Positions 1 to 64,000 of a stretch of 64,000 bases of DNA are shown here, one piece after another. Source of the stretch: Rhodobacterales bacterium (GTDB lineage: Bacteria; Pseudomonadota; Alphaproteobacteria; Rhodobacterales; Rhodobacteraceae); NCBI GenBank assembly GCA_026400355.1, contig JAPLPE010000013.1, positions 186,001 to 250,000 of the forward strand, given 5' to 3'. How positions within the stretch are numbered: the first letter of the stretch is position 1; each line of letters begins with the position of its first letter. A program made the position numbers and the translations under genes. The notes under the pieces were generated by a model. The model was not told where the DNA came from, did no database searches, and was given only the letters and a program-made list of their open reading frames with translations.

Positions 1-313
1 AGCAAGCCAACGGCAGCAGCGTCAGAGTATTGACTGACTGATTTCGGACCAATTGATCAACTGAAAACAGATGGAACACCCGAGTTTCTGCGCGCCTCAC
101 AAGCCAATATGAATGAAGGACAAATGGCGTTTCGTATCACCGATCCATCATGGGTGTGACCGCCAGGCCTGCATGTGTTTTCAGGGCATCAGCGGTGGTC
201 ATCGTCCGTTATTCTCGCAAGGAACGCATGGGGTCAGAACCCGGGTCACAGCATCCAGACTGCGCCGACCCAGGAAACTGAACAGCAGGCGAACACGGCC
301 ACGTGCACCCCGT
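1..313. other. no supported gene
   Basis: I see no convincing coding region here; open frames through it have unnatural composition. The only structure noted is ACCCGGGTCAC at 239-249, nearly repeated as ACCCGGGGTCAC at 660-671, so the two copies bracket the ABC ATPase remnant that follows. This may be a scar of rearrangement or chance. Confidence 0.4.
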
Positions 314-664
314 TCAGTCTGTGATCACCGCCGCCGCACCCTGGCACAAATCCGCCACCCCAAGACCGCCCGGGATCGCCGACAACAGCTTCTGCGTCGA
401 TGCCGTCTTCGGATCGCTGCAGATCGCGTCCGACTTGTGCTGCTCGACCACTGTGCCGTTCTGCATGACCACCACCTGATCCGACATGTGCTTTATGACC
501 GACAGATGATGCGAGATGAAGATGCAGGACAGCCCGAACTCGTCCTGCAGATCCTGCAACAGGTTCAGCACCTGCGCCTGCATCGAAACGCCCAGCGCCG
601 ACACCGCCTGATCACAGATCAGGATATCGGGCTTCATCGTCAGGAAGCGCGCAATAGCGACCCG
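314..664 (-). pseudogene. remnant of a di/oligopeptide ABC transporter ATPase (C-terminal half)
   Basis: The reading frame starts abruptly at residues RVAIAR, just after an in-frame stop, and runs through a recognisable Walker B/D-loop and H-loop region. That is the part of Dpp/Opp-type ATPases that follows the LSGGQ signature. The Walker B segment reads DQAVSALGVS where the family has DEAVSALDVS, so the catalytic Glu and the D-loop Asp are both lost. The switch His is kept (FISHHLSV). The Walker A half and the typical C-terminal oligopeptide-transporter tail are absent, and no permease or binding protein genes are adjacent. I infer a decayed fragment with no ATPase activity. Confidence 0.8.
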
Positions 665-944
665 GGGTCACAAGCCTGACTGTCATTGATCCTTAACACT
701 CGCACCCTCGGATACTGCCGATCCCATGTCGATTTGTCGCTGGCAATAGGCGGATGAATGCTTCCGTTGGGTCATCTCACAGCCGCTTTAAGCCGCAAGA
801 CCATACACACAGGCCGGGCCAAGGCCGCATTCCGCTGGATCGTTATCGCGCGGGCCACCAGCCTGTCACCACTTGGTACCATCCCGCCCTGAATCTTGCG
901 ACCACCCCAACCTTGCAGACGCTGTCAGCCATCTGATGACAGTG

Positions 945-1232
945 TCACGGCTCCGACAGGTAATCCGCCGAAACGTAGCCAGACAGTTGTGGAGCATCGG
1001 CCAGTGACACCTTGCACCAAAGCTGGCCCAGTTCGGTCACACAGTCATGCCGGATCAGCGCCGTCCCTTCCGGCAGCCCCAGAATGACCGAAAAGCCAAG
1101 TCCGGGCCCCGCCCGCAGCTTGAGATACTCCTCCGGCCCCGTCCCTTGGACAACCGTCCGCGCCCCTGTGACGTTCCCGCAGCCTGCAAGGACGATGAGC
1201 GAAAAAAGAACCGGAAAACCGTAGCGCAGCAT
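945..1232 (-). CDS. small SH3-like lipoprotein
   Basis: A 95-residue protein with a hydrophobic N-terminus and a clear lipobox (LAGC, Cys near residue 18), so a predicted membrane-anchored lipoprotein. The mature part (LKLRAGPGLGFSVI, later LWCKVSL and GYVSADYL) has the pattern of bacterial SH3 domains, which often bind cell-wall peptides. It stands alone, flanked by a decayed region on one side and a divergent exported protein on the other. The exact ligand is unknown. The call of lipoprotein plus SH3-like fold is by pattern only. Confidence 0.75.
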   Translation of the reverse strand: MLRYGFPVLFSLIVLAGCGNVTGARTVVQGTGPEEYLKLRAGPGLGFSVILGLPEGTALIRHDCVTELGQLWCKVSLADAPQLSGYVSADYLSEP

Positions 1233-1483
1233 GATCTGACCTCGTCCCTGCCCCTGTCACCAGACATTCGGTCCGGCATCGTGTTTTGCGCCAAGGATGA
1301 ATCCTTGCCACGTCAAAGTCCAGATTGCGCAGACAACTGCACAGGCCCGAACCTGCCCCTATTCTCCAAAAAGATCGCAGCCCCGGCGACACCGCACTTT
1401 TTCGTTTTGCCTTCGCACCCGTCCGGTCTAGCTTTCCGCTGCGGCAGATCATCTGCCACCCCGGCAAGAAGGACAGCCCCGGA

Positions 1484-2122
1484 ATGACCATGATATCCAT
1501 GTCCGGCATGCGGACCCTGGCCTGTTCGCTCGCGTCCCTCACACTCCTCGCCGCCCCGGCACAGGCCGAGTCCACCTTTGTCCCCGGCCCCACCCAGTAC
1601 ATTGCCGCCCTCGGCAACACCGCTGCGACCTCGGGCACAGAAGCTGAAAGCTGGGGTTTCTGGACCGTGGACCCCGGCCCCCGCGGTATTCGCGTCCGGG
1701 ACTATCCCGACCTGATCGCCAATGGCGGCGTGGCCCCCAGCGGCTGGCAATTCGACGACGCCGGATGGTGGATCGAAGAACACGGCCTGATCATGGAGGC
1801 CCCAAGCTTTCCCCTCCCCGCAGGCGCCTATGTCGTCACAGGTGGGCGCGAGGTGACCGCAGTCCTGACCGTCGAATCACCCGACGCCTCCGGCCATCAG
1901 GCGTGGAGCCTTAGCGACGGCGCCACCCTATACGACGTGACACACCTGCACTGCCGCGCAGCCCTCTATACCCCGCAGAACGAAGTCCAGTCCTGCACCC
2001 CCGACAACACCCCCCTAAACGCCTTCCCGATGAGCCCCGGCATTGCCATGCCAGCCGTCGAAGGTTGCAGAAAACGCGACTATCAGGTCCTCATCGTTCT
2101 CGGAACCATGGTCGAAAGCTGA
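1484..2122 (+). CDS. exported protein of unknown function
   Basis: Starts at the ATG at 1484, chosen because an AAGGA motif lies about 10 bases upstream; further ATGs at 1490, 1499 and 1508 are alternatives. The product is about 212 residues with a Sec-type signal peptide ending near APAQA. The mature region is rich in Trp, Gly and Pro and has a pair of Cys near the C-terminal third (HLHCRAAL, VQSCTPDN) that could form a periplasmic disulfide, plus a third Cys in EGCRKRD. I do not recognise the family. It is divergent from the lipoprotein at 945-1232. Confidence 0.65.
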   Translation: MTMISMSGMRTLACSLASLTLLAAPAQAESTFVPGPTQYIAALGNTAATSGTEAESWGFWTVDPGPRGIRVRDYPDLIANGGVAPSGWQFDDAGWWIEEHGLIMEAPSFPLPAGAYVVTGGREVTAVLTVESPDASGHQAWSLSDGATLYDVTHLHCRAALYTPQNEVQSCTPDNTPLNAFPMSPGIAMPAVEGCRKRDYQVLIVLGTMVES

Positions 2123-2176
2123 AGACCCTCACCAGCCTGCCCCGGAACCGGAACAGGACCTGCAGATAAACAGGCA

Positions 2177-2269
2177 AACTTGGCGTCAAACGCCAAGTTC
2201 GCGTCAAGGACAGCGACAAGAACTCCGGTTTCCGAAACCATTCTTTGAACCCGCCGGATCGGCGGTTCA
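2177..2269. repeat. two strong hairpins downstream of the exported protein gene
   Basis: AACTTGGCGT and its exact complement are separated by three bases (2177-2199), and a second, one-base-bulged hairpin (CGCCG/CGGCG core flanked by TGAAC/GTTCA) lies at 2246-2269. Neither has a T-tract, so they are not classical terminators on either strand, but they could stabilise or end the transcript of the gene at 1484-2122. Confidence 0.5.
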
Positions 2270-2294
2270 GGGCCTTCCCTGACAAAGCCCCAAA

Positions 2295-2843
2295 GTGATC
2301 GCTCGGCCCAGGCACCCGTCCAGAGTCAGCATCATCGACCTCGCCCAGATCGCCAAAGCCGCAAGTGCCAGCGTCATCGGCACCGCCGCGAAAGTGGCGC
2401 GCGCCCTCGCGTACGCCGCCGACCTCGTCATCAACCGCGACGATACGCCCTTCGTCGCCGCAGCACTCGCCTTCACCGGCGGACGCGGCGTTGACAATGT
2501 CGTCGATTCAACCGGTGCAACCATCTCCGACCGCAGTTTCGATATGATACGCAAACTCGGCCATGGCGTCAGCTTCGGCGAAGCCTAAGGCAAACCATTC
2601 CTCAATCTCTGAGAAAGTCTTGTGAAAAAGTCTCTCACCTTCACCCGCATGCATCTGGGCTACCCCGGCTACCACTCCGACGCCTCGAAACATCGCGTGA
2701 CCCAAGTCCTCTCAGCCATCCAGTCCGGCGGGATCAAGGGCCCCATCGAAGGCATCTGCCGCCTCGACAACATGACCGAAATGATCGACGCCCTGAACTC
2801 GCGCAAGACAGCGGGCAAACTGATCGTCCGGACCAGCGCCTGA
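2295..2843 (+). pseudogene. quinone oxidoreductase / zinc-type alcohol dehydrogenase remnant
   Basis: This is the C-terminal, NAD(P)-binding half of a medium-chain dehydrogenase of the NADPH:quinone oxidoreductase type. It includes TGGRGVDNVVDS (family: TGGRGVDVVYDS), GHGVSFGEA, KSLTFTRMHLG and a final KLIVRTSA. The same frame is cut by TAA at 2586-2588 and by a TGA ten codons later, between GVSFGEA and the SLTFTR motif. The glycine motif that should start the Rossmann fold is eroded, and the whole N-terminal catalytic domain is missing. I infer a dead gene. No intact partner is nearby except acuI, a distant MDR relative on the other strand. Confidence 0.85.
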
Positions 2844-2869
2844 CCCTCAAGACGATCCGGACCCAAAGG

Positions 2870-3379
2870 TCAAAGCTTCGGATCAGGATTCTCCGTATGC
2901 CCGTCCACAGCGATGATCTGCCCCGTCACGAACCTCGCGGCGGGCGAGGCAAGGAAGACCGCCATGTTGGCCACATCCTCCGCCTCCACGAAACTCCGCA
3001 TCGACGTGCCCCCGGCATAGGCCGCATAAAGCGCATCCCGCGCAAACAGGAACGCCCCTTCCAGATTGACCGCCACGCAGTCCCGGAACCCGTCAGGCGG
3101 CATGTCCTCCGGCCGCGCCGTTGGCCCCGCGATGCCTGCGTTGGCGCAAAGCACCTCCAGCCCGCCCCACTCCGCCGTCAGCCGCGCAAACAGCCCTGCC
3201 ACCGCGCCTTCGTCAGACACGTCGATCCGGTCCCTCCGCCACGCCTTCGGCCAGGCGGCCAAAGCAGCCTCGTCCACATCCACGACCCAGATATCTGCCC
3301 CCTGCGCGGCAAAGGCCGCGCCCATCGCCCGCCCGATCCTCGCCGCCCCGGCGGTGATCAGCACCCGCTGTCCCGTCAT
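2870..3379 (-). CDS. short-chain dehydrogenase with in-frame loss of the active-site segment
   Basis: The N-terminus has an SDR Rossmann start (VLITAGAARIGRAMG) and the NAG motif (LCANAGIAG). The C-terminus has the usual SDR end (FLASPAARFVTGQIIAVDGH). Total length is only 169 residues against about 255 for the family. After VNLEGAFLFARDAL the sequence jumps to YAAYAGGTSMRSF, so the segment holding the catalytic Ser and the YxxxK motif is gone although the frame is intact. It overlaps acuI by four bases (ATGA), which implies translational coupling. I expect an inactive dehydrogenase; a residual NAD-binding role cannot be excluded. It may be better classed as a pseudogene. Confidence 0.8.
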   Translation of the reverse strand: MTGQRVLITAGAARIGRAMGAAFAAQGADIWVVDVDEAALAAWPKAWRRDRIDVSDEGAVAGLFARLTAEWGGLEVLCANAGIAGPTARPEDMPPDGFRDCVAVNLEGAFLFARDALYAAYAGGTSMRSFVEAEDVANMAVFLASPAARFVTGQIIAVDGHTENPDPKL

Positions 3380-4365
3380 GCGTTCACATCCACCACGACG
3401 CGCCCCTGAACCTCGCCCTTCAGGATCGCGCCCCCCAATTCAGGCAAATCGGCCAAAGTCGCAGGCCGGATCATCGCCTCCAGCTTGTCCAGCGGCAGGT
3501 CCGTGGCAATCCGGTCCCATGCCCGGATGCGGTCCTCATAGGGCCGCAACACGGAATCGATCCCCAGAAGCTTCACCCCCCGCAACAGAAACGGAATGAC
3601 AGTCGCAGGCAAAGCCGACCCGCCAGCCAGCCCCACCGCCGCGACAGAGGCCCGGTACTGCATCTGCCCCAGCACCCGGGCCAGCATCGCACCGCCCACG
3701 GCATCCACACAACCGGCCCAGGTCTCGCTTTCCAAAGGCCGTTTCACCGTCTCGGCCAGGTCCGCCCGTGGCACGATCCGCCCCGCCCCCAGATCGCGCA
3801 GGTACGCCTCCGACTCGGGCCTCCCCGTCACCGCCGCCACCCGATACCCCAGCTTGGCCAGAATGGCCGTCGCGATCGACCCCACCCCACCGGCAGCGCC
3901 CGTGACCAGTACCTCGCCTTTCTCCGGCGTCAGCCCGTGATCCTCCAGATCCATGATGGCAAGCATCGCGGTCAACCCCGCCGTCCCGACCGCCATCGTC
4001 TGTCGCGTCGTCAGCCCCTTGGGCAGCGGCACCAGCCAATCCGCCTTGACCCGCGCCCGCGTGGCATAGCCGCCCCAATGCGCCTCGCCCACGCGCCAGC
4101 CGGTCAGGACAACCTTGTCGCCCGCCTTGTAACGCGGGTCATCCGACGTCTCGACCGTCCCGGCAAAGTCGATCCCCGGCACATGCGGATAGGTCCGCAC
4201 CAGCCCGCCGCCCGGCCCGATGCAAAGCCCGTCCTTGTAATTCAGCGTCGAATACTCGACCGCAACCGTCACATCGGCCGCAGGTAGCCGGTCATCCTCC
4301 AGCATCTGCACCGCCGCATGGGTCTTTCCCTCGGCATCCTTCTCGACCAGCAGAGCCTTGAACAT
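3376..4365 (-). CDS. acuI: acrylyl-CoA reductase (AcuI/YhdH-type MDR)
   Basis: About 329 residues, full length for the AcuI/YhdH group of zinc-free medium-chain reductases, which reduce acrylyl-CoA to propionyl-CoA with NADPH. Family marks are MFKALLVEKD at the start, STLNYKDGL, PHVPGIDFAGTV, the nucleotide-binding VTGAAGGVGSIA and the C-terminal QGRVVVDV. The ATG at 4365 is preferred over the GTG at 4374 because GGAAGG lies 8 bases before it. In marine relatives AcuI detoxifies acrylate from DMSP cleavage or works in 3-hydroxypropionate assimilation. No DMSP lyase or demethylase gene is visible here, so the substrate source is unknown. It is followed by the truncated SDR gene. Confidence 0.9.
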   Translation of the reverse strand: MFKALLVEKDAEGKTHAAVQMLEDDRLPAADVTVAVEYSTLNYKDGLCIGPGGGLVRTYPHVPGIDFAGTVETSDDPRYKAGDKVVLTGWRVGEAHWGGYATRARVKADWLVPLPKGLTTRQTMAVGTAGLTAMLAIMDLEDHGLTPEKGEVLVTGAAGGVGSIATAILAKLGYRVAAVTGRPESEAYLRDLGAGRIVPRADLAETVKRPLESETWAGCVDAVGGAMLARVLGQMQYRASVAAVGLAGGSALPATVIPFLLRGVKLLGIDSVLRPYEDRIRAWDRIATDLPLDKLEAMIRPATLADLPELGGAILKGEVQGRVVVDVNA

Positions 4366-4455
4366 CTGTCTCACCTTCCGTCATTTTCCAACGCCTGTCC
4401 CCGGCGCACATCAGCGTCCACCAAAGGCGCGAACCGCGCCAAAGGGCAAGCGCCG

Positions 4456-5079
4456 TCAGTTCGGACCATGCCAGTCGATCTGACAGATCTCCGCCGACCG
4501 CCCGTCAAAATCCCAGACCCTTCCATAGGCCCTGACCCGCCCCTTGCCCGCCTGCGCGATCGTAATGTCCGGCCCCATCCAGTAACCGGTATTGGACACG
4601 ACCACTTCCTGCTCAGGATCTGCCCCGGTGATCGGCGTCACCTCACCCTGAATCTTCTTGCCCACCATAAGCCGCCGCGTCTTGCCCTCGGTCACATAGC
4701 TGACAGGCGACCGTTCGGCCCCCAGAAACTCGGACACCATGATCGAAAACAGCCCCGTCGTCCCCCGCACCTTGCCTGAAAAGATGCGGACCAACCCGTC
4801 ATATGCCGCTTCGGACGCGCGTTCGTCGATATAGGCCGCAGCCTTCCAGTTGCCCCGCCCCATATTGCCCGGAATGTCCATGAGAAGGCCCACATTCAGC
4901 CCGCCCAGATCGTCACCATCAAAATGCCCCGTGTCGATCCGCACCCCGACCCAGGCCTGACAATAGCCTTCTGTCGGCGGATGCTTTCCCAGCGAAATCA
5001 CGCAGGGGCAAAAGACCGTGCAGTTGCAGTTCAGGATCAACTCGCCCTTGATCGCCCAGTCGGGCAAGGTGTTCATCAT
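4456..5079 (-). CDS. DUF1326 Cys-rich protein
   Basis: A 207-residue cytoplasmic protein with the DUF1326 hallmark near the N-terminus: a cluster of cysteines (NCNCTVFCPC, then GYC) that looks like a metal-binding site. The rest is a beta-rich domain with no recognisable enzyme motif. It lies 12 bases downstream of the DUF2182 membrane protein gene, in the same direction. This pairing is, to my knowledge, recurrent in proteobacteria and implies a shared job, perhaps metal handling or assembly of a metal centre at the membrane. Function is unproven. Confidence 0.85.
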   Translation of the reverse strand: MMNTLPDWAIKGELILNCNCTVFCPCVISLGKHPPTEGYCQAWVGVRIDTGHFDGDDLGGLNVGLLMDIPGNMGRGNWKAAAYIDERASEAAYDGLVRIFSGKVRGTTGLFSIMVSEFLGAERSPVSYVTEGKTRRLMVGKKIQGEVTPITGADPEQEVVVSNTGYWMGPDITIAQAGKGRVRAYGRVWDFDGRSAEICQIDWHGPN

Positions 5080-5091
5080 GGCATGGTCCTT

Positions 5092-5862
5092 TCAAGGTCC
5101 GAGAATGGCAGAAAACGCGGTGAAGACTCCGGCGGCGACCAGCGCCACCCCGGCAGGCCGGGTCAGAAGACGGCCCAGATCAGGCAGCTTTTCCAGCACC
5201 ATGAACAAAGTCGCAGCCCCCATCCACAGAAGTGACGTCGTCCCGCCCACAAAGGCCAGCGCCATCAGCGCCCAGCAGCACCCCAGGCACAGCGCCCCAG
5301 CTTCCACTCCCATGCGCAACGCCCGCGCCGCCCCCGGCGCCCAGCGCTCCATAAAGAATGTCATCGGCATCCGGCATTTCGCCAGACAGGCCGCCTTGAA
5401 CATCGAAAACTGATACAGCCCCGCCACGATCAGCAGCGCCGCCGTAAGCCAACCTGACAGGCTCGACCCGTCCGGCGCGAGCCACCCCCAACCCGCCAGC
5501 ACCTGCTGCGCCAAGGCCCCCACTGCCGCAGTGCCCAGCCACACGACCCCGTAACCGCCTACCAGCGCCACCGCATCCACAGGCCGCGTGGCCCCCGCTG
5601 CGCCAAGGTTCAGAAATGTCCGCAGCGCCGGCACAAAAGTCGGCAACATCATCGACGCCGCCATCAGCGCCCACATCGCAAACAGGGCAGGCCACCCCGC
5701 CGCCGTGGCCGAGGTGCAAAGGGTGGTCCAGATTCCCGCCGGAACCCCCGCCGTGGGCGATGCCACGACCATCGCAAACAGCCCGGCCCAGGCCAGCAGG
5801 ATCAGCCCAAAGAACCCGACCCAGACCGTCCCCTGCCAGTTGATCCCCTGCCGCAGGATCAT
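5092..5862 (-). CDS. DUF2182 integral membrane protein, putative metal-binding
   Basis: About 256 residues with roughly six to seven membrane segments. The DUF2182 marks are visible: MAASMMLPTF in an early helix, the motif FKAACLAKCRMPM after the middle helices, and a Cys/Met-rich helix (GALCLGCCWALMAL). Cys and Met clustering in membrane helices suggests binding of a soft metal such as copper, but this is inference. It is the first gene of a two-gene unit with the DUF1326 protein. I know of no established role. Confidence 0.85.
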   Translation of the reverse strand: MILRQGINWQGTVWVGFFGLILLAWAGLFAMVVASPTAGVPAGIWTTLCTSATAAGWPALFAMWALMAASMMLPTFVPALRTFLNLGAAGATRPVDAVALVGGYGVVWLGTAAVGALAQQVLAGWGWLAPDGSSLSGWLTAALLIVAGLYQFSMFKAACLAKCRMPMTFFMERWAPGAARALRMGVEAGALCLGCCWALMALAFVGGTTSLLWMGAATLFMVLEKLPDLGRLLTRPAGVALVAAGVFTAFSAILGP

Positions 5863-5913
5863 GTGCGCACCATCCGCACCATCGACCCGATCATCCTGTC
5901 GCGCATCCAGCCC

Positions 5914-6918
5914 TCACAGAAACGGCAGGTCGGTCAGCGTGCCGGCAATCCTCTCACCGCTCACATGCGCCTCCAACCTGTCCCCAACATTGCAGGACCG
6001 CGCGAAAAGGGCAAAGCTGATAATCTTCTGAATCCGGTAGGGAAAGATGCAGTTTGCAAGGTCGCCAGCCTTCACCCCGTCCTCCAGGATCGGGTTCCAC
6101 AGAAACCCCGGCTGCACCGACCCCGCCATCCAGCAGGATGTTCCACAACTGGGTGCCCTTGGACCCGTCCTGCAGGCAGATCTCGAACACGCCTTGCCTG
6201 GACCAGCCTGACCAAGCCACCGGCACCAGGATGCATTCAATCTCGGTCTCGCGGAACCAGAAGCTCTTCGGCCCTCGCACCCGGTCGCCAAAGGCATGCG
6301 CCACCACATCCTCGGCCATGGGCCTTTGCACCGCCATGGGCGACACATCGGGCTCCGACACCTCGACCCGGAACCCAGCTCACCGTAATCGCCCCCGCCC
6401 AGAACCAGACACTGCTCTACGCGATCGACAGCCAGTACAGAAGGACGCCTGCGACCAGCCGGCCTTGTCGCTCTCCGTCTCAGTCCAGGTCTTGCCCGGC
6501 GGCCCCGCGATGTTCTCCCAGAAACTCGCCATCCGCCAGGAATCGGCAACCGGATGAGCCCGCACTCCACCGGCACCAGATCACAGGCATCCGTCGTAGA
6601 TGAACTGATCGCCAGCCCCGGGAAAAGTTGCGCTTCCAGTTCCATCAGTGGCACCGCCCCCTCGGGATCGGTCGCTGCCAGAAAGCCAAAGATCCCTCGG
6701 CAGGCCAAAGGATTGCGGATCATCGCGTCCGGCGGTGTCGTCTCGACCGCCATCTCGGTCGTGGCAAACTGCAGTGTCCCGTTCCACGCGGCGCCCGGCG
6801 CAACCCCTTCAGGCGGGGCAAAGCTGGAGGTCGCCGTCCAGTCAGGCGCCTCGGACAGCGCGGCAGTGGGCAGGGCAAGGGCAAGTGTGGCGATCAGATG
6901 CCTGGCAGACATGGGCAT
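5914..6918 (-). pseudogene. frameshifted exported protein
   Basis: The natural start is at 6918 and encodes a good signal peptide (ATLALALPTAALS) followed by about 110 sensible residues. The coherent sequence then moves to other frames: one segment is in the frame covering 6380-6565 (WRMASFWENIAGPPGKTWTE), a middle part in the frame of 5954-6361 (FWFRETEIECILVPVAWSG), and the tail returns to the frame ending at 5914 (CIFPYRIQKIISFALFARS). At least three indels are needed to rebuild a protein of about 330 residues. The family is not recognised. The number of lesions argues against a single sequencing error. Confidence 0.75.
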
Positions 6919-7027
6919 CACCTCGGCTGCTGGGATCGGACTGCCGCCATGGGACGGCAACCCAAACACCTTCCGCAAACAACCAATTCCACGCCTCAGC
7001 CTGCGCATTGGAAATGCGCCGCCGCCT

Positions 7028-8641
7028 TCACAGGATCGCGAACATCACCCGCATCCGCTTCTTGTCTAACTTGCCGACACTCGTCTTGGGCAGCGCGTCC
7101 AGCACTTCGATCCGGTCCGGCATGGCCCATTTCGGCAATCTGCCGGACTCCACACAGTCCTTCATCACAGCCCGGATACCCGCATCCACCGCCGCCCCGT
7201 CCGCCCCGGCGACCAAGGTCACCGCCAGACAAGGCCGCTCTCCCCACCGCTCATCTGGCAACCCCACCGCCGCCACTTCACCCACACCCGCGACCCGGCT
7301 CGCAAGGCCCTCAAGGTCGAGCGAAGACACCCATTCCCCGCCCGACTTGATCACATCCTTCACCCGGTCCCCGATCCGCACCGTCCCGTCCGGCGCGATG
7401 GTCGCAATGTCCCCGGTATGCAACCACTCGCCCCGCCACAGCGCCGCCGTCCCCTCGGACGACTTCAGGTAACTCTCCGTCAGCCAAGGCGCACGCACTG
7501 TGATCTCCCCGCTCGACACGCCGTCATGCGGCACCGGGTTCATGTTCTCGTCCCGCAGCGACAACTCGACCAAAGGCGCGGCCTTCCCCGTCGCTGTCCG
7601 GATCGGAACCGTGTCCCCCGCCCCCTGTGATGCCACCATGTCCGACAGGGTCAGCAAAGGCGCCGTCTCCGACATGCCGTATCCAGTATGCACATCGATC
7701 CCCCGCGCCAGCGCCGCCTGTGCCAGCCCCGGAGTCAGCGCCGATCCCCCGATCAGCACCTTCCACCCCGACAGATCGACCGCTGCACTCTCAGGCGCGC
7801 TCAGGATCATGTTCAACACTGTCGGCACACAATGCGTGAACGTCACCCCATGCATGGCGATGAGGTTGATCAGCTTCACCGGCTCATACCGCCCCGGATA
7901 GACCTGCTTGATCCCCAAAAGCGTCGCCACATAAGGCACGCCCCAGGCATGCACATGGAACATCGGGGTGATCGGCATGTACACATCCGCCCGGTGCAGC
8001 CCGCCCGTCCCCGGCACCGGCGACAGCGCTGCAATCATGCCCAGCGTATGCAGCACCACCTGCCGGTGCGAAAAGCTGACCCCCTTCGGGTCGCCCGTCG
8101 TGCCCGTCGTATAGAACAGCGTCGCCCGCGTGTTCTCGTCGAACTCCGGGAACACATGCCCCGCATCCGCGCTCTCCAGCAGCGCTTCATACTCCCCGGC
8201 AAAGGGCATCCCTTCGGGCACAGGCTCCGCCCTGTCCTGCATGAAGACGATCTTCACCGGCCGCGTCACCCGACCGATAATGCCCGCCACCAGCGGCACG
8301 AAATCCGCGTGGACAAGGATGAGATCATCCTCGGCATGGTTGATCGTATAAAGCACCTGCTCCGGCGACAGCCGCACGTTGACCGTATGCAGCACCGCCC
8401 CCAGCATAGGCACCCCGAAATAGCATTCGAGATAACGGTGACTGTCCCAGTCCATCACCGCCACAACCGACCCCTGCTTCACCCCCAGCGCCGTCAGCAC
8501 GGACCCCAGCCGCCCGATCCGCTTGCGCAACTCGCGGTAGGAATAGCGCATCACATCCGCATGGATGATCTCCTGCTCCGGCGCATTGGCCAAAGGCGTG
8601 TTCAACAGACTGCCGATGTTCATCTGGTAAAGTGGTGTCAT
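7028..8641 (-). CDS. acyl-CoA synthetase, AMP-forming (medium/long-chain fatty acid type)
   Basis: About 537 residues, full length for the ANL superfamily. The P-loop (YTTGTTGDPKG), the motif GYGMSETAP, the GDIATI / RIGDRVKD hinge and the catalytic Lys near the end (SVGKLDKKRM) are all present. The ATG at 8641 is chosen because a GGGGGGAG Shine-Dalgarno stretch lies just upstream. It should activate a fatty or substituted short-chain acid to its CoA thioester. It resembles AlkK-type and the 3-methylmercaptopropionate ligase (DmdB) type, which cannot be told apart by eye. A decayed LysR gene lies divergently upstream and may once have controlled it. Confidence 0.88.
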   Translation of the reverse strand: MTPLYQMNIGSLLNTPLANAPEQEIIHADVMRYSYRELRKRIGRLGSVLTALGVKQGSVVAVMDWDSHRYLECYFGVPMLGAVLHTVNVRLSPEQVLYTINHAEDDLILVHADFVPLVAGIIGRVTRPVKIVFMQDRAEPVPEGMPFAGEYEALLESADAGHVFPEFDENTRATLFYTTGTTGDPKGVSFSHRQVVLHTLGMIAALSPVPGTGGLHRADVYMPITPMFHVHAWGVPYVATLLGIKQVYPGRYEPVKLINLIAMHGVTFTHCVPTVLNMILSAPESAAVDLSGWKVLIGGSALTPGLAQAALARGIDVHTGYGMSETAPLLTLSDMVASQGAGDTVPIRTATGKAAPLVELSLRDENMNPVPHDGVSSGEITVRAPWLTESYLKSSEGTAALWRGEWLHTGDIATIAPDGTVRIGDRVKDVIKSGGEWVSSLDLEGLASRVAGVGEVAAVGLPDERWGERPCLAVTLVAGADGAAVDAGIRAVMKDCVESGRLPKWAMPDRIEVLDALPKTSVGKLDKKRMRVMFAIL

Positions 8642-8827
8642 CGCGGTCTCCCCCCTCGCGCCGTCCACGTTTCCTTACCCTCACACGCCACCCCGCCTTC
8701 TGGCAAACGACAAAACCCCACTGTCAGGCCCGTTCCCCCTCGGCAACATGTCGGAAACCGCCTTCCCTGCCGCCCGCCCCCTTGTATCGGCACCCATGAC
8801 CCCGTTTCCGGCAAGGATAGGTTTGCC

Positions 8828-9714
8828 ATGGCCCAGCGCCTTTCCCCCTCTCATGGCTCCGCGCGTTCGAGGCGGGCCACCCGCCACCTCTCCTTGACCC
8901 ATACCGCCGAAGCACTGAACCTCACCCAGGCCGCAAAATCCAATCAGGTCAAACTCCTCGAACACGCGCTCGGCGAACCGCTCTTCGAACGCAGGGCCCG
9001 CGCGCTTGTCCTGACCAAAGTCGCCGCATCCTACCTGCCAAAGGTGCAGGATGGCTTCGACCGCCTCAGCGCCGGCACAGAAAATGTCTTTGGCAACCAC
9101 CGCGCCAAAATGCTGACCGTCCGCGCCCCCGTGGGCTTTGCCGTCAACCGGATGGCCTCCCGCCTCCCTCGCTTCTTCGCCACCTCCCCCAAGGTCCCTG
9201 TCCGCATCGTCTCCAGCGTCCGGAGCGAGGAACTCGACGGTAAACGCTTTGACCTCGACATCCGCCATGACAGGGGCCGCTGGCCCGGCGACCGCGCCGA
9301 TCAGGCCAGCGGGGAACGCCTTGGACCCCTCTGCGCCCCAGCAAATGCGCCAGAACTGCGCAACCCCGGCGATCTGGCAAACCAGCGCCTCCTCCAGGTC
9401 CCGGGCTTCCAGGAAAGCTGGGCCACGTGGCTTTCCGCCACCATGGCCACCCGGGTCGGCACAGGCTCGGGCGCCCATTTCGACACCTCCTTCAGGCGTT
9501 CGAAGTCGGTGGCGGCGTTGCCCTCGGCCGGACCTCGATGACGACGAAAGACATCAACAGCGGCTGCCTCGTCCGCCCCTTGGCCCTCTCGGTCCCCGTC
9601 CGCGAAGCCCTACACCTCGCCTCACCCGAGGCAGGCATGGAACATCCCCACACTGCCACCTGCCGCGACCGGATCATCGACGAGTCCCAATCCTATCGCC
9701 CGCAAGTCGCCTGA
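8828..9714 (+). pseudogene. GcvA-type LysR regulator, frameshifted
   Basis: The start MAQRL and the helix-turn-helix remnant (AEALNLTQAAKSNQVKLLE, then LFERRARALVLT) fit GcvA-like LysR proteins. The first 20 residues are scrambled because two or three small indels displace the expected LMALRAFEAATRHLS. The HTH has TQAAKSNQV where TQAAVSHQV is usual. The effector domain continues (RFDLDIRHDRGRWPG, LLQVPGFQESW) to about 9510, where the frame shifts; its end (GVALGRTSM, LVRPLALSVP) is in a second frame ending at 9714. I infer a non-functional regulator, divergent from the acyl-CoA ligase gene. Confidence 0.85.
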
Positions 9715-9766
9715 CAGCCACCCAAAGCGAGGCCGCGCGCGCCGCAGAACGATTTCCTCCAGGGCC

Positions 9767-11047
9767 TTAATCCATCTCTTTCCTGATCCGCCTGACCATC
9801 GCCCAGACCAGCAGCACCACAAACGGCGTCACGATCGCCGCAAGCCATGCATCCTCGAGATGCAACTGATGCCCCAAAGGTTTGAGCATATACAGGACGA
9901 GATTCAGCGCATAATAACTGATCGCCACTACCGACAGCCCTTCGACCGTCCGCTGCAGCCGCAACTGAAGGTCCGCCCGTTTGTCCATGCTCTCCAGCAA
10001 CTGCTGGTTCTGCGCCGATCGCTGCACATCTACCCGCGTGCGCAGAAGATCACTCGCCCGCTGCGCCCGGTCCGACAGGGCAAGCAGCCGCCGCTCCGTG
10101 CTCTTGACTGTCCGCATCGCAGGGTCGAACCGGCGCATCATGAACTCGCCGAACGTCTGCCGCCCGTCCCAGCGTTCCTCGCGCAAAACCGCGACCCGCT
10201 GGTTCACGATGGTCTCATAGGCCTCGGTCGCCCCGAACCGGAAACTCGACTGGGCAATGATGTTCTCGACCTCTGCCGAAATCGACAACAACGTATGCAG
10301 CGCCCCGTCCGGCTCGGGCATCGTCCCGCACATATCCGCGATCAGCGCCGACAACTGCTTGTCGATCCCGCCAAGCTGTCCGCTCATCCCGCGCGCCCGC
10401 GCAAGCCCCAGCATCGACATCGACTTGTAGGTCTCGATCTCGCAAAGCCGCTGCACCACGCGTCCGATCCGCCGCTCCCCGGTGCCCGGCTTGGCGAAAA
10501 TCGCCATCCGCATATGCCCCGCCGTATCGATCCGGAAATCCGTCCCGATGATCAGTTGCCCGTCCAGCACCGCGCTCAGCGCCAGACTCTCCTGCACGAA
10601 CCACTCGTTGGCCTTGGCGCTGACATCCTCCGCGGTCCCCATCGTCTCGATCCGGATCAGCGCCGAAGTCACCCGGGTCCCGGGTGCTGATTCCAGCCAG
10701 TCCGCCGGGAACAGCGCAAAACTCGCCGGATCAAAAGGCCGGTCCTCCAGCCCTTCCAGAAACAGCGTGTAGGTCACAAACTCGGTATGGCTTTCCCATT
10801 TCAAATGGTGCTTGCCGATCGGCCCGAACCAATGCGTCGCGTCTGGCTGCGGATGCTGCGCCCCGAACCGGTCCAGCAGAGCCAAAAGATGCGCCCGGTC
10901 TGCCCCCCGGTCCCGCGCCGCCGCATTCTGCGCCGGCTTCAACGCCAGATAGACCGCCCGGCTGGGCGAAGACACCGGCGGAAACGGCCGCGCATGCAGC
11001 TCGTTGGACATGGCATAGCGGAGCGGGTGATCGACAAAGGCACTCAT
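9767..11047 (-). CDS. DUF3422 membrane-anchored protein
   Basis: About 426 residues. The start at 11047 (MSAFVDHPLRYAMSNELHA) is chosen because this is the conserved beginning of DUF3422 proteins (HPLR..L.NELHARP). A long soluble domain is followed by a predicted coiled coil (about residues 320-375, RAQRASDLLRTRVDVQRSAQ) and two C-terminal membrane helices, so the soluble part is probably held at the inner membrane. The architecture resembles proteins of the CorA-like or RMD1-like group only loosely. No neighbour suggests a function. Confidence 0.85.
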   Translation of the reverse strand: MSAFVDHPLRYAMSNELHARPFPPVSSPSRAVYLALKPAQNAAARDRGADRAHLLALLDRFGAQHPQPDATHWFGPIGKHHLKWESHTEFVTYTLFLEGLEDRPFDPASFALFPADWLESAPGTRVTSALIRIETMGTAEDVSAKANEWFVQESLALSAVLDGQLIIGTDFRIDTAGHMRMAIFAKPGTGERRIGRVVQRLCEIETYKSMSMLGLARARGMSGQLGGIDKQLSALIADMCGTMPEPDGALHTLLSISAEVENIIAQSSFRFGATEAYETIVNQRVAVLREERWDGRQTFGEFMMRRFDPAMRTVKSTERRLLALSDRAQRASDLLRTRVDVQRSAQNQQLLESMDKRADLQLRLQRTVEGLSVVAISYYALNLVLYMLKPLGHQLHLEDAWLAAIVTPFVVLLVWAMVRRIRKEMD

Positions 11048-11177
11048 GGCGGTCCGTCCTGACGTCTTTCCCCCAGTCCTAACATGACCGGCCCTCCGAT
11101 AAAGCCGCAATGCGGGCAAATTGCCAATAAATTCGGCACACTACCGCATACCGCCCAAGGACCATGAACGACCCCGG

Positions 11178-11213
11178 AAACGAAAACGGCGCCGCAGGTT
11201 GCCCAGCCGCGCC
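11178..11213 (-). terminator. candidate rho-independent terminator of the ornithine decarboxylase gene
   Basis: On the minus strand a GC-rich stem (GGCGC paired with GCGCC, extended by one mismatch and two GC pairs) is followed by a T-rich tail (GTTTTCG). It lies 23 bases past the stop codon of the decarboxylase. Confidence 0.55.
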
Positions 11214-11235
11214 GCTTTGTCAAACCCCGTCGCTG

Positions 11236-12408
11236 TCAGATCGCCACGACATCCAGCGGGGGGAAGCCGTTGAAGCACACCGACGAATAGGTCGACGTAT
11301 AGGCACCCGTATTCTTGATCATGATCCGGTCGCCGGCCTTGAGCGTCAGCGGCAGGTTCATCGGCCGCTTTTCATAGAGCACGTCAGCCGAGTCGCAGGA
11401 CGGGCCGGCCATGATGCAGGGCCCGACCGGATCGCCATCGCGCGGCGTCACGAACTGATAGCGGATCGCCTCACCTTCCGTTTCGGCCAGACCCGAAAAA
11501 CGGCCGATCGACAGATACACCCAGCGGTGCATGTCGCGGTCCGACTTGCGGCTCGTCAGCACAACTTCGGCCACGATCATGCCGGCTTCGGCCACCAGAC
11601 CCCGGCCCGGCTCCGCCATCACGCGGGGCACATGGCCGAACTTGGCCGTCACCAGCGCCATCACGTTTGACGCATAGTCCGTCGGACCTTCGATTGCCTC
11701 GCCATAGAACGCCGGGAACCCGCCGCCGATGTTCAGAAGGGTCAGCTCATGACCCCCGTCCTTTGCGGCATTCCAGGTCTCGGCCAGACGGTCAAGCGTC
11801 GCATCCCACATCTCCGCCCGGCGGGTCTGCGAACCCACATGGAACGAAAAACCAACCGGCTTAAGCCCCAGCACCTTGGCATAGTCCAGCAGACCCAGCG
11901 CCGTCGCCTTGTCGCAGCCGAACTTGCGCGACAGCGGCCAGTCGGCCTGCGAAAGCTCGACGATCAGACGGATATAGACCTGTGCACCCGGCGCATGTTC
12001 CGCAATCTTCTCAAGCTCTTCCTCGGCATCCGCCGAAAACATCGTGATGCCCGCACGGTGCGCATAGTCGATATCGACCGAACGCTTCACCGTGTTGCCA
12101 TAGGAAATGGTTTCCGGCTTCGCACCCAGCGACAGGCAAAGCTCGATCTCGCCACGCGACGCGCAGTCGAAATGCGAACCCAGCGCAATCAGGCGCTCCA
12201 GAATGTCCCGGTGCGGGTTGGCCTTCACGGCATAGTGGATATCGGCATGGCCAAGACCCGCCTTCAGCGCATGGTACTGCTGCTCAACACGGTCCACGTC
12301 AAGAACAAGCGTCGGCTTGTCGAATTCAGCGGTCGCACAGAACTTTTCCAGGCGGTTAGAGACGGGAAATCTAACGGGGGCCGAGACCCCGGCAAACATT
12401 ACAGTCAT
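11236..12408 (-). CDS. speC: ornithine (lysine/ornithine) decarboxylase, fold type III PLP enzyme
   Basis: A 390-residue enzyme of the alanine-racemase-fold decarboxylase family (eukaryotic ODC type), which makes putrescine from ornithine. Visible marks are the PLP lysine in YAVKANP, the glycine-rich phosphate loop (LLNIGGGFPA), AEPGRGLVAEAG and the C-terminal GPSCDSADVL that brings the catalytic Cys from the other subunit. Length fits the bacterial form. It is preceded by a long structured leader with an upstream ORF, and a GGAG Shine-Dalgarno sits 7 bases before the ATG. In alphaproteobacteria this gene is often labelled speF and has a conserved leader RNA. Ornithine versus lysine preference cannot be fixed by eye. 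Confidence 0.9.
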   Translation of the reverse strand: MTVMFAGVSAPVRFPVSNRLEKFCATAEFDKPTLVLDVDRVEQQYHALKAGLGHADIHYAVKANPHRDILERLIALGSHFDCASRGEIELCLSLGAKPETISYGNTVKRSVDIDYAHRAGITMFSADAEEELEKIAEHAPGAQVYIRLIVELSQADWPLSRKFGCDKATALGLLDYAKVLGLKPVGFSFHVGSQTRRAEMWDATLDRLAETWNAAKDGGHELTLLNIGGGFPAFYGEAIEGPTDYASNVMALVTAKFGHVPRVMAEPGRGLVAEAGMIVAEVVLTSRKSDRDMHRWVYLSIGRFSGLAETEGEAIRYQFVTPRDGDPVGPCIMAGPSCDSADVLYEKRPMNLPLTLKAGDRIMIKNTGAYTSTYSSVCFNGFPPLDVVAI

Positions 12409-12600
12409 CGGTCATCTCCAAAAGACCCGGCCAAAACTATGGCCGCTCAGTTCCAAGGGAGACGTTACCGTCGCTACGTAAACACGTTGAGCGTTCGACT
12501 GCTTGCGGCCAGAGGCGCGTGCGTTGGCGTCTATGGGGGGTGAAATGGGGCAACTTGCCGAACAAATCAAGTGACAATTTCATATGGGGGAAAATTACTT
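12409..12600 (-). promoter_or_regulatory. candidate speF-type leader RNA of the decarboxylase
   Basis: The leader (minus strand) contains a tight GACG-GUAA-CGUC hairpin (12461-12472), a GGCC...GGCC hairpin (12429-12444) and the Shine-Dalgarno GGAGAU (12414-12419). The segment GUCUCC at 12458-12463 can pair with that Shine-Dalgarno, but its first three bases also close the GUAA hairpin. The two structures exclude each other, which is the layout of a translational switch. A leader called speF is known upstream of this gene family in alphaproteobacteria; I could not align to it, so identity is inferred from position. Confidence 0.5.
12437..12583 (-). CDS. possible Arg-rich leader peptide (upstream ORF)
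   Basis: An ATG at 12583 opens a 48-codon frame ending 28 bases before the decarboxylase start. The peptide has a basic stretch with HRRQRTR in its middle. It recalls the arginine/histidine motif of the E. coli SpeFL arrest peptide, which senses ornithine. Its stop codon falls inside the GGCC hairpin, and its last third covers the switch hairpins, so ribosome position could decide the fold. There is no clear Shine-Dalgarno, so translation is unproven. Confidence 0.3.
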   Translation of the reverse strand: MKLSLDLFGKLPHFTPHRRQRTRLWPQAVERSTCLRSDGNVSLGTERP

Positions 12601-13042
12601 TCCGCTGGGTCTTCGGTGTCCATTTCCGAGGTCTGGGGACACCTTGAAATGTGTCCGTCGCGCCCGAAACCACCATAGATGGTCAACCCCGCTGAGCCTC
12701 ACGCACTCCGCACTGATCGCCGATCGCAAGTCCGCTTCCGTGCGAATCCCACAAGTGCCGCACCTGTGCCCCGGGCGGTTCATGCCCTCCCGACGCACCC
12801 CTCTACGTGCTCGCGCGCATCGCCGCCCTGCCCCTTCACACTTCCTTCACGCCGTTCCGGTCAACTCCCCGACCGAGCTCAAACGTAAACAGATCCCTGC
12901 CGCACCGCCCGAAAAAGACCGACGTAATACCGACGTGATACCGACGCAATACCGACACCCCACCGACGCCAGATTTCCTATCTAATCCAAATACTTACTA
13001 CCCGCCGAAAGCGAGACCCCCTGTCGCACGGACAAGTGCCCC
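12601..13042. other. non-coding spacer between decarboxylase leader and pntB terminator
   Basis: No convincing gene. The segment includes the 11-bp tandem repeats described separately and is otherwise plain. The promoter for the decarboxylase must lie here or at its left edge, but I cannot point to a clear -35/-10 pair. Confidence 0.5.
12919..12973. repeat. five tandem 11-bp repeats (CCGACGNNATA type)
   Basis: Five consecutive 11-base units all begin CCGAC: CCGACGTAATA, CCGACGTGATA, CCGACGCAATA, CCGACACCCCA and CCGACGCCAGA. The first three are near identical and the last two degenerate. The 11-base period places all units on nearly the same DNA face, as expected for cooperative protein binding. 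They lie between the decarboxylase and pntB in non-coding DNA. Confidence 0.8.
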
Positions 13043-13072
13043 AAAAAGAAAAGGGCGGGGAAATCCCCGCCC
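13043..13072 (-). terminator. rho-independent terminator of pntAB
   Basis: A perfect 8-bp stem, GGGCGGGG / CCCCGCCC with a four-base loop (13053-13072), is followed on the minus strand by TTTTCTTTTT. It lies 23 bases past the pntB stop codon. Confidence 0.9.
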
Positions 13073-13095
13073 TACACCCGTCCTGCGACCCGAAA

Positions 13096-14625
13096 TCACG
13101 TGATCTTGGGCAGCAACTCGTCCAGAGACTTCTTCGCGTCGCCATAGAACATCCGCGTATTCTCCTTGAAGAACAACGGGTTCTCGATTCCGGAATAGCC
13201 CGTCCCCTGCCCGCGCTTGGACACGAACACCTGCTTGGCCTTCCAGACCTCCAGCACCGGCATCCCGGCAATCGGGCTGTTCGGATCGTCCTGCGCCGCC
13301 GGGTTCACGATGTCATTGGACCCGATCACGATGGCGACGTCCGTCTCAGGAAAGTCCTCGTTGATCTCGTCCATCTCCATCACGATGTCATAAGGCACCT
13401 TTGCTTCGGCCAGCAGCACGTTCATGTGCCCCGGCAACCGCCCGGCCACCGGATGGATCGCGAACCGCACGTTCTTGCCCTTGGCCCGCAACCGCTTGGT
13501 CAACTCGCTGACCGATTGCTGGGCCTGCGCCACCGCCATGCCATAGCCGGGGATGATGATGATGCTGTCCGCCTCGTTCAGTGCCGCGGCAACGCCGTCC
13601 GAATCAATGGCGATCTGTTCACCCTCGATGGCCATGGCCGGCCCTGTCGTGGTGCCGAATCCGCCCAGAATGACACTGATGAACGACCGGTTCATCGCCT
13701 TGCACATGATATAAGACAGGATCGCACCGGATGACCCCACCAGCGCCCCCACGACGATGAGAAGGTCATTGGACAGAGAAAACCCGATCGCCGCGGCCGC
13801 CCAGCCGGAATAGCTGTTCAGCATCGACACGACCACCGGCATATCCGCCCCGCCGATCCCCATGATCAGGTGATACCCGATAAAGAAGGCGCAAAGCGTC
13901 ATCAGGATCAGCGTCCAGGAACCCGCCCCCTGAAAATACATCACAAGGAAGACGAGCGAGAGGATCGCCGCCCCTGCATTGAGCATATGGCCGCCCGGCA
14001 GCTTGGTCGCCGTGGTGGGTACAGTGAACGTCCGGCTGCCAAGCTTGACCGACCCGGCCAGCTTGAGGAAGGCGATGATCGACCCGGTGAAGGTCACCGC
14101 ACCGATGAAGACGCCCAGAAACACCTCGATCCGCAGAATGTTGATCTCGGCGCCGGTCTTTTCGGCCACCTTCAGGGCGAACCCGTGAAACGCGTCGAAA
14201 ATCCCCGGCTGGCTGAACTTACCCGCGCACACAATGGCGCTCATGACGGGATCGCAGCTTTCGATCCCGACAGCCGCAAGCGTATGCGCGATACGCACCA
14301 TCTCGATTTCGGCGTTCAGACCGATAAAGACCGCGGCCAGCCCCACCAGGCTGTGCATCGCCGCAACCAGTTGCGGCATCTCGGTCATCTGGACGCGCTG
14401 CGCCACATACCAGCCGATGACCCCGCCCCCGATCACAAGGATCACGGACAAAAGCCAAAGTCCCGCCCCCGGCCCGATCAGGGTTGCGACTACGGCAAGG
14501 GCCATGCCTGCAATGCCATACCACACGGCGCGCTTGGCACTTTCCTGCCCTGACAACCCGCCCAGGGACAGGATGAACAGCACAGCGGCCACGACATAGG
14601 CGGCGGTTGTAAAACCGTATTCCAT
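13096..14625 (-). CDS. pntB: NAD(P) transhydrogenase subunit beta
   Basis: A 509-residue inner-membrane protein. The N-terminal two-thirds is a multi-helix proton channel domain. The C-terminal domain III binds NADP(H), with the motif [10 protein letters not shown] and the later [16 protein letters not shown]. With PntA it couples hydride transfer from NADH to NADP+ to proton entry and so supplies NADPH. It starts 12 bases after the pntA stop and ends before a strong terminator, so pntA-pntB form an operon. Confidence 0.96.
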
Positions 14626-14637
14626 CGCGCGCGCTCC

Positions 14638-16209
14638 TTACGACTTCTGGAACATGGCAAGCATCCGTCGCGTGACGAGGAAGCCGCCAAAGATGTTGAT
14701 CCCGGCCATAAAGACGGCAGCCGCTGCCAACAGGATGACAAGCCAGCTGCCCGACCCGATCTGCATCAGCGCGCCCAGGATGATGATCGACGAAATCGCG
14801 TTCGTCACTGCCATCAGCGGCGTGTGCAGCGAATGCGACACGTTCCAGATGACCTGGAAGCCCACAAAGCAGGACAGCACAAACACGATGAAATGGCTCA
14901 TGAAGCTTGCCGGGGCAAAAAGCCCGGCCAGCAGGATCAGCGCGCCCCCGCCAGCCAGCAAAGCCACCTGATTGCGCGTCTCGGTCTTGAACGCAGCCAC
15001 TTCCAGTGAACGCTTCTCCGCGACGGTCAATTCCTTGGCCTTTTCCTTGGGCTTGGCCGCCGCGATGGCCGCGATCTTGGGCGGCGGCGGCGGATAGGTG
15101 ACCGCGCCATTATGCGCCGCCGTCGCGCCCCGGATCACGTCATCCTCCATGTTCTGGACGATCACTCCATCCTTCTTGGGCGTCAGGTCTGACAGCATGT
15201 GCCGGATATTGGTGGAATAAAGCGTGCTGGACTGAGCGGCCATCCGGCTCGGGAAATCGGTGTAACCCACGATGGTCACGCCGTTTTCAGTGACGATCTT
15301 CTGGTCGGGCACCGTCAGGTCGCAATTCCCGCCCCTCTCGGCCGCCAGATCGACGATGACCGATCCCGGCTTCATCATCTTGACCATATCCTCGGTCCAG
15401 AGCTTCGGCGCAGCCCGGCCCGGGATCAGAGCGGTGGTGATGACGATATCCATCTCAGGCGCAAGCTCGCGGAACTTGGCCAGTTGCTTCTCACGGAACT
15501 CCGGGCTCGACGGCGCGGCATAGCCCCCGGTCGCAGCCCCGTCCTGGGACTTCTCAAACTCAAGGAACACAAAATTCGCGCCCATCGATTCGATCTGTTC
15601 GGCCACTTCCGGCCGCACGTCGAACGCATAGACAATGGCGCCCAGCGACGTCGCCGTCCCGATTGCGGCCAGACCCGCCACGCCCGCACCAACGATCAGT
15701 ACTTTTGCAGGAGGCACCTTGCCCGCGGCCGTCACCTGCCCGGTAAAGAACCGCCCGAAATTGTTGCCCGCCTCGATCACCGCGCGATAGCCCGCAATAT
15801 TGGCCATCGAGGACAGCGCATCCATCTTCTGCGCCCGGCTGATGCGCGGCACCATGTCCATCGCGATCACGGTCGCGGCCTTGCCATTGGCAAGGTCCAG
15901 CAATTCCTTGTTCTGCCCCGGGTAGAAGAAGGAAATCAGCGTCTGCCCGACGCGCAGATGCCCCGCCTCGGCCTCCGAGGGCGGCCGCACCTTCACGACC
16001 ACATCCGCCGCTTCCCAAAGCGCCGCCACATCACTGACCACCGTCACGCCAGCCGCGCGATAGCTGTCGTCCGAGAAACCGGCCAGCTTGCCAGCCCCCG
16101 CCTCGATCATGCAGCTATGGCCCAGCTTCTCAAGTTCCGTGGCCGATGCGGGCGTCATGGCGACACGCGCCTCGCCCTCAAAGATTTCCCTCGGTGCGCC
16201 GATCTTCAC
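14638..16209 (-). CDS. pntA: NAD(P) transhydrogenase subunit alpha
   Basis: About 523 residues. The N-terminal domain I ([20 protein letters not shown]) binds NAD(H), with the Rossmann motif [14 protein letters not shown] and the RQD-loop region. Four membrane helices follow near the C-terminus. A GTG at 16209 is chosen as start because GGGGGA lies just upstream and the family begins at this KIGAPRE motif; the longer frame adds 20 unconserved residues. It is a single-chain alpha subunit, not the split PntAA/PntAB form of Rhodospirillum. It lies upstream of pntB. Confidence 0.95.
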
Positions 16210-16417
16210 TGGCGATCCCCCTTGTCGTGAAAACTGTCGATTGACGATGGACGTGAGCAACTTGCCCAAGCGTCATTATAGCGCGCAAGATTATTTCACA
16301 AGTCTGCGGCTGGCCAGTTTGATGATGTCAGAACAACTGTCTCTTTGCCTGCCATCACCGCTGGCAGGCCGCCCGCAAGACCGGCGACTTGCGGAACATT
16401 GCCAAGGCCGGCCATCG

Positions 16418-16891
16418 TCAGATCCAGCGCCGTGTCCCTTCGGCATAGCGCGCCCAGGCCGTGCGGAACTTGCGCCGCAACCGGTCCTCCTCTGGCAGGA
16501 TGAAGTGCCGTTCGATCACCCAGACGAAGATCGGGATCAGGGGCAGCGCCAGCGGCGCATCAAACCGCAGGATCAAACCGGCGAGCACGATCGAATCGCC
16601 GAGATAGATCGGGTTGCGCGACCGCTTGAAGATCCCCGAAGTCACCAGATGCGTCGCCTCCTGATGCGGGATGACCGTGGTCTTCCACTTGCGCATCTCG
16701 ACGATGGCCAGCACCCAGAAGATGATCCCGCCCCCGATCAGCACCCCGGCAGGCATCCCCACCCAGTTGCCACCAAAGGACAGCACCCATGGATCGACCC
16801 GCCCGATCCACCACGCTGCCAGCACAAACCCAGCCAACCAGACCGGCGGCAGATCGACCCATTTCCTCAGCGGCATATCCGGCAGTTGCAT
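16418..16891 (-). CDS. isoprenylcysteine carboxyl methyltransferase-family membrane protein
   Basis: A 157-residue membrane protein. Start ATG at 16891 is supported by GAGGGGAAG a few bases upstream. The C-terminal half carries the ICMT/PEMT-like pattern (LVTSGIFKRSRNPIYLGDSI, then RHFILPEEDRLRRKFRTAW), which forms the S-adenosylmethionine site at the membrane face. Substrate is unknown; bacterial members are often simply called isoprenylcysteine methyltransferase-like or NnrU-like. It stands between pntA and the damaged DUF1304 gene, divergent from the latter. Confidence 0.82.
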   Translation of the reverse strand: MQLPDMPLRKWVDLPPVWLAGFVLAAWWIGRVDPWVLSFGGNWVGMPAGVLIGGGIIFWVLAIVEMRKWKTTVIPHQEATHLVTSGIFKRSRNPIYLGDSIVLAGLILRFDAPLALPLIPIFVWVIERHFILPEEDRLRRKFRTAWARYAEGTRRWI

Positions 16892-17000
16892 GGTCCTGCT
16901 TCCCCTCGCGCTTGCCAGAAAGGCCTGCAACTCCAACCTGCGCCAAACCCGCCCGCCCCACAACAAGGACGGCAAAGAACACGAACGGAGGCACCTTTCG

Positions 17001-17351
17001 ACCGGCATCATCCTCACGGCTTTGACAGGCCTCCTCCACCTCTGCGTCTGCGATCTGTAAATGGCCCACTGGACCACACCCCGCGCCCGCCGCGTCTTCG
17101 GCACAACAGCCGAATTTGCCCAAGCGTCGGGCGTACTTGCTGCCAATCTGGGCTTCTACAACGCCTTCCTAGGCGCGGGCCTCCTGATCGGCCTCTGGCT
17201 TGGTGCTGCCGGGCAAGTGCTCGTGATCTACTTCCTCCTCTGCGTCGCCACCGCGTGCCTGTTTGGCGCCGTCACCGCCACCCGCAGCGCAGTCCACACT
17301 CAGACCATTCCAGCCTCCCTCGTCCGAATGGCCGTCTGGCTTGGCGTCTGA
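17001..17351 (+). pseudogene. DUF1304 membrane protein interrupted by a stop codon
   Basis: From ATG 17061 the frame encodes WTTPRARRVFG, VLAANLGFYNAFL and the following helices of DUF1304. The family's first helix lies in the same frame just upstream (TGIILTALTGLLHL, 17001-17042), cut off by TAA at 17058-17060. That stop sits exactly where family members carry Glu in LEM. A GGAGG at 16987-16991 sits where the ribosome site of the full gene should be, but no ATG follows it. Either the gene is dead or only a helix-less 96-residue product is made from 17061. Confidence 0.7.
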
Positions 17352-17428
17352 ACCGCGCTTGACTCGCCCCAACGCCGCCTTATCGTGTCCCGATTGATAT
17401 CACCCCCGCTTCTCACAAGGTCTTTCCC

Positions 17429-18052
17429 ATGCCCCATTCCCTGTCGCGTCTGGTAGCGCTTTGCGCGACCACGCTACCCCTTACCGCCGCAGCAGCCTGC
17501 CTCACGGACAAGGATATGGACCGCGGGGTCGTCTTCCTATTTGAAAACGAAGACACCACCGTCGTCCGCGCCCTTGGCGCCGGGATGGTCGAAGTGACCG
17601 AGAACTACGCCTCAGACCAATCAGGCATCCGCTTCGAAAGCTACATCGGCCCCTATATCCTCAAGGAAGAGGAACTGGACCTGAACGGCGTTCCCCGGCC
17701 TGATACATGGTCCGTCACCGTCTACGACGCCGAATTGTCAGACCTTCCCATCCCCGCCGCCGACACGCCGTCGTGGACAGGGAACCGCAACTATCAGGAA
17801 TTTGGCGCCTCTCCGATCAGCGAATCCATCAAGTTCGAATACAAGGCCGGTGACCCCGTCACCCTGTCAGGCTGCACCTACGACGTCGTCCTTGTCGCGG
17901 GAACATTCAAACGCGGCGAACCCGATCCGTGGTCCTACCAGCAGTTCTCTTACTACTTCCCCGCCCTCGGCACCTCGGTCATCGTCGCCTGGAACAACCC
18001 GCGCGACGGCTTCCAGCAGGCCATGCCGATCACCCTCGACCGGCTTCCCTGA
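17429..18052 (+). CDS. exported protein of unknown function
   Basis: A 207-residue protein with a Sec signal peptide (LVALCATTLPLTAAAA, cleavage before or near the Cys at about 24). The mature part starts CLTDKDM and has a second Cys in LSGCTYDVV, a likely disulfide pair in the periplasm. Acidic and aromatic residues dominate; no enzyme motif is visible. I do not recognise the family. The gene ends 63 bases before kynU in the same direction and may be co-transcribed. Confidence 0.75.
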   Translation: MPHSLSRLVALCATTLPLTAAAACLTDKDMDRGVVFLFENEDTTVVRALGAGMVEVTENYASDQSGIRFESYIGPYILKEEELDLNGVPRPDTWSVTVYDAELSDLPIPAADTPSWTGNRNYQEFGASPISESIKFEYKAGDPVTLSGCTYDVVLVAGTFKRGEPDPWSYQQFSYYFPALGTSVIVAWNNPRDGFQQAMPITLDRLP

Positions 18053-18115
18053 CCCGTTCCCACTGGCCCCCCTCCCGTTCCACCGCTATGCCTGCGGACC
18101 AGAGGAGCACCACCC

Positions 18116-19324
18116 ATGACCGATTTCGCGGCGACCAAGGCCCTGTTCCACCTGCCCGAAGGGGTGATCTACCTCGACGGCAACTCGCTCGGTCCCCTGC
18201 CCAGGTCCGCCCCCGACCGCATGGCACAGGTGATGACCCGCGAATGGGGCGACATGCTCATCACCGGCTGGAACCGGGGCGGGCGTGACAGTGCGGGTTG
18301 GATGGGCCAGCCCATGGCCATGGGCGACAAAATCGGGCGGCTCATCGGGGCCGAACCGGGGCATGTGGTTCTCGGCGACACGCTCTCGGTCAAGGTCTAT
18401 CAGGCGCTGGCGTCGAGCCTCATGATGAACCCCGGCCGCAAGGTCATCCTCTCTGACACCGGCAACTTCCCTTCTGACCTCTACATGGCCGAAGGCCTCG
18501 TCGCGACACGCGGTCAGGACCACTCGCTCCGTACAGTTGCCCCAGAAGACCTGGCAGACGCGATTACCGACGAAGTCGCAGTCCTCATGCTGACCGAAGT
18601 CGACTACCGCACCGGCCGCCGGCACGACATGGCCGCCCTCACCGCGCTGGCCCATCAGAACGGCGCCTATGTCATCTGGGACCTCGCCCATTCCGCAGGC
18701 GCCCTGTCCGTGGATGTTTCGGGCGGCGGTGCCGATTTCGCCGTCGGCTGCACGTACAAATACCTCAATGGCGGCCCCGGCGCGCCCGCCTTCATCTATG
18801 TATCGCCCCGTCACGCAGACCGTACGCCGCCAGCGTTGTCCGGCTGGCTCGGCCATGCCTCGCCCTTCGCCTTTGACCTGTCCTACCGCCCCGGCGCTGG
18901 GGTCGAACGGATGCGCGTCGGAACCCCGCCCGTGCTGGCCCTTGCCGCGCTCGATGCCGCACTCGACATCTGGGATACGGTGGACATGCAGGCCCTCCGT
19001 GCCGCCTCGCTCCGCCTGACCGACCAGTTCATCGCCGGTGTGGAATCCTCCTGCCCGATGCTGACCCTCGCCACCCCCCGCGAGCACAACCAGCGCGGCT
19101 CACAGGTCAGCTTCCGCTTTGCCGAAGGTTACGCCGCCATGCAGGCCCTGATCGCGCGCGGCGTCATCGGCGATTTCCGCGCACCCGATATCATGCGCTT
19201 CGGCTTCACACCGCTCTTCATCGACCAATCCGACGTCGACCGCGCCATCGCGATCCTGACGGACGTCTTGCACAACCGCCTCTGGGACCGGCCCGAATAC
19301 CGCAACCGGGCCAAGGTCACCTGA
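18116..19324 (+). CDS. kynU: kynureninase
   Basis: A 402-residue PLP enzyme that splits kynurenine or 3-hydroxykynurenine to (3-hydroxy)anthranilate and alanine. The family start (IYLDGNSLGPLP), the Asp of the cofactor pocket (IWDLAHSAGAL) and the PLP lysine in CTYKYLNGGPG are all present, as are LSGWLGH and the C-terminal FGFTPLF. Length is normal. No kynA or kynB gene is nearby, so this step is separated from the rest of tryptophan catabolism. It converges on a TerC-family gene across six bases. Confidence 0.94.
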   Translation: MTDFAATKALFHLPEGVIYLDGNSLGPLPRSAPDRMAQVMTREWGDMLITGWNRGGRDSAGWMGQPMAMGDKIGRLIGAEPGHVVLGDTLSVKVYQALASSLMMNPGRKVILSDTGNFPSDLYMAEGLVATRGQDHSLRTVAPEDLADAITDEVAVLMLTEVDYRTGRRHDMAALTALAHQNGAYVIWDLAHSAGALSVDVSGGGADFAVGCTYKYLNGGPGAPAFIYVSPRHADRTPPALSGWLGHASPFAFDLSYRPGAGVERMRVGTPPVLALAALDAALDIWDTVDMQALRAASLRLTDQFIAGVESSCPMLTLATPREHNQRGSQVSFRFAEGYAAMQALIARGVIGDFRAPDIMRFGFTPLFIDQSDVDRAIAILTDVLHNRLWDRPEYRNRAKVT

Positions 19325-19330
19325 CCCGCG

Positions 19331-19993
19331 TCAGGACCCCAATAGCCCCATCGCCGCAGGCTGCACTTCGTGCCAGCCGCGCCAGATCATTTCCAGCGCC
19401 ACATACAGGATGATTGCCAGACCGATATAGGCGATCCACCGATGCTTGTTCAGCAATCGTGCGATGAAAGAAGCCGCAAGCCCCATCAATGCGATTGACA
19501 GGACAAGACCAAAGATAAGGACGGTGGGGTGTTCATGTGCCGCACCGGAAACGGCCAGAACATTGTCGAGTGACATGGAGACATCGGCAAGCACGATCTG
19601 CCAGGCCGCCTGCGCAAAGGTCTTGCGCGGCGCGCCGCCCGCAATCGTGCCGTCCGCGTTCAAGTCCGCATTGGCCAGGGCCTCGTTGGCCGCATCCTCG
19701 TCATGAGGGCCATTTCGCAACTCGCGCCACATCTTCCAGCATACCCAGAGCAACAGAACGCCCCCGGCAAGCAAGAGACCCGTGATCGCCAACAACTGCG
19801 TCGTGATCAGCGCAAAGAAGATGCGCAGCACAGTCGCTGCAATGATCCCGACAAGGATCGCCTTGGTGCGCTGGTCCTTTGGCAGTCCCGCTGCGGCAAG
19901 GCCTATCACGATGGCATTGTCCCCCGCGAGAACGAGATCAATCGCAATGACCTGAAGCAGGACCGCAACGCCCTCGGCCGAAAAAATCTCCAT
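19331..19993 (-). CDS. TerC/YjbE-family integral membrane protein
   Basis: About 220 residues from the ATG at 19993 (MEIFSAEGVAVLLQV); an upstream in-frame start adds a non-membrane tail and is less likely. It has the TerC pattern of six to seven helices with the two paired acidic motifs IDLVLAGDNAIVI and LADVSMSLDNVLAV. Between the repeats is a charged loop. Relatives are linked to metal-ion homeostasis, especially manganese efflux or delivery to exported proteins. I see no yybP-ykoY-type element upstream. The name TerC does not imply tellurite resistance here. Confidence 0.85.
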   Translation of the reverse strand: MEIFSAEGVAVLLQVIAIDLVLAGDNAIVIGLAAAGLPKDQRTKAILVGIIAATVLRIFFALITTQLLAITGLLLAGGVLLLWVCWKMWRELRNGPHDEDAANEALANADLNADGTIAGGAPRKTFAQAAWQIVLADVSMSLDNVLAVSGAAHEHPTVLIFGLVLSIALMGLAASFIARLLNKHRWIAYIGLAIILYVALEMIWRGWHEVQPAAMGLLGS

Positions 19994-20185
19994 CAGGGGG
20001 GGTCCGATCCTGTTCGTTCCGGGAAGATGCCGCTCGGCCTCTTTCGGCTTAGTTAATCCGGGCAAAGCGGCTGTTCAACCGAATATCCGGTCACGGCCCT
20101 CAACCTGTGGCCTCCCGGTCGCCCCCGGCTTGCCCGGCGCGGTCCACGCCTGTAGGGCTGGCTCATCCCGGCCAAAGGCACGCCC

Positions 20186-20977
20186 ATGCTGTCCTACCAA
20201 CACATCTACCATGCCGCCAATTTGGCTGACGTGCACAAACACGGCCTGTTGTCTTGGATGCTGGCCTATCTGACGGCCAAAGACAAACCGCTCACCTATA
20301 TCGAAAGCCACGCAGGCCGCGGTCTCTATGACCTCGGCTCGCCCGAGGCCATCAAGACCGGAGAGGCGGCCGCCGGTATCGACCGCACCGCAGGCTGGTT
20401 CCCGCCCGATCACCCCTACACAACGACCCTCACCCGCGTCCGCGCCGAACACGGACCCTCCGCCTATCCCGGTTCGCCCCTCATCGCCGCCCTGCTCCTC
20501 CGCCTCACCGACCGCATCCACCTCGCCGAACTCCACCCCCGCGAATACGCCGCCCTCGACTACGCCCTGTCCCCCTACGGCGCCCATATCCATCAGCGCG
20601 ATGGGGCCGACCTTGCCCTCTCTCTCACGCCCCCCGAACCGCGCCGGGGCATGGTCCTGATCGACCCGAGTTACGAGATCAAGGACGACTACCTGACCGT
20701 CCCCTCGCTCGTGGCCAAACTCCACCGCAAATGGCCCGTGGGGATCATCACGCTCTGGTATCCGCTCCTCGACGGCAACCCGCACGCGCCCATGCTGAGA
20801 ACCCTCCAAGCCGCCGTCCCCGACGGCTTCCGACACGAGGTTCGATTTCCCCCGGCCCGCCCCGGCCACCGGATGCAGGGCTCGGGCCTGTTCATCGTCA
20901 ACGCCCCCTACGGCACGGAACCCGAGGCCGCCCGCCTCGCAACCCATTTCGCCAAGCTCAACAAGGCCCGCCCATGA
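20186..20977 (+). CDS. rlmJ: 23S rRNA (adenine-2030-N6)-methyltransferase
   Basis: A 263-residue RlmJ. The conserved start MLSYQHIYHAANLADVHKH is intact, and ESHAGRGLYDL fits the family's methyl-donor-site region. The catalytic motif is DPSYE, a variant of the DPPYE form. It methylates A2030 of 23S rRNA in E. coli. It overlaps the following PhzF-family gene by four bases (ATGA). Confidence 0.93.
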   Translation: MLSYQHIYHAANLADVHKHGLLSWMLAYLTAKDKPLTYIESHAGRGLYDLGSPEAIKTGEAAAGIDRTAGWFPPDHPYTTTLTRVRAEHGPSAYPGSPLIAALLLRLTDRIHLAELHPREYAALDYALSPYGAHIHQRDGADLALSLTPPEPRRGMVLIDPSYEIKDDYLTVPSLVAKLHRKWPVGIITLWYPLLDGNPHAPMLRTLQAAVPDGFRHEVRFPPARPGHRMQGSGLFIVNAPYGTEPEAARLATHFAKLNKARP

Positions 20978-21879
20978 CCCGCCTGCCCTTCCACACGCTC
21001 GACGTCTTTACCGCCACGCCCTACACCGGCAATCCGCTGGCCCTGGTCCTTGACGCCGATGGCCTCTCGCCCGCGCAGATGCAGATCATCGCCCGCGAAT
21101 TCAACCTGTCGGAAACCATCTTCGTCCGCCGTCCCGCCGACCCGGCCCACACCGCCGAAGTCCGCATCTTCCTGCCCGAGGCCGAGATTCCCTTTGCCGG
21201 TCATCCCACCATCGGCTGCGCGATCTTCCTGGCCGAACGCCTGCACGGCCCCGGCGATTGGACCTGCACCATCACGCTCGAAGAACAGGCGGGTCTCGTC
21301 CCTGTCACCGTCACCCGCCAGTCAGGCAGGACCACCGCAGAACTCACCGCTCCCGTCCTGCCCCACGCCCATCCCGGCCAAGTCCCGGCAGACCTTGCCG
21401 CCGCCGCTTTCGGTCTTCCCGCAACCGCCATTGGTTTCGGCACCCACCGCCCCGGCGTCTGGTCCGGCGGCCCGACCTTTGCCTATATCCCGCTGGCCGA
21501 CCGCGCAGCCCTCGCCGCCGCCCGCCTCAGCGAACCGGCCTGCTCCGCCCTTGCCGCGCAGGCGGGAACCGCGATGTTCTACCTCTACACGCCGGGCACC
21601 GGCACTGATTTTCAGGCCCGCATGTTCTCCCCCGGCTCCGGCGTCCCCGAAGACCCCGCCACCGGATCGGCCACCGCCATCCTCGCCGCGCAACTCCGCG
21701 CGGCCGGGGCAATCAAGCCCGGCACCACCCGCTTCACCTTGCTGCAAGGGGCGGAAATGGGCCGCCCCAGCCGCCTCACTCTGACCATCGACGCCGATGC
21801 GCAAAAGATAACGGCCGTCCGCGTCGCCGGGACGGCCGTCCACATGTCCGAAGGCAGCCTTCAGCCGCCGACCGTCTGA
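20974..21879 (+). CDS. PhzF-family isomerase/epimerase
   Basis: About 301 residues with the PhzF double-hotdog-like fold pattern. The conserved start is FHTLDVFTATPYTGNPLAL. The catalytic Glu lies in EFNLSETIFV, FAGHPTIG marks the first half, and the second half carries RMFSPGSGVPEDPATGSA. Members isomerise or epimerise small metabolites; PhzF itself acts in phenazine synthesis, which is not encoded here. It is coupled to rlmJ by a four-base overlap. Substrate unknown. Confidence 0.9.
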   Translation: MTRLPFHTLDVFTATPYTGNPLALVLDADGLSPAQMQIIAREFNLSETIFVRRPADPAHTAEVRIFLPEAEIPFAGHPTIGCAIFLAERLHGPGDWTCTITLEEQAGLVPVTVTRQSGRTTAELTAPVLPHAHPGQVPADLAAAAFGLPATAIGFGTHRPGVWSGGPTFAYIPLADRAALAAARLSEPACSALAAQAGTAMFYLYTPGTGTDFQARMFSPGSGVPEDPATGSATAILAAQLRAAGAIKPGTTRFTLLQGAEMGRPSRLTLTIDADAQKITAVRVAGTAVHMSEGSLQPPTV

Positions 21880-22290
21880 TTACCGCCCGCCCAGCGGGTC
21901 CTCGCCAAAGCGGTTCGCACCCAGCGTGCCCTTGGTGCAGTTCCAAACGATCAGCACGATCGACCCGATGAGCGGGATCAGACTGATCAGGATCCACCAA
22001 CCGGATTTGTCGATGTCATGAAGCCGACGAACCGCCACTGCCAATGTCGGCAGAATGATCAGGAGAATTGCAATCAAGAGGACCGGCCCGCCGGTCGAGT
22101 ATACGCCATAGCTTCCTGGTGCTTGTTCAACTGTCAAGCTGGCCGGGTTAATCAAACCATCGATCGCTGCGGCCAAAGACAAAAGGATAACGTAGAACAA
22201 TATCCACCACCAATACTCCGAACGGGCCGCCCGGCCCGAAAAGGTCACGTACTTTCCAAAACCGCTCTTTACGGCTTCTGCAAATCCCAT
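21880..22290 (-). CDS. DUF805 membrane protein
   Basis: About 136 residues; ATG at 22290 (MGFAEAVKSGFGKYVTF) preferred. It has the DUF805 signature FSGRAARSEYWWWILF in the first part and VRRLHDIDKSGWW before the last helices, with four predicted membrane segments. Family function is unknown. Its stop codon directly abuts the stop codon of the convergent phzF-like gene. Confidence 0.88.
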   Translation of the reverse strand: MGFAEAVKSGFGKYVTFSGRAARSEYWWWILFYVILLSLAAAIDGLINPASLTVEQAPGSYGVYSTGGPVLLIAILLIILPTLAVAVRRLHDIDKSGWWILISLIPLIGSIVLIVWNCTKGTLGANRFGEDPLGGR

Positions 22291-22347
22291 ATCGTTCCCT
22301 CTCATTTATTGTCTGGCCTTGAAACTCCGCGCTTCGTGAAAAGCCCG

Positions 22348-22396
22348 CCAGTCCAGCCAGCAAAGACTAGCACGGCCCCACTCCCAGTCCAGCCAG
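22348..22396. repeat. 13-bp direct repeat in a divergent promoter region
   Basis: CCAGTCCAGCCAG occurs at 22348-22360 and again, unchanged, at 22384-22396, a spacing of 36 bases. It lies between the divergent DUF805 and exporter genes and could be a regulator site. No other evidence supports this. Confidence 0.45.
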
Positions 22397-22540
22397 ACTT
22401 TCCCTTGGGTCAATCTGCCCGTTTTCCCTGTTTCCCCACCGCCACGCACCGAAACCGTCACAGGCCATGGTCGTGAACGGACTAGACGCCGCCTGCCGCC
22501 TCGGCACTTGCTTCGGACAGGGCAGAAACGGAAACCAATT

Positions 22541-23431
22541 ATGCGGGCGGCAGGCTACGGTACGGGCGTTGCGATGATCATCATCGCATCCAGCATGTGG
22601 TCTACCATGGGCGTCTGCATCCGCGCCCTTCAACCCATGGACACCTGGCAGATCCTGTTCTGGCGCTCGGTCGGGATGATCCCGGTCCTTTCAGCCTTCA
22701 TCTGGTGGCGCTCGGGCACCGGACCCGTCACCGCCCTTCGCGGCATCGGCCTTGTCGGCATCTTCGGCGCCCTTGGCCTTGTCGCGGCCTTCGGCGGCGG
22801 CATCCACGCGCTTCAGACCCTGCCCCTCGCCAATGCCGTCTTCCTGTTCAGCGCAACGCCTTTCCTCACCGCCCTCCTCGGTCGGGCTATCCTGGGCGAG
22901 AAAGTCCGCCCGATGACATGGGCCGCCATCCTGATCGCAGCCTTCGGCATCTGGCGCATGATCGGCGGCATGTCGATCACCGACGGCGCCGCCATCGGCA
23001 CGCTCTCTGCCCTCGCCTCCGCGCTTGGCTTTTCCATCTTCACCGTCACGCTCCGTTATGGCCACGCCAGGGACAGCCTGCCCAACGTCATCCTCGGCGC
23101 GGTCTTTGCGATGATCGTGGCTGCAGCCGTCCTGATCTCCCAAGGCCAGCCCATCGCCGCTTCACCCTACAGCACCCTCGGCGCCATCGCACTCGGCGCC
23201 TTCGTCCTCGGCCTTGGCCTCGCGATCTTCACCTTGGGCAGCCGCACTGTCCCCGCCAGCGAAATCTCCCTCTTCGGCCTGTTCGAAGTGATGCTGGCCC
23301 CCGTCTGGGCCTGGCTCCTGCTCTCCGAAATCCCCGAACGCATCGTCCTCGAAGGCGGCGCGCTCATCCTTGTCGCCGTCGTCCTGAACGCCCTGACCGG
23401 CGCCCGGCAGTCCGCAGCCAATCCGGCCTGA
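22541..23431 (+). CDS. EamA/DMT-family transporter
   Basis: About 296 residues with ten predicted membrane helices in two similar halves, typical for drug/metabolite exporters. Marks include SSMWSTMGVCIRAL in helix 1 and the end of the second half, SLFGLFEVMLAPVWAWLLLSE. The ATG at 22541 is chosen over an upstream TTG because the family's first helix starts just after it. Substrate cannot be told; neighbours give no hint. Confidence 0.88.
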   Translation: MRAAGYGTGVAMIIIASSMWSTMGVCIRALQPMDTWQILFWRSVGMIPVLSAFIWWRSGTGPVTALRGIGLVGIFGALGLVAAFGGGIHALQTLPLANAVFLFSATPFLTALLGRAILGEKVRPMTWAAILIAAFGIWRMIGGMSITDGAAIGTLSALASALGFSIFTVTLRYGHARDSLPNVILGAVFAMIVAAAVLISQGQPIAASPYSTLGAIALGAFVLGLGLAIFTLGSRTVPASEISLFGLFEVMLAPVWAWLLLSEIPERIVLEGGALILVAVVLNALTGARQSAANPA

Positions 23432-23483
23432 CCCACTCCAATCACCCTTCACCCCCCGGCTCATCAGCATTATACCGCGCCGC

Positions 23484-23936
23484 ATGTTCACAGATTTCCT
23501 CAAGCGCCTGACCGCGCACGCCCCGGCCGCCCTGCCCGACAGCGATGCCCGCATTGCGCTCGGCGCATTGCTCGTCCGCATCGCCAAATCCGACGGCCGC
23601 TATGATGTGACCGAGGTTGCGCGGATCGACCGCATACTTGGCCGCCGCTATGCCCTGAACCCGATCGAGGCCGCCAAACTCCGCGCCTCCTGCGAAGGTC
23701 TCGAACACGAAGCTCCTGATACCGTCCGCTTTACGCGTGCGATCAAGGACGCCGTCGCCTATGACGACCGCATCGCCGTGGTCGAGGCGCTGTGGGAAAT
23801 CGTCCTCGCCGACGGAGAGCGGAGCGACGACGAAATGGCCCTCCTCCGCCTCGTCGCTCCTCTCCTCGGGGTCAGCGACGTCGACAGCGCCATTGTCCGC
23901 AAGAAGGTCGAGGCCTCCCACGGGATCGGCCACTAG
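23484..23936 (+). CDS. TerB-like helical protein
   Basis: A 150-residue, all-helical protein with the TerB/DjlA-like pattern of two acidic, metal-loop-like segments: RIAKSDGRYDVTEVARIDRIL near residue 35 and IVLADGERSDDEMALL near residue 112. TerB-like proteins are implicated in stress response and metal sensing, but the role of stand-alone alphaproteobacterial copies is unknown. It ends three bases before the next gene, so the two are probably one transcript. Confidence 0.85.
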   Translation: MFTDFLKRLTAHAPAALPDSDARIALGALLVRIAKSDGRYDVTEVARIDRILGRRYALNPIEAAKLRASCEGLEHEAPDTVRFTRAIKDAVAYDDRIAVVEALWEIVLADGERSDDEMALLRLVAPLLGVSDVDSAIVRKKVEASHGIGH

Positions 23937-23939
23937 CCG

Positions 23940-24710
23940 ATGTTCGCCGCGCTTCCGATGTACGAACGGCCGCAAAGCCGCGAGGCCCATGACCGTTTCT
24001 GGACCCTCGTCCGCGACAGCCTGCGTGAAAGCGGCCTGCCCGCCCCCGATACGCTCGACCGGACGGTCCACCATATGGACGGCTGGGCACGGCCCGACCT
24101 CGTTCTCAGCCAAATCTGCAACCTGCCCTACCGCGCACGGTTCCAGGACAGGATCACACTGATCGGCGCCTCCGACACTGGGTTGCCCGACGCCATACCG
24201 GGCTACTACTACAGCGTATTCGTCGTCCGCGCCGATGACCCGGCCACAGACCCTGCCGATTACCGCAACGGCCGCTTTGCCTACAACGAAGGCCTGTCCA
24301 ATTCCGGTTGGGACGCTCCCCAGACCTGGGCCGCCTGCAACGGTTTTGCCTTTGCCGCCTCGCTCAGGACCGGCACTCATTTCGAAAGCCTCCGCGCCGT
24401 CGCAGAAAACCGTGCCGACATCGCAGCCATCGACGCCGTCACCTTTCGCAACTTCCTGCGCTGGGAACCCATCGCCCGTCGGGTGCGCGTCATCGGCCAT
24501 ACCGCTGCGACGCCAGGAATTACCTTCGTCACCGCCCTTGGCCATGACCCATCCCCCTACCGCGCCGCGATCTCTGCCGCCATCAGCGCACTCTCAGCGG
24601 CCGACCGCGATACGATCTCGCTCTACGGGATCGTCCCACTTCCTGCTTCCGCCTACGATATACCCCTTTCAGCCCCGCCGATGCCTGACCTCAGCGCAGA
24701 AACGGCCTGA
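23940..24710 (+). CDS. PhnD-like phosphate/phosphonate-type binding domain protein
   Basis: A 256-residue protein with the periplasmic-binding-protein pattern of the PhnD/SsuA-like group (YYYSVFVVRADDPA, FAYNEGLSNSGWDA, NRADIAAIDAVTFRNF). It lacks an obvious signal peptide, starting MFAALPMYERPQ, which is unusual for a transport binding protein. No permease or ATPase of the phosphonate type is adjacent. It may act in the cytoplasm or be an orphan sensor. It lies three bases after the TerB-like gene. Confidence 0.75.
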   Translation: MFAALPMYERPQSREAHDRFWTLVRDSLRESGLPAPDTLDRTVHHMDGWARPDLVLSQICNLPYRARFQDRITLIGASDTGLPDAIPGYYYSVFVVRADDPATDPADYRNGRFAYNEGLSNSGWDAPQTWAACNGFAFAASLRTGTHFESLRAVAENRADIAAIDAVTFRNFLRWEPIARRVRVIGHTAATPGITFVTALGHDPSPYRAAISAAISALSAADRDTISLYGIVPLPASAYDIPLSAPPMPDLSAETA

Positions 24711-24793
24711 AGCCGGATCATTTTTTCGCGAAGGCTTGCTTTCAAGGCGGAACCACGGCTTAGTCGGACGCTAACAAATCCAAGAGTGCTTTT

Positions 24794-25570
24794 GTGCCCA
24801 AAGAAGAACTCGTCATCGAGATCCGCGATCTCCACAAATCCTTCGGTAGCCTCGAAGTGCTTAAGGGCGTCGATATCGCCGCCCCCGCGGGACATACCGT
24901 AGCCATGATAGGCTCGTCCGGTTCGGGCAAGTCCACGCTTCTGCGCTGTTGCAACCTGCTCGAGGACAGCCAGCAGGGCGATGTGATCTTCTGCGGCGAA
25001 CCGGTGAAATGGAAGGGGACGGGCCTGAACCGCCATCCCGCCGACAAGGCCCAGATCATCCGCATCCGCACGAACCTCTCGATGGTGTTCCAGCAGTTCA
25101 ACCTCTGGGCTCACATGACCGTCCTCCAGAACGTGATGGAGGCCCCCGTCACCGTCCTTGGCCGCGACAAGCACGAAGTTGAAGCCTCGGCTCGCAAGTA
25201 TCTTGAAAAGGTCGGCATCGCCGAAAAGGCCGACGCCTATCCCGCCATGCTCTCGGGCGGTCAGCAGCAGCGCGCCGCCATCGCCCGCGCCCTGTGCATG
25301 GAACCCAAGGCGCTCCTTTTCGATGAACCCACCTCCGCCCTCGACCCCGAACTTGAACAAGAGGTTGTGCGCGTGATCAAGGCGCTGGCCGAAGAAGGCC
25401 GCACCATGATCATTGTGACCCATGACATGCGCCTCGCCGCCGATGTGAGCGACCACGTCGTCTTTCTCCACAAGGGCAGGATTGAAGAGGAAGGCACCCC
25501 CGAAGACGTCTTCGGCGCGCCGAGATCCGAACGCCTGCGAGGCTTCCTGTCCTCCACGATGCCTGCATGA
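24794..25570 (+). CDS. polar amino acid ABC transporter ATPase (HisP type)
   Basis: A 258-residue ATPase with Walker A GSSGSGKST, signature LSGGQQQR, Walker B LLFDEPTSALDP and switch His VTHDM. The inserted segment after Walker A (EPVKWKGTGLNRHPADKAQ) is typical of the histidine/arginine/octopine group. Start is GTG at 24794. Its last four bases overlap the first binding-protein gene. It begins a seven- to nine-gene run leading into gamma-glutamylation enzymes. Confidence 0.93.
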   Translation: MPKEELVIEIRDLHKSFGSLEVLKGVDIAAPAGHTVAMIGSSGSGKSTLLRCCNLLEDSQQGDVIFCGEPVKWKGTGLNRHPADKAQIIRIRTNLSMVFQQFNLWAHMTVLQNVMEAPVTVLGRDKHEVEASARKYLEKVGIAEKADAYPAMLSGGQQQRAAIARALCMEPKALLFDEPTSALDPELEQEVVRVIKALAEEGRTMIIVTHDMRLAADVSDHVVFLHKGRIEEEGTPEDVFGAPRSERLRGFLSSTMPA

Positions 25571-26286
25571 TCCGCGCTCTGGTCCTGTCGCTCCTCCTCG
25601 CCGCGCCCCCCGCAGAGGCCGAGTCATGGGTGATCGGGACCGAAGCCGACTATGCCCCCTACATCTATCACGACCGCAACGGTGCGCTCACCGGTCTCGA
25701 CAAGGATCTGGGCGACGCGATCTGTGCTGCCGCCGAAGTCAGCTGCATCTGGGCCGAAGTCGCCTTTGACGATCTCATGCCAGGCATTGCCTCGGGTCAG
25801 TTCGACCTCGTTCTGGCCGGGATCGGCGAAACCCCGGCCCGCAGCGAATCCGCCTCTTTTACGACGCCTTACCGCGGCGGCGGCACGAGTTACGGCGTGT
25901 TCGCCGGCCTGACCGACGGCATGCATGTCGAAGGCGCCCTCATCGCGGTTCAGTCGGGCACCGTCCATCAGGAATGGCTCGTCCAGACAGGCCGCAAGGT
26001 CCGGGGTTACCCGACGCAAGAAGACACCATCAGGGCGCTGATCACCCGGCAGGTGGATCTGGTGTTTGGCTCCAGTTCCTACATGCAGCACGCCTTCGAA
26101 ACAGACTATCCGCAGCTTCGCATTGTCGGGACCGAGGAATTTCCCTCGGCCGGCGCCGCCGTTGCCGTGGACAAGAAGAACCCCGCCCTTCTCGATCAGG
26201 TTAATGCGATCCTGCAAAGCATGATGGACGACGGCTCTCTTGAAACCATCCTGAACCGCTGGTTCCTCGCCGGGGCACCAGTCTGA
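25567..26286 (+). CDS. family 3 solute-binding protein (first copy)
   Basis: A 239-residue periplasmic protein with a short signal peptide (ALVLSLLLAAPPAEA). It has the family 3 pattern: GTEADYAPYIYHDRNGALTGLDKDLG, then FDLVLAGIGETPARSE. Two Cys (AICAAAEVSC) fit the usual disulfide of this family. It overlaps the ATPase gene by four bases and is followed 56 bases later by a second binding protein of the same family. The two are clearly divergent, so they probably bind different ligands for one transporter. Confidence 0.9.
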   Translation: MIRALVLSLLLAAPPAEAESWVIGTEADYAPYIYHDRNGALTGLDKDLGDAICAAAEVSCIWAEVAFDDLMPGIASGQFDLVLAGIGETPARSESASFTTPYRGGGTSYGVFAGLTDGMHVEGALIAVQSGTVHQEWLVQTGRKVRGYPTQEDTIRALITRQVDLVFGSSSYMQHAFETDYPQLRIVGTEEFPSAGAAVAVDKKNPALLDQVNAILQSMMDDGSLETILNRWFLAGAPV

Positions 26287-26342
26287 CGGAACGGCAAGAT
26301 AACAAGATAAAAGGACGACTTCATCAAAATGGGAGACGACTG

Positions 26343-27068
26343 ATGAAAAACCTTCTACTGACGACAACAGCGCTGGCCTTTGCGGGCTGCATGGCAATGG
26401 CCCAGGACGTGGTCCGCATGGGCACCGAAGGCGCCTACCCTCCGTACAACTTCATCAACGACGCCGGTGAAGTGGACGGGTTCGAACGCGAACTGGGAGA
26501 CGAACTGTGCAAGCGCGCCGAACTGTCCTGCGAATGGGTCACCAACGAATGGGACTCGATCATCCCCAACCTCGTCTCGGGCAACTACGATGTGATCATC
26601 GCCGGGATGAGCATCACCGATGAACGCGATCAGGTGATCGACTTCACCCAGAACTACTATCCGCCGACCGCATCGGCCTTTGTTGCCGCCTCTGACGACG
26701 TTGACGTCACGACCGGCACCATCTCGGCTCAGGTCTCGACCATTCAGGCGGGCTACATCGCCGGCACCGGCGCGACCCTGCTGGAATTCGCAAACCCCGA
26801 CGAAACCATCGCGGCCGTCCGCAATGGCGAAGCTGATGCCGTCTTCGCTGACTACGACTATCTCCTGCCCGTCGTCGAGGCCTCTGGTGGCGAACTCGTC
26901 TTCGTGGGCGAGCGCATTCCCCTCGGCGGTGGCGTCGGCATGGGCATCCGTGAGACCGACACCGCTTTGCGTGACAAGTTCGACGCCGGCATCACCGCGA
27001 TGAAGGCCGACGGCACACTGAACGAACTTCTCAAGAAGTGGTTCGGCGATCAGGCCCCGCAGTACTGA
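26343..27068 (+). CDS. family 3 solute-binding protein (second copy)
   Basis: A 241-residue periplasmic protein with signal peptide (LLLTTTALAFAGCMAMA). The family 3 core is GTEGAYPPYNFINDAGEVDGFERELG and the conserved IIAGMSITDERDQVIDFT, a canonical amino acid binding pattern closer to HisJ/ArgT than the first copy. A GGGAG Shine-Dalgarno precedes the ATG. The signal region contains Cys, but the alanine-rich site after it favours signal peptidase I. It lies between the first binding protein and the two permeases. Confidence 0.92.
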   Translation: MKNLLLTTTALAFAGCMAMAQDVVRMGTEGAYPPYNFINDAGEVDGFERELGDELCKRAELSCEWVTNEWDSIIPNLVSGNYDVIIAGMSITDERDQVIDFTQNYYPPTASAFVAASDDVDVTTGTISAQVSTIQAGYIAGTGATLLEFANPDETIAAVRNGEADAVFADYDYLLPVVEASGGELVFVGERIPLGGGVGMGIRETDTALRDKFDAGITAMKADGTLNELLKKWFGDQAPQY

Positions 27069-27119
27069 TGACATCCGGGGGCGGCAGTTCATCTGCCGCC
27101 CCCACTCTTCAGGATCGCC

Positions 27120-27995
27120 ATGTGCGCTGACCCCGATACCCTGTCCAGTTTCTGGTGGATGACGTGCTACCTGACCACAGGCAAGCATCTCGGGCTCTAT
27201 TGGGCTTTCGGCACTGTCCTTCTGCTCCTCGCGATTACCGCCCCCGCAGCCCTGATGTTCGGTTTCGGCGGCGCAATGGCCGCACGGTCAAACTTCCTGC
27301 CGCTCCAGTGGTTCGGCAAAGCCTATATGTCGATCGTACGCGGCGTGCCCGACATTGCCTTCTTCCTCTTCTTCGTGATCGCCCTCGATCAGGCCTTCGA
27401 ATGGACCCGTCACAAGGTCCTCTGCCCCGATTGGGATCAGCCGATCCGGCAGGGCAACGATTTCGTCGTCTGTGACGCGGCCAAGCTGCCTCTGTCCACG
27501 GCTCCGCAATACATCCATGAAATCTATGGTTTCGCCCTCGCCGTATTGACCTTCGCCATCGTCTTCGGCGCATTCGCGGCCTCGGTCCTCTACGGCGGCA
27601 TGCGCGCCGTGCCGCGCGGCCAGATCGAAACCGCCGAAGCCTACGGCATGTCGCACCGTCAGTCCTTCCGGCGTATCCTTGTGCCGCAAATGTGGGTCTA
27701 TGCCCTGCCGGGCCTGTCGAACCTCTGGATGGTTCTGATCAAGGCGACCCCGCTCCTCTTCCTGCTCGGCGTGCCTGACATCGTCTATTGGGCCAAGGAA
27801 CTCGGCGGCACCAAGACTCCGCAGTTCACCTCCTTCCCGCATGGTGACTGGCGGATGTGGTATTTCCTGTTCCTGCTGGTCTTCTATCTCGCCTTCACCA
27901 AAGTCTCTGAAGTCGTTCTCGACCGCCTGATGAAGCGTCTGACCCATGGTCAGGCCACAACAGGTGGCGAAGCCCAGCGGAGGGCACAGGTGTGA
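27120..27995 (+). CDS. amino acid ABC transporter permease (HisQ type)
   Basis: A 291-residue membrane protein with about five helices. The permease signature loop is near residue 165 (AEAYGMSHRQSFRRILVPQM). It carries a longer extracytoplasmic insert between helices 2 and 3 (about residues 90-135) than the classical HisQ. It overlaps the next permease by four bases, consistent with a heterodimer. Confidence 0.92.
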   Translation: MCADPDTLSSFWWMTCYLTTGKHLGLYWAFGTVLLLLAITAPAALMFGFGGAMAARSNFLPLQWFGKAYMSIVRGVPDIAFFLFFVIALDQAFEWTRHKVLCPDWDQPIRQGNDFVVCDAAKLPLSTAPQYIHEIYGFALAVLTFAIVFGAFAASVLYGGMRAVPRGQIETAEAYGMSHRQSFRRILVPQMWVYALPGLSNLWMVLIKATPLLFLLGVPDIVYWAKELGGTKTPQFTSFPHGDWRMWYFLFLLVFYLAFTKVSEVVLDRLMKRLTHGQATTGGEAQRRAQV

Positions 27996-28798
27996 CCTGC
28001 TGGGAAACCATCAACGCCTATGCCTTCCGGGCGATCGGATTTGGCGAAAGGCAACTGCCCTCCACGGATTTCACGCTCTGCCAGCAGTTCACGCTGATCG
28101 GGTCGGGGATGATCTGGAACATCTACTTCGGCCTGATCTCGCTCTTGACAGGCTTCTTCCTCGCCACACTGCTGGCTCTGGGGAAAGGTTCCGAGAACCC
28201 CGTCATCCGCAAGCCCAGCGAATGGTTCATCTTCGTATTCCGGGGCTCGCCTCTCTTCATCCAGTTCTTTTTCGGCTACTTCCTCTTTCTCAGCCTGAAA
28301 AGCCAGTATTCCTTCTTTGACCCCTTCACCTCTGCTTGGCTTGGCGCGGCGGTCGTGCTGTTTCTTAACACCTCCGCATATTCCGCCGAAATCTTCTACG
28401 GCGCGCTGCAGGCCATCCCCCGTGGCGATGTCGATGCCGCCGATGCCTATGGCCTTGCCGGCTGGAAAAGGTTCCGCCGCATCATCTGGCCCACCTCGCT
28501 CCGCCTTGCATGGCCTGCCTATACGAACGAGGCGATCTTTCTTTTCCACTCCACCACGCTGGTCTTCTTCTCGGGCTTCCCTGCCTCACAGCAAATGGGC
28601 GACGCGCTCTACTACGCCTCCTATTTCGCGGACAAGACCTTCAACCCGTTCATCCCCTACCCGATCCTCGCGATGTATTTCATCCTGATGACCCTCACGA
28701 TCATCGGCATCTTCGGGATCGTGAACCTGCGCCTCAACCGCCACCTGCCAAACGACCGCCGCGGCCGGATGAAGTTCCGCATGCAAGTCATAAGATGA
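27992..28798 (+). CDS. amino acid ABC transporter permease (HisM type)
   Basis: A 268-residue membrane protein; permease signature DAADAYGLAGWKRFRRIIWP near residue 150 and the family's VFRGSPLFIQFFFGY. The gene pair with the upstream permease, the single ATPase and two binding proteins make a complete importer. The start GTG at 27992 overlaps the upstream stop. Confidence 0.92.
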   Translation: MTCWETINAYAFRAIGFGERQLPSTDFTLCQQFTLIGSGMIWNIYFGLISLLTGFFLATLLALGKGSENPVIRKPSEWFIFVFRGSPLFIQFFFGYFLFLSLKSQYSFFDPFTSAWLGAAVVLFLNTSAYSAEIFYGALQAIPRGDVDAADAYGLAGWKRFRRIIWPTSLRLAWPAYTNEAIFLFHSTTLVFFSGFPASQQMGDALYYASYFADKTFNPFIPYPILAMYFILMTLTIIGIFGIVNLRLNRHLPNDRRGRMKFRMQVIR

Positions 28799-28884
28799 CC
28801 TGGAAGCCACGTCACCTCTGCGCCTGACTTGCCCTTTGACGCTTCAGCGACTACGTTCTGATCATCTGTAAACTTGGTGTTCTT

Positions 28885-29598
28885 ATGAAGATTGGCATCC
28901 TGCAGACGGGCTATGCGCCAGACGCGTTGCGCCCTGCGCATGGGGATTACCCGGACCTGTTTAAAAAACTCCTGTCCGGTCATGGCTTTACCTTCCAGAC
29001 TTGGCGTATTGTGGATATGGAGTTCCCCTCCGGCCCCTTCGACGCAGACGGCTGGCTCATCACCGGCTCGCGCCACGGGGCCTATGAACCTCACCCCTTC
29101 ATTCCCCCGCTCGAAGACCTGATCCGCGCGATATGTGACGCCGATGTGCCACTGGTCGGCATATGCTTCGGCCATCAGATCATCGCGCAGGCCCTAGGCG
29201 GCAAGGTCGAGAAGTACCAGGGCGGCTGGTCCGTCGGTCGCACCGAATACGACTGGGCCGGGGCAAAGGTCGCCCTGAACGCCTGGCATCAGGATCAAGT
29301 GGTCCAGCGCCCACCGGGCGCCACCGTCTGCGCCTCGAACGAATTCTGCGAGAATGCCGCTCTGGTCTATGGCCATAGCGCCTTTACCGTCCAGGCCCAT
29401 CCGGAATTCAACAATCCCTTCGTCGTCGACATGATCGAAAAGCGCGGTCGCGGCCTTGTGCCGGACCCGCTCCTCGACGCGGCCAAGACCCGCCTCACCC
29501 AGCCGATCGACGATGCTGCGCTGGCCGACCAGATCGCCACCTTCTTCAAGACGCGCGCCATCGCGCCGCCCAAATCAAAGGAAAGAATGCGCGCATGA
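28885..29598 (+). CDS. class I glutamine amidotransferase (GuaA-N-like)
   Basis: A 237-residue stand-alone class I GATase with the nucleophile in VGICFGHQIIAQALGG and the His-Glu of the triad in FTVQAHPEF. Such proteins hydrolyse gamma-glutamyl amides. Its last four bases overlap the PuuA-like gene, so it is translationally coupled to a gamma-glutamylating enzyme. It may therefore remove the gamma-glutamyl group, as PuuD does in E. coli, although it belongs to a different sub-branch (GICFGHQ type). This role is inference from context. Confidence 0.88.
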   Translation: MKIGILQTGYAPDALRPAHGDYPDLFKKLLSGHGFTFQTWRIVDMEFPSGPFDADGWLITGSRHGAYEPHPFIPPLEDLIRAICDADVPLVGICFGHQIIAQALGGKVEKYQGGWSVGRTEYDWAGAKVALNAWHQDQVVQRPPGATVCASNEFCENAALVYGHSAFTVQAHPEFNNPFVVDMIEKRGRGLVPDPLLDAAKTRLTQPIDDAALADQIATFFKTRAIAPPKSKERMRA

Positions 29599-30953
29599 GC
29601 TCGAACTGGACCGACAAGATCCCAGCCGCCGCCCGCGCCTATCTTGACGCCAACCGGCTTGACGAGGTCGAATGCATCATCCCCGACCTGCCCGGCATTT
29701 CCCGCGGCAAGGCTGTCCCTGCTGCCAAATGGGAACGCCAGCAGTTCTTCCACCTGCCCAACTCCATCTTCTTTCAGACCATCACCGGCGAATGGGCCGA
29801 AGCGGCAGGCGATGACGGCTTCCTCGAACCCGACATGACGCTCCGCCCCGACCTTGCAACCGCCAGCGCCGCCCCCTGGGCTGCCGACGGCACGCTGCAA
29901 GTCATCCATGACGCCTTCGACCAAAAGGGCCGCCCCATCGAATGCGCCCCCCGCAACGTGCTCAAACGCGTGGTCGATCTCTTCAAGGCCGAAGGCTGGA
30001 CCCCCGTTGTGGCACCCGAGATGGAATTCTACCTCGTCGCCCGCCATGCCGACCCCGCCAAGCCGATCGAACCCATGCTCGGCCGCACCGGCCGGCCGGC
30101 CGCAGCGCGTCAGGCCTATTCGATGAGCGCGGTTGACGATTACGGCCCCGTCATCGACGACATCTACGAATTCGCCGAGATTCAAGGGATCGAGATCGAC
30201 GGCATCACCCAGGAAGGCGGCGCAGGTCAGCTTGAAATCAACCTCCGCCACGGAGACCCGGTCAAGCTTGCCGACGAAGTCTTCTACTTCAAGCGTCTCA
30301 TTCGTGAAGCAGCCCTCAAGCACGACTGCTTTGCCACCTTCATGGCCAAACCCATCGAAGGCGAACCGGGTTCCGCCATGCATATCCACCACTCCGTGAC
30401 GGACGAAAAGGGGCGCAACCTCTTCAACGGCCCGCAGGGCGGCGAAACCGATGCCTTCTTCCACTTCATCGGCGGCCTGCAGGAACATATGCCGAGCGTC
30501 ATCGCCGTGATCGCGCCCTATGTGAACTCCTACCGCCGCTATGTCCGCAACTACGCCGCGCCCATCAACCTCGAATGGGGCCGCGACAACCGCACCACGG
30601 GCCTGCGCGTTCCGATCAGCGATCCCTCGGCCCGCCGTATCGAAAACCGTCTCGCCGGGATGGACTGCAACCCATACCTCTGCATCGCGGCCTCGCTCGC
30701 CTGCGGCTATTTGGGGATGAAGAACGAAATCTGGCCCGACAAGCGCTTCGAAGGCGACGCCTACAAGGCGAAAGAAGCGATACCGCAGGGCCTTCGTCAG
30801 GCGCTCGACCTTTTCGACGCCGCCAAGGAAATCCACGAGGTCCTGGGCCCAGATTTCGCCCGCGTCTATTCCATCGTGAAGCGGACCGAGAACGACGAAT
30901 TCCTGCAGGTCATCAGCCCGTGGGAACGTGAGCATCTTCTGCTGAACGTATGA
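29595..30953 (+). CDS. puuA: glutamine synthetase-like gamma-glutamylamine ligase (PuuA type)
   Basis: A 452-residue member of the glutamine synthetase superfamily. The metal-site Glu (PEMEFYLV), the glycine-rich EINLRHGD region, SAMHIHHS with the catalytic His pair, and the nucleotide and substrate loop VRNYAAPINLEWGRDNR are in place. The start (ARAYLDANRLDEVECIIPDLPGI) fits the GlnT/PuuA class that attaches glutamate to amines rather than ammonia. Overlaps on both sides (GATase and PuuB-like) make the operon tight. Putrescine is the likely substrate, but other amines such as ethanolamine or isopropylamine are possible. Confidence 0.88.
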   Translation: MSSNWTDKIPAAARAYLDANRLDEVECIIPDLPGISRGKAVPAAKWERQQFFHLPNSIFFQTITGEWAEAAGDDGFLEPDMTLRPDLATASAAPWAADGTLQVIHDAFDQKGRPIECAPRNVLKRVVDLFKAEGWTPVVAPEMEFYLVARHADPAKPIEPMLGRTGRPAAARQAYSMSAVDDYGPVIDDIYEFAEIQGIEIDGITQEGGAGQLEINLRHGDPVKLADEVFYFKRLIREAALKHDCFATFMAKPIEGEPGSAMHIHHSVTDEKGRNLFNGPQGGETDAFFHFIGGLQEHMPSVIAVIAPYVNSYRRYVRNYAAPINLEWGRDNRTTGLRVPISDPSARRIENRLAGMDCNPYLCIAASLACGYLGMKNEIWPDKRFEGDAYKAKEAIPQGLRQALDLFDAAKEIHEVLGPDFARVYSIVKRTENDEFLQVISPWEREHLLLNV

Positions 30954-32254
30954 ACCCGCTCTACCGCAACGATAGCCCCGGCACCTACCCCGCCAGCTGG
31001 TATGCCGCGACAGCCGTCATCGGCCCCGAACGCGCCGCCCTTGCGGGCGATGCGCGGGCCGATCTCGCCATCGTGGGGGCAGGCTTTACCGGCCTCTGGG
31101 CAGCCCTCACCGCTGCCCGCGAGGGGCTCAAGGTCATCGTGCTTGACGCCCACCGCGTGGGCTTTGGCGCCTCCGGCCGGAACGGCGGTCAGGTCCATTC
31201 CGGCTACAACATGGGCCAGCGCGACCTTGCCAGAAAGATGGGCGACGGCCCCGCTCGCGCTGTCTGGGACCTCTCGGAAGACGCCAAGACCCAAGTCCGC
31301 CATTTCTGCGCCACCCACGCGCCCGAGGCGCGCTATCTTCCCGGCATGGCTCACGGCGAATACTCGGCGTCCGAGGCCCGCGAAATCGCCGCCGAGGTCG
31401 AATGGCTGTCCAAAACCTACGGCACTGACCAGGTCACGATCCTCGACAAATCCGCCATGCAGGCCCTTGTCAAATCGCACCTCTACGAAGGCGGTTCGCT
31501 CGACATGTCCGGCGGCCACCTCCACCCGCTCCGCTACGCTCTGGCTCTCGGCCGCACGGCCGAGGCCGCAGGCGCGATCATCTATGAGCGGACCGAAGTT
31601 ACGGGCCTGACCAAAGGCACGCCCGCCCGCCTCAAAACGCCCAAGGGTACCGTGACCGCCGATCACATCATCCTCGCCGGGAACGGTTACATGCCCAACC
31701 TCGACGATCAGATCGCCGCCCGCGTCATGCCGATCAACAGCTTCATCGCTGCGACCGAACCCCTTGGCGACCGTTGGACCGACGTGCTGGCACAGGACAT
31801 CGCCGTCTCCGACAGCCGCTTTGTCGTCAACTATTACCGCATGTCCGAAGACCGCCGTTTCCTCTTTGGCGGCCGCGAAAACTATACGATTGGCTTTCCC
31901 TCCGACATTGCCGGCGCGCTCAAGACCCGCATGGAGACCCTCTTTCCCCAGATCAAGGGTGTCAGGATCGACTACGCCTGGGGCGGGACCCTTGCCGTCA
32001 CCATGACCCGCCTGCCCTACATCACCCGCACCGCCCCGAACGTGCTGTCAGGAGGCGGCTACTCTGGCCACGGCGTGGCCCTCGCCGGCATCTCGGGCCG
32101 CATCATGGCCGAAGCCGTGCTGGGCCAGGCTGGTCGTTTCGACGTGATGGCGAAACTCCCCGTCCCCTCCTTCCCCGGCGGATCAGCCCTGCGCACGCCG
32201 CTCCTGACGCTTGCCATGACATGGGCAGCCCTGCGCGACAGGCTGGGCATCTGA
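30950..32254 (+). CDS. puuB: FAD-dependent amine oxidase (PuuB type)
   Basis: A 434-residue DAO-family flavoprotein with dinucleotide motif VGAGFTGLWAALTAAREG near residue 36, FGASGRNGGQVHSGYN for flavin binding, and the C-terminal GGGYSGHGVALAGISGRIMAE. This is the PuuB/OrdL layout, oxidising gamma-glutamylputrescine to the aldehyde with release of H2O2. It overlaps the PuuA-like gene by four bases. A PuuC-type aldehyde dehydrogenase is not in this run. Confidence 0.88.
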   Translation: MNPLYRNDSPGTYPASWYAATAVIGPERAALAGDARADLAIVGAGFTGLWAALTAAREGLKVIVLDAHRVGFGASGRNGGQVHSGYNMGQRDLARKMGDGPARAVWDLSEDAKTQVRHFCATHAPEARYLPGMAHGEYSASEAREIAAEVEWLSKTYGTDQVTILDKSAMQALVKSHLYEGGSLDMSGGHLHPLRYALALGRTAEAAGAIIYERTEVTGLTKGTPARLKTPKGTVTADHIILAGNGYMPNLDDQIAARVMPINSFIAATEPLGDRWTDVLAQDIAVSDSRFVVNYYRMSEDRRFLFGGRENYTIGFPSDIAGALKTRMETLFPQIKGVRIDYAWGGTLAVTMTRLPYITRTAPNVLSGGGYSGHGVALAGISGRIMAEAVLGQAGRFDVMAKLPVPSFPGGSALRTPLLTLAMTWAALRDRLGI

Positions 32255-32263
32255 CCCGACCCG

Positions 32264-32844
32264 TCACAACACCCGCAAAGACCCTGCCAGCCAGGGAAAC
32301 TCGGCCAGCGCCGGTTGCACTGCCCGTTCCGCCAGCAGCACGCGCAACCGCCGCGCCATCTCTTACGGCATGTCGCCCAGCACCCCGCGCCGCGCCGTCA
32401 GCGAAATGACCCGCACCAGCCGCGGCAACGGCAACGGGATCACATCGACCGCAGACCGGAACCGTCCCGCCAGCTTGACCGCCAGCGGCGTCAGGATCGT
32501 CCAGCCCGCCCCGTCCGCGACCATCGCCATGATCGCATGATTGCTGTCCAGTTCGAACCGATGCGACAGGATCAGGTTATGCCGCGCCAGATGCGCCGCC
32601 ACCAGCCGTCCCATGGAATGCCGGGTTGTGTGCTGGATCAGCGGGATCCGCCGCAGCCGCCGCAGCGCGTCCTCGCCCGACGGCACGGCCCCCTTCGGCA
32701 CCGCCGCGACGAATGGCTCTTCCAGCAATGGATGCTCCTGCGTACCCTCAGCCTGCGCGCCGCAGCGGAAATCGACGCCTCTTCCGCAGTCGCCACAAAG
32801 ACCTAGACGCCACAAAGCGTGATCCGCCCCGCCACTGACGTCAT
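32264..32844 (-). pseudogene. LysR regulator with deleted middle
   Basis: On the minus strand a helix-turn-helix start (FVATAEEASISAAARRLRV) is preceded by an in-frame TAG. It is joined, out of frame, to the middle of a LysR effector domain (HPLLEEPFVAAVPKG). About 140 residues between are missing. The effector domain then runs on (LILSHRFELDSNHAIMAMVA) to a TAA near 32363, after which the same frame resumes (EMARRLRVLL) to 32264. Three separate lesions make it non-functional. It lies between puuB and the aminotransferase, where a local regulator would be expected. Confidence 0.85.
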
Positions 32845-33044
32845 GGCGATCGTCCCGTCCCCCGCCTGCTCCTTTGGCAAGGCTGGGGCCGTTGCCCCCC
32901 AGGGGCAAACACAGCCACCACGAACTACGCCAACCCGGCCCGAAGCAGGCCAACACCCAATTGACGGCACGTTACCGCCACAGGGGCGATTGAAAGCCAA
33001 GGGCCCTCCGACTACTGTCCGACAATCATTATTGAGGTTTCATC

Positions 33045-34412
33045 ATGCCCGACGACATTGCCAACAGCTGGGAATCCCGCGCCGACGCGCATACCTTCTA
33101 CGGCTTTACCGATTTCGCGACGATCCACGCCCGTGGCCCGGTCGTCCTCACCCATGGCAAGGGCCCCTATGTCTTTGACGTTCACGGCAAGTCATACCTG
33201 GACGCCAATTCGGGCCTCTGGAACATGGTAGCTGGCTTTGACCATCCCGGCCTGATCGCCACCGCACAGGAACAATACGCCCGCTTTCCCGGCTACCACA
33301 CCTTCTTTGGCCGCCTCTCCGACCAGACAGTCATGCTCTCGGAAAAGCTCGTCGAAGTCTCGCCTTTCGAAGACGGCAAGGTGTTCTACACCAACTCTGG
33401 CTCCGAAGCGAATGACACGATGGTCAAGATGCTCTGGCTCATCTGGGCCATGGAAGGCCAGCCGCAGCGTCGCAAGATCCTGACCCGCGTAAACGCCTAC
33501 CACGGCATGACCGCCGTTGCGGCCTCCATGACGGGCAAACCCTATGTCCGCGCATTCGGCCTGCCCCTGCCCGGCTTCCTCCACCTCTCCTGCCCGCACT
33601 ATTGGCGCAACGGGGCCGAGGGCGAAACCGAAGCCCAGTTCACCGCCCGCATGGCGGCTGAACTTGAGGAAACCATCGCGCGCGAAGGCGCCGACACCAT
33701 CGCCGGTTTCTTTGCCGAACCCGTCATGGGTGCAGGCGGCGTGATCGTCCCCTCCGACGGCTATTTCCAGGCCATCGTGCCGATCCTGCGCAAGCACGGC
33801 ATCCCCGTCATCTCGGACGAGGTCATCTGCGGATTTGGTCGCACCGGCAACACCTGGGGGTGCGAAACCTTCAACTTCATGCCCGACGCGATCATCTCGT
33901 CCAAGAACCTGACAGCAGGTTTCTTCCCCATGGGCGCCATTATCCTCGGCCCCGAGCTTTCCGACCGCCTGCAAAAGGTCTCGGAACAGACCGAAGAATT
34001 CGGCCACGGCTTCACCGCCGGCGGCCACCCCGTGGGCTGCGCCATCGCGCTCAAGGCCATTGATGTCGTGATGAACGAAGGCCTGGCCGACAACGTGCGG
34101 AAGCTGACCCCGAAATTCCAGGCCGGTCTCAAGAAACTCGCCCAGAACCGCAACATCGGGGAATGGCGCGGCGTTGGCCTCATGGCCGCACTCGAGGCCG
34201 TGTCGGACAAAGCCACCAAACGCCCCTTCGACGGCCATCTCAACGTCTCTGACCGGATCGCTAACGCCTGCACCGATCAGGGCCTGATCTGCCGCCCGCT
34301 TGGCCAGTCCATCGTTCTGGCCCCGCCGTTCATCATGACTGACGACCAGATGGACGAGATGTTCACGAAGCTGGAAACCGCGCTGAACGGCGTCTTTGCA
34401 GAAGTGGCTTGA
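33045..34412 (+). CDS. class III aminotransferase (omega-amine / putrescine type)
   Basis: A 455-residue PLP enzyme. Marks are YTNSGSEANDTMVKM, the cofactor Asp in ISDEVICGFGRTG and the Schiff-base lysine in SSKNLTAGFFPMGA. Length and the start (FYGFTDFATIHARGP) resemble SpuC-like putrescine-pyruvate transaminases and beta-alanine/taurine types. Given the PuuA and PuuB-like genes upstream it most likely transaminates a diamine, GABA or a related amino acid. The remnant LysR gene lies in the gap before it. Confidence 0.9.
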   Translation: MPDDIANSWESRADAHTFYGFTDFATIHARGPVVLTHGKGPYVFDVHGKSYLDANSGLWNMVAGFDHPGLIATAQEQYARFPGYHTFFGRLSDQTVMLSEKLVEVSPFEDGKVFYTNSGSEANDTMVKMLWLIWAMEGQPQRRKILTRVNAYHGMTAVAASMTGKPYVRAFGLPLPGFLHLSCPHYWRNGAEGETEAQFTARMAAELEETIAREGADTIAGFFAEPVMGAGGVIVPSDGYFQAIVPILRKHGIPVISDEVICGFGRTGNTWGCETFNFMPDAIISSKNLTAGFFPMGAIILGPELSDRLQKVSEQTEEFGHGFTAGGHPVGCAIALKAIDVVMNEGLADNVRKLTPKFQAGLKKLAQNRNIGEWRGVGLMAALEAVSDKATKRPFDGHLNVSDRIANACTDQGLICRPLGQSIVLAPPFIMTDDQMDEMFTKLETALNGVFAEVA

Positions 34413-34519
34413 CCACCAGCATCAGCGAGGTCACCCGTCGGACCAACGAGCGTCCTCGCTCCCCCACCAGCCACCGCCAGCGAGATCGCCCGCAGGGCGG
34501 CCCAGTGCGCCTTGAACCC

Positions 34520-35065
34520 CTATTTCCCCATCCGCGACAGCTTTGACTGCAACTCCGCCAGCTGCTTCTTGATGTCATCCAGGTCATCATCCGACTCTCG
34601 GGACGGCCCCGAAGACCCGCCCATCGGCATCAGCCCCCCGGTCATCGCCTTGAAGAACGCTTCCTGCTGCGCCCGCATCGCATCGAATCCCGGCAGTTTC
34701 GCCATCGGATTTACCTTGGTCATGTTGTCCATCATCTTGGACTGACCCTCGCGCAGCATCTCGAAACTGGCGGCCAGAAACTGCGGCACGACCGACGCCG
34801 CCTGGCTGGTATAGCTGCGCACCAGATCGGTCAGCACGTCCACGGGCAGGACATTCTCCCCCCGGCTTTCATGTTCCGCAATGATCTGAAGAAGGTACTG
34901 CCGCGTCAGATCATCGCCTGATTTGAGGTCCACGATCTGCACCTCGCGCCCTTCCCGGATAAAGGCCGCAATATCCTCCAGCGTCACGTAATCGCTGGTC
35001 TCGGTGTTATACAGGCGACGGCTCGCGTAGCGTTTGATCAGCAGGGGTTTACCCGTATCAGCCAC
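34520..35065 (-). CDS. phaR: polyhydroxyalkanoate synthesis repressor PhaR
   Basis: About 181 residues. The N-terminal DNA-binding region is classic PhaR (LIKRYASRRLYNTETSDYVTLEDI), followed by the PHB accumulation region (SGDDLTRQYLLQIIAEHES). GTG at 35065 is chosen because GGAGG sits 7 bases upstream, whereas the longer frame's ATG has no such site. PhaR binds both DNA at phasin genes and PHB polymer, so the repressor is removed when polymer forms. It is third in phaC-phaP-phaR. Confidence 0.94.
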   Translation of the reverse strand: MADTGKPLLIKRYASRRLYNTETSDYVTLEDIAAFIREGREVQIVDLKSGDDLTRQYLLQIIAEHESRGENVLPVDVLTDLVRSYTSQAASVVPQFLAASFEMLREGQSKMMDNMTKVNPMAKLPGFDAMRAQQEAFFKAMTGGLMPMGGSSGPSRESDDDLDDIKKQLAELQSKLSRMGK

Positions 35066-35118
35066 GTCAGATCCTCCACGCATGTTGCCTTGCAGCCAAG
35101 CCTACGCCGCAGTTGCAC

Positions 35119-35152
35119 AAAAAGAAAGGGCGAGCTGCGCAGCAGCCCGCCC
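35119..35152 (-). terminator. terminator after phaP
   Basis: A hairpin (GGGCG...GCTGC paired with GCAGC...CGCCC) is followed on the minus strand by CTTTCTTTTT. It lies 53 bases past the phaP stop, between phaP and phaR, so the abundant phasin transcript probably ends here and phaR is read at a lower level. Confidence 0.8.
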
Positions 35153-35204
35153 GGAAGAATACCGTCTGACAGGGAGGGGTCAGACGGGTCGTATCTGGTG
35201 CCGA

Positions 35205-35660
35205 TCAGGCAGCGGCAGCGGTCGCCTTCTTGGCGGCAGCGGTCACTTCAGCAGTAGCCTTCTTGGTTGCTTCGGTCACATCCGCCGAGACTTCTTTGCC
35301 AGCGGCCAGCATCAGCTCAAGTGTTTCGGCCTGCATCTTCTTGGCGATTTCCGCAAAGGCGGCCATGTGTTCGGCAGCAGCTTCAGCTGTGGCCGAGAAG
35401 AAGTCAGTCATCGACTTGGCATAGTCAGCGGGTTCCGCCTTCGCCTTTGTCATGGTTGACAGCTTGGCCAGCGTGTCCTGGGCCCACTTGGCCGACAGGT
35501 CGGTCGACTTGGTGGCGGCTTCAAGGGCGACGGCCGACATCTTTTCGGTCAGCGTGCTCTGGCTCTTGAACATGTTTTCCATCGCCTTGGTGTCAACGGG
35601 GAAGGAACCCATGACGTCCTTGAACATTGCGGTGTAATCCTGGGTCTTGGTGGCGGCCAT
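35205..35660 (-). CDS. phaP: phasin, PHB granule-associated protein
   Basis: A 151-residue, Ala/Lys-rich helical protein with the phasin pattern (YTAMFKDVMGSFPVDTKAME, later AEHMAAFAEIAKKMQ). The C-terminus is a Lys/Ala/Thr-rich tail (TAAAKKATAAAA). ATG at 35660 follows an AAAGG site. Phasins coat PHB granules and are usually the most abundant granule protein. Upstream lie two perfect PhaR operators. Confidence 0.92.
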   Translation of the reverse strand: MAATKTQDYTAMFKDVMGSFPVDTKAMENMFKSQSTLTEKMSAVALEAATKSTDLSAKWAQDTLAKLSTMTKAKAEPADYAKSMTDFFSATAEAAAEHMAAFAEIAKKMQAETLELMLAAGKEVSADVTEATKKATAEVTAAAKKATAAAA

Positions 35661-35723
35661 GATGATAACCTTTCGGGTTGTGTGCAGGGGTCCACCCTGC
35701 TTTATTCGATGATGACAATATGC

Positions 35724-35764
35724 ATGCTGCAACGCAGCATTTCAAGTCTCCTTCTGCAACGCAG
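35724..35764 (-). promoter_or_regulatory. two PhaR operator sites upstream of phaP
   Basis: CTGC-AAC-GCAG occurs twice exactly, at 35727-35737 (embedded in a longer palindrome from 35724 to 35740) and 35754-35764, 27 bases apart. A degenerate third copy (CTGC-AAAC-GCA) starts at 35775. CTGC-N3-GCAG is the motif I recall for Rhodobacter sphaeroides PhaR. They lie 64-104 bases upstream of the phaP start, as expected for a repressed promoter. Confidence 0.85.
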
Positions 35765-35798
35765 CACAGATTTGCTGCAAACGCATCGCTTCAACGAC

Positions 35799-37616
35799 TT
35801 AGGCGTCGGATCCGCGCTTCGGAACTGCCGTTACGTAAGTTCCGGGGGCAGCACATAGCACCGGATGGGTCGAATCGCCCGGTTGGCGGGCCGGAACCTG
35901 CCCGTCCGACCGTGCCGCAAGCCAACGGCCCCAACGCAACCACCATGTGCCCTCGTGCTTGTCCGAACTGGCCAGCCAATCTGCGGCCTCCAACCCCATG
36001 TCGGGATTGGTATAGTGCCCGTATTTCCGCTTTGTCGGCGGGTTCACGATCCCGGCGATATGCCCCGATTCCGACAGGATGAATGTCTTGTCTTTCGACC
36101 CCATCTTACACACGCCCCGGTAACTCGACCGCCAGGCCGCGATATGGTCCGTCTCGCAGGCGATGGCGCAGACCGGCACCGTCACATCCTCAAGCCGAAC
36201 AACCTCGCCCGCCACGGCAAAACCGCCCTGGGCGAATTCGTCGTTCTGGCACAGATGACGCAGGTACTCGACGGCCATCGCCGCCGGCAGATTGGTCCCG
36301 TCCCCGTTCCAGTAGAGCAGATCAAACGCCGGCGGCGCCTCGCCCAGCATGTAGTTCCGGATCGCCGGTTGGTAGATCAGGTCATTCGACCGCAGGAACG
36401 TAAACGTCCGCTCCATGTAGAAGGACTCGAGCACCCCGGCCCGGCCCGCCTCTGCCTCGATTGCGTCGACAAAGTCATTGTCCAAGAAAACCCCGACCTC
36501 GCCCGGGTCCGAAAAATCGGTCAGCGTCGTGAACAGCGTCGCCGCATTTACCGACGTATCCTTGCGCTTCTTCATCACGGCCAGCGTCAGCGACAGCGTC
36601 GTCCCGGCAATGCAATATCCCACCGCATTGACCTTCTTGACACCGCAGATCGCCTTGACCTCGGTCATAGCCCGCAGAAAGCCGTTCTCGATATAGTCGG
36701 CCAGCGTCTTGTCCCGGTAGGTCGGGTCCGGGTTCACCCACGACACAACGAAAAGCGTGAACCCCTGATCCACCACCCATTTGATCAGGCTGTTCGCGGG
36801 CTTTAGGTCAAGAATGTAGAACTTGTTGATCCACGGCGGAAAGATGATCAGCGGCGTCTCATGCACCGTCCCGGTCGTGGGCTTGTACTGGATCAGCTCG
36901 AACATTGCGTTGCGAAACACTACCGCGCCCGGCGTCGTGGCAAGGTTCTCGCCTACCTTGAATGCATCCCGGTCGGCCAGGGTGACGATCACCTCGCCGT
37001 CATTACGCTCCAGATCGGCGATAAGGTTTTCCAGCCCGTCCACCAGACTCTGCCCCTCCGTCGCAACCGCCTTCTCCAGCGCGTCGGGATTGGTCGCCAG
37101 AAAGTTCGTCGGGCTGAACATGTCGATGATCTGGCGCGAGAAATACTCAAGCCGCTTCCGCTCCCGCTCATCCAGCCCCTCGGTCGCGGCCACGGCCTTC
37201 TCGATGGCCTCGGCGTTGAACAGGTATTGCTGCTTGATGAAGTTGAAGTAGGGGTGCGTCTCCCACAGGGGATTCGAAAACCGTCGGTCCTTGGGCGTCG
37301 GATCGGGCGGGGCCGCGATCTTGCCCTGCGCCAGCATTTGCTGCGCCGCAACATAATGCTGCAGGGTTTTGCCCCAGTATCCCACCTGCTGCTCGATCAG
37401 CTTGGCCGGATGCTGCATCATTTCGGTCCAGTAGGCCGTCGCCGCCTTCAGATACAGATCGTGGCTCGGCCCCTGCAGCGGTTGTGGAACCTGCCGCTTG
37501 CGCGCCATAACATTCAGGAATCGTTGGGTGAGTTCCTCGACTTTGCTCAGATTTTCCTCAAGTCGCGCAACATTCGCACCATCCGGATGCACAGAATTGT
37601 AATCATTTGTTGTCAT
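35799..37616 (-). CDS. phaC: class I poly(3-hydroxyalkanoate) synthase
   Basis: A 605-residue synthase that polymerises 3-hydroxybutyryl-CoA. The lipase-like box is GYCIAG, holding the catalytic Cys. The catalytic Asp follows in the region of CETDHIAAW, and the His in SGHIAGIVNPP. The N-terminal region (TQRFLNVMARK) is of the usual variable type. It is divergent from phaZ with only about 106 bases between, and is followed by phaP and phaR. Confidence 0.96.
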   Translation of the reverse strand: MTTNDYNSVHPDGANVARLEENLSKVEELTQRFLNVMARKRQVPQPLQGPSHDLYLKAATAYWTEMMQHPAKLIEQQVGYWGKTLQHYVAAQQMLAQGKIAAPPDPTPKDRRFSNPLWETHPYFNFIKQQYLFNAEAIEKAVAATEGLDERERKRLEYFSRQIIDMFSPTNFLATNPDALEKAVATEGQSLVDGLENLIADLERNDGEVIVTLADRDAFKVGENLATTPGAVVFRNAMFELIQYKPTTGTVHETPLIIFPPWINKFYILDLKPANSLIKWVVDQGFTLFVVSWVNPDPTYRDKTLADYIENGFLRAMTEVKAICGVKKVNAVGYCIAGTTLSLTLAVMKKRKDTSVNAATLFTTLTDFSDPGEVGVFLDNDFVDAIEAEAGRAGVLESFYMERTFTFLRSNDLIYQPAIRNYMLGEAPPAFDLLYWNGDGTNLPAAMAVEYLRHLCQNDEFAQGGFAVAGEVVRLEDVTVPVCAIACETDHIAAWRSSYRGVCKMGSKDKTFILSESGHIAGIVNPPTKRKYGHYTNPDMGLEAADWLASSDKHEGTWWLRWGRWLAARSDGQVPARQPGDSTHPVLCAAPGTYVTAVPKRGSDA

Positions 37617-37636
37617 GGCTCTGAATCGGTCCTACT

Positions 37637-37648
37637 TTGCACTTGCAG
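37637..37648. promoter_or_regulatory. possible variant PhaR site between phaC and phaZ
   Basis: TTGC-ACTT-GCAG resembles the PhaR operator found upstream of phaP but has a four-base spacer and one mismatch. It lies in the divergent phaC/phaZ control region. Only the resemblance supports it. Confidence 0.3.
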
Positions 37649-37722
37649 CATCCGGACGCCTGCGCGGTTCAGTCCGGTTGTTTCGAATCGAACAGATCGC
37701 GCCGGCCGCTGGAGACCATTCC

Positions 37723-39012
37723 GTGAAGTATATGTTGACCTACGACATGATGGAAAGCATGCGGAACACCAATCAGTGGCTCGGGGCCACGGCGCGTGCC
37801 TTCGGATCCTACCCGGCGATGGCGCTGGTCGCCAATCCGTTGGTCGAATGGATCAAAGCCTGGGGGGAAGTCACCGAACGCAGCTTTGCCCGGATGGTCA
37901 CCAAACCCGACTGGGGCATCCCCACCGTCACCGTCGAAGACGGCAAGGATCATACCGTCCGCATCATGAATGTGGTGGAAAAACCTTTCGGCAACCTCAT
38001 CCATTTCAAAGTCCCCGGCCGCATTCCCCGCACCCGCCGCGTCCTTCTCGTGGCGCCTATGTCGGGCCATTACGCCACACTCTTGCGCAAGACAGTGATC
38101 AGCCTTCTGCCCGATTGCGAAGTCTTCATCACCGACTGGCACAACGCCCGCGACATTCCCGTCAGCTCCGGCAAGTTTGACGTCGAGGATTATACCCTCT
38201 ACCTCGTCGACTTCATGAAGGCGCTCGGCCCCGATCTGCACGTCATCGCCGTCTGCCAGCCCGTCCCCCTGACGCTCGCCGCCACGGCCTATCTGGCCGC
38301 CGAACACCCCGAGGCGCAGCCGCGTTCCCTCACCCTCATCGGCGGCCCGGTCGATCCTGACGCCGCTCCGACCGAAGTCACCGACTTCGGCCGCCGCACC
38401 ACGATGGGCCAGCTTGAACAGACCGTGATCCAGCGCGTCGGCTTCAAGTATTCCGGCGTCGGCCGCATGGTCTATCCCGGCCTCCTGCAACTCGCCTCCT
38501 TCATCTCGATGAACACGGGCACCCATACGCAGGCGTTTCAGGACCAGATCCTTGCCGTTGCCAAGGGCGAGGCGAGCGATCTCGACAAGCACAATGTCTT
38601 TTACGACGAATACCTTGCCGTGATGGACATGACCGCCGAATTCTACTTGTCCACAGTCGAACGCATCTTCAAGGCGCGCGAAATCGCGCGGAACGACTTC
38701 ACGGTCGCAGGGCGCAAGGTTGATCTGGGCAAGATCACCACCGTCGCCGTCAAGGTCGTCGAAGGCGAAGATGACGACATCTCCGCCCCCGGCCAATGCC
38801 TCGCTGCCCTCGCGCTTCTAACCGGCCTGCCGCCGGAAAAGAAGGCCAGGCATCTTGAACGCGGCGCGGGCCATTACGGCATCTTTGCGGGCAAGAGCTG
38901 GCGGAACAACATCCGCCCCCTCGTGCTCAAGTTCATCGACGCCAATTCGGACGCGCCCGTTGCCGCGCCGAAACCCGTGCGCCGCCAGCCACCCCGGATC
39001 GTCTCTGGCTGA
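37723..39012 (+). CDS. phaZ: intracellular poly(3-hydroxybutyrate) depolymerase
   Basis: About 429 residues. Start GTG at 37723 (VKYMLTYDMMESMRN) is chosen for the GGAGA site 7-8 bases upstream; ATG 37732 is the alternative. It has the PhaZ-type alpha/beta hydrolase pattern with the catalytic Cys box VCQPVPL (in place of a lipase Ser), the DWHNARDIP motif and the C-terminal GHYGIFAGKSWR. It degrades native amorphous granules in the cell. It is divergent from phaC. Confidence 0.95.
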   Translation: MKYMLTYDMMESMRNTNQWLGATARAFGSYPAMALVANPLVEWIKAWGEVTERSFARMVTKPDWGIPTVTVEDGKDHTVRIMNVVEKPFGNLIHFKVPGRIPRTRRVLLVAPMSGHYATLLRKTVISLLPDCEVFITDWHNARDIPVSSGKFDVEDYTLYLVDFMKALGPDLHVIAVCQPVPLTLAATAYLAAEHPEAQPRSLTLIGGPVDPDAAPTEVTDFGRRTTMGQLEQTVIQRVGFKYSGVGRMVYPGLLQLASFISMNTGTHTQAFQDQILAVAKGEASDLDKHNVFYDEYLAVMDMTAEFYLSTVERIFKAREIARNDFTVAGRKVDLGKITTVAVKVVEGEDDDISAPGQCLAALALLTGLPPEKKARHLERGAGHYGIFAGKSWRNNIRPLVLKFIDANSDAPVAAPKPVRRQPPRIVSG

Positions 39013-39019
39013 CCGCGAA

Positions 39020-39082
39020 GGGGGGCTGTCTGCCCCCCAGGTCCTGCGGACCACCCCCCGAGGGTATTTGAAGCCGGAAGAA
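39020..39082 (+). repeat. intergenic GC-hairpin repeat, copy A
   Basis: GGGGGGC-TGTCT-GCCCCCC (39020-39038) is followed by CCCCCCGAGGGTATTTGAAG. It is the first of four related copies in the window (also at 60453, 60636 and 63594). The hairpin probably terminates phaZ; the conserved box after it is of unknown use. Confidence 0.8.
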
Positions 39083-39089
39083 GCTGCAG

Positions 39090-39851
39090 TCAGGCAGAAG
39101 CGGGCCTGTGCGCGAGACGCGCCAACACCTCTTCAAGACTGGTTTCCATCAGGGCAAGGCAGTCCGGCGTCGAAAACCGGTGATCCGCGCCCTTCACAAG
39201 CGTGAGCCGGATATCCGGCCCCGTCGCATGGCTCAGAAGCCGCAGCGCGACCGCCTGATCCACATCTGCATCCGCCGTTCCCTGCAGGAACCGCACCGGA
39301 AACGGCAGGGCGAGCGGCCCGCGCAGAACAAGGCGCCGCCGACCATCCTGGATCAGGCGGCGCGTGATCGGATAGGGATCGCCATGCTCTGACGGCAGGT
39401 CCACCTGCCCCTCGGCTAGAAGGCGCGCCCGCATGCCCTCGTCAAACCCGGCCCACATGCTGTCCTCGGTAAAGTCAGGTGCCGCCGCGATTGTGACCAG
39501 CCCCGCCACCCGGCCCGGCACATCCCGCGACAAAAGAAGCGAGATCCACCCGCCCATCGACGACCCCACCAGCACCGCCGGTTCGTTCAACAGGTCCAGC
39601 ACCGCCGCAGCATCCTCGGCCCAATCGCCGATGCACCCCTCCTCGAACGAACCGCCGCTCGCCCCGTGCCCGGAATAGTCGAACCGGATGAACGCCTGCC
39701 CGCGCGCCCGCGCCCAAGCCTCCAGCGCCATCGCCTTGGTCCCTGACATGTCCGACCGGAGCCCGCCCAGAAACACGACAGGCGGCCCGTTCCCGTCCAC
39801 CCCGTGCCACGCGATCCGCCGCCCTTGCGGTGTGATAAGCTGTTCCGCCAT
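39090..39851 (-). CDS. alpha/beta hydrolase
   Basis: About 253 residues, start ATG 39851 ([16 protein letters not shown]). It has the nucleophile elbow GSSMGGW, an oxyanion strand [13 protein letters not shown] and the catalytic His in KGADHRFS. It resembles BAAT-like and palmitoyl-protein-thioesterase-like ABHD hydrolases (ABHD10 type). The substrate is unknown. It converges on phaZ across copy A of the repeat. Confidence 0.85.
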
Positions 39852-40014
39852 CTGCCCTGCCCCCTTGATCGTGACCCGGTTGCCAGCCTTGTCCTCTGCC
39901 ACCTTTGCCAAGGCAAGGGCCGGGCTTGACCTCCCCACGCGACAGGTTCATGTGAGCGGCACAAACCCGCAACCGGGCGTTCAGTGGGCGCCAAACCGAC
40001 GAGGAGTGCCAGAC

Positions 40015-41961
40015 ATGGCCCAGATTTCCCTCTCCTTCCCTGATGGCAGCAAACGGTCCTTCGAGGCCGGCGTCACCGCCGCCGCCGTGGCCGAAAGCAT
40101 CGCGCCCTCGCTGGCCAAGCGTGCGATCTCGGCCTCACTCGACGGCCGCCACTGGGATCTGCAATGGCCGATCGCGCAGGACGCCGCGATCACCATCAAC
40201 ACAATGAAGGACGAGGCCCCCGCCCTCGAACTCGTGCGCCACGATCTCGCCCATATCATGGCGCGGGCGGTGCAGGAGTTATGGCCCGACGTGCAGGTCA
40301 CGATCGGCCCCGTGATTGAAAACGGCTGGTATTACGACTTCGACCGCAAGGAACCCTACACGCCCGAGGATCTGGGTCTGATCGAAGCAAAGATGCGCCA
40401 GATCATCAGCGCCCGCGACCCGGTCAGGACCGAAGTCTGGGACCGCGACCGGTCGATCGCTTACTACAAGGACCGGGGCGAGCCCTACAAGGTCGAACTC
40501 ATCGACGCGATCCCTGGCAGCGAACCGCTCCGCATGTACTGGCACGGCAACTGGCAGGACCTCTGCCGTGGCCCGCACTTCCAGCACACCGGCCAGGTCC
40601 CCACGGACGGGTTCAAGCTCATGTCGGTCGCAGGCGCCTATTGGCGCGGCGACAGCAACCGCCCCATGCTGCAGCGCATCTACGGCGCGGCCTTCCTGAA
40701 CCGGGACGATCTCAAAGCCTATCTGCACCGGCTTGAGGAGGCCGCCAAACGCGACCACCGCAAGCTTGGCCGCGAAATGGACCTTTTTCACATGCAGGAG
40801 GAAGCCCCCGGTCAGGTCTTCTGGCACCCGAACGGCTGGACGATCTACACCACGCTGCAGGACTACATGCGCCGCCAGCAGAAACGCGGCGGCTATGTCG
40901 AGGTCAACACGCCCCAGGTCGTGAACCGCAAGCTGTGGGAGGCCTCGGGCCACTGGTCGTCCTATCAGGAACACATGTTCATCGTCGAAGTCGACGAGGA
41001 ACATGCCCGCGAAAAGACGATCAACGCGCTCAAGCCGATGAACTGTCCCTGCCATGTGCAGATTTTCAACGTAGGGCTCAAATCCTACCGCGACCTGCCG
41101 CTTCGGATGGCTGAATTCGGCTCTTGCAACCGCTACGAACCTTCAGGCGCGCTCCACGGTATCATGCGTGTTCGCGGCTTCACGCAGGACGACGCGCATA
41201 TCTTCTGCCGCGAAGACCAGATCGAAAGCGAAACGAAGAAGTTCATCGAATTCCTGTCCATGATCTATGCCCAGCTTGGTTTTGACAAATGGCGCATCAA
41301 GCTGTCGACGCGCCCTGAAAAGCGCATCGGGACCGAGGAAAGCTGGGACGTGGTCGAAGCCGCTCTCGGTAACGCGGTCAAGGCAGCAGGCCATGACTTT
41401 GTGCTCAACCCCGGCGAAGGCGCCTTCTACGGGCCAAAGCTTGAATTCGTCCTGACTGACGCCATCGGCCGCGACTGGCAGTGCGGCACGCTGCAGGTTG
41501 ACCCCAACCTGCCTGAACGTCTCGACGCTTCCTACATCGGCGAAGACGGGGCCAAGCACCGCCCGATCATGCTCCATCGCGCTACGCTCGGCTCGTTTGA
41601 ACGCTTCATCGGGATCCTGATCGAGGAACACGCGGGCAAACTGCCCTTTTGGCTCGCCCCGCGGCAGGTCGTCGTGGCCTCCATCGTCTCGGATGCAGAT
41701 GATTACGTGGCCGAGGTCGTCTCGGCTCTGGTCGAGGCGGGCGTGCGGGCCGAAGCCGACCTGCGAAACGAAAAGATCAACTATAAGGTACGCGAACATT
41801 CCGTCGGCAAGGTGCCCATCATCCTTGCCGTCGGCCAGCGCGAGGTAGAGGACCGCACAGTTAGCGTGCGGCGTCTTGGCGAAGGCCAGACTTCGGTCTC
41901 GCCGCTTGCCGATGTGGTGGCGGAACTGGCGCTTTCGGCCACGCCGCCTGATCTACGGTGA
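40015..41961 (+). CDS. thrS: threonyl-tRNA synthetase
   Basis: A 648-residue class II synthetase, full length. The TGS domain occupies residues 1-60. The editing domain carries HDLAHIMAR. The catalytic core has [10 protein letters not shown] with the zinc Cys, [19 protein letters not shown] and the C-terminal anticodon-binding domain. ATG at 40015 follows a GAGGAG site. It overlaps the convergent membrane protein gene by nine bases. Confidence 0.97.
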
Positions 41962-42345
41962 ACGCTTGCCCGGGGTCTGGAAATGGGCCCTGGGCGTATC
42001 CGGCTGACCGGCCGCGATGGCGAGGATACCGCCCAACCCCGCCATCGAAATCGGGAACATCGTCGCCACATTGAACCCGAAGGCCGCAAGCATCAGCGCT
42101 GATGACACCAAAAGGGCGATCCCGCCCCAAAGTGCACGGGATATCGCCATCGCACCCCCGGCAATGGCAAGGATCGGTGCCAGCACGCTCACGATCCGCA
42201 CGAATGTCGGGTTCACGAAATTGCCGAACGCCTCTCCTGCTTGCGGTTCAGCATGGACGACTTCGGTCCAGCCAAAGCTGAACAGGCCAACCAGCATGGC
42301 GAAAAGGCCTGCGATGACTCCAAGGACAAGGGCTGCGTTACGCAT
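41953..42345 (-). CDS. small membrane protein of unknown function
   Basis: A 130-residue protein with four predicted helices ([49 protein letters not shown] and the last glycine-rich one). No motif is recognised; similar small four-helix proteins are common in alphaproteobacteria. Its 3' end overlaps the thrS end. Confidence 0.75.
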
Positions 42346-42390
42346 GGGCTGGCTCCGGTTTGTGAAGACAAGGTAAGTGTTCCACGCGCC

Positions 42391-42717
42391 CTATCCAAGT
42401 ACCGCTGCCTGAACGTTCTTGTCCCAGCCGATGAACCACGCCCCGTCCTTCTCGATCACCGGACGCTTCATCACTGACGGTTGCATCCGCAGGAGCGCGT
42501 CCACCGGCAGCGCCCGCTCCGCCTCGCTCAACCCCCGCCACGTGGTCGAGGCACGGTTCACCGCCTTGTCGCCAAAGGCCGTCATGATCGCCGCCAGATC
42601 CCCGTCCCCGATCCCATCCGCCCGCACATCCGTCACCACTGGCTCCACTCCAGCAGCCCGAAGCGCCGTCAGCGCCTTGCGGCAGGTGTCACATGACTTC
42701 AGCCCGAAAAACCGCAT
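42391..42717 (-). CDS. ArsC/Spx-family thioredoxin-fold protein (YffB-like)
   Basis: About 108 residues, start ATG 42717 (MRFFGLKSCDTCRKAL). The CDTC motif and the later pattern TTWRGLSEAER...MKRPVIEKDGAWFIGW are those of the YffB/ArsC-like family. Unlike true arsenate reductases it has CxxC rather than the single Cys plus Arg set. A glutathione-dependent thiol role is likely; arsenic function is not supported. Confidence 0.85.
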   Translation of the reverse strand: MRFFGLKSCDTCRKALTALRAAGVEPVVTDVRADGIGDGDLAAIMTAFGDKAVNRASTTWRGLSEAERALPVDALLRMQPSVMKRPVIEKDGAWFIGWDKNVQAAVLG

Positions 42718-42864
42718 AACTGCCCCCACTCGTCAGTAACCTTTCTACCCTGCCTCGCAATCGACGCCTTGTCATTTGCCTTTTTCGAAACCGTGATTAG
42801 GTGATTTCCTTACCTACGGAAGATGGCCCGCCATTGTGTCACGCGGTCCACCAGGAAGGAGAAG

Positions 42865-43074
42865 ATGATGCCCAAGGGCACCGTGAAGTGGTTCAATACG
42901 ACAAAGGGTTACGGGTTCATTGCACCGGACGACGGGGGTAATGACATATTCGTCCATGTCTCGGCAGTCGAACAATCCGGCATGACCGGACTGGCCGACA
43001 ACCAGAAGATCGAATTCGAAATGATTGAAGGGCGCGACGGCCGCAAGATGGCCGGCAACCTGCGTAAAGCTTGA
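42865..43074 (+). CDS. cspA: cold-shock protein
   Basis: A 69-residue CspA-type protein with both RNA-binding motifs (KGYGFIAP and DIFVHVSAVE). Start ATG 42865 or 42868 follows an AAGGAG site at 42857-42862. It binds single-stranded RNA/DNA and melts secondary structure. It carries the extended alphaproteobacterial loop (DDGGND). Confidence 0.95.
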   Translation: MMPKGTVKWFNTTKGYGFIAPDDGGNDIFVHVSAVEQSGMTGLADNQKIEFEMIEGRDGRKMAGNLRKA

Positions 43075-43078
43075 GAAA

Positions 43079-43480
43079 TCAGGTCGTTATGGCGCGGGTG
43101 ATCATTACGCCCGCCCATGCGGACACGCCGGTCAGCACCGTTCCCCAGACGAAGTCCGTGGCGACCATCGCCGGATGCCAGGCTGTGAGCGTGGCATAGT
43201 TGCTGAACTCGTAGGTGCCATAGGCCATTGCGCCGATCACCATGCCGCCGATCAGCGCCGAAACCGGGGTGCCCGCCCGCAGCGCGGGAACCGAAACCAG
43301 CCACAGCAGACCCGCAATATAGCCAAGGTAGAAAACCGCCGCGGGCACATAGCGCAAGTCCGGACTCAGCAGGTCCGCGATATGCTTTTCAAAAAGCGGA
43401 CGCATGACAAAGGTCAGCATCAGCGCGTCAAGTACAAGAAAGATCGCGACGGTTACGCAATAGAGAATGAAGACGGACAT
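43079..43480 (-). CDS. DUF2177 membrane protein
   Basis: A 133-residue protein with four helices and the DUF2177 pattern (LVLDALMLTFVMRPLFEKHI, then YGTYEFSNYATLTAWHPAMVATDFVWG). Function unknown. It converges on cspA across four bases. Confidence 0.88.
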   Translation of the reverse strand: MSVFILYCVTVAIFLVLDALMLTFVMRPLFEKHIADLLSPDLRYVPAAVFYLGYIAGLLWLVSVPALRAGTPVSALIGGMVIGAMAYGTYEFSNYATLTAWHPAMVATDFVWGTVLTGVSAWAGVMITRAITT

Positions 43481-43718
43481 GACGGCCTTTCAGGATCGGA
43501 TATGACCACGCACCAAACCTAGCACGGACTCCGCCCCTGGCCACCCGGCTCCTTGCCAGATAATCCGGCAAGGCCAGGCAGTCGCGACAGGGCTCAGTCA
43601 GTCCAATCCGACCCGTCAACTGCACCAGACAGGTTGCTCACCCGACACAACAACCGCGGCGCCACGAACAAGCGCCCGGCCAAGGATCCGTCGGCGACCC
43701 GTGCCCGGGTCCGGCGCC

Positions 43719-44486
43719 TTACCCCCGCGCCAGCATCCTGTCGCGCAGATCGCGCAGGAACGGGATCGTCTCGAACTGATCGGGCTGCACGTAATCCCAC
43801 GCCACCCCCTTGGGCCGGGGCGATGTATTGCCCGTAACGATCAGCTCCTTCTCCGTCGCCACATAATCCAATGGCGAGTCATGCGGCATCATGAACACCC
43901 GCCGGCCGTCCACCAGCTGGCTCGAATGCACCGTCGTCGCCATAGGTGTCTCAGTCCCTATGATCCCCAATTCGCGGAAGATCCCCGTCTCAAGGTCCGC
44001 AAAGCCGGCCCCCTTGCCCGTTCGCCCGCCATCCCGGCTTACCGCGACCGAACCCACAATGCAGAAATCCAGCGGCTCGACCTCTTCAAACCCGATCCGC
44101 TCTCCATGCATCATGTAGCCTTCTGATGTGGCCGCGAGTTCGAACGACACCCCCTTCGCCACAATCTTCGCCGGATCAACCCGCAGATAGGGAAACCCCT
44201 CGGTCAGATAGGGCACGGGCGCATAAAGCACCTTGCCCTCGTACAAGGCCCGCAACCGCAACGGAATCTGCGGCGGGTCCGGGTTGCACTTCACCGTCTG
44301 CGCACGTCTCCAGGCCTCAGTCCGCGACAGATGCCAGGCCGCCGTATCGGCCCCGACAAAGTTCGGGATATGGCTCCAGGTCGGGCCCATCGCCATGCCG
44401 CCCTGATCCAGTGCCCCCCAGACGTCAGACCGCACCGCGTCCTTGTTCTCGTCCCGGCCCGCCCAACGCCCCTGCTTCTGATCCAC
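43719..44486 (-). CDS. 5-formyltetrahydrofolate cyclo-ligase-like (MTHFSD-type) protein
   Basis: About 255 residues from GTG 44486, two bases after the ATPase stop. It resembles the MTHFS-domain branch: SHIPNFVGADTAAWHLS, VKCNPDPPQIPLRLRAL, VPYLTEGFPYLRVDP and a C-terminal glycine loop GRTGKGAGFADLE. True 5-formyl-THF cyclo-ligase acts on folate; this longer branch has no proven reaction to my knowledge. Its position at the end of a formamidase-containing operon hints at one-carbon (formyl) handling. That is inference. Confidence 0.8.
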   Translation of the reverse strand: MDQKQGRWAGRDENKDAVRSDVWGALDQGGMAMGPTWSHIPNFVGADTAAWHLSRTEAWRRAQTVKCNPDPPQIPLRLRALYEGKVLYAPVPYLTEGFPYLRVDPAKIVAKGVSFELAATSEGYMMHGERIGFEEVEPLDFCIVGSVAVSRDGGRTGKGAGFADLETGIFRELGIIGTETPMATTVHSSQLVDGRRVFMMPHDSPLDYVATEKELIVTGNTSPRPKGVAWDYVQPDQFETIPFLRDLRDRMLARG

Positions 44487-44488
44487 TC

Positions 44489-46024
44489 TCAATGCCCCGC
44501 CATGTATTTGCCAATCGTGTTCCGGTCCGCCTGGGCAATCGGGGCGATATGGGTGATCCGCCCGCCCGACATGACCGCCACCCGGTCCGACAGTTCCAGA
44601 ATCTCGTCCAGATCCTCGGACACCAGAAGCACCGCCGCCCCCCGGTTCCGCTGGTCGATGATCTGCGCCCGGATCTCCGCGACCGATGCAAAGTCGAGCC
44701 CAAAGCACGGGTTCGCCACGATCAAAACCTTCACATCACCCGAAAGTTCCCGCGCCAGCACGGCCCGCTGCACATTACCGCCCGACAGGTTCTCGATCGG
44801 CGTATCCGGCGACGGGGTCTTGATCCGATAGGTCCCTATCAGTTCCGTCGCCTTGGCCCGCATCGCCGACGGCTTCAGCCACCAGCCCAGCCCGGCCACC
44901 GGCGGCTTGTCAAAACTGCGTAAGGCGATGTTCTCTGCTACCGACATTCGTCGTACCGCCGCGTTGCGCAACGGCTCCTCGGGCAGGCCAAAGACCTTGA
45001 ACTTGTCATAGTCGTTCCGCGTCGCCTCGAACGGCTTGCCGTTGATGAAGATGCGGCCGTCCTTCAGCGGCCTCTGCCCCGACAGCGCTTCGACCAGTTC
45101 CGACTGGCCGTTGCCCGACACGCCCGCAATCCCCACGATCTCGCCACCATGCACCCTCAGGTCCACCGCCTCGACGGCCGGCATCCCTTCGTTGTCGTCC
45201 ACATAGACCGCCGTCAGTTCCAGATGCGTCTTGCTTTTCACATCCGCGACCCGCCCCGCCGATTTGCGGATCACCGTCTCGCCGATCATCATCCGGCTCA
45301 TCTCGTCGATGGTGATTTCGCTCACCTTGCCACCGCCGACCATCTTGCCTCGCCGCAGCACCGACACGGTATCCGAAAAGGCCGTCACTTCGCGGAACTT
45401 GTGGGTGATCATCAGCACGGTGATCTCGCCCCGCTTGGCCATGTCATGTAGCAGGCCCAGAATCTCATCCGCCTCCGCAGGGGTCAGCACCGACGTCGGC
45501 TCGTCCAGGATCAGGAACCGCTGGTCCAGATACAACTGCTTCAGGATCTCCAGCTTCTGCTTTTCCCCCGCCGACAGGGACGACACCGGCACATCCAGCC
45601 GCACCCGGAACGGCATCCGGTCCATGAACGCCTCAAGCGCCTTGATTTCCTTGGCCCAGTTGATGACGACCGGCACATCACTGCGCGAAATCACCATGTT
45701 CTCGGCCGCCGTAAGGCAGGGAACCAAAGTGAAATGCTGATAGACCATCCCGATCCCGGCATCCCGCGCGGCCGACGGCGTGGCAATTGTCTGCTTGACC
45801 CCGTCCACGATCAACGCGCCCTTGGTCGGCTGGTAGAACCCCATGATGCACTTGACGAGCGTCGATTTCCCCGCCCCGTTCTCGCCCAGAAGCGCGTGAA
45901 ACTCACCCGGCTTGATGCTGATCGACACATCGTCGAGCGCCACCAGAGAGCCAAAGATCTTCGTCATCCCCACGGTTTCAAGCGCCAGACCCCGCGCCGC
46001 CGTCAGCGGTGCCACCGTGTTCAT
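44489..46024 (-). CDS. nucleoside/nucleobase-type ABC transporter ATPase (two-domain)
   Basis: A 511-residue fusion of two ATPase domains. The first has Walker [10 protein letters not shown], signature [11 protein letters not shown], Walker [11 protein letters not shown] and switch ITHKF. The second is degenerate: [10 protein letters not shown] in the Walker A position, [15 protein letters not shown] and [10 protein letters not shown]. This layout is that of the ATPases paired with BMP-family binding proteins (for example the NupA and YufO types). ATG 46024 overlaps the amidohydrolase gene by four bases, so enzymes and transporter are translationally linked. Confidence 0.93.
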
Positions 46025-46707
46025 GCGAACGCCTCCAATAGCTGCGCCGACGATGCCACGGCGCCAAAGACGCCGCCCTGCATCTTGACCATGTCCACTG
46101 CCGCCAGATGGTTGGCGTATTTGGTGGCCCCGCAGCCATCCTCGACCAGCAGGCATTCAAACCCCCGGTCATTGGCCTCGCGCATCGTCGTATGCACGCA
46201 GACATCCGTCGTGATCCCCGTCAGAATCAGGTTCCGGATCCCCTTTTGCCGCAGCACAAGCTCCAGATCGGTCGCGCAGAACGACCCTTTCCCCGGCTTG
46301 TCGATCACGATCTCGCCTGGTGCAGGGGCCAGCTCCGGGATGATCTCCCACCCCGGCTCCCCCCGCACGAGGATCCGCCCGCAGGGCCCCGCATCCCCGA
46401 TCCCCGCGCCGATCCGCTGCGACCGCCAGCGCTTGTTCGCGGGCAGGTCCGACAGGTCGGGCCGGTGCCCTTCACGCGTATGGATGACCGGCATTCCCCA
46501 GCCCCGCGCCGCCGCCAGCAAGACGGAAATCGGCCCGATGGGCGCTCGCGTCAGCGACAGGTCATAGCCCATCGCATCCACATATCCGCCGTTGCCGCAG
46601 AAATCCGTCTGCATGTCGATGATGACAAGCGCCGTATTCCCCGTCGCCAAGTCACCGTCAAAGGGCCATTCATAAGGGTCCGCCGCGATCACGCCCAGCT
46701 TTGCCAT
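46021..46707 (-). CDS. isochorismatase-family cysteine amidohydrolase
   Basis: A 228-residue enzyme with the family triad: Asp in [10 protein letters not shown], Lys in IDKPGKGSF and Cys in [11 protein letters not shown]. The pattern ([28 protein letters not shown]) is close to biuret hydrolase, peroxyureidoacrylate amidohydrolase (RutB) and N-carbamoylsarcosine amidase relatives. These split ureido or amide bonds. It starts right after the formamidase stop and overlaps the ATPase gene. Substrate is unknown; a ureide or carbamoyl amide is the best guess. Confidence 0.87.
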
Positions 46708-47727
46708 CTATTCCGCCGCCGTCCGGCTGCTCTGCCCACAAACCCGCTCCGGCGCGGCAAACCCGCAGGATGTGCCGTCCACATGAACGACATCATCCTC
46801 CCACGGCAGGCGATAAGTCCCTGCCACCATGTCCTGCATGAAGGTATAGGGACAGTCCTGCGCCCCGCCCTTCACCGCCACATAGCCACGATGGGCCAAC
46901 TGATAGATGTTGTTCTCCACGCCCCAATGCTTGCGTGCCTCTCGGATCAGGTCGGGCCGCACCTCTGCCGTGATGATCTCATCCGCCCGGCCCGTCACCC
47001 CATGCGCGATCACCGTCCCGTCAAAGTTCACGATCATCGCCTCGCCCATGCTGTCGAACGTCCCGTCCGACCCGGACATGCAGACATTGGCCGTCACCAT
47101 CAGGTTGCAGAAGGCGTTCGACTGGTTCGTGAACCGCCAGCTTTCGCGGATCGGCGCGGTATATCCCGCCGTCCGCAGCATCACCTCGGCCCCCTTGTAG
47201 GCGCTCTCCCGCGCCATTTCGGGGAACATGCCGTCATGGCAGATGATCAGCGCGATCTTCACACCCTTCGGCCCGGTGATGACCGGAATCCCCAGATCAC
47301 CCGGCTCCCATGGCTCGACTGGAACCCAAGGGTGCATCTTGCGATAGTAAAGCTTCACTTCCCCCTGATCGTCGATGATGATCCCGGTGTTCCACGGGTT
47401 CCCATCCGGGTTATATTCCATGATGGAAAAGCAGCCCCAGATGCGATGGTGCCGACAGGCCGCCTTGAACGCCGCGACCTCGGGTCCGTCCATCCGGCAC
47501 ATGATCGCCGGGTTCGTGTCCATCGACAGGCCATGCAGCGCATACTCCGGGAATACGACCAGATCCATCCCTGCCATGTTCCGCCGCGCCTTGCCCACCA
47601 TAGCGACAACCTTCTCGGTCTGCCGCGCCAGATCCTCCGCCGTCACCGTCACGGGCAGTTGCAGCTGCACCATCCCGATCACCACGCCCTCCGGCGATTT
47701 GTTCAGCCCGCCCAGACCGTTCAACAT
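46708..47727 (-). CDS. amiF: formamidase (nitrilase superfamily)
   Basis: About 339 residues, start ATG 47727 (MLNGLGGLNKSPEGVVIGMV), which is the conserved start of AmiF-type formamidases. The Glu-Lys-Cys triad is visible: VVFPEYALHG, KLYYRKMHPW and IALIICHDGMFPE. It hydrolyses formamide to formate and ammonia; aliphatic amidase (AmiE) is a near relative but the length and start fit AmiF. It lies 10 bases after a permease gene and directly before the amidohydrolase. Confidence 0.88.
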   Translation of the reverse strand: MLNGLGGLNKSPEGVVIGMVQLQLPVTVTAEDLARQTEKVVAMVGKARRNMAGMDLVVFPEYALHGLSMDTNPAIMCRMDGPEVAAFKAACRHHRIWGCFSIMEYNPDGNPWNTGIIIDDQGEVKLYYRKMHPWVPVEPWEPGDLGIPVITGPKGVKIALIICHDGMFPEMARESAYKGAEVMLRTAGYTAPIRESWRFTNQSNAFCNLMVTANVCMSGSDGTFDSMGEAMIVNFDGTVIAHGVTGRADEIITAEVRPDLIREARKHWGVENNIYQLAHRGYVAVKGGAQDCPYTFMQDMVAGTYRLPWEDDVVHVDGTSCGFAAPERVCGQSSRTAAE

Positions 47728-47737
47728 GCTGTCCTCC

Positions 47738-48658
47738 TCATTTGACGATCGACAGTTCGCCCGGTGCCACCGCCGCACTGGCCCCCGACCTGGCAGAGGC
47801 GATCATGATGAACAGCGTCAGGATGTAGGGTGCCGCATTGAAGAAATAGTAACCCTGGCTGATCCCCACCGATTGCAGTGCCGGGCCGATCGCCCCCGCC
47901 GCCCCGAAGAGAAGCGCCGCAAGGATACACCGCAGCGGGTTCCACCGCGCAAAGATCACCAGCGCCACAGCCATCAGCCCTTGCCCCGACGAAAGCCCCT
48001 CGTTCCAGCTTCCCGGATAGGACAGCGACAGGAACGCGCCCCCCACCCCCGCCATGAACCCACCCGCCGCCGTGGCAAGGACCCGCACCTTGATCGGATT
48101 GACGCCCATCGCCCGCGCCGAAGGTTCAGAGTCCCCCACCATCCTCAGGATCACCCCGGGCCGCGTATTGGCCAGCATCCACCAGATCACCGCCGCCATG
48201 ATGATCCCCACAAAAAACAACGGGTTGATCTCGAGCGCGGACCGCAGCGCCGGATTGTCCGACCAGTTGCCCAAAGGCAGACTCTCAAGCCGCGGCGCGG
48301 AAGGCTGGATATACGGCTTGCCGAAAAAGAACGCGACACCGATGCCGAAGGTCATCATCGCGATCCCCACGGCAATGTCATTCACACGCGGCAGCGAACA
48401 GATCAGGCCGTGGATCAGCCCCAGAAACACCCCCGAAAACCCCGCGCAAAGTACACCCAGCCACGGCTGCCCTGTCTCGTACGATACCCCGTAGGCCACC
48501 ATCGCCCCAAGGACGAGGTTCCCCTCGAGCCCAAGATTGATCCGCCCCGACTTCTCGGTAATCGTCTCCCCCAGCGCCACGAACATGAAGGGTGTCGACA
48601 CCCGTATCGCCCCGCCCAGCATGGCGATAAGGATTGTGGTCAGCATCCCGGCCGTCAT
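47738..48658 (-). CDS. ABC transporter permease (BMP/nucleoside type), second
   Basis: A 306-residue permease of the branched-chain/nucleoside type with eight or more helices; typical segments are TITEKSGRINLGLEGNLVLG and PGVILRMVGDSEPSARAMG. GINLG-like and NPIKVRVLA motifs are usual for this subfamily. It overlaps the first permease by four bases and leads into the formamidase. Confidence 0.9.
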   Translation of the reverse strand: MTAGMLTTILIAMLGGAIRVSTPFMFVALGETITEKSGRINLGLEGNLVLGAMVAYGVSYETGQPWLGVLCAGFSGVFLGLIHGLICSLPRVNDIAVGIAMMTFGIGVAFFFGKPYIQPSAPRLESLPLGNWSDNPALRSALEINPLFFVGIIMAAVIWWMLANTRPGVILRMVGDSEPSARAMGVNPIKVRVLATAAGGFMAGVGGAFLSLSYPGSWNEGLSSGQGLMAVALVIFARWNPLRCILAALLFGAAGAIGPALQSVGISQGYYFFNAAPYILTLFIMIASARSGASAAVAPGELSIVK

Positions 48659-49752
48659 TTGCCAATCCCCGGCTGAAAGAACCTGATCCGCCCGGTCAGC
48701 GTCTCGCTTGTCAGAAGCACCACAAAGATCAGCCCCTGCAGCACCTGGATCGTCGCATCCGGCAGGTCCATCCGCCGCTGGATCAACCCGCCCGAAGCAT
48801 CAAGCGCCCCGAACAGGATCGCCACGGGCACGATGGCCAGCGGGTTCTGCCGTGCCAGAAACGCCACCAGAATGCCCGTGAACCCGTATCCCGCGACAAG
48901 CGACGCATTGGCTTGCCCGTGGATCGCCGCCACTTCGTAGTAGCCTGCCAGCCCCGCACAGGCCCCCGATATGGCCGCACAGGCCAGGATGAGCTTGCCC
49001 ACCGGCAACCCCTGCGCCAGCGCGGCCCTCGGGTTCCCCCCGGTCACCCGCGCCGCAAAGCCAAAGGTCGTCCGGAACATCAGGAAATACAGCAGCACCG
49101 CCAGAACCAGACCCGCCGCCAGCCCCCAATGCACATCCGTCCCCGGGATCGCGCCCACCTTGTATGCATCGCCGATCGGCACCGTGGACGGCTTGTTGGC
49201 CGAATTGGGATCGCGCAGAATCCCCTCGACAAAGAAATTCATCGTCGCAACTGCGATATAGGTCAAAAGCAGGGACGAAATCGTCTCATTCACCCCCCGC
49301 GCATGGCGCAGCCACCCCGCGATCATCGTAAGCATCGCGCCTGCCGACATGGCGAACACCACCATGATCAGCATGGTCAGCACCACCGGCGCCTCTGCCA
49401 CCACCAGCGGAACAGCAATCGCCGCCGCCGCAAACCCACCCAACACCAATGCTCCCTCGGCCCCGATCATGGTCAGACCGATGGTTGCCGGCACAGCAAA
49501 GGCCAGACCCGTCAGGATCAGCGGCGCGGCCCGCTGCAAGGTGTTCTGGATGGAAAAGAAACTCGAAAACCCACCCTGCCAGATCAGCGCATAGAACGTC
49601 AGGGGGTTCTTGCCCAACGCCAGCAAGAAAACTGAAAACAACAGCGCCGACACAACCAACGCACCCAGCGGAATGGCGATCTTCTCCAGCCCCGCCCGCC
49701 ACCGCACCGTTGAAACGCCAGTGCCGAATGTACCTGTAGTGATATCTGCCAT
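48655..49752 (-). CDS. ABC transporter permease (BMP/nucleoside type), first
   Basis: A 365-residue permease with about nine helices. The conserved segments LTMIGAEGALVLGG, GVNETISSLLLTYIAV and GGNPRAALAQGLP mark this family. The first 25 residues are a soluble lead-in. It begins 91 bases after the binding protein stop and overlaps the second permease. Confidence 0.9.
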   Translation of the reverse strand: MADITTGTFGTGVSTVRWRAGLEKIAIPLGALVVSALLFSVFLLALGKNPLTFYALIWQGGFSSFFSIQNTLQRAAPLILTGLAFAVPATIGLTMIGAEGALVLGGFAAAAIAVPLVVAEAPVVLTMLIMVVFAMSAGAMLTMIAGWLRHARGVNETISSLLLTYIAVATMNFFVEGILRDPNSANKPSTVPIGDAYKVGAIPGTDVHWGLAAGLVLAVLLYFLMFRTTFGFAARVTGGNPRAALAQGLPVGKLILACAAISGACAGLAGYYEVAAIHGQANASLVAGYGFTGILVAFLARQNPLAIVPVAILFGALDASGGLIQRRMDLPDATIQVLQGLIFVVLLTSETLTGRIRFFQPGIGK

Positions 49753-49843
49753 CGGTCCCTCTCGCCCTGTCAGGGACTGTCCGTATATCGTCGAAAACGG
49801 CCAGACCCGGCCGGGGCACAGGCCCCGGCCGTCCCGGGCAACG

Positions 49844-50956
49844 TCAGGTGATCGAACCGATCACGCCTTCCAGCAAATAGTTCATCCCGTCCAGAACCGG
49901 GTCATAGTTGTCCATCGTCCCTTCGATGACGAGGTTGCCCTGATTGTCATTGAGCGGACCGACATAGATCGGCTTGCCTTCCTTCAGCGCCGCCATCGCC
50001 GCGTCGGCCGCCGCGATGGCCTCGGGCGTCGCGCCCGCGCCATAGGGCGAATTCTGCACCATGTCGTTGTGATAGCCGCCGACGACCACGTTGGGCAGAA
50101 TCTCGCCCTTGGCCAGCATGTCGGCGAACATCTGGTAGATCGTCACCCACTTGTACTCGGCCCCGGTGATGAACCCGTTGGGCGCGAGCGGCCCCTGATC
50201 GGCATTGTGGCCGCAGCACTTCACGCCGCGCGATTCCGCAGTCTCGATCACAACCTTGGGCCCGTCCACATGGCAGGTCAGCACATCACAGCCCGCATCG
50301 ACCAGCGCGTTGGCGGCCTCCGCCTCGCGCACCGGCATCGACCATTCGCCGGTAAAGATAACCTGCACGGTCGCCGCCGGATTGACCGACCGCGCGCCCA
50401 GCAGGAACGAGTTGATGTTGGACAGCACCGTCGGGATCGGCTTGGCCGCTACGAACCCCAGCTTGCCCGTGGGCGACGATAGCCCCGCCGCAACCCCGTT
50501 CACAAAATGCGCCTGATTGAGATAGGCGAAATAGCCACCAAGGTTCATCGGCATCGTATCGTTCCAGAGCGGTGCAGCATGGCGGAACTGCACGTCGGGA
50601 TACTTCTTGGCCAGATCGATCATGAACGGATCGAAATAACCGAATGATGTGCCAAGAATCAGGTTCGCCCCGTCCAGATTGATCATCGATTCCATCGATT
50701 GCGTGACGGCATCCGTCTCGGGCACGTTCTCTTCTTCGATCACGGTCACGTTCGGCACTGTCTTCAGCACCTCGATCGCGACAGCCTGCGCCTGATTCCA
50801 GCCAAAGTCGTCCCGCGGGCCGACATAGACCACGCCCAGGATCACCGGGGTCTGGGCCACCGCCCGCGTGGCAAAACCCAGCGGCAAAGTCGCCACGGCA
50901 AATCCGGCCGCTCCCGATTTCAGGATCGAACGGCGGGAAAATCTCGTCTCAAGCAT
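49844..50956 (-). CDS. BMP-family (PnrA-like) substrate-binding protein with Tat signal
   Basis: A 370-residue binding protein; start ATG 50956 gives MLETRFSRRSILKSG, a twin-arginine signal (RRSILK) followed by a hydrophobic stretch and an Ala site (VAQ). The mature part has the BMP pattern: YVGPRDDFGWNQAQ, LILGTSFGYFDPF and GVAAGLSSPTGKLGFV. BMP proteins bind nucleosides, nucleobases or related heterocycles. A Tat route implies folding before export. It is the first gene of the operon running to 43719. Confidence 0.92.
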   Translation of the reverse strand: MLETRFSRRSILKSGAAGFAVATLPLGFATRAVAQTPVILGVVYVGPRDDFGWNQAQAVAIEVLKTVPNVTVIEEENVPETDAVTQSMESMINLDGANLILGTSFGYFDPFMIDLAKKYPDVQFRHAAPLWNDTMPMNLGGYFAYLNQAHFVNGVAAGLSSPTGKLGFVAAKPIPTVLSNINSFLLGARSVNPAATVQVIFTGEWSMPVREAEAANALVDAGCDVLTCHVDGPKVVIETAESRGVKCCGHNADQGPLAPNGFITGAEYKWVTIYQMFADMLAKGEILPNVVVGGYHNDMVQNSPYGAGATPEAIAAADAAMAALKEGKPIYVGPLNDNQGNLVIEGTMDNYDPVLDGMNYLLEGVIGSIT

Positions 50957-50989
50957 CTTATGGCTCCTGGTTGGTCCCTGTCCGTCATC

Positions 50990-51018
50990 ATCTGGATCAG
51001 CGATTCGCCCGGCGTCAA
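50990..51018 (-). promoter_or_regulatory. candidate promoter of the BMP transporter operon
   Basis: On the minus strand TTGACG (51013-51018) is followed after 17 bases by CCAGAT (50990-50995), about 34 bases before the start codon. The -35 is good and the -10 weak. No riboswitch was recognised in the leader. The rest of 50957-51318 holds only a GCGGCAGC / GCTGCCGC hairpin at 51094-51112. Confidence 0.35.
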
Positions 51019-51093
51019 AAAATCGTGCAGATTCAGTGACCGCCCAGCATTTGGGCAAGCAACAAGGAAAACTATTCTCTGTCCGATACTTGC

Positions 51094-51112
51094 GCGGCAG
51101 CAGAGCTGCCGC
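51094..51112. repeat. perfect hairpin in a divergent intergenic region
   Basis: GCGGCAGC, a three-base loop and GCTGCCGC form an exact 8-bp stem. It lies upstream of both the BMP operon and the GAP-family gene and may be an operator. There is no T-tract. Confidence 0.5.
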
Positions 51113-51318
51113 TCATGCAGGCAGCCCGACTGGGCCACAAACAGGGTGAAACAAATAGCAGCACAAAAAACGACCATCTGTCGCAAAAACAGGCGCCGCC
51201 GATAAAGGCACCCCGCCTCGCACCGAGTCGCAATAACCCTTGCCCGCCGCATTTCTCTTGCCCACCGCCGCCGAATCCCGTTCCCTGCAGCACGTACCGC
51301 CCACGCCCGAGGTTCCCC

Positions 51319-51987
51319 ATGTTCTCCGCCATCGCCGCCGCCCTGCCCATCGCCATAGGCATCATCTTCGCTACCCTGCCGATCATCACCATCCCCCTGA
51401 TCCTGCTGACACGGGGCGAGATGATGGTGCTCAAGGGTTTCCTTCTGGGCTATGCCGCAGGCTTCATCGTCCTCGGCGGCGCGGTCCTCTTCATGGCCGA
51501 TGTCATCGCCCCGGGCGTTGACCGCCCCGCCACATGGATGCTCTGGCTCCGCGTCTTCATCGGCCTCGGCCTTGTCTTCCTGTCCGGCGTCAAATGGAAC
51601 GCCCGCAATTCAGACGACGAAGACGCGGCCATGCCCGGCTGGATGAAAGCCATCGAATCCGTCAACAGCCCCGCCGCCTTCGGGTTGGGCTTTGTCATCG
51701 TCGTGCTGAACCCAAAGAATGCGCTGCTCGTGGCGTCAGGCGCCTTCGCCATCGCGTCAGTCACCTATTCGCCGCTGGCCCAGATCGTGGCACTTGTGGT
51801 CTTCACGATCGTCAGCTGCGTTGGCATCGCCGCGCCCTGGCTCCTCTTCCTTTGGAAAGGCGAAGCCGCCGTCGAACCACTCGATCGCCTGAAAGGCTTC
51901 CTCGCGCGAAACAACGCCGCGATCATCGCCATCGTCATCGGCCTGATCGGCGCCTTTGTCACCCTCAACGCGATGTCCTACCTGTAG
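51319..51987 (+). CDS. GAP-family membrane protein (sulfolipid-addressing-like)
   Basis: About 222 residues with six helices in a LysE-like arrangement. ATG at 51319 follows GAGG. The start (AAALPIAIGIIFATLPIITIPLILLT) and the LNPKNALLVASG motif fit the GAP/Sap-like family, known from actinobacterial lipid export. Role in proteobacteria is unknown. A small periplasmic loop is rich in acidic residues (SDDEDA). Confidence 0.8.
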   Translation: MFSAIAAALPIAIGIIFATLPIITIPLILLTRGEMMVLKGFLLGYAAGFIVLGGAVLFMADVIAPGVDRPATWMLWLRVFIGLGLVFLSGVKWNARNSDDEDAAMPGWMKAIESVNSPAAFGLGFVIVVLNPKNALLVASGAFAIASVTYSPLAQIVALVVFTIVSCVGIAAPWLLFLWKGEAAVEPLDRLKGFLARNNAAIIAIVIGLIGAFVTLNAMSYL

Positions 51988-52062
51988 GGCGGCGGTCATC
52001 CCGCCACGTGCAAGCGAGGCCGGGCATGGCGCGGAACGACAGTCCCGGCCGAAGCCGAAGGG

Positions 52063-52488
52063 TCACGCCTCCGGCCCCTTATCGTTTCCCTGACCGACCA
52101 GCCAGAGCACCATCGCCAGCCCCGCGCCCAGCAGCAGCGTATCCCGCGATTTGAGCATCGGCAGCACCGTCGCCACGATGTTCATCATCTGCCGCTGCTG
52201 CGCGGCCTCCAGCTGTTCCCGCTCCTTCGCGGCCCTATCCCGGGCACCCGCGATCATCACCAGCACCACCGCGATCAGCAGGGCCAGCCCGGTGAGGATC
52301 ACGCTTGCCCAGATCCCGCCCACCCGGGCCGCCAGCGGCACTGCCGCCGTCACCAGCGCCACGATGATCGCCACATGCACCAGCATCCCGGCCAGCACAT
52401 AAAGGACAATCGTCTGCGCCCGTGACCTGGCAAGCCGCTGCAGACGGCCCAGGAGGCTCTGGGCTATCGCATCAAAAGGAGAGGCCAT
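52063..52488 (-). CDS. small membrane protein, possibly holin/YqjE-like partner
   Basis: A 141-residue protein with two long central helices (VLYVLAGMLVHVAIIVALV, ASVILTGLALLIAVVLVMI), a coiled-coil stretch (RAAKEREQLEAAQQRQ) and a third helix at the C-terminus. It lies nine bases after the DUF883-type gene in the same direction. YqjD/YqjE-like pairs have this layout, but family identity of this one is uncertain. Confidence 0.7.
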   Translation of the reverse strand: MASPFDAIAQSLLGRLQRLARSRAQTIVLYVLAGMLVHVAIIVALVTAAVPLAARVGGIWASVILTGLALLIAVVLVMIAGARDRAAKEREQLEAAQQRQMMNIVATVLPMLKSRDTLLLGAGLAMVLWLVGQGNDKGPEA

Positions 52489-52497
52489 CCCGGCCCC

Positions 52498-52815
52498 CTA
52501 GCGCCGCAAGAGAAGCGAGACGAAGATGCCCAGACCAAAGGCCACCAGAAGACTCTGCAATGGCTTCTCATGCACATGCGCCTCAAGCTTTTCCTCAAGC
52601 TTGTCCGTCTCGGCCATGAGACCCCCCATCGCAGCCTTGGCACGCGTGGTTGCCTCATTACCCATCACCCCGGCCGCGGCAGACAGGTCGCTCACGGCAT
52701 CCTTGCCATAGGCCCGCAGGGTTTCGCCCAGCGCCGCGATCTCGGCCTTGAGTTGTGCTACCTGCTCTTCCAGCGTCGGGGCGGCTTCGGCACCCTTGTC
52801 GGATTTCGTGGACAT
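52498..52815 (-). CDS. DUF883/ElaB-YqjD-like protein
   Basis: About 105 residues; start ATG 52815 (MSTKSDKGAEAAPTLEEQ). The soluble helical part (QLKAEIAALGETLRAYGKDAVS) is followed by a C-terminal helix ending GLGIFVSLLLRR, the hallmark of the YqjD/ElaB group. In E. coli such proteins are membrane-anchored and bind ribosomes in stationary phase. This is the likely role here by homology pattern only. Confidence 0.82.
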   Translation of the reverse strand: MSTKSDKGAEAAPTLEEQVAQLKAEIAALGETLRAYGKDAVSDLSAAAGVMGNEATTRAKAAMGGLMAETDKLEEKLEAHVHEKPLQSLLVAFGLGIFVSLLLRR

Positions 52816-52928
52816 GGTGGTTGTCTCCTTCCAATGTGGGACAACGTCGACTGTGGCCCAGTCGGCCCGACAGTTCAACCGCCAAGGCCCGCGGCCAATC
52901 GACCGGACCGCCTTTCAAAGTGCCCGCC

Positions 52929-54567
52929 GTGACCGATCCGGTCCCCGAACCGCCGGCCGACATCGTCATCATCGGCAGCGGCACCGCCGCCGTTGTCGCC
53001 GCTTCGACATTGGTTGAGCGCCTCGGCCGACAAGTCACAGTGATCGAACGCGGCCCAGCCACCATCCTGCCGCTGATGCGCGTCCCCGCCGGATATCTCA
53101 AATCCCCTCGGCAGCCACAAACTCCGTAGAATGCATCAGACTGTTGTCCCCTTCCAACCACCTCGACAGACGCGCCCCTATCGTCCCGGTGTCCGGGGTT
53201 CTGGGCGGCGGCAGCGCCGTCAACGCCATGGTCTACATCCGCAGTCAGCGCGACGACTATGACGGATTGGCCACCGAACAGGGCCTCGGCCCGGACTGGG
53301 GCTATATCGCACTCCTCCCCCATTTCCGTGATCTCGAATCAAACGCGACCCATGGCGATGCCTTTAGGCACCACCGGCCCCGTCCGCATTGGCGATCCCG
53401 GAAGCATCGCCCCCGCCGCCCCTGATTTCATCGCGGCCTGCCAGTCACGTGGCCATCCGCTCAACCCCGATTTCAACGGCCGTACGCAGACCGGGGTCGG
53501 CACCATGCAGCACAGATTGGGTGAACGGCAGGGCTGCCTCCAGCGCAGCCACATGGTCACGGCCATCGTCCGTCCCCTCTCAGGGAACCCCCGCCTCCGC
53601 ATCATCACCGACGCCACTGTCACCCGTATTGCATTTGACCGCCGCCGCGCCACCGCCGTCCACTTCCGCAAGGACGGCCATGACCATCTCCAGCACGCCA
53701 GTCAGGAAATCCTCCCTGGCACCGGCACCTGCAAGACCGCCCGCCTCCTGATGCTTTCTGGTCTCGGCCCCGCCGCTTATCTCCGCGACCACGGCATCCC
53801 CGTCATCGTGGACCTGCAGGGGGTCGGTATCAACCTCCAGGACCACTACGAAGCCCCCGTCATCATGCGCGCCCGCGGCTGCTACGGCTACTTCGACAGG
53901 ATCGCGGCTGGAGGATGGTGACCCACGCGCTCTGCTATGCATTGACCGGCACCGGCCGCGCCACCACCAACGGAATCAAGGCCTGCTTCTTCTTTGGTCC
54001 GATGGGCGGCACGCGCCCCACGATCCAGCTCTACTGCGTCCCCATCGTCTGTCTCGACCGCAATATCACGGACCAACAGGCGACCTTCGGCATGACGCTG
54101 ACCTCCTGCCTCCTGCGGCCCAAGGCGCGCGGCACCGTGCGCTTGCGCAGCGCCGACCCCTTCGACCAGCCCCTCGCGACAGCAATTTCTTCGGCCACCC
54201 CGAGGACATGACCCTCACTCTCGCCGCCCTTCGCGACGCCCGCCACATCCTCGCCGCCCGCCCGCTGGCCGACCATCTGGCCGCCGAGCCCCTGCCAGGC
54301 GCAGATATCCAGCCCGACGCAGACCTTGCCACCTTCGCCAGGAAGACGGTCAAGAACAACAACCACCCCTCCGGCTCTGCCCGCATGGGTCATGAAGGCG
54401 ATCCGAAGGCTGTCCTCGACCGGCAGATGCGCGTGCGTGGCACCGCCGACCTGCGCGTGATCGCCTGCGCCGCTATCCCAGCGATTCCCTCGGCCAAAAC
54501 GAACGCGATTGCGATGGTGCTGGGGCGCAAAGCGGCGATCTATGTGGGCGGGGACACGCAGAACTGA
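52929..54567 (+). pseudogene. GMC oxidoreductase (choline dehydrogenase family), shattered
   Basis: A GTG at 52929 opens a GMC-type flavoprotein (IVIIGSGTAAVVAASTLVE, MRVPAGYLKS). The gene then passes through at least four frames: stop near 53129; GVLGGGSAVNAMVYIRSQ in the frame starting at 53144; GGP-type middle (GVGTMQHRLGERQG, LLMLSGLGPAAYLRDHGIP) in the frame 53259-53921; RPTIQLYCVPI in 53915-54211; and the end with the catalytic His (NNHPSGSARMGHEG) in 54208-54567. Several indels are therefore needed. The gene is dead. It would have acted on an alcohol such as choline or a sugar. Confidence 0.9.
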
Positions 54568-54612
54568 ACGATTGGCGTCACGCTTCTTGCTGCCCGTCAA
54601 CCCCTCCACAAT

Positions 54613-54634
54613 GACCAATGCCATCGCATTGGTC
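54613..54634. repeat. hairpin at the end of the GMC remnant
   Basis: GACCAATGC, four bases and GCATTGGTC form a perfect 9-bp stem with no T-tract on either strand. The rest of 54568-54774 holds no supported gene. Confidence 0.5.
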
Positions 54635-54774
54635 AGGTGCAGACCGCAACGCTTTCTGCCCGGGGCGGTGCCGCCACCGGAAGCCCCGCTGATCGCGCTC
54701 GGTCTCACATCAGGAACGGGAAACGTCTCCGCAGTATCCCGAACCGGAAATCCGATCCCCTGAAAGCCAAGCCC

Positions 54775-55743
54775 CTACCCGAACCGCGCCCGCAGCCACT
54801 TCATCTGCGCCACTTCCTGATACGGCCCGCCACCCTCATGGTTGTTGAACTCGTATTCATTGATCGTCCGATCCGCCGATTGCAGCGCATTATACGCCCC
54901 GAACACCGTCGACGGCGGGCAGATGTCGTCCATCAGCGCCACCGAAAACAGGGCCGGCATCGCGCATTTCCGCGCCATGTTGACCCCGTCGAAATAGGCC
55001 GTCGTCGCAAAGACCTGCGCCACCCGGTCCCGGTGGACCGTCAGATAACGCGCAATCTCAAGGAACGGATCGCGCAGCGCCGTCCGCACCGCCCGGGGAT
55101 AATCACAAAGGTAAGGCACATCCGGCATCAGCGCCGACACCCCGCCATGCAGCGCCGCCGCCGCCAGCGAAATCGCCCCGCCCTGACTGCCGCCCACCAC
55201 AGCCACCCGCGCCGGGTCAATCGCCTCGTGTGCCACAAGGCAGTCGATCGCCTTCACGGCATCGGTATAGACCCGGCGGTAGTAATAGGTCTCGGGCGAC
55301 AGGATCCCCCGCGTCATGTACCCCGGATGCGCCGGGTCCGACCCGTGCGGGTCCGGCGTATCGCCCCGGCTCCAGGTGCTGCCCTGTCCCCGCGTATCCA
55401 TCCGGAAATAGGCATATCCCAGCGCGGCCCAGTGCAGCTTCTCGTGCGAAAATCCGCGCCCGCCGCCATAGCCCACATATTCCACGACCAGCGGCACCTT
55501 GCCCGCCCGCCCTTTGGGCAACACCAGCCAGCCCCGCACCGGATCGCCCGCAAAGCCGGGGAAAGTCACGTCAAAGGTCCCGAACGCCGAAACCGGGCTG
55601 TCCACCGGGACAAGGCTTATCGCCGTCCCATGCGCCCGCGCCTCGGTCAGCGTCTTGGCCCAGAAGGCATCGAAATCCTCCGGTTCCGTCACCGTGCTTT
55701 GAAACCGGGCCAGTTCGGGCTGCCGAATGTCAGAAAATGGCAT
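54775..55743 (-). CDS. acetylxylan esterase-like hydrolase (AXE1 family)
   Basis: About 322 residues, start ATG 55743 after an AGGAGGAG site. It has the AXE1/cephalosporin-C deacetylase layout: RGWLVLPKG, VEYVGYGGGRG, DTRGQGSTW and the nucleophile box GGSQGGA, with the catalytic Asp in ALMDDICPPST and His in NNHEGGGP. It removes acetyl groups from sugars or related esters. It is followed by nothing in the same direction and preceded by the regulator gene on the same strand. Confidence 0.9.
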   Translation of the reverse strand: MPFSDIRQPELARFQSTVTEPEDFDAFWAKTLTEARAHGTAISLVPVDSPVSAFGTFDVTFPGFAGDPVRGWLVLPKGRAGKVPLVVEYVGYGGGRGFSHEKLHWAALGYAYFRMDTRGQGSTWSRGDTPDPHGSDPAHPGYMTRGILSPETYYYRRVYTDAVKAIDCLVAHEAIDPARVAVVGGSQGGAISLAAAALHGGVSALMPDVPYLCDYPRAVRTALRDPFLEIARYLTVHRDRVAQVFATTAYFDGVNMARKCAMPALFSVALMDDICPPSTVFGAYNALQSADRTINEYEFNNHEGGGPYQEVAQMKWLRARFG

Positions 55744-55790
55744 AAAATCTCCTCCTGTTGCGGCGACCGTGCCCCTTCCGCCTCCGACCG

Positions 55791-56765
55791 TCAACGCCCC
55801 GGTTTGCGCAGCGCCGAAGGCGTTTGCCCGAACTGCCGCCTGAATGCCCGGCTCAGGACCGAGGGCGACGAAAACCCGGTCCGAAGCGCGATCTCGGCCA
55901 GCGGATGCCGCGTATCCGTCAGCATCCGCCGCGCCGCCTGTAACCGCAGCGATGTCGCAAAAGCCCCCGGCGTCAGGCCCAGAGCCGCCTGAAACAGGGT
56001 CTCCAGCCGTCGGGCCGAAACGCCGACCGCCGCCGCCGTCACCGCCACAGGCTCGGGTGCATCCAGCCGCGCCTCCATTCGCGCAATCGCCAGCGCTACA
56101 CGGGGGTCAAGCCGCGGATCATGCGATGGCACCGCAATCTGCGGCTCCGCCCCGTCCCGCGCCGTGGTCAGGAACGATGCCGCCACCTGCCGCGCAAGCG
56201 CCGCCCCGTGCCGCGCCCCTATCAGATACAACATCAGGTCCGCAGCAGGTGCCGCGCCCCCGGCCGTGACCCGGTTCCCGTCAATGACAAAGCGGTCCGG
56301 CACCACCTCGACATCCGGATGCGCCGCCGCCAGATCCTCCAGATCCTCCCAATGCACCGTGGCCCTGTGCCCGTTCAACAAACCCGCCCGCGCCAGCACC
56401 CAGGGCGCCGCATCGATCCCGCCCACCAGCCGGAACTGCCACGCCATCCGCCGCAGATCCCGGATCAGGGGCCGCGTCGCCACCTCGGCCAGCCGATATC
56501 CCGCCACGACGATCAGCGCGTCTGCCCCCGCCGCCGCCCCCAGATCTCCCTCTGCCGGCAGCGCAAAGCCGCAAGTCAGTGGCACCGGCCCCCCGTCGGG
56601 CGACACCACGCGCCAGCGGAACGCCTCCGCCCCCAGATGCCGGTTCGCCGCCCGCATCGGATCAAGGACCGAGGCCACCTCAAGGATCGACGAATGCGGC
56701 AGGATCAGCACCGCCATCACAAGGGGCTCACGCGACGGCAGGAATATCGTTTCGGTTTGCGCCAT
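55791..56765 (-). CDS. GlxA-family AraC regulator (CdhR-like)
   Basis: About 324 residues from ATG 56765. An N-terminal DJ-1/PfpI-like domain (VMAVLILPHSSILEVASVLDPM, later GGIDAAPWVLARAG) is followed by an AraC DNA-binding domain (SLRLQAARRMLTDTRHPLAEIALRTGFSSPSVLSRAFRRQFG). This is the layout of carnitine regulator CdhR and relatives. It is divergent from the BKACE gene with 72 bases between, so it is the likely carnitine-responsive activator of the operon. Effector inferred from context. Confidence 0.9.
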   Translation of the reverse strand: MAQTETIFLPSREPLVMAVLILPHSSILEVASVLDPMRAANRHLGAEAFRWRVVSPDGGPVPLTCGFALPAEGDLGAAAGADALIVVAGYRLAEVATRPLIRDLRRMAWQFRLVGGIDAAPWVLARAGLLNGHRATVHWEDLEDLAAAHPDVEVVPDRFVIDGNRVTAGGAAPAADLMLYLIGARHGAALARQVAASFLTTARDGAEPQIAVPSHDPRLDPRVALAIARMEARLDAPEPVAVTAAAVGVSARRLETLFQAALGLTPGAFATSLRLQAARRMLTDTRHPLAEIALRTGFSSPSVLSRAFRRQFGQTPSALRKPGR

Positions 56766-56837
56766 GTTTCCTTCGTAAACAGCCAATCCTGCCCCCGCAA
56801 TCCCGCTATGGTTTCCCCAGCCAGTAGGGGAACCACC

Positions 56838-57746
56838 ATGCCGCTGACCATGAACCGCGAGGTCTTCATCACCTGTGCCGTCACAGGCTCGGGCGGCACG
56901 CAGGACCGCAGCCCGCATGTCCCCCGTTCGCCCACCCAGATCGCGGACTCGGCCATCGCGGCGGCCAAGGCCGGGGCCGCCGTTGTCCACTGCCACGTCC
57001 GCGACCCCGAAACCGGCAAACCAGCCCGCGACCCCGCCCTCTACCGCGAAGTGACCGAACGTATCCGCGATTCAGGCACCGATGTCGTTCTGAACCTTAC
57101 CGCCGGGATGGGTGGCGACCTGCTCTTCGACGGTACCGAAGCCATGAACTGCATGTCCCGCCGGTCCGACATGGCCGGAGCCGCCGAACGCGTGGCCCAT
57201 GTCGTCGAATGCCGGCCCGAAATCTGTACCCTTGACTGCGGCACGATGAACTTTGCCGAAGCCGATTATGTCATGGTCAATACCCCCGGCATGCTCCGCG
57301 ACATGGCCACCAGGATGACCGCAGCGGGGGTAAGGATCGAGATCGAGGCCTTCGACACCGGCCACCTCTGGTTCGCCAAACAACTGGCTGCCGAAGGCAT
57401 CATCCCATCGCCCACGTTAGTGCAACTTTGCATGGGCGTGCCCTGGGGCGCGCCGGATGACCTCAACACCTTCATGGCCATGGTTAACAATGTGCCCGCC
57501 GATTGGTTCTGGTCCGCCTTCTCGATCGGCCGCAACCAGATGGCCTATGTCGCCGCCGCTGTTCTGGCCGGCGGCAACGTCCGGGTGGGCCTCGAAGACA
57601 ACCTCTGGCTCGACAAGGGCGTTCTCGCCACCAATGCGCAACTGGTGGAACGGGCCGTCACCATCATTGAAAACATGGGCGCCCGCGTCATCACCCCCGC
57701 CGAAGTCCGCACGCGCCTGTACCTCGAAAAAAGAGCGCCACGGTAG
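56838..57746 (+). CDS. BKACE-family beta-keto acid cleavage enzyme (dehydrocarnitine cleavage)
   Basis: A 302-residue DUF849 protein. Metal ligands in HCHVRDPETGKP and the pattern GRNQMAYVAAAVLAGGNVRVGLEDN are those of BKACEs, which transfer an acetyl-CoA carbon to a beta-keto acid with release of acetoacetate. The start MPLTMNREVFITCAVTGSGG is intact. Next to L-carnitine dehydrogenase this is the 3-dehydrocarnitine enzyme, giving betainyl-CoA and acetoacetate. It starts 72 bases from the divergent regulator. Confidence 0.9.
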   Translation: MPLTMNREVFITCAVTGSGGTQDRSPHVPRSPTQIADSAIAAAKAGAAVVHCHVRDPETGKPARDPALYREVTERIRDSGTDVVLNLTAGMGGDLLFDGTEAMNCMSRRSDMAGAAERVAHVVECRPEICTLDCGTMNFAEADYVMVNTPGMLRDMATRMTAAGVRIEIEAFDTGHLWFAKQLAAEGIIPSPTLVQLCMGVPWGAPDDLNTFMAMVNNVPADWFWSAFSIGRNQMAYVAAAVLAGGNVRVGLEDNLWLDKGVLATNAQLVERAVTIIENMGARVITPAEVRTRLYLEKRAPR

Positions 57747-57751
57747 CGTTG

Positions 57752-57791
57752 GTGCAACCCAAGCGATCTGAATGGTGGGTTGCACCCACCT
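57752..57791. promoter_or_regulatory. inverted repeat between BKACE and carnitine dehydrogenase genes
   Basis: GGTGCAACCCA (57752-57762) and its exact complement TGGGTTGCACC (57777-57787) are 14 bases apart; the right arm is itself a small palindrome, GGTGGGT-TGC-ACCCACC (57775-57791). It lies between the two genes and ends 29 bases before the dehydrogenase start. It could be an operator, an RNA hairpin or a dispersed repeat. Confidence 0.6.
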
Positions 57792-57819
57792 TGCATTCCA
57801 CATTCACGGTAGGTTCGAA

Positions 57820-59274
57820 ATGACCCAAAAGGCAGGCATCATAGGCGGCGGCGTCATCGGCGGCGGCTGGGCCGCGCGGTTCCTCCTCAACGGCTGGGAC
57901 GTCTCCGTCTGCGACCCCGACCCCGAAGCCCCCCGCAAAGTGGGCGAGGTCCTGCGCAACGCCCGCGCGGCCCTGCCCGCCCTCTCGGACGGTCCCCTCC
58001 CGCCCGAAGGCAAGCTGACCTTCGCCAGCACCATCACCGAAGCAGTCGAAGGCGCGGCCTATATTCAGGAATCCGTCGGCGAACGCCTCGACCTCAAACA
58101 CCGCGTTCTGGCCCAGATCCAGCAATCCTCCCACGGCGTCCCCATCGGCTCCTCCACCTCCGGCTTCAAGCCCTCAGAACTGCAAGAAGACGCCGCCGAC
58201 CCCACGACCGTTCTCGTCGCCCATCCATTCAACCCGGTCTACCTCCTCCCTCTCGCCGAAGTCGTCCCCTCGCCCAAGACCTCGCCCGAGATCATCGCCC
58301 GGACCAAGGCGATCCTCACCGAAATCGGCATGTTCCCCCTCCACGTCCGCAAGGAAATCGATGCACATATCGCCGATCGCTTTCTCGAAGCGGTCTGGCG
58401 CGAGGCGCTCTGGCTCGTGAAGGACGGCGTCGCCACGACCGCCGAGATCGACGAGGCCATCCGCATGGGGTTCGGCCTCCGCTGGGGCCAGATGGGCCTC
58501 TTCGAAACCTACCGCGTGGCGGGGGGCGAGGCCGGGATGAAGCACTTCATGGCGCAATTCGGCCCCTGCCTCCAATGGCCCTGGACCAAACTCACCGACG
58601 TGCCCGAATTCAACGACGAACTGGTGGACCTTATCGCAGGACAGTCCGACGAACAGTCTGGCGCTTACACGATCCGCGAACTTGAACGCATCCGCGACCA
58701 GAACCTGATCGGCTTCCTCCGCGTGCTCAAGGATCGCAACTGGGGTGCTGGCAAGGTCCTCCTCGCCCATGACGCCGCCCGTCGTCAGGCCCTGCCCGAC
58801 ACGGCCCTCGGCGCGCCGCTCGAAACGGCCCGCATGGCAGTCCTGCCCGGCTGGATCGACTACAACGGCCACATGACCGAAAGCCGCTATCTCTTTGCAG
58901 CGTCCGAGACCACCGATGCCTTCCTCCGCCACATCGGCGCAGATATCTCCTACGTCGGCACGGGATACAGTTACTACACCGCCGAAACCCACATCATGCA
59001 CCTGGGCGAGGCGAAACTGGGCGACGCCCTCACCGGTACGGTCCAGGTCCTCCATGCCGACGAAAAGCGCCTCCACATCTTCGTCCGCATCCTCAAGGAC
59101 GGAAGCCCTGTCGCCACGCTCGAACAGATGTGCCTTCATGTCGACATGAAGGCAGGCAAGACCACGCCCGCCCCACGGGCCATCCTCGACCGCCTTCTGC
59201 CCATCGCCGCCGCCCACAAGGCACTGCCATGGCCCAAAGATGCCGGCCGCGCCATCGGTCAGAAAAAGGCCTGA
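57820..59274 (+). CDS. lcdH: L-carnitine dehydrogenase fused to betainyl-CoA thioesterase
   Basis: About 484 residues. The N-terminal 320 are a 3-hydroxyacyl-CoA dehydrogenase-type protein (AGIIGGGVIGGGWAARFLLNG, SSTSGFKPSEL, VAHPFNPVYLLPLAEVV), which oxidises L-carnitine to 3-dehydrocarnitine with NAD. The C-terminal 150 (PGWIDYNGHMTESRYLFAAS) are a hot-dog thioesterase that would release glycine betaine from betainyl-CoA. The two steps flank the BKACE reaction, so the fusion makes sense. ATG 57820 is preferred over 57772. It is followed four bases later by the acyl-CoA dehydrogenase. Confidence 0.92.
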   Translation: MTQKAGIIGGGVIGGGWAARFLLNGWDVSVCDPDPEAPRKVGEVLRNARAALPALSDGPLPPEGKLTFASTITEAVEGAAYIQESVGERLDLKHRVLAQIQQSSHGVPIGSSTSGFKPSELQEDAADPTTVLVAHPFNPVYLLPLAEVVPSPKTSPEIIARTKAILTEIGMFPLHVRKEIDAHIADRFLEAVWREALWLVKDGVATTAEIDEAIRMGFGLRWGQMGLFETYRVAGGEAGMKHFMAQFGPCLQWPWTKLTDVPEFNDELVDLIAGQSDEQSGAYTIRELERIRDQNLIGFLRVLKDRNWGAGKVLLAHDAARRQALPDTALGAPLETARMAVLPGWIDYNGHMTESRYLFAASETTDAFLRHIGADISYVGTGYSYYTAETHIMHLGEAKLGDALTGTVQVLHADEKRLHIFVRILKDGSPVATLEQMCLHVDMKAGKTTPAPRAILDRLLPIAAAHKALPWPKDAGRAIGQKKA

Positions 59275-59278
59275 TCCC

Positions 59279-60442
59279 ATGCAGTTCGCCCTGACCGAAG
59301 AACAACGCCTCATCATCGACACGACCCGCGCCTTCGTGGAAAATGAACTCTATCCGCACGAGGCCGAAGTTGAACGCACCGGCCACCTCCGTCCGGATCT
59401 GGTTAAGGAAATCCAGGCCAAGGCGATCGCCGCCGGCCTCTACGCCGCCAACATGCCCGAAGAGGTCGGCTGCGCGGGCCTCGATACCCTGACCTGGCTC
59501 CTCTACGAACGCGAACTCGGCCGCGCAAACTATGCGCTCCACTGGACCTGTGTCGCCCGCCCGTCCAACATCCTGCTCGCAGGAACCGAGGAACAGCGCC
59601 AGCGCTACCTCTACCCCTGCATCCGGGGCGAGAAATGGGACTGCCTCGCCATGACCGAGCCCGGCGCAGGCTCGGACCTGCGGGGCATGAAGGCGACGGC
59701 CCGTCAGGACGGCGACGACTGGATCCTGAACGGCACCAAGCATTTCATCAGCCACGCCGATACCGCCGATTTCACCATCGCCTTCATGGCCTCGGGCGAA
59801 GTACAGACGCCCCATGGCCCGAAGAAGCTCATCACCGCCTTCTTCGTCGACAAGGGCACTCCAGGCTTCAGCGTCCGCGACGGCTACCGCAACGTCAGCC
59901 ACCGCGGCTATACCAATGCGATCCTCGACTTTGACAACGTCCGCCTGCCCGCCTCTCAGGTCCTCGGCGAATCCCACAAGGGCTTCGAGGTCGCCAACTC
60001 CTGGCTCGGTGCCACCCGCCTGCAGGTCGCGGCCACCTGCCTCGGCCGCGCCGACCGCGCCCTTGGTCACGCGATCTCCTATGCGGCGGAACGCAAGCAG
60101 TTCGGCCAGCAGATCGGCAAGTTCCAGGGCATCAGCTTCAAACTCGCCGACATGGCGACCGAGCTGAAGGCCGCCGAACTCCTCACCCTTTCGGCCGGAT
60201 GGCACTACGATCAGGGCACAGCGACCGAAGCCGACATGAGCATGGCCAAACTCAAGGCGACCGAGGCGCTGGCCATGATCGCCGACGAGGCCATCCAGAT
60301 CCACGGCGGCATGGGCCTGATGGACGACCTCCCCCTTGAACGCATCTGGCGCGATGCCCGCGTCGAACGCATCTGGGAAGGCACGAGCGAAATCCAGCGG
60401 CACATCATCAGCCGCGAACTCCTCCGCGCAGTGGGCGGCTGA
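59279..60442 (+). CDS. acyl-CoA dehydrogenase (CaiA/gamma-butyrobetainyl-CoA type)
   Basis: About 387 residues, full length for the family. It has AMTEPGAGSDLRGMKATA for substrate and FAD contact, RKQFGQQIGKFQGI and QIHGGMGLMDDLPLERIWRDARVERIWEG with the catalytic Glu of short-chain members. ATG 59279 follows four bases after the carnitine dehydrogenase gene. With the CaiD-like hydratase downstream the natural substrate is gamma-butyrobetainyl-CoA, giving crotonobetainyl-CoA. This assignment is from context. Confidence 0.88.
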   Translation: MQFALTEEQRLIIDTTRAFVENELYPHEAEVERTGHLRPDLVKEIQAKAIAAGLYAANMPEEVGCAGLDTLTWLLYERELGRANYALHWTCVARPSNILLAGTEEQRQRYLYPCIRGEKWDCLAMTEPGAGSDLRGMKATARQDGDDWILNGTKHFISHADTADFTIAFMASGEVQTPHGPKKLITAFFVDKGTPGFSVRDGYRNVSHRGYTNAILDFDNVRLPASQVLGESHKGFEVANSWLGATRLQVAATCLGRADRALGHAISYAAERKQFGQQIGKFQGISFKLADMATELKAAELLTLSAGWHYDQGTATEADMSMAKLKATEALAMIADEAIQIHGGMGLMDDLPLERIWRDARVERIWEGTSEIQRHIISRELLRAVGG

Positions 60443-60452
60443 CAGGTCGCAC

Positions 60453-60505
60453 GGGGGGCCGTCTGCCCCCCGCACCCCCCGAGGATACTTGAGGACAGAA
60501 AATGA
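60453..60505 (+). repeat. intergenic GC-hairpin repeat, copy B
   Basis: GGGGGGC-CGTCT-GCCCCCC (60453-60471) is followed by CCCCCCGAGGATACTTGAG and then GACAGAAAATGA. Copy C at 60636-60686 has the same parts in the opposite direction, so 60453-60686 is a large inverted structure between two operon genes. Confidence 0.85.
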
Positions 60506-60602
60506 AGAAGAATGCCGGGATGATTAGGGCTTCCTTAACCGACGAGCGCCATTCTGGTCATGCGGTACAGGCGGGGACGCTGATGACCGCGACAGGAAAT
60601 GG

Positions 60603-60640
60603 CACCCTGCGGTCAACCTGGCCGCAGGGTGTTATCATTT
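60603..60640 (+). terminator. possible intra-operon terminator
   Basis: CACCCTGCGG and its exact complement CCGCAGGGTG (60603-60612, 60622-60631) form a 10-bp stem followed by TTATCATTTTCTG. The T-tract is imperfect, so termination may be partial and could lower expression of the two downstream genes. Confidence 0.5.
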
Positions 60641-60686
60641 TCTGTCCACAAGTATCCTCGGGGGTCCGGGGGCAGACAGCCCCCGG
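60636..60686 (-). repeat. intergenic GC-hairpin repeat, copy C (reverse)
   Basis: Read on the minus strand it gives CCGGGGGC-TGTCT-GCCCCCGG, then CCCCCGAGGATACTTGTGG and ACAGAAAATG, matching copy B closely. Confidence 0.85.
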
Positions 60687-60713
60687 GTCCGGGGCCGGGC
60701 GGTCCGCTAACAG

Positions 60714-62711
60714 ATGAGAGACCTCGCCCGCCTCCTCCGCCCCCGCTCCATCGCGGTCCTTGGCTCCGGCTGGGCCGCCAATGTCGTCGAACAATGCCGC
60801 AAGATGGGCTTTGACGGCCCCGTCTGGCCCGTCCACCCGACCCGTGACCAGATCGCGGGCGCCAAAGCGTACCCCTCACTCTCCGCCCTCCCCTCCGCCC
60901 CCGATGCCACCTTCATTGGTGTCAACCGCCACGCCACGCTCGATCTCGTGGCCGAACTGGCTGCCATGGGCGCAGGCGGGGCCACCTGCTTTGCCGCCGG
61001 CTGGACCGAGGCGGGCGAACCCGGCCTGCAGGCGAAACTGGTGCAGGCAGCGGGCGACATGCCGATCCTCGGACCAAACTGCTACGGCGTCATCAACTAC
61101 CTCGACGGCGCACTCCTCTGGCCCGACCAGCATGGCGGTGTCCGGGTCGGCAGGGGCGTGGCGCTCCTCTCCCAGTCCTCCAACATCGTCATCAACCTGA
61201 CCATGCAGGCCCGCGCCCTGCCCGTGGCCTATGTCGCCTGCCTTGGCAATGCAGCGCAGGTGGGTCTCGCCGAACTCGCCCGCGCCCTGCTGGCCGACGA
61301 CAGGGTCACGGCACTCGGGATGTATGTCGAAGGCATCGACGACGCCCCTGCCCTCGCTGCCCTTGCCGAAGACGCTCGCGCCCGGGGCAAGGGCATCGTC
61401 TGCATCAAATCCGGCAAGACGGAACTGTCCCGCACCGCCGCAGCCTCCCACACCGCCTCACTCGCAGGCGGCGGCACAGCGTCCTCGGCCTTCCTCCGTC
61501 AGGCGGGCATTGCCGAGGTGGCGACCCTTCCCGAACTCATCGAGACGCTCAAAGTCTTTCACGTCCACGGCCCCCGGATCGGCCCCCGCCTCTGCTCACT
61601 CTCCTGCTCCGGCGGCGAAGCGGGCCTCGTGGCAGACCTTGCCGCCCCCGCCGGGATCAGCTTCCCACCCCCCTCCGACGCCCAGCGCACCCGGCTGGGC
61701 GAGATCCTTGGCCCCCTTGTCGCCATCGCCAACCCGCTGGACTACCACACTTTCATCTGGGGCGACGGGCCGCGCACGACCGATGTCTTCACCACCATGC
61801 TGCAGGGTTACGACGCGGGCATCTACATCATCGACCCGCCCCGGCCCGACCGCTGTGACCCCTCCTCCTTCCAGCCCGCGCTCGACGCCATCGTCGCCGC
61901 CGGCCGCGCCACCGGCAAACCGGCTTTTCCGGTAGCCTCCCTGCCCGAGAACTTTGACGAGGACCGTGCAACAGTGCTTATGGCCCAAGGCGTCGTCCCC
62001 CTCATGGGCCTCGACACTGCCCTTGGTGCGCTCAAGGCCGCGCAGCGCGACCCCGGCCGCCCCGGCTGGCGCCCCTGGGCGCGACGGGAAGAACGCCCGC
62101 AGATCATGCATGACGAAAATGCGGCAAAACAGATGCTGGCCGCCGCCGGGGTCACCGTCCCGCGCGGCATCAGTGCAAAGACACTGCGCGATCTCAACCT
62201 GGGTCAGGCGGGGTTAACCCCGCCCTATGCGCTCAAGGGTCTGGGCTTTGCGCACAAGACAGAGGCGGGGGCCGTCCGTCTCAACCTCACCACCCTCGAC
62301 AATCAGTCCGACATCCCCGGTGCAAAGGGTTACCTTGTCGAGGAAATGGTAGCCGACGCCGTGGCGGAAGTTCTGATCGGCCTCCGCCGCGATCCCGTCT
62401 ATGGCGCGACCCTGACCCTCGGCCTTGGCGGCACGGCGACGGAACTCCTCGCTGATACGGTCACGCTCGTTCTGCCCGTCACGGCTGCTGACATAGCCGA
62501 AGCCCTCACCCGCCTCCGCCTTTGGCCGCTTCTCAATGGCTACCGGGGAAGAACAAAGGCCGACACCGCCGCCATCGCCGCAACAGCCCTCGCCCTGCAA
62601 GACCTGATGGCCGCCCGCCCCGGTCTGACCGAAATCGAGATCAACCCGCTCATGGTCCGCGCCAAAGGCGCCGTGGCCGTCGATGCCGTCATCTGGGAGG
62701 ATGCACCCTGA
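60714..62711 (+). CDS. NDP-forming acyl-CoA synthetase (fused alpha-beta)
   Basis: A 665-residue fused ADP/GDP-forming acyl-CoA synthetase. The CoA-binding domain opens the protein (LRPRSIAVLGSGWAANVVEQ); the phosphohistidine lies in AAASHTASLAGG near residue 247; the C-terminal part is an ATP-grasp domain (ALKGLGFAHKTEAGAVRLNL, TEIEINPLMVRAKGAVAVDA). It would activate carnitine, gamma-butyrobetaine or crotonobetaine in place of the AMP-forming CaiC or CoA-transferase CaiB. Its stop codon abuts the CaiD-like start. Substrate is inferred from context. Confidence 0.88.
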   Translation: MRDLARLLRPRSIAVLGSGWAANVVEQCRKMGFDGPVWPVHPTRDQIAGAKAYPSLSALPSAPDATFIGVNRHATLDLVAELAAMGAGGATCFAAGWTEAGEPGLQAKLVQAAGDMPILGPNCYGVINYLDGALLWPDQHGGVRVGRGVALLSQSSNIVINLTMQARALPVAYVACLGNAAQVGLAELARALLADDRVTALGMYVEGIDDAPALAALAEDARARGKGIVCIKSGKTELSRTAAASHTASLAGGGTASSAFLRQAGIAEVATLPELIETLKVFHVHGPRIGPRLCSLSCSGGEAGLVADLAAPAGISFPPPSDAQRTRLGEILGPLVAIANPLDYHTFIWGDGPRTTDVFTTMLQGYDAGIYIIDPPRPDRCDPSSFQPALDAIVAAGRATGKPAFPVASLPENFDEDRATVLMAQGVVPLMGLDTALGALKAAQRDPGRPGWRPWARREERPQIMHDENAAKQMLAAAGVTVPRGISAKTLRDLNLGQAGLTPPYALKGLGFAHKTEAGAVRLNLTTLDNQSDIPGAKGYLVEEMVADAVAEVLIGLRRDPVYGATLTLGLGGTATELLADTVTLVLPVTAADIAEALTRLRLWPLLNGYRGRTKADTAAIAATALALQDLMAARPGLTEIEINPLMVRAKGAVAVDAVIWEDAP

Positions 62712-63506
62712 ATGGACATGCTGACCGAAGGCCCGATCCGCACCCGCCGCGACGGCGCGATCCTCGAGGTCACGCTGGATCGCCCCAAGGCCAACGCCAT
62801 CGACCTGGCCACCAGCCGGATCATGGGCCAGACCTTTCGCGACTTCCGCGATGACGAGACACTCCGCGTCGCGATCATGCGGGCGGAGGGCGGGAAATTC
62901 TTCTGCCCCGGCTGGGATCTCAAGGCTGCCGCCGCCGGTGACGCGGTCGACGGTGACTATGGCATGGGCGGCTTCGGCGGTCTGCAGGAACTCCCCAACC
63001 TGAACAAACCCGTCATCTGCGCCGTCAATGGCATCTGCTGCGGCGGGGGGCTGGAACTCGCCCTGTCCTGCGACCTGATCCTTGCCTCCGACAACGCCAC
63101 CTTCGCTTTGCCCGAAATCCGTTCCGGCACCGTGGCAGACGCCGCCTCGATCAAACTCCCCAAGCGCATCCCCTACCATGTCGCGATGGACCTCCTCCTC
63201 ACCGGCCGCTGGTTCGATGCCGATGAAGCGCTGCGCTGGGGCCTTCTCAAGGAGATCACGACACCCGCCGACCTCCTGCCCAAGACCTGGGACCTCGCCC
63301 GCCTCCTCGCCTCGGGGCCGCCGCTCGTGTTTGCCGCAATCAAGGAAGTCGTGCGCGAGGCCGAGGCAATGCGCTTTCAGGACGCGCTCAACCGCATCAC
63401 CAAACGCCAGTTGCCCACCGTTGACCGCCTCTACGGGTCCGAAGACAACAAGGAAGGTTTCCGCGCCTTTGCCGAAAAGCGCGACCCGGTCTGGAAGGGG
63501 AAGTAA
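62712..63506 (+). CDS. caiD: enoyl-CoA hydratase, carnitinyl-CoA dehydratase (CaiD-like)
   Basis: A 264-residue crotonase-family enzyme. It follows E. coli CaiD, as I remember it, over several blocks: LDRPKANAID, FFCPGWDLKAAA, NLNKPVICAVNG, CGGGLELALSCDLI and the C-terminal FAEKRDPVWKGK. The oxyanion-hole glycines are in place. It should add water to crotonobetainyl-CoA to make L-carnitinyl-CoA, linking gamma-butyrobetaine or crotonobetaine to the carnitine dehydrogenase. It begins directly after the NDP-forming synthetase. Confidence 0.92.
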   Translation: MDMLTEGPIRTRRDGAILEVTLDRPKANAIDLATSRIMGQTFRDFRDDETLRVAIMRAEGGKFFCPGWDLKAAAAGDAVDGDYGMGGFGGLQELPNLNKPVICAVNGICCGGGLELALSCDLILASDNATFALPEIRSGTVADAASIKLPKRIPYHVAMDLLLTGRWFDADEALRWGLLKEITTPADLLPKTWDLARLLASGPPLVFAAIKEVVREAEAMRFQDALNRITKRQLPTVDRLYGSEDNKEGFRAFAEKRDPVWKGK

Positions 63507-63593
63507 AGCGCCAGAGGACGCGTTGCGCGCTCCCCTGCAGTATTTGCCCCAAGCCGAAACCTACCGATCAAGGCGAAAAACCTGCCCCTTCCC

Positions 63594-63651
63594 CATTTTC
63601 TGTCCCCAAATATCCCGGGGGGAGGCGCAGCCAGGGGGGCAGAGCCCCCCC
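63594..63651 (-). repeat. intergenic GC-hairpin repeat, copy D (reverse)
   Basis: On the minus strand GGGGGGC-TCT-GCCCCCC (63634-63650) is followed by a short variable spacer, CCCCCCGGGATATTTGGGG and ACAGAAAATG. It lies between caiD and the aldehyde dehydrogenase and may end either transcript. A further degenerate box (AGTATTTG...AAGCCG) at about 63538-63556 recalls the tail of copy A. Confidence 0.8.
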
Positions 63652-63664
63652 TCTGCCGCCTCAG

Positions 63665-64000
63665 TCAGGGCGCGACATATCCCACCAGCGCCTTGACCTC
63701 GCAGAAATCATGGATGCCCCAGTCGGCATATTCACGCCCGTTGCCCGACTGCTTGTAGCCGCCGAAGGGCGCGAAAAGGTCCCAGGCCGGGCCATTGATC
63801 TGCACCTGCCCCGCCCGCAACGCCCGCGCGACACGGCCGACAAGGGCCGGGTCCGTGCCCTGTATATAGGCCGCAAGCCCGTATTGCGTATCATTGGCAA
63901 TCCCGATTGCCTCCTCGACCGTATCGTAGGCCAGGATCGACAGGACCGGCCCAAAGATCTCTTCCCGTGACACCGTCATCCCCGGCGTCACATCGGCAAA
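63665..64000 (-). CDS. aldehyde dehydrogenase, C-terminal part (runs off the window)
   Basis: Only the last 111 codons are present; the gene continues beyond 64000. The visible part has the ALDH family end: REEIFGPVLSILAYDTVEEA, NDTQYGLAAYIQG, the structural QINGPAWDLFAPFGGYKQSGNGRE and GIHDFCEVKALVG. The catalytic Cys is outside the window. It converges on caiD. Substrate unknown; in a carnitine context it could oxidise trimethylaminobutyraldehyde, which is only a guess. Confidence 0.9.
   Translation of the reverse strand, partial: FADVTPGMTVSREEIFGPVLSILAYDTVEEAIGIANDTQYGLAAYIQGTDPALVGRVARALRAGQVQINGPAWDLFAPFGGYKQSGNGREYADWGIHDFCEVKALVGYVAP

Follow-up and report, generated by a model that had tools for sequence, protein, structure and literature searches.

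Analysis of the window, by which we mean the whole stretch of 64,000 nucleotides, points to a seven-gene minus-strand operon (positions 43719-50956) that probably serves nitrogen scavenging from biuret-type acylureas. In this operon, a BMP-type ABC importer is combined with the biuret hydrolase BiuH, the formamidase AmiF and a paralogue of 5-formyl-THF cyclo-ligase (5-FCL), here called CLG; judged from sequence, the formamidase is linked to BiuH, and CLG to importer genes. All seven reading frames are open and lie in the order given in a preliminary description, which had treated them as a single run, and its gaps of 91, -4, 10, 0, -4 and 2 bases were reproduced with starts at 47727 for the formamidase and 44486 for the last gene (Table 1). 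The frames used in the profile searches were slightly longer, extending to 47745 and 44516, respectively.

Table 1. Genes of the operon, with the evidence for each assignment
Feature	Position	Strand	Evidence
BMP-family substrate-binding protein	49844..50956	-	PF02608, 121 bits; nearest solved structures 3s99 and AtzT 6pi5
ABC permease PM2	48655..49752	-	PF02653 (BPD_transp_2)
ABC permease PM1	47738..48658	-	PF02653 (BPD_transp_2)
Formamidase AmiF (CN_hydrolase)	46708..47727	-	NF009803, 566.1 bits, cut-off 406
Biuret hydrolase BiuH (isochorismatase family)	46021..46707	-	NF050097 equivalog, 417.6 bits, cut-off 370
ABC ATPase	44489..46024	-	PF00005 in two ABC_tran stretches; tree
COG0212-type paralogue of 5-FCL (CLG)	43719..44486	-	PF01812 (5-FTHF_cyc-lig), 59.9 bits, cut-off 27

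Together, the PF02608 binding protein, which carries a Tat-like signal (RRSILK), the permeases and the ATPase make up an importer of the BMP/AtzT type. The nearest NCBIfam transporter models bear the name 'putative B6 ABC transporter', and since all four scores fell below their cut-offs (PM2, for example, reached 196.9 bits against permease subunit 2, where the cut-off is 400), this name was not adopted. We also considered a sigma-54 promoter like the one reported for pADP-1 and set it aside: the window holds 28 loose matches where 31 are expected, and the BMP leader contains none of them.

The amidohydrolase, previously likened to biuret-type amidases, is identified as BiuH by profile cut-off, sequence identity, tree position and active-site residues. 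It shares approximately 77% identity with the enzyme of Rhizobium leguminosarum, falls within the BiuH half of the tree, and scores 393.7 bits against the BiuH structure 6azo, as compared with 220.4 bits against 6xix, the structure of the triuret hydrolase TrtA. All 13 active-site residues (D, F, Y, Y, E, K, K, S, D, C, T, Q and V) are the same as in 6azo, whereas TrtA departs from BiuH at six of these positions; the catalytic Asp, Lys and Cys are kept, and the residues are of the BiuH rather than the TrtA type.

The adjoining CN_hydrolase gene is assigned as the formamidase AmiF and is predicted to act on formamide. Its nearest solved structure, 5g3o, is also a formamidase, and Glu60, Lys132 and Cys165 of that protein, the catalytic residues, are identical in the window protein. 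Among 387 alphaproteobacterial genomes, 12 from several families possess a formamidase over the cut-off, and all 12 also possess BiuH (Fisher p = 1.8e-14, uncorrected for shared ancestry). Ten of these formamidases adjoin BiuH, with 25-95 bases between the profile matches; the eleventh shares a cluster with BiuH at a distance of 6.4 kb, and in the twelfth genome the operon is apparently split at contig ends. Within the Rhodobacterales (244 genomes), all five formamidases over the cut-off are accompanied by BiuH. In all 12 genomes, judging by these gene neighbourhoods, the formamidase apparently belongs to the BiuH operon. The exclusive tie is limited to matches over the cut-off: a formamidase-like match of 305.6 bits occurs in a genome without BiuH over its cut-off (G150), and five further matches below the cut-off (259-270 bits) occur in Rhodobacterales, with no BiuH seen near the two that were examined (L154 and L155).

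The same survey yielded 33 BiuH loci, the window included, of which 21 have no formamidase. Precisely the same seven genes in the same order are found in G400 and G335, which represent two genera of another family, so that the order is not unique to this strain; together with the presence of importer genes at 30 of the 33 loci, this argues that the arrangement is not due to chance. A TrtA-type second hydrolase is found at 22 loci, and in near relatives its gene lies between those for the ATPase and CLG; in the window operon, where these two genes abut, neither TrtA nor any other second isochorismatase gene was found. Hoeflea-type relatives additionally carry AtzE, AtzH and AtzF (scored on a single example of each, all three exceeding their cut-offs), and the ring-opening AtzD is present in some relatives only. 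Hoeflea alexandrii DSM 16655 is one strain that has the operon, with L063 carrying its longer form. The window operon contains no ring-opening gene. For allophanate hydrolase (AtzF), nothing in the window's 4.07 Mb genome exceeded either of the two cut-offs; urease is over the cut-off in all 11 genomes checked, and the window genome has urease.

The last gene is, by its sequence features, a COG0212-type paralogue of 5-FCL and not a canonical 5-FCL. The genome's canonical 5-FCL, at C5, reads RLGYGGGFYDR, in agreement with the RLGxGGGFYDR signature, the family mark of that enzyme; CLG reads RTGKGAGFADLE instead. In an alignment of the two proteins, FYDR gives way to FADLE, and the R-x-G-x-G-x-G core is kept. 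CLG combines PF01812 with a signature, GGRTGKGAGFADLE, of the GKGxGFADLE type, presumably the mark of COG0212/MTHFSD proteins. Because no solved relative was found by sequence at E 0.001, the fold is a predicted one: the AlphaFold model (pLDDT 87.3) finds its best match by VIA-align in the 5-FCL 2jcb_B (Z 16.4, rmsd 3.5 over 176 residues), so that CLG is predicted to adopt the 5-FCL/MTHFS fold. Excerpts of two papers from 2011 and 2014 give the reaction of COG0212 as unknown and implicate the family in thiamin metabolism (PMC3223725, PMC4120688); the family was called cryptic in 2011, and its plant member is listed as 'not a 5-FCL enzyme' (PMC3223725).

Genes with at least 50% identity to CLG have an ABC importer gene next to them or close by at all 24 judgeable loci, and BiuH is present at 15 of these; CLG is absent from 30 of the 33 BiuH loci. 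In Methylobacterium and Allorhizobium, the operons contain CLG without a formamidase. CLG and the window-type importer persist in four relatives where the stretch holds no BiuH, and in one of the four they adjoin a thiamin operon. In Roseicitreum, the order LysR-CLG-BMP-permease-permease-ATPase stands, without BiuH, next to a thiamin operon led by a TPP riboswitch, which is located ahead of thiD on the opposite strand. A distant CLG paralogue in the same genome accompanies an importer whose Roseinatronobacter relative is NMT1/THI5-like. CLG relatives of 35-42% identity in other alphaproteobacteria (L101-L108, without L109) mostly have no adjoining importer gene among those detectable with the reference set used. 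The CLG of Allorhizobium clusters in its tree with those of biuret operons, and the Allorhizobium ATPase falls among the importers that neighbour thiamin genes, which indicates that CLG and importer have been reshuffled. Separately, L065 shows a marginal Guanidine-II match approximately 7 kb past its CLG gene.

In the ATPase tree, the window groups with CLG-bearing importers in a clade of 20 rows (support 99/97), in which only L040 is without CLG. At the AtzT ligand positions, the window binding protein reads W, S, F, H, T, N, W, H and D, with T, H and D at AtzT E165, N218 and N220. The binding proteins of this clade are changed at the positions of AtzT T139 and E165: 20 proteins have H and T or S, as against 29 with Q (in one case E) and Q. 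The count covers proteins with more than 230 aligned residues, so that L067 (cut by its contig) and L111 (split over two ORFs), among others, are not part of it. CLG is present in 16 of the 20 operons with the H-T/S pocket and in none of the 29 with the Q-Q pocket; distant binding proteins (AtzT, L076, L088, L110 and two G000 paralogues) were displayed and not counted. The window pocket is unlike those of the R. leguminosarum and Enterobacter importers, and its ligand may therefore differ. L158 and L166 have the exact window pocket and no CLG, so that pocket and CLG are not strictly tied.

For a biuret-type acylurea, the BMP importer would take up a small planar ureide, and BiuH would remove its terminal nitrogen, converting biuret to allophanate and NH3. 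In most relatives checked, allophanate would be finished by AtzF; in the window genome, it may decay to urea for urease, or another amidase may take it. A BiuH-type reaction on formylurea could likewise give N-formylcarbamate, which by loss of CO2 would yield formamide, and AmiF would convert this to formate and NH3. We infer that the formamidase most likely handles formamide made from formylurea in this manner, and that CLG is probably an ATP-using enzyme tied to the ligand of its importer. Of the earlier proposal that an N-rich heterocycle or ureide is imported and broken down to formamide, ureide uptake and hydrolysis are supported by the BiuH assignment, and the route from a heterocycle to formamide by these genes is not supported, the operon having no ring-opening gene.

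In favour of the reading as biuret-type acylurea scavenging are the identity of BiuH, the backbone shared with R. leguminosarum and Enterobacter, the make-up of the 33 BiuH loci, the formamidase-BiuH linkage, the occurrence of urease, and the finding that TrtA, after triuret, acts best on formylurea in the excerpted assays (PMC7948467). Several observations count against this reading. That activity of TrtA is weak, at 0.3% of the value for triuret, ammonia being the product measured (PMC7948467), and a high specificity for biuret is attributed to BiuH in an excerpted text from which the word 'formyl' is absent (PMC5806882). To these are added the changed pocket, the CLG importers without BiuH, the lack of AtzF over the cut-off and the many BiuH loci that are missing a formamidase. 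The importer of the window clade might instead carry a larger heterocycle, of the thiamin-pyrimidine or another nucleobase type, with CLG acting on that ligand and BiuH and AmiF added on for side fragments. The pocket residues that separate the 20 proteins from the 29, the restriction of CLG to the former set, the Roseicitreum unit, the NMT1/THI5-like connection of the distant paralogue and the reported implication of COG0212 in thiamin metabolism all favour this alternative; however, a thiamin neighbourhood was seen at just one of the four loci with CLG and importer and without BiuH, no Rfam riboswitch match was found in the window, none of the 16 loci scanned has a TPP riboswitch ahead of its CLG unit, and BiuH accompanies CLG at 15 of 24 loci. 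We consider it rather unlikely. A more specific version, which we regard as a long shot, has the CLG-clade importer carrying not biuret but a heterocycle bearing an N-formyl or acylurea group (of the formylaminopyrimidine or 5-azapyrimidine kind), with CLG using ATP on the N-formyl or urea oxygen to close or open the ring, and BiuH and formamidase finishing the acylurea and formamide fragments. If true, this would provide a first reaction for COG0212, joined to acylurea nitrogen scavenging.

A passenger role, in which formamidase and CLG were simply carried along as neutral neighbours and have no function in the operon's pathway, would accord with their absence from most BiuH loci, yet is very improbable in view of the 12 of 12 formamidase genomes with BiuH in several families, the importer gene near CLG at 24 of 24 loci, and the conserved catalytic residues of the formamidase. 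Still less credence, close to none, is given to the earlier suggestion that released formyl groups are caught on tetrahydrofolate by CLG. The predicted 5-FCL fold and the retained R-x-G-x-G-x-G core speak for it, but 5-FCL works on existing 5-formyl-THF and captures neither formate nor formamide, FADLE has replaced FYDR, a canonical 5-FCL is encoded elsewhere in the genome, and the Methylobacterium and Allorhizobium operons have CLG without a formamidase. Furthermore, the plant COG0212 member neither replaced 5-FCL nor showed detectable activity, according to the excerpted report (PMC3223725).

On the preferred reading of biuret-type acylurea scavenging, the presence of formamidase and CLG may point to a wider substrate set. 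Biuret and triuret are named as impurities of urea fertiliser in excerpts of two papers (PMC7700744, PMC7948467), and thereby reach soil bacteria. The close formamidase-BiuH tie suggests a substrate range beyond biuret for these operons, formylurea being a commercially available candidate. For COG0212, which occurs in plants and prokaryotes, the association of CLG with a single importer clade reduces the range of functions to be considered, in that the CLG substrate should be the importer's cargo or a product of that cargo.

Arabidopsis At1g76730 was reportedly described by Pribat et al. in 2011 as a COG0212, thiamin-linked 5-FCL paralogue. It shares with CLG the Pfam family and the missing canonical signature; CLG differs in lying within an acylurea hydrolase operon, the thiamin link being a feature of the plant protein and the COG0212 family. 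The preliminary description knew of no pathway with this gene set. In the open-licence literature, no description was found of the set that includes formamidase and CLG, of the formamidase-BiuH operon tie, or of CLG moving with one importer clade; other parts of the set have been described, as excerpts of the papers cited below attest. The atzSTUVW transporter for atrazine and cyanuric acid in Pseudomonas sp. ADP (PMC6834077) is, like that of the window, a BMP-type importer beside acylurea hydrolases; AtzT is homologous to the window binding protein (32% by BLAST), and the permeases and ATPase are distant (32-37%). AtzS (260 aa) was considered as a cyclo-ligase and rejected, since Pfam gave nothing at E 0.001 and BLAST did not match it to CLG. 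The pADP-1 order (LysR, 260 aa gene, BMP, ATPase, permease, permease) resembles LysR-CLG-BMP. As in the window, BiuH stands with a BMP-type importer in TrtA-BiuH-AtzF operons (PMC7948467) and in the biuH-trtA-atzF-bmpA-nupABC clusters of nitrifiers (PMC12625717); the window operon lacks TrtA and AtzF, and the excerpts on those systems name neither formamidase nor CLG.

The closest likeness in order is the pRL10 operon of R. leguminosarum (strain A1), which reads BMP-permease-permease-formamidase-BiuH-...-ATPase. An Enterobacter IncR plasmid carries the same importer-formamidase-BiuH-ATPase backbone together with AtzF, so that the idea of a ureide operon holds in outline and its core is already known. 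In R. leguminosarum, BiuH and AtzD form the described cyanuric acid pathway, and no atzF is reported near atzD and BiuH in the excerpted account of strain 3841 (PMC5806882), just as none is present in the window operon. AtzD, a TrtA-type second hydrolase and a GntR regulator belong to the pRL10 operon, and all three are missing from the window, which in turn adds CLG and a differently built ligand pocket.

The seven-gene minus-strand run in the window's ORF list had been described preliminarily as one operon joining a BMP-type importer to three catabolic enzymes, and starts at 47727 and 44486 reproduce the intergenic gaps then given. The run lies on C18, a contig of the 4.07 Mb genome. Elsewhere in the window, the ORF list also shows peptide stretches, presumably of the GMC-oxidoreductase family, split over separate ORFs, perhaps a broken gene.

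Coordinates of the operon and of other features discussed in the text
Feature	Location	Strand or remark
BMP binding protein, permease, permease, formamidase, isochorismatase-family hydrolase, ABC ATPase, CLG (in this order)	window 50956-43719	minus
GMC-oxidoreductase-like peptide stretches	window 52755-53921	
Distant CLG paralogues	L077, L089, L109, L113-L119	one in the window's genome (C40); two copies in L117
Region with a further isochorismatase-family hydrolase, C10	L048:3426-9264	window's genome
Further isochorismatase-family hydrolase, C18	L047:8714-9373	window's genome
Further isochorismatase-family hydrolase, C16	L049:7917-8567	window's genome
BMP gene of G686	L111:3291-4596	two overlapping ORFs
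Guanidine-II riboswitch match	L065:16970-17018	Rhodobacter MAG
Gene annotated 'allophanate hydrolase'	L081:12937-13290	117 codons, R. leguminosarum A1

The isochorismatase-family hydrolase is a biuret hydrolase (BiuH). The BiuH equivalog model (cut-off 370) matches it at 417.6 bits, and among solved structures R. leguminosarum BiuH comes first with 393.7 bits, compared with 220.4 for the triuret hydrolase TrtA. It is 77.4% identical to BiuH of R. leguminosarum plasmids, lies in the BiuH half of a 58-row tree, and agrees with BiuH at all 13 positions drawn from the TrtA paper (PMC7948467), six of which discriminate the two enzymes.

BiuH exceeds the cut-off in 33 of 387 alphaproteobacterial genomes, and the stretches around all 33 loci were compared, the window included and G326 counted across its two contigs. 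Importer genes occur at 30 loci (the exceptions being G130, G291 and G360), a TrtA-type second hydrolase at 22, the allophanate hydrolase AtzF within the stretch at 15, formamidase at 12, and CLG, the COG0212-type paralogue of 5-formyl-THF cyclo-ligase (5-FCL) that ends the window operon, at three; because some stretches stop at contig ends, the absences are upper bounds.

At 566.1 bits, the window formamidase clears its cut-off of 406, and it shares Glu, Lys and Cys with the formamidase structure 5g3o. All 12 of the 387 genomes with a formamidase over the cut-off also possess BiuH. In ten of them, 25 to 95 bases separate the formamidase and BiuH profile matches; in G388 the separation is 6.4 kb, within a single cluster; in G326 each match lies at the end of a different contig, and the operon has therefore probably been split by assembly. 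Fisher's test of this co-occurrence gives p = 1.8e-14, a value too small owing to shared ancestry, yet several families are involved. Within Rhodobacterales, 5 of 244 genomes have a formamidase over the cut-off, in every case inside a BiuH operon; relatives below the cut-off occur elsewhere too. The association would follow from BiuH-type chemistry, in which an acylurea loses its terminal amide and a carbamate remains: formylurea would give N-formylcarbamate and, with loss of CO2, formamide. Of the substrates other than triuret tested with TrtA, formylurea was the best, turned over at 0.3% of the rate with triuret (PMC7948467), and we infer that BiuH too acts on formylurea.

CLG carries PF01812 and is predicted by its AlphaFold model (pLDDT 87.3) to have the 5-FCL fold. 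In the VIA-align comparison, whose best row has Z 16.4, rmsd 3.5 and 176 aligned residues, eight of the top nine rows are named 5-FCL or MTHFS proteins, the other, 1ydm, comes from structural genomics and bears no functional name, and the tenth is ribose-5-phosphate isomerase (Z 10.5). Sequence comparison finds the canonical 5-FCL signature absent from CLG but present in the genome's other copy, on contig C5. A distant paralogue, 29-36% identical to CLG, lies beside an RpiR-type regulator and an NMT1/THI5-like-type importer in ten loci.

Among 25 CLG loci at at least 50% identity, window included, BiuH lies beside CLG in 15 and is absent from the stretch in nine. An ABC importer gene lies beside or near CLG in all 24 loci that can be judged, L062 being left out as its contig begins at CLG; the importer belongs to the window's clade in 19, is another BMP importer in two, and is marked by an SBP_bac_8-type binding protein or TOBE-type ATPase in three. 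Four of the nine BiuH-less loci (L077, L078, L111, L112) have a LysR gene, then CLG and the window's kind of importer. The ATPase tree nests these four within the biuret-operon clade, adjoining Allorhizobium, which has BiuH and AtzD; most likely, therefore, they lost BiuH while retaining CLG and the importer. Next to one of them is a thiamin operon with a TPP riboswitch at its head, and the two-ORF BMP gene at L111 is possibly a frameshift or assembly error. Separately, about 7 kb past CLG in L065, a Guanidine-II riboswitch match barely exceeds the gathering threshold (32.6 versus 32 bits).

Binding-protein pockets were compared, where more than 230 residues aligned, at nine ligand-site positions of AtzT, the binding protein of the atrazine/cyanuric acid importer, as given in PMC6834077. 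At these positions the R. leguminosarum/Enterobacter type reads Y S F Q Q N W H D (n = 29; L163 has E at the fourth position) and the other type W S F H T/S N W H D (n = 18, including the window), or, in two more of that other type (L040 and L169), Y S F H S N W H D. CLG occurs in 16 of 20 operons of the window's pocket type versus none of 29 of the former. Since pocket type and clade coincide, the change at these positions represents one or few events, and the residues suggest that the window's importer may have another ligand than the R. leguminosarum importer.

The window's exact seven-gene order recurs in two genomes of family f97, G400 and G335. In seven loci (Hoeflea, Oricola, Phyllobacteriaceae, Rhodobacter, Rhodobacteraceae MAG) a TrtA-type gene lies between the ATPase and CLG, joined in six by an AtzE-type gene. 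Hoeflea NORP7 has AtzH next and AtzF further on, on the opposite strand. The closest starred group to the window in the ATPase tree comprises three Rhodobacter/Rhodobacteraceae loci with this longer version, and the window operon has therefore most likely lost TrtA and AtzE. The gene of R. leguminosarum A1 named 'allophanate hydrolase' matches a small cupin-like gene that follows TrtA in relatives, so that the name is probably wrong.

As for allophanate, profile search finds no allophanate hydrolase over either cut-off in the window's genome. Such an enzyme is over the cut-off in 9 of 11 checked BiuH genomes, the window's genome and G400 being the exceptions, and urease in all 11. Three further isochorismatase-family hydrolases in the window's genome group beside TrtA. 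On C10 and C16 the hydrolase accompanies FdrA-type genes over the cut-off; C10 also encodes a 603 aa protein in which carbamate kinase is fused to an allophanate hydrolase C-terminal domain, C16 has a similar domain match, and the genes point to an oxamate/ureide cluster, perhaps akin to allFGHK.

R. leguminosarum 3841 likewise has no atzF near BiuH, and the paper on it treats what becomes of allophanate as an open question (PMC5806882). Plasmid pRL10 of R. leguminosarum has the order GntR, BMP, permease, permease, formamidase, BiuH, AtzD, ATPase, TrtA-type hydrolase, and an Enterobacter IncR plasmid has AtzF, BMP, permease, permease, formamidase, BiuH, ATPase, TrtA-type hydrolase, GntR. On the IncR plasmid (L080) the complete atzF-importer-formamidase-BiuH-TrtA operon is flanked by two IS1 genes. 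A BiuH 80.1% identical to the window's is carried by 19 of the 40 plasmids listed (982 matched), all 19 enterobacterial and many from patients or wastewater. The operon core is of a known kind, and the seven-gene form, which includes formamidase and CLG and of which no description was found among the open-licence papers listed, is a variant of that known operon.
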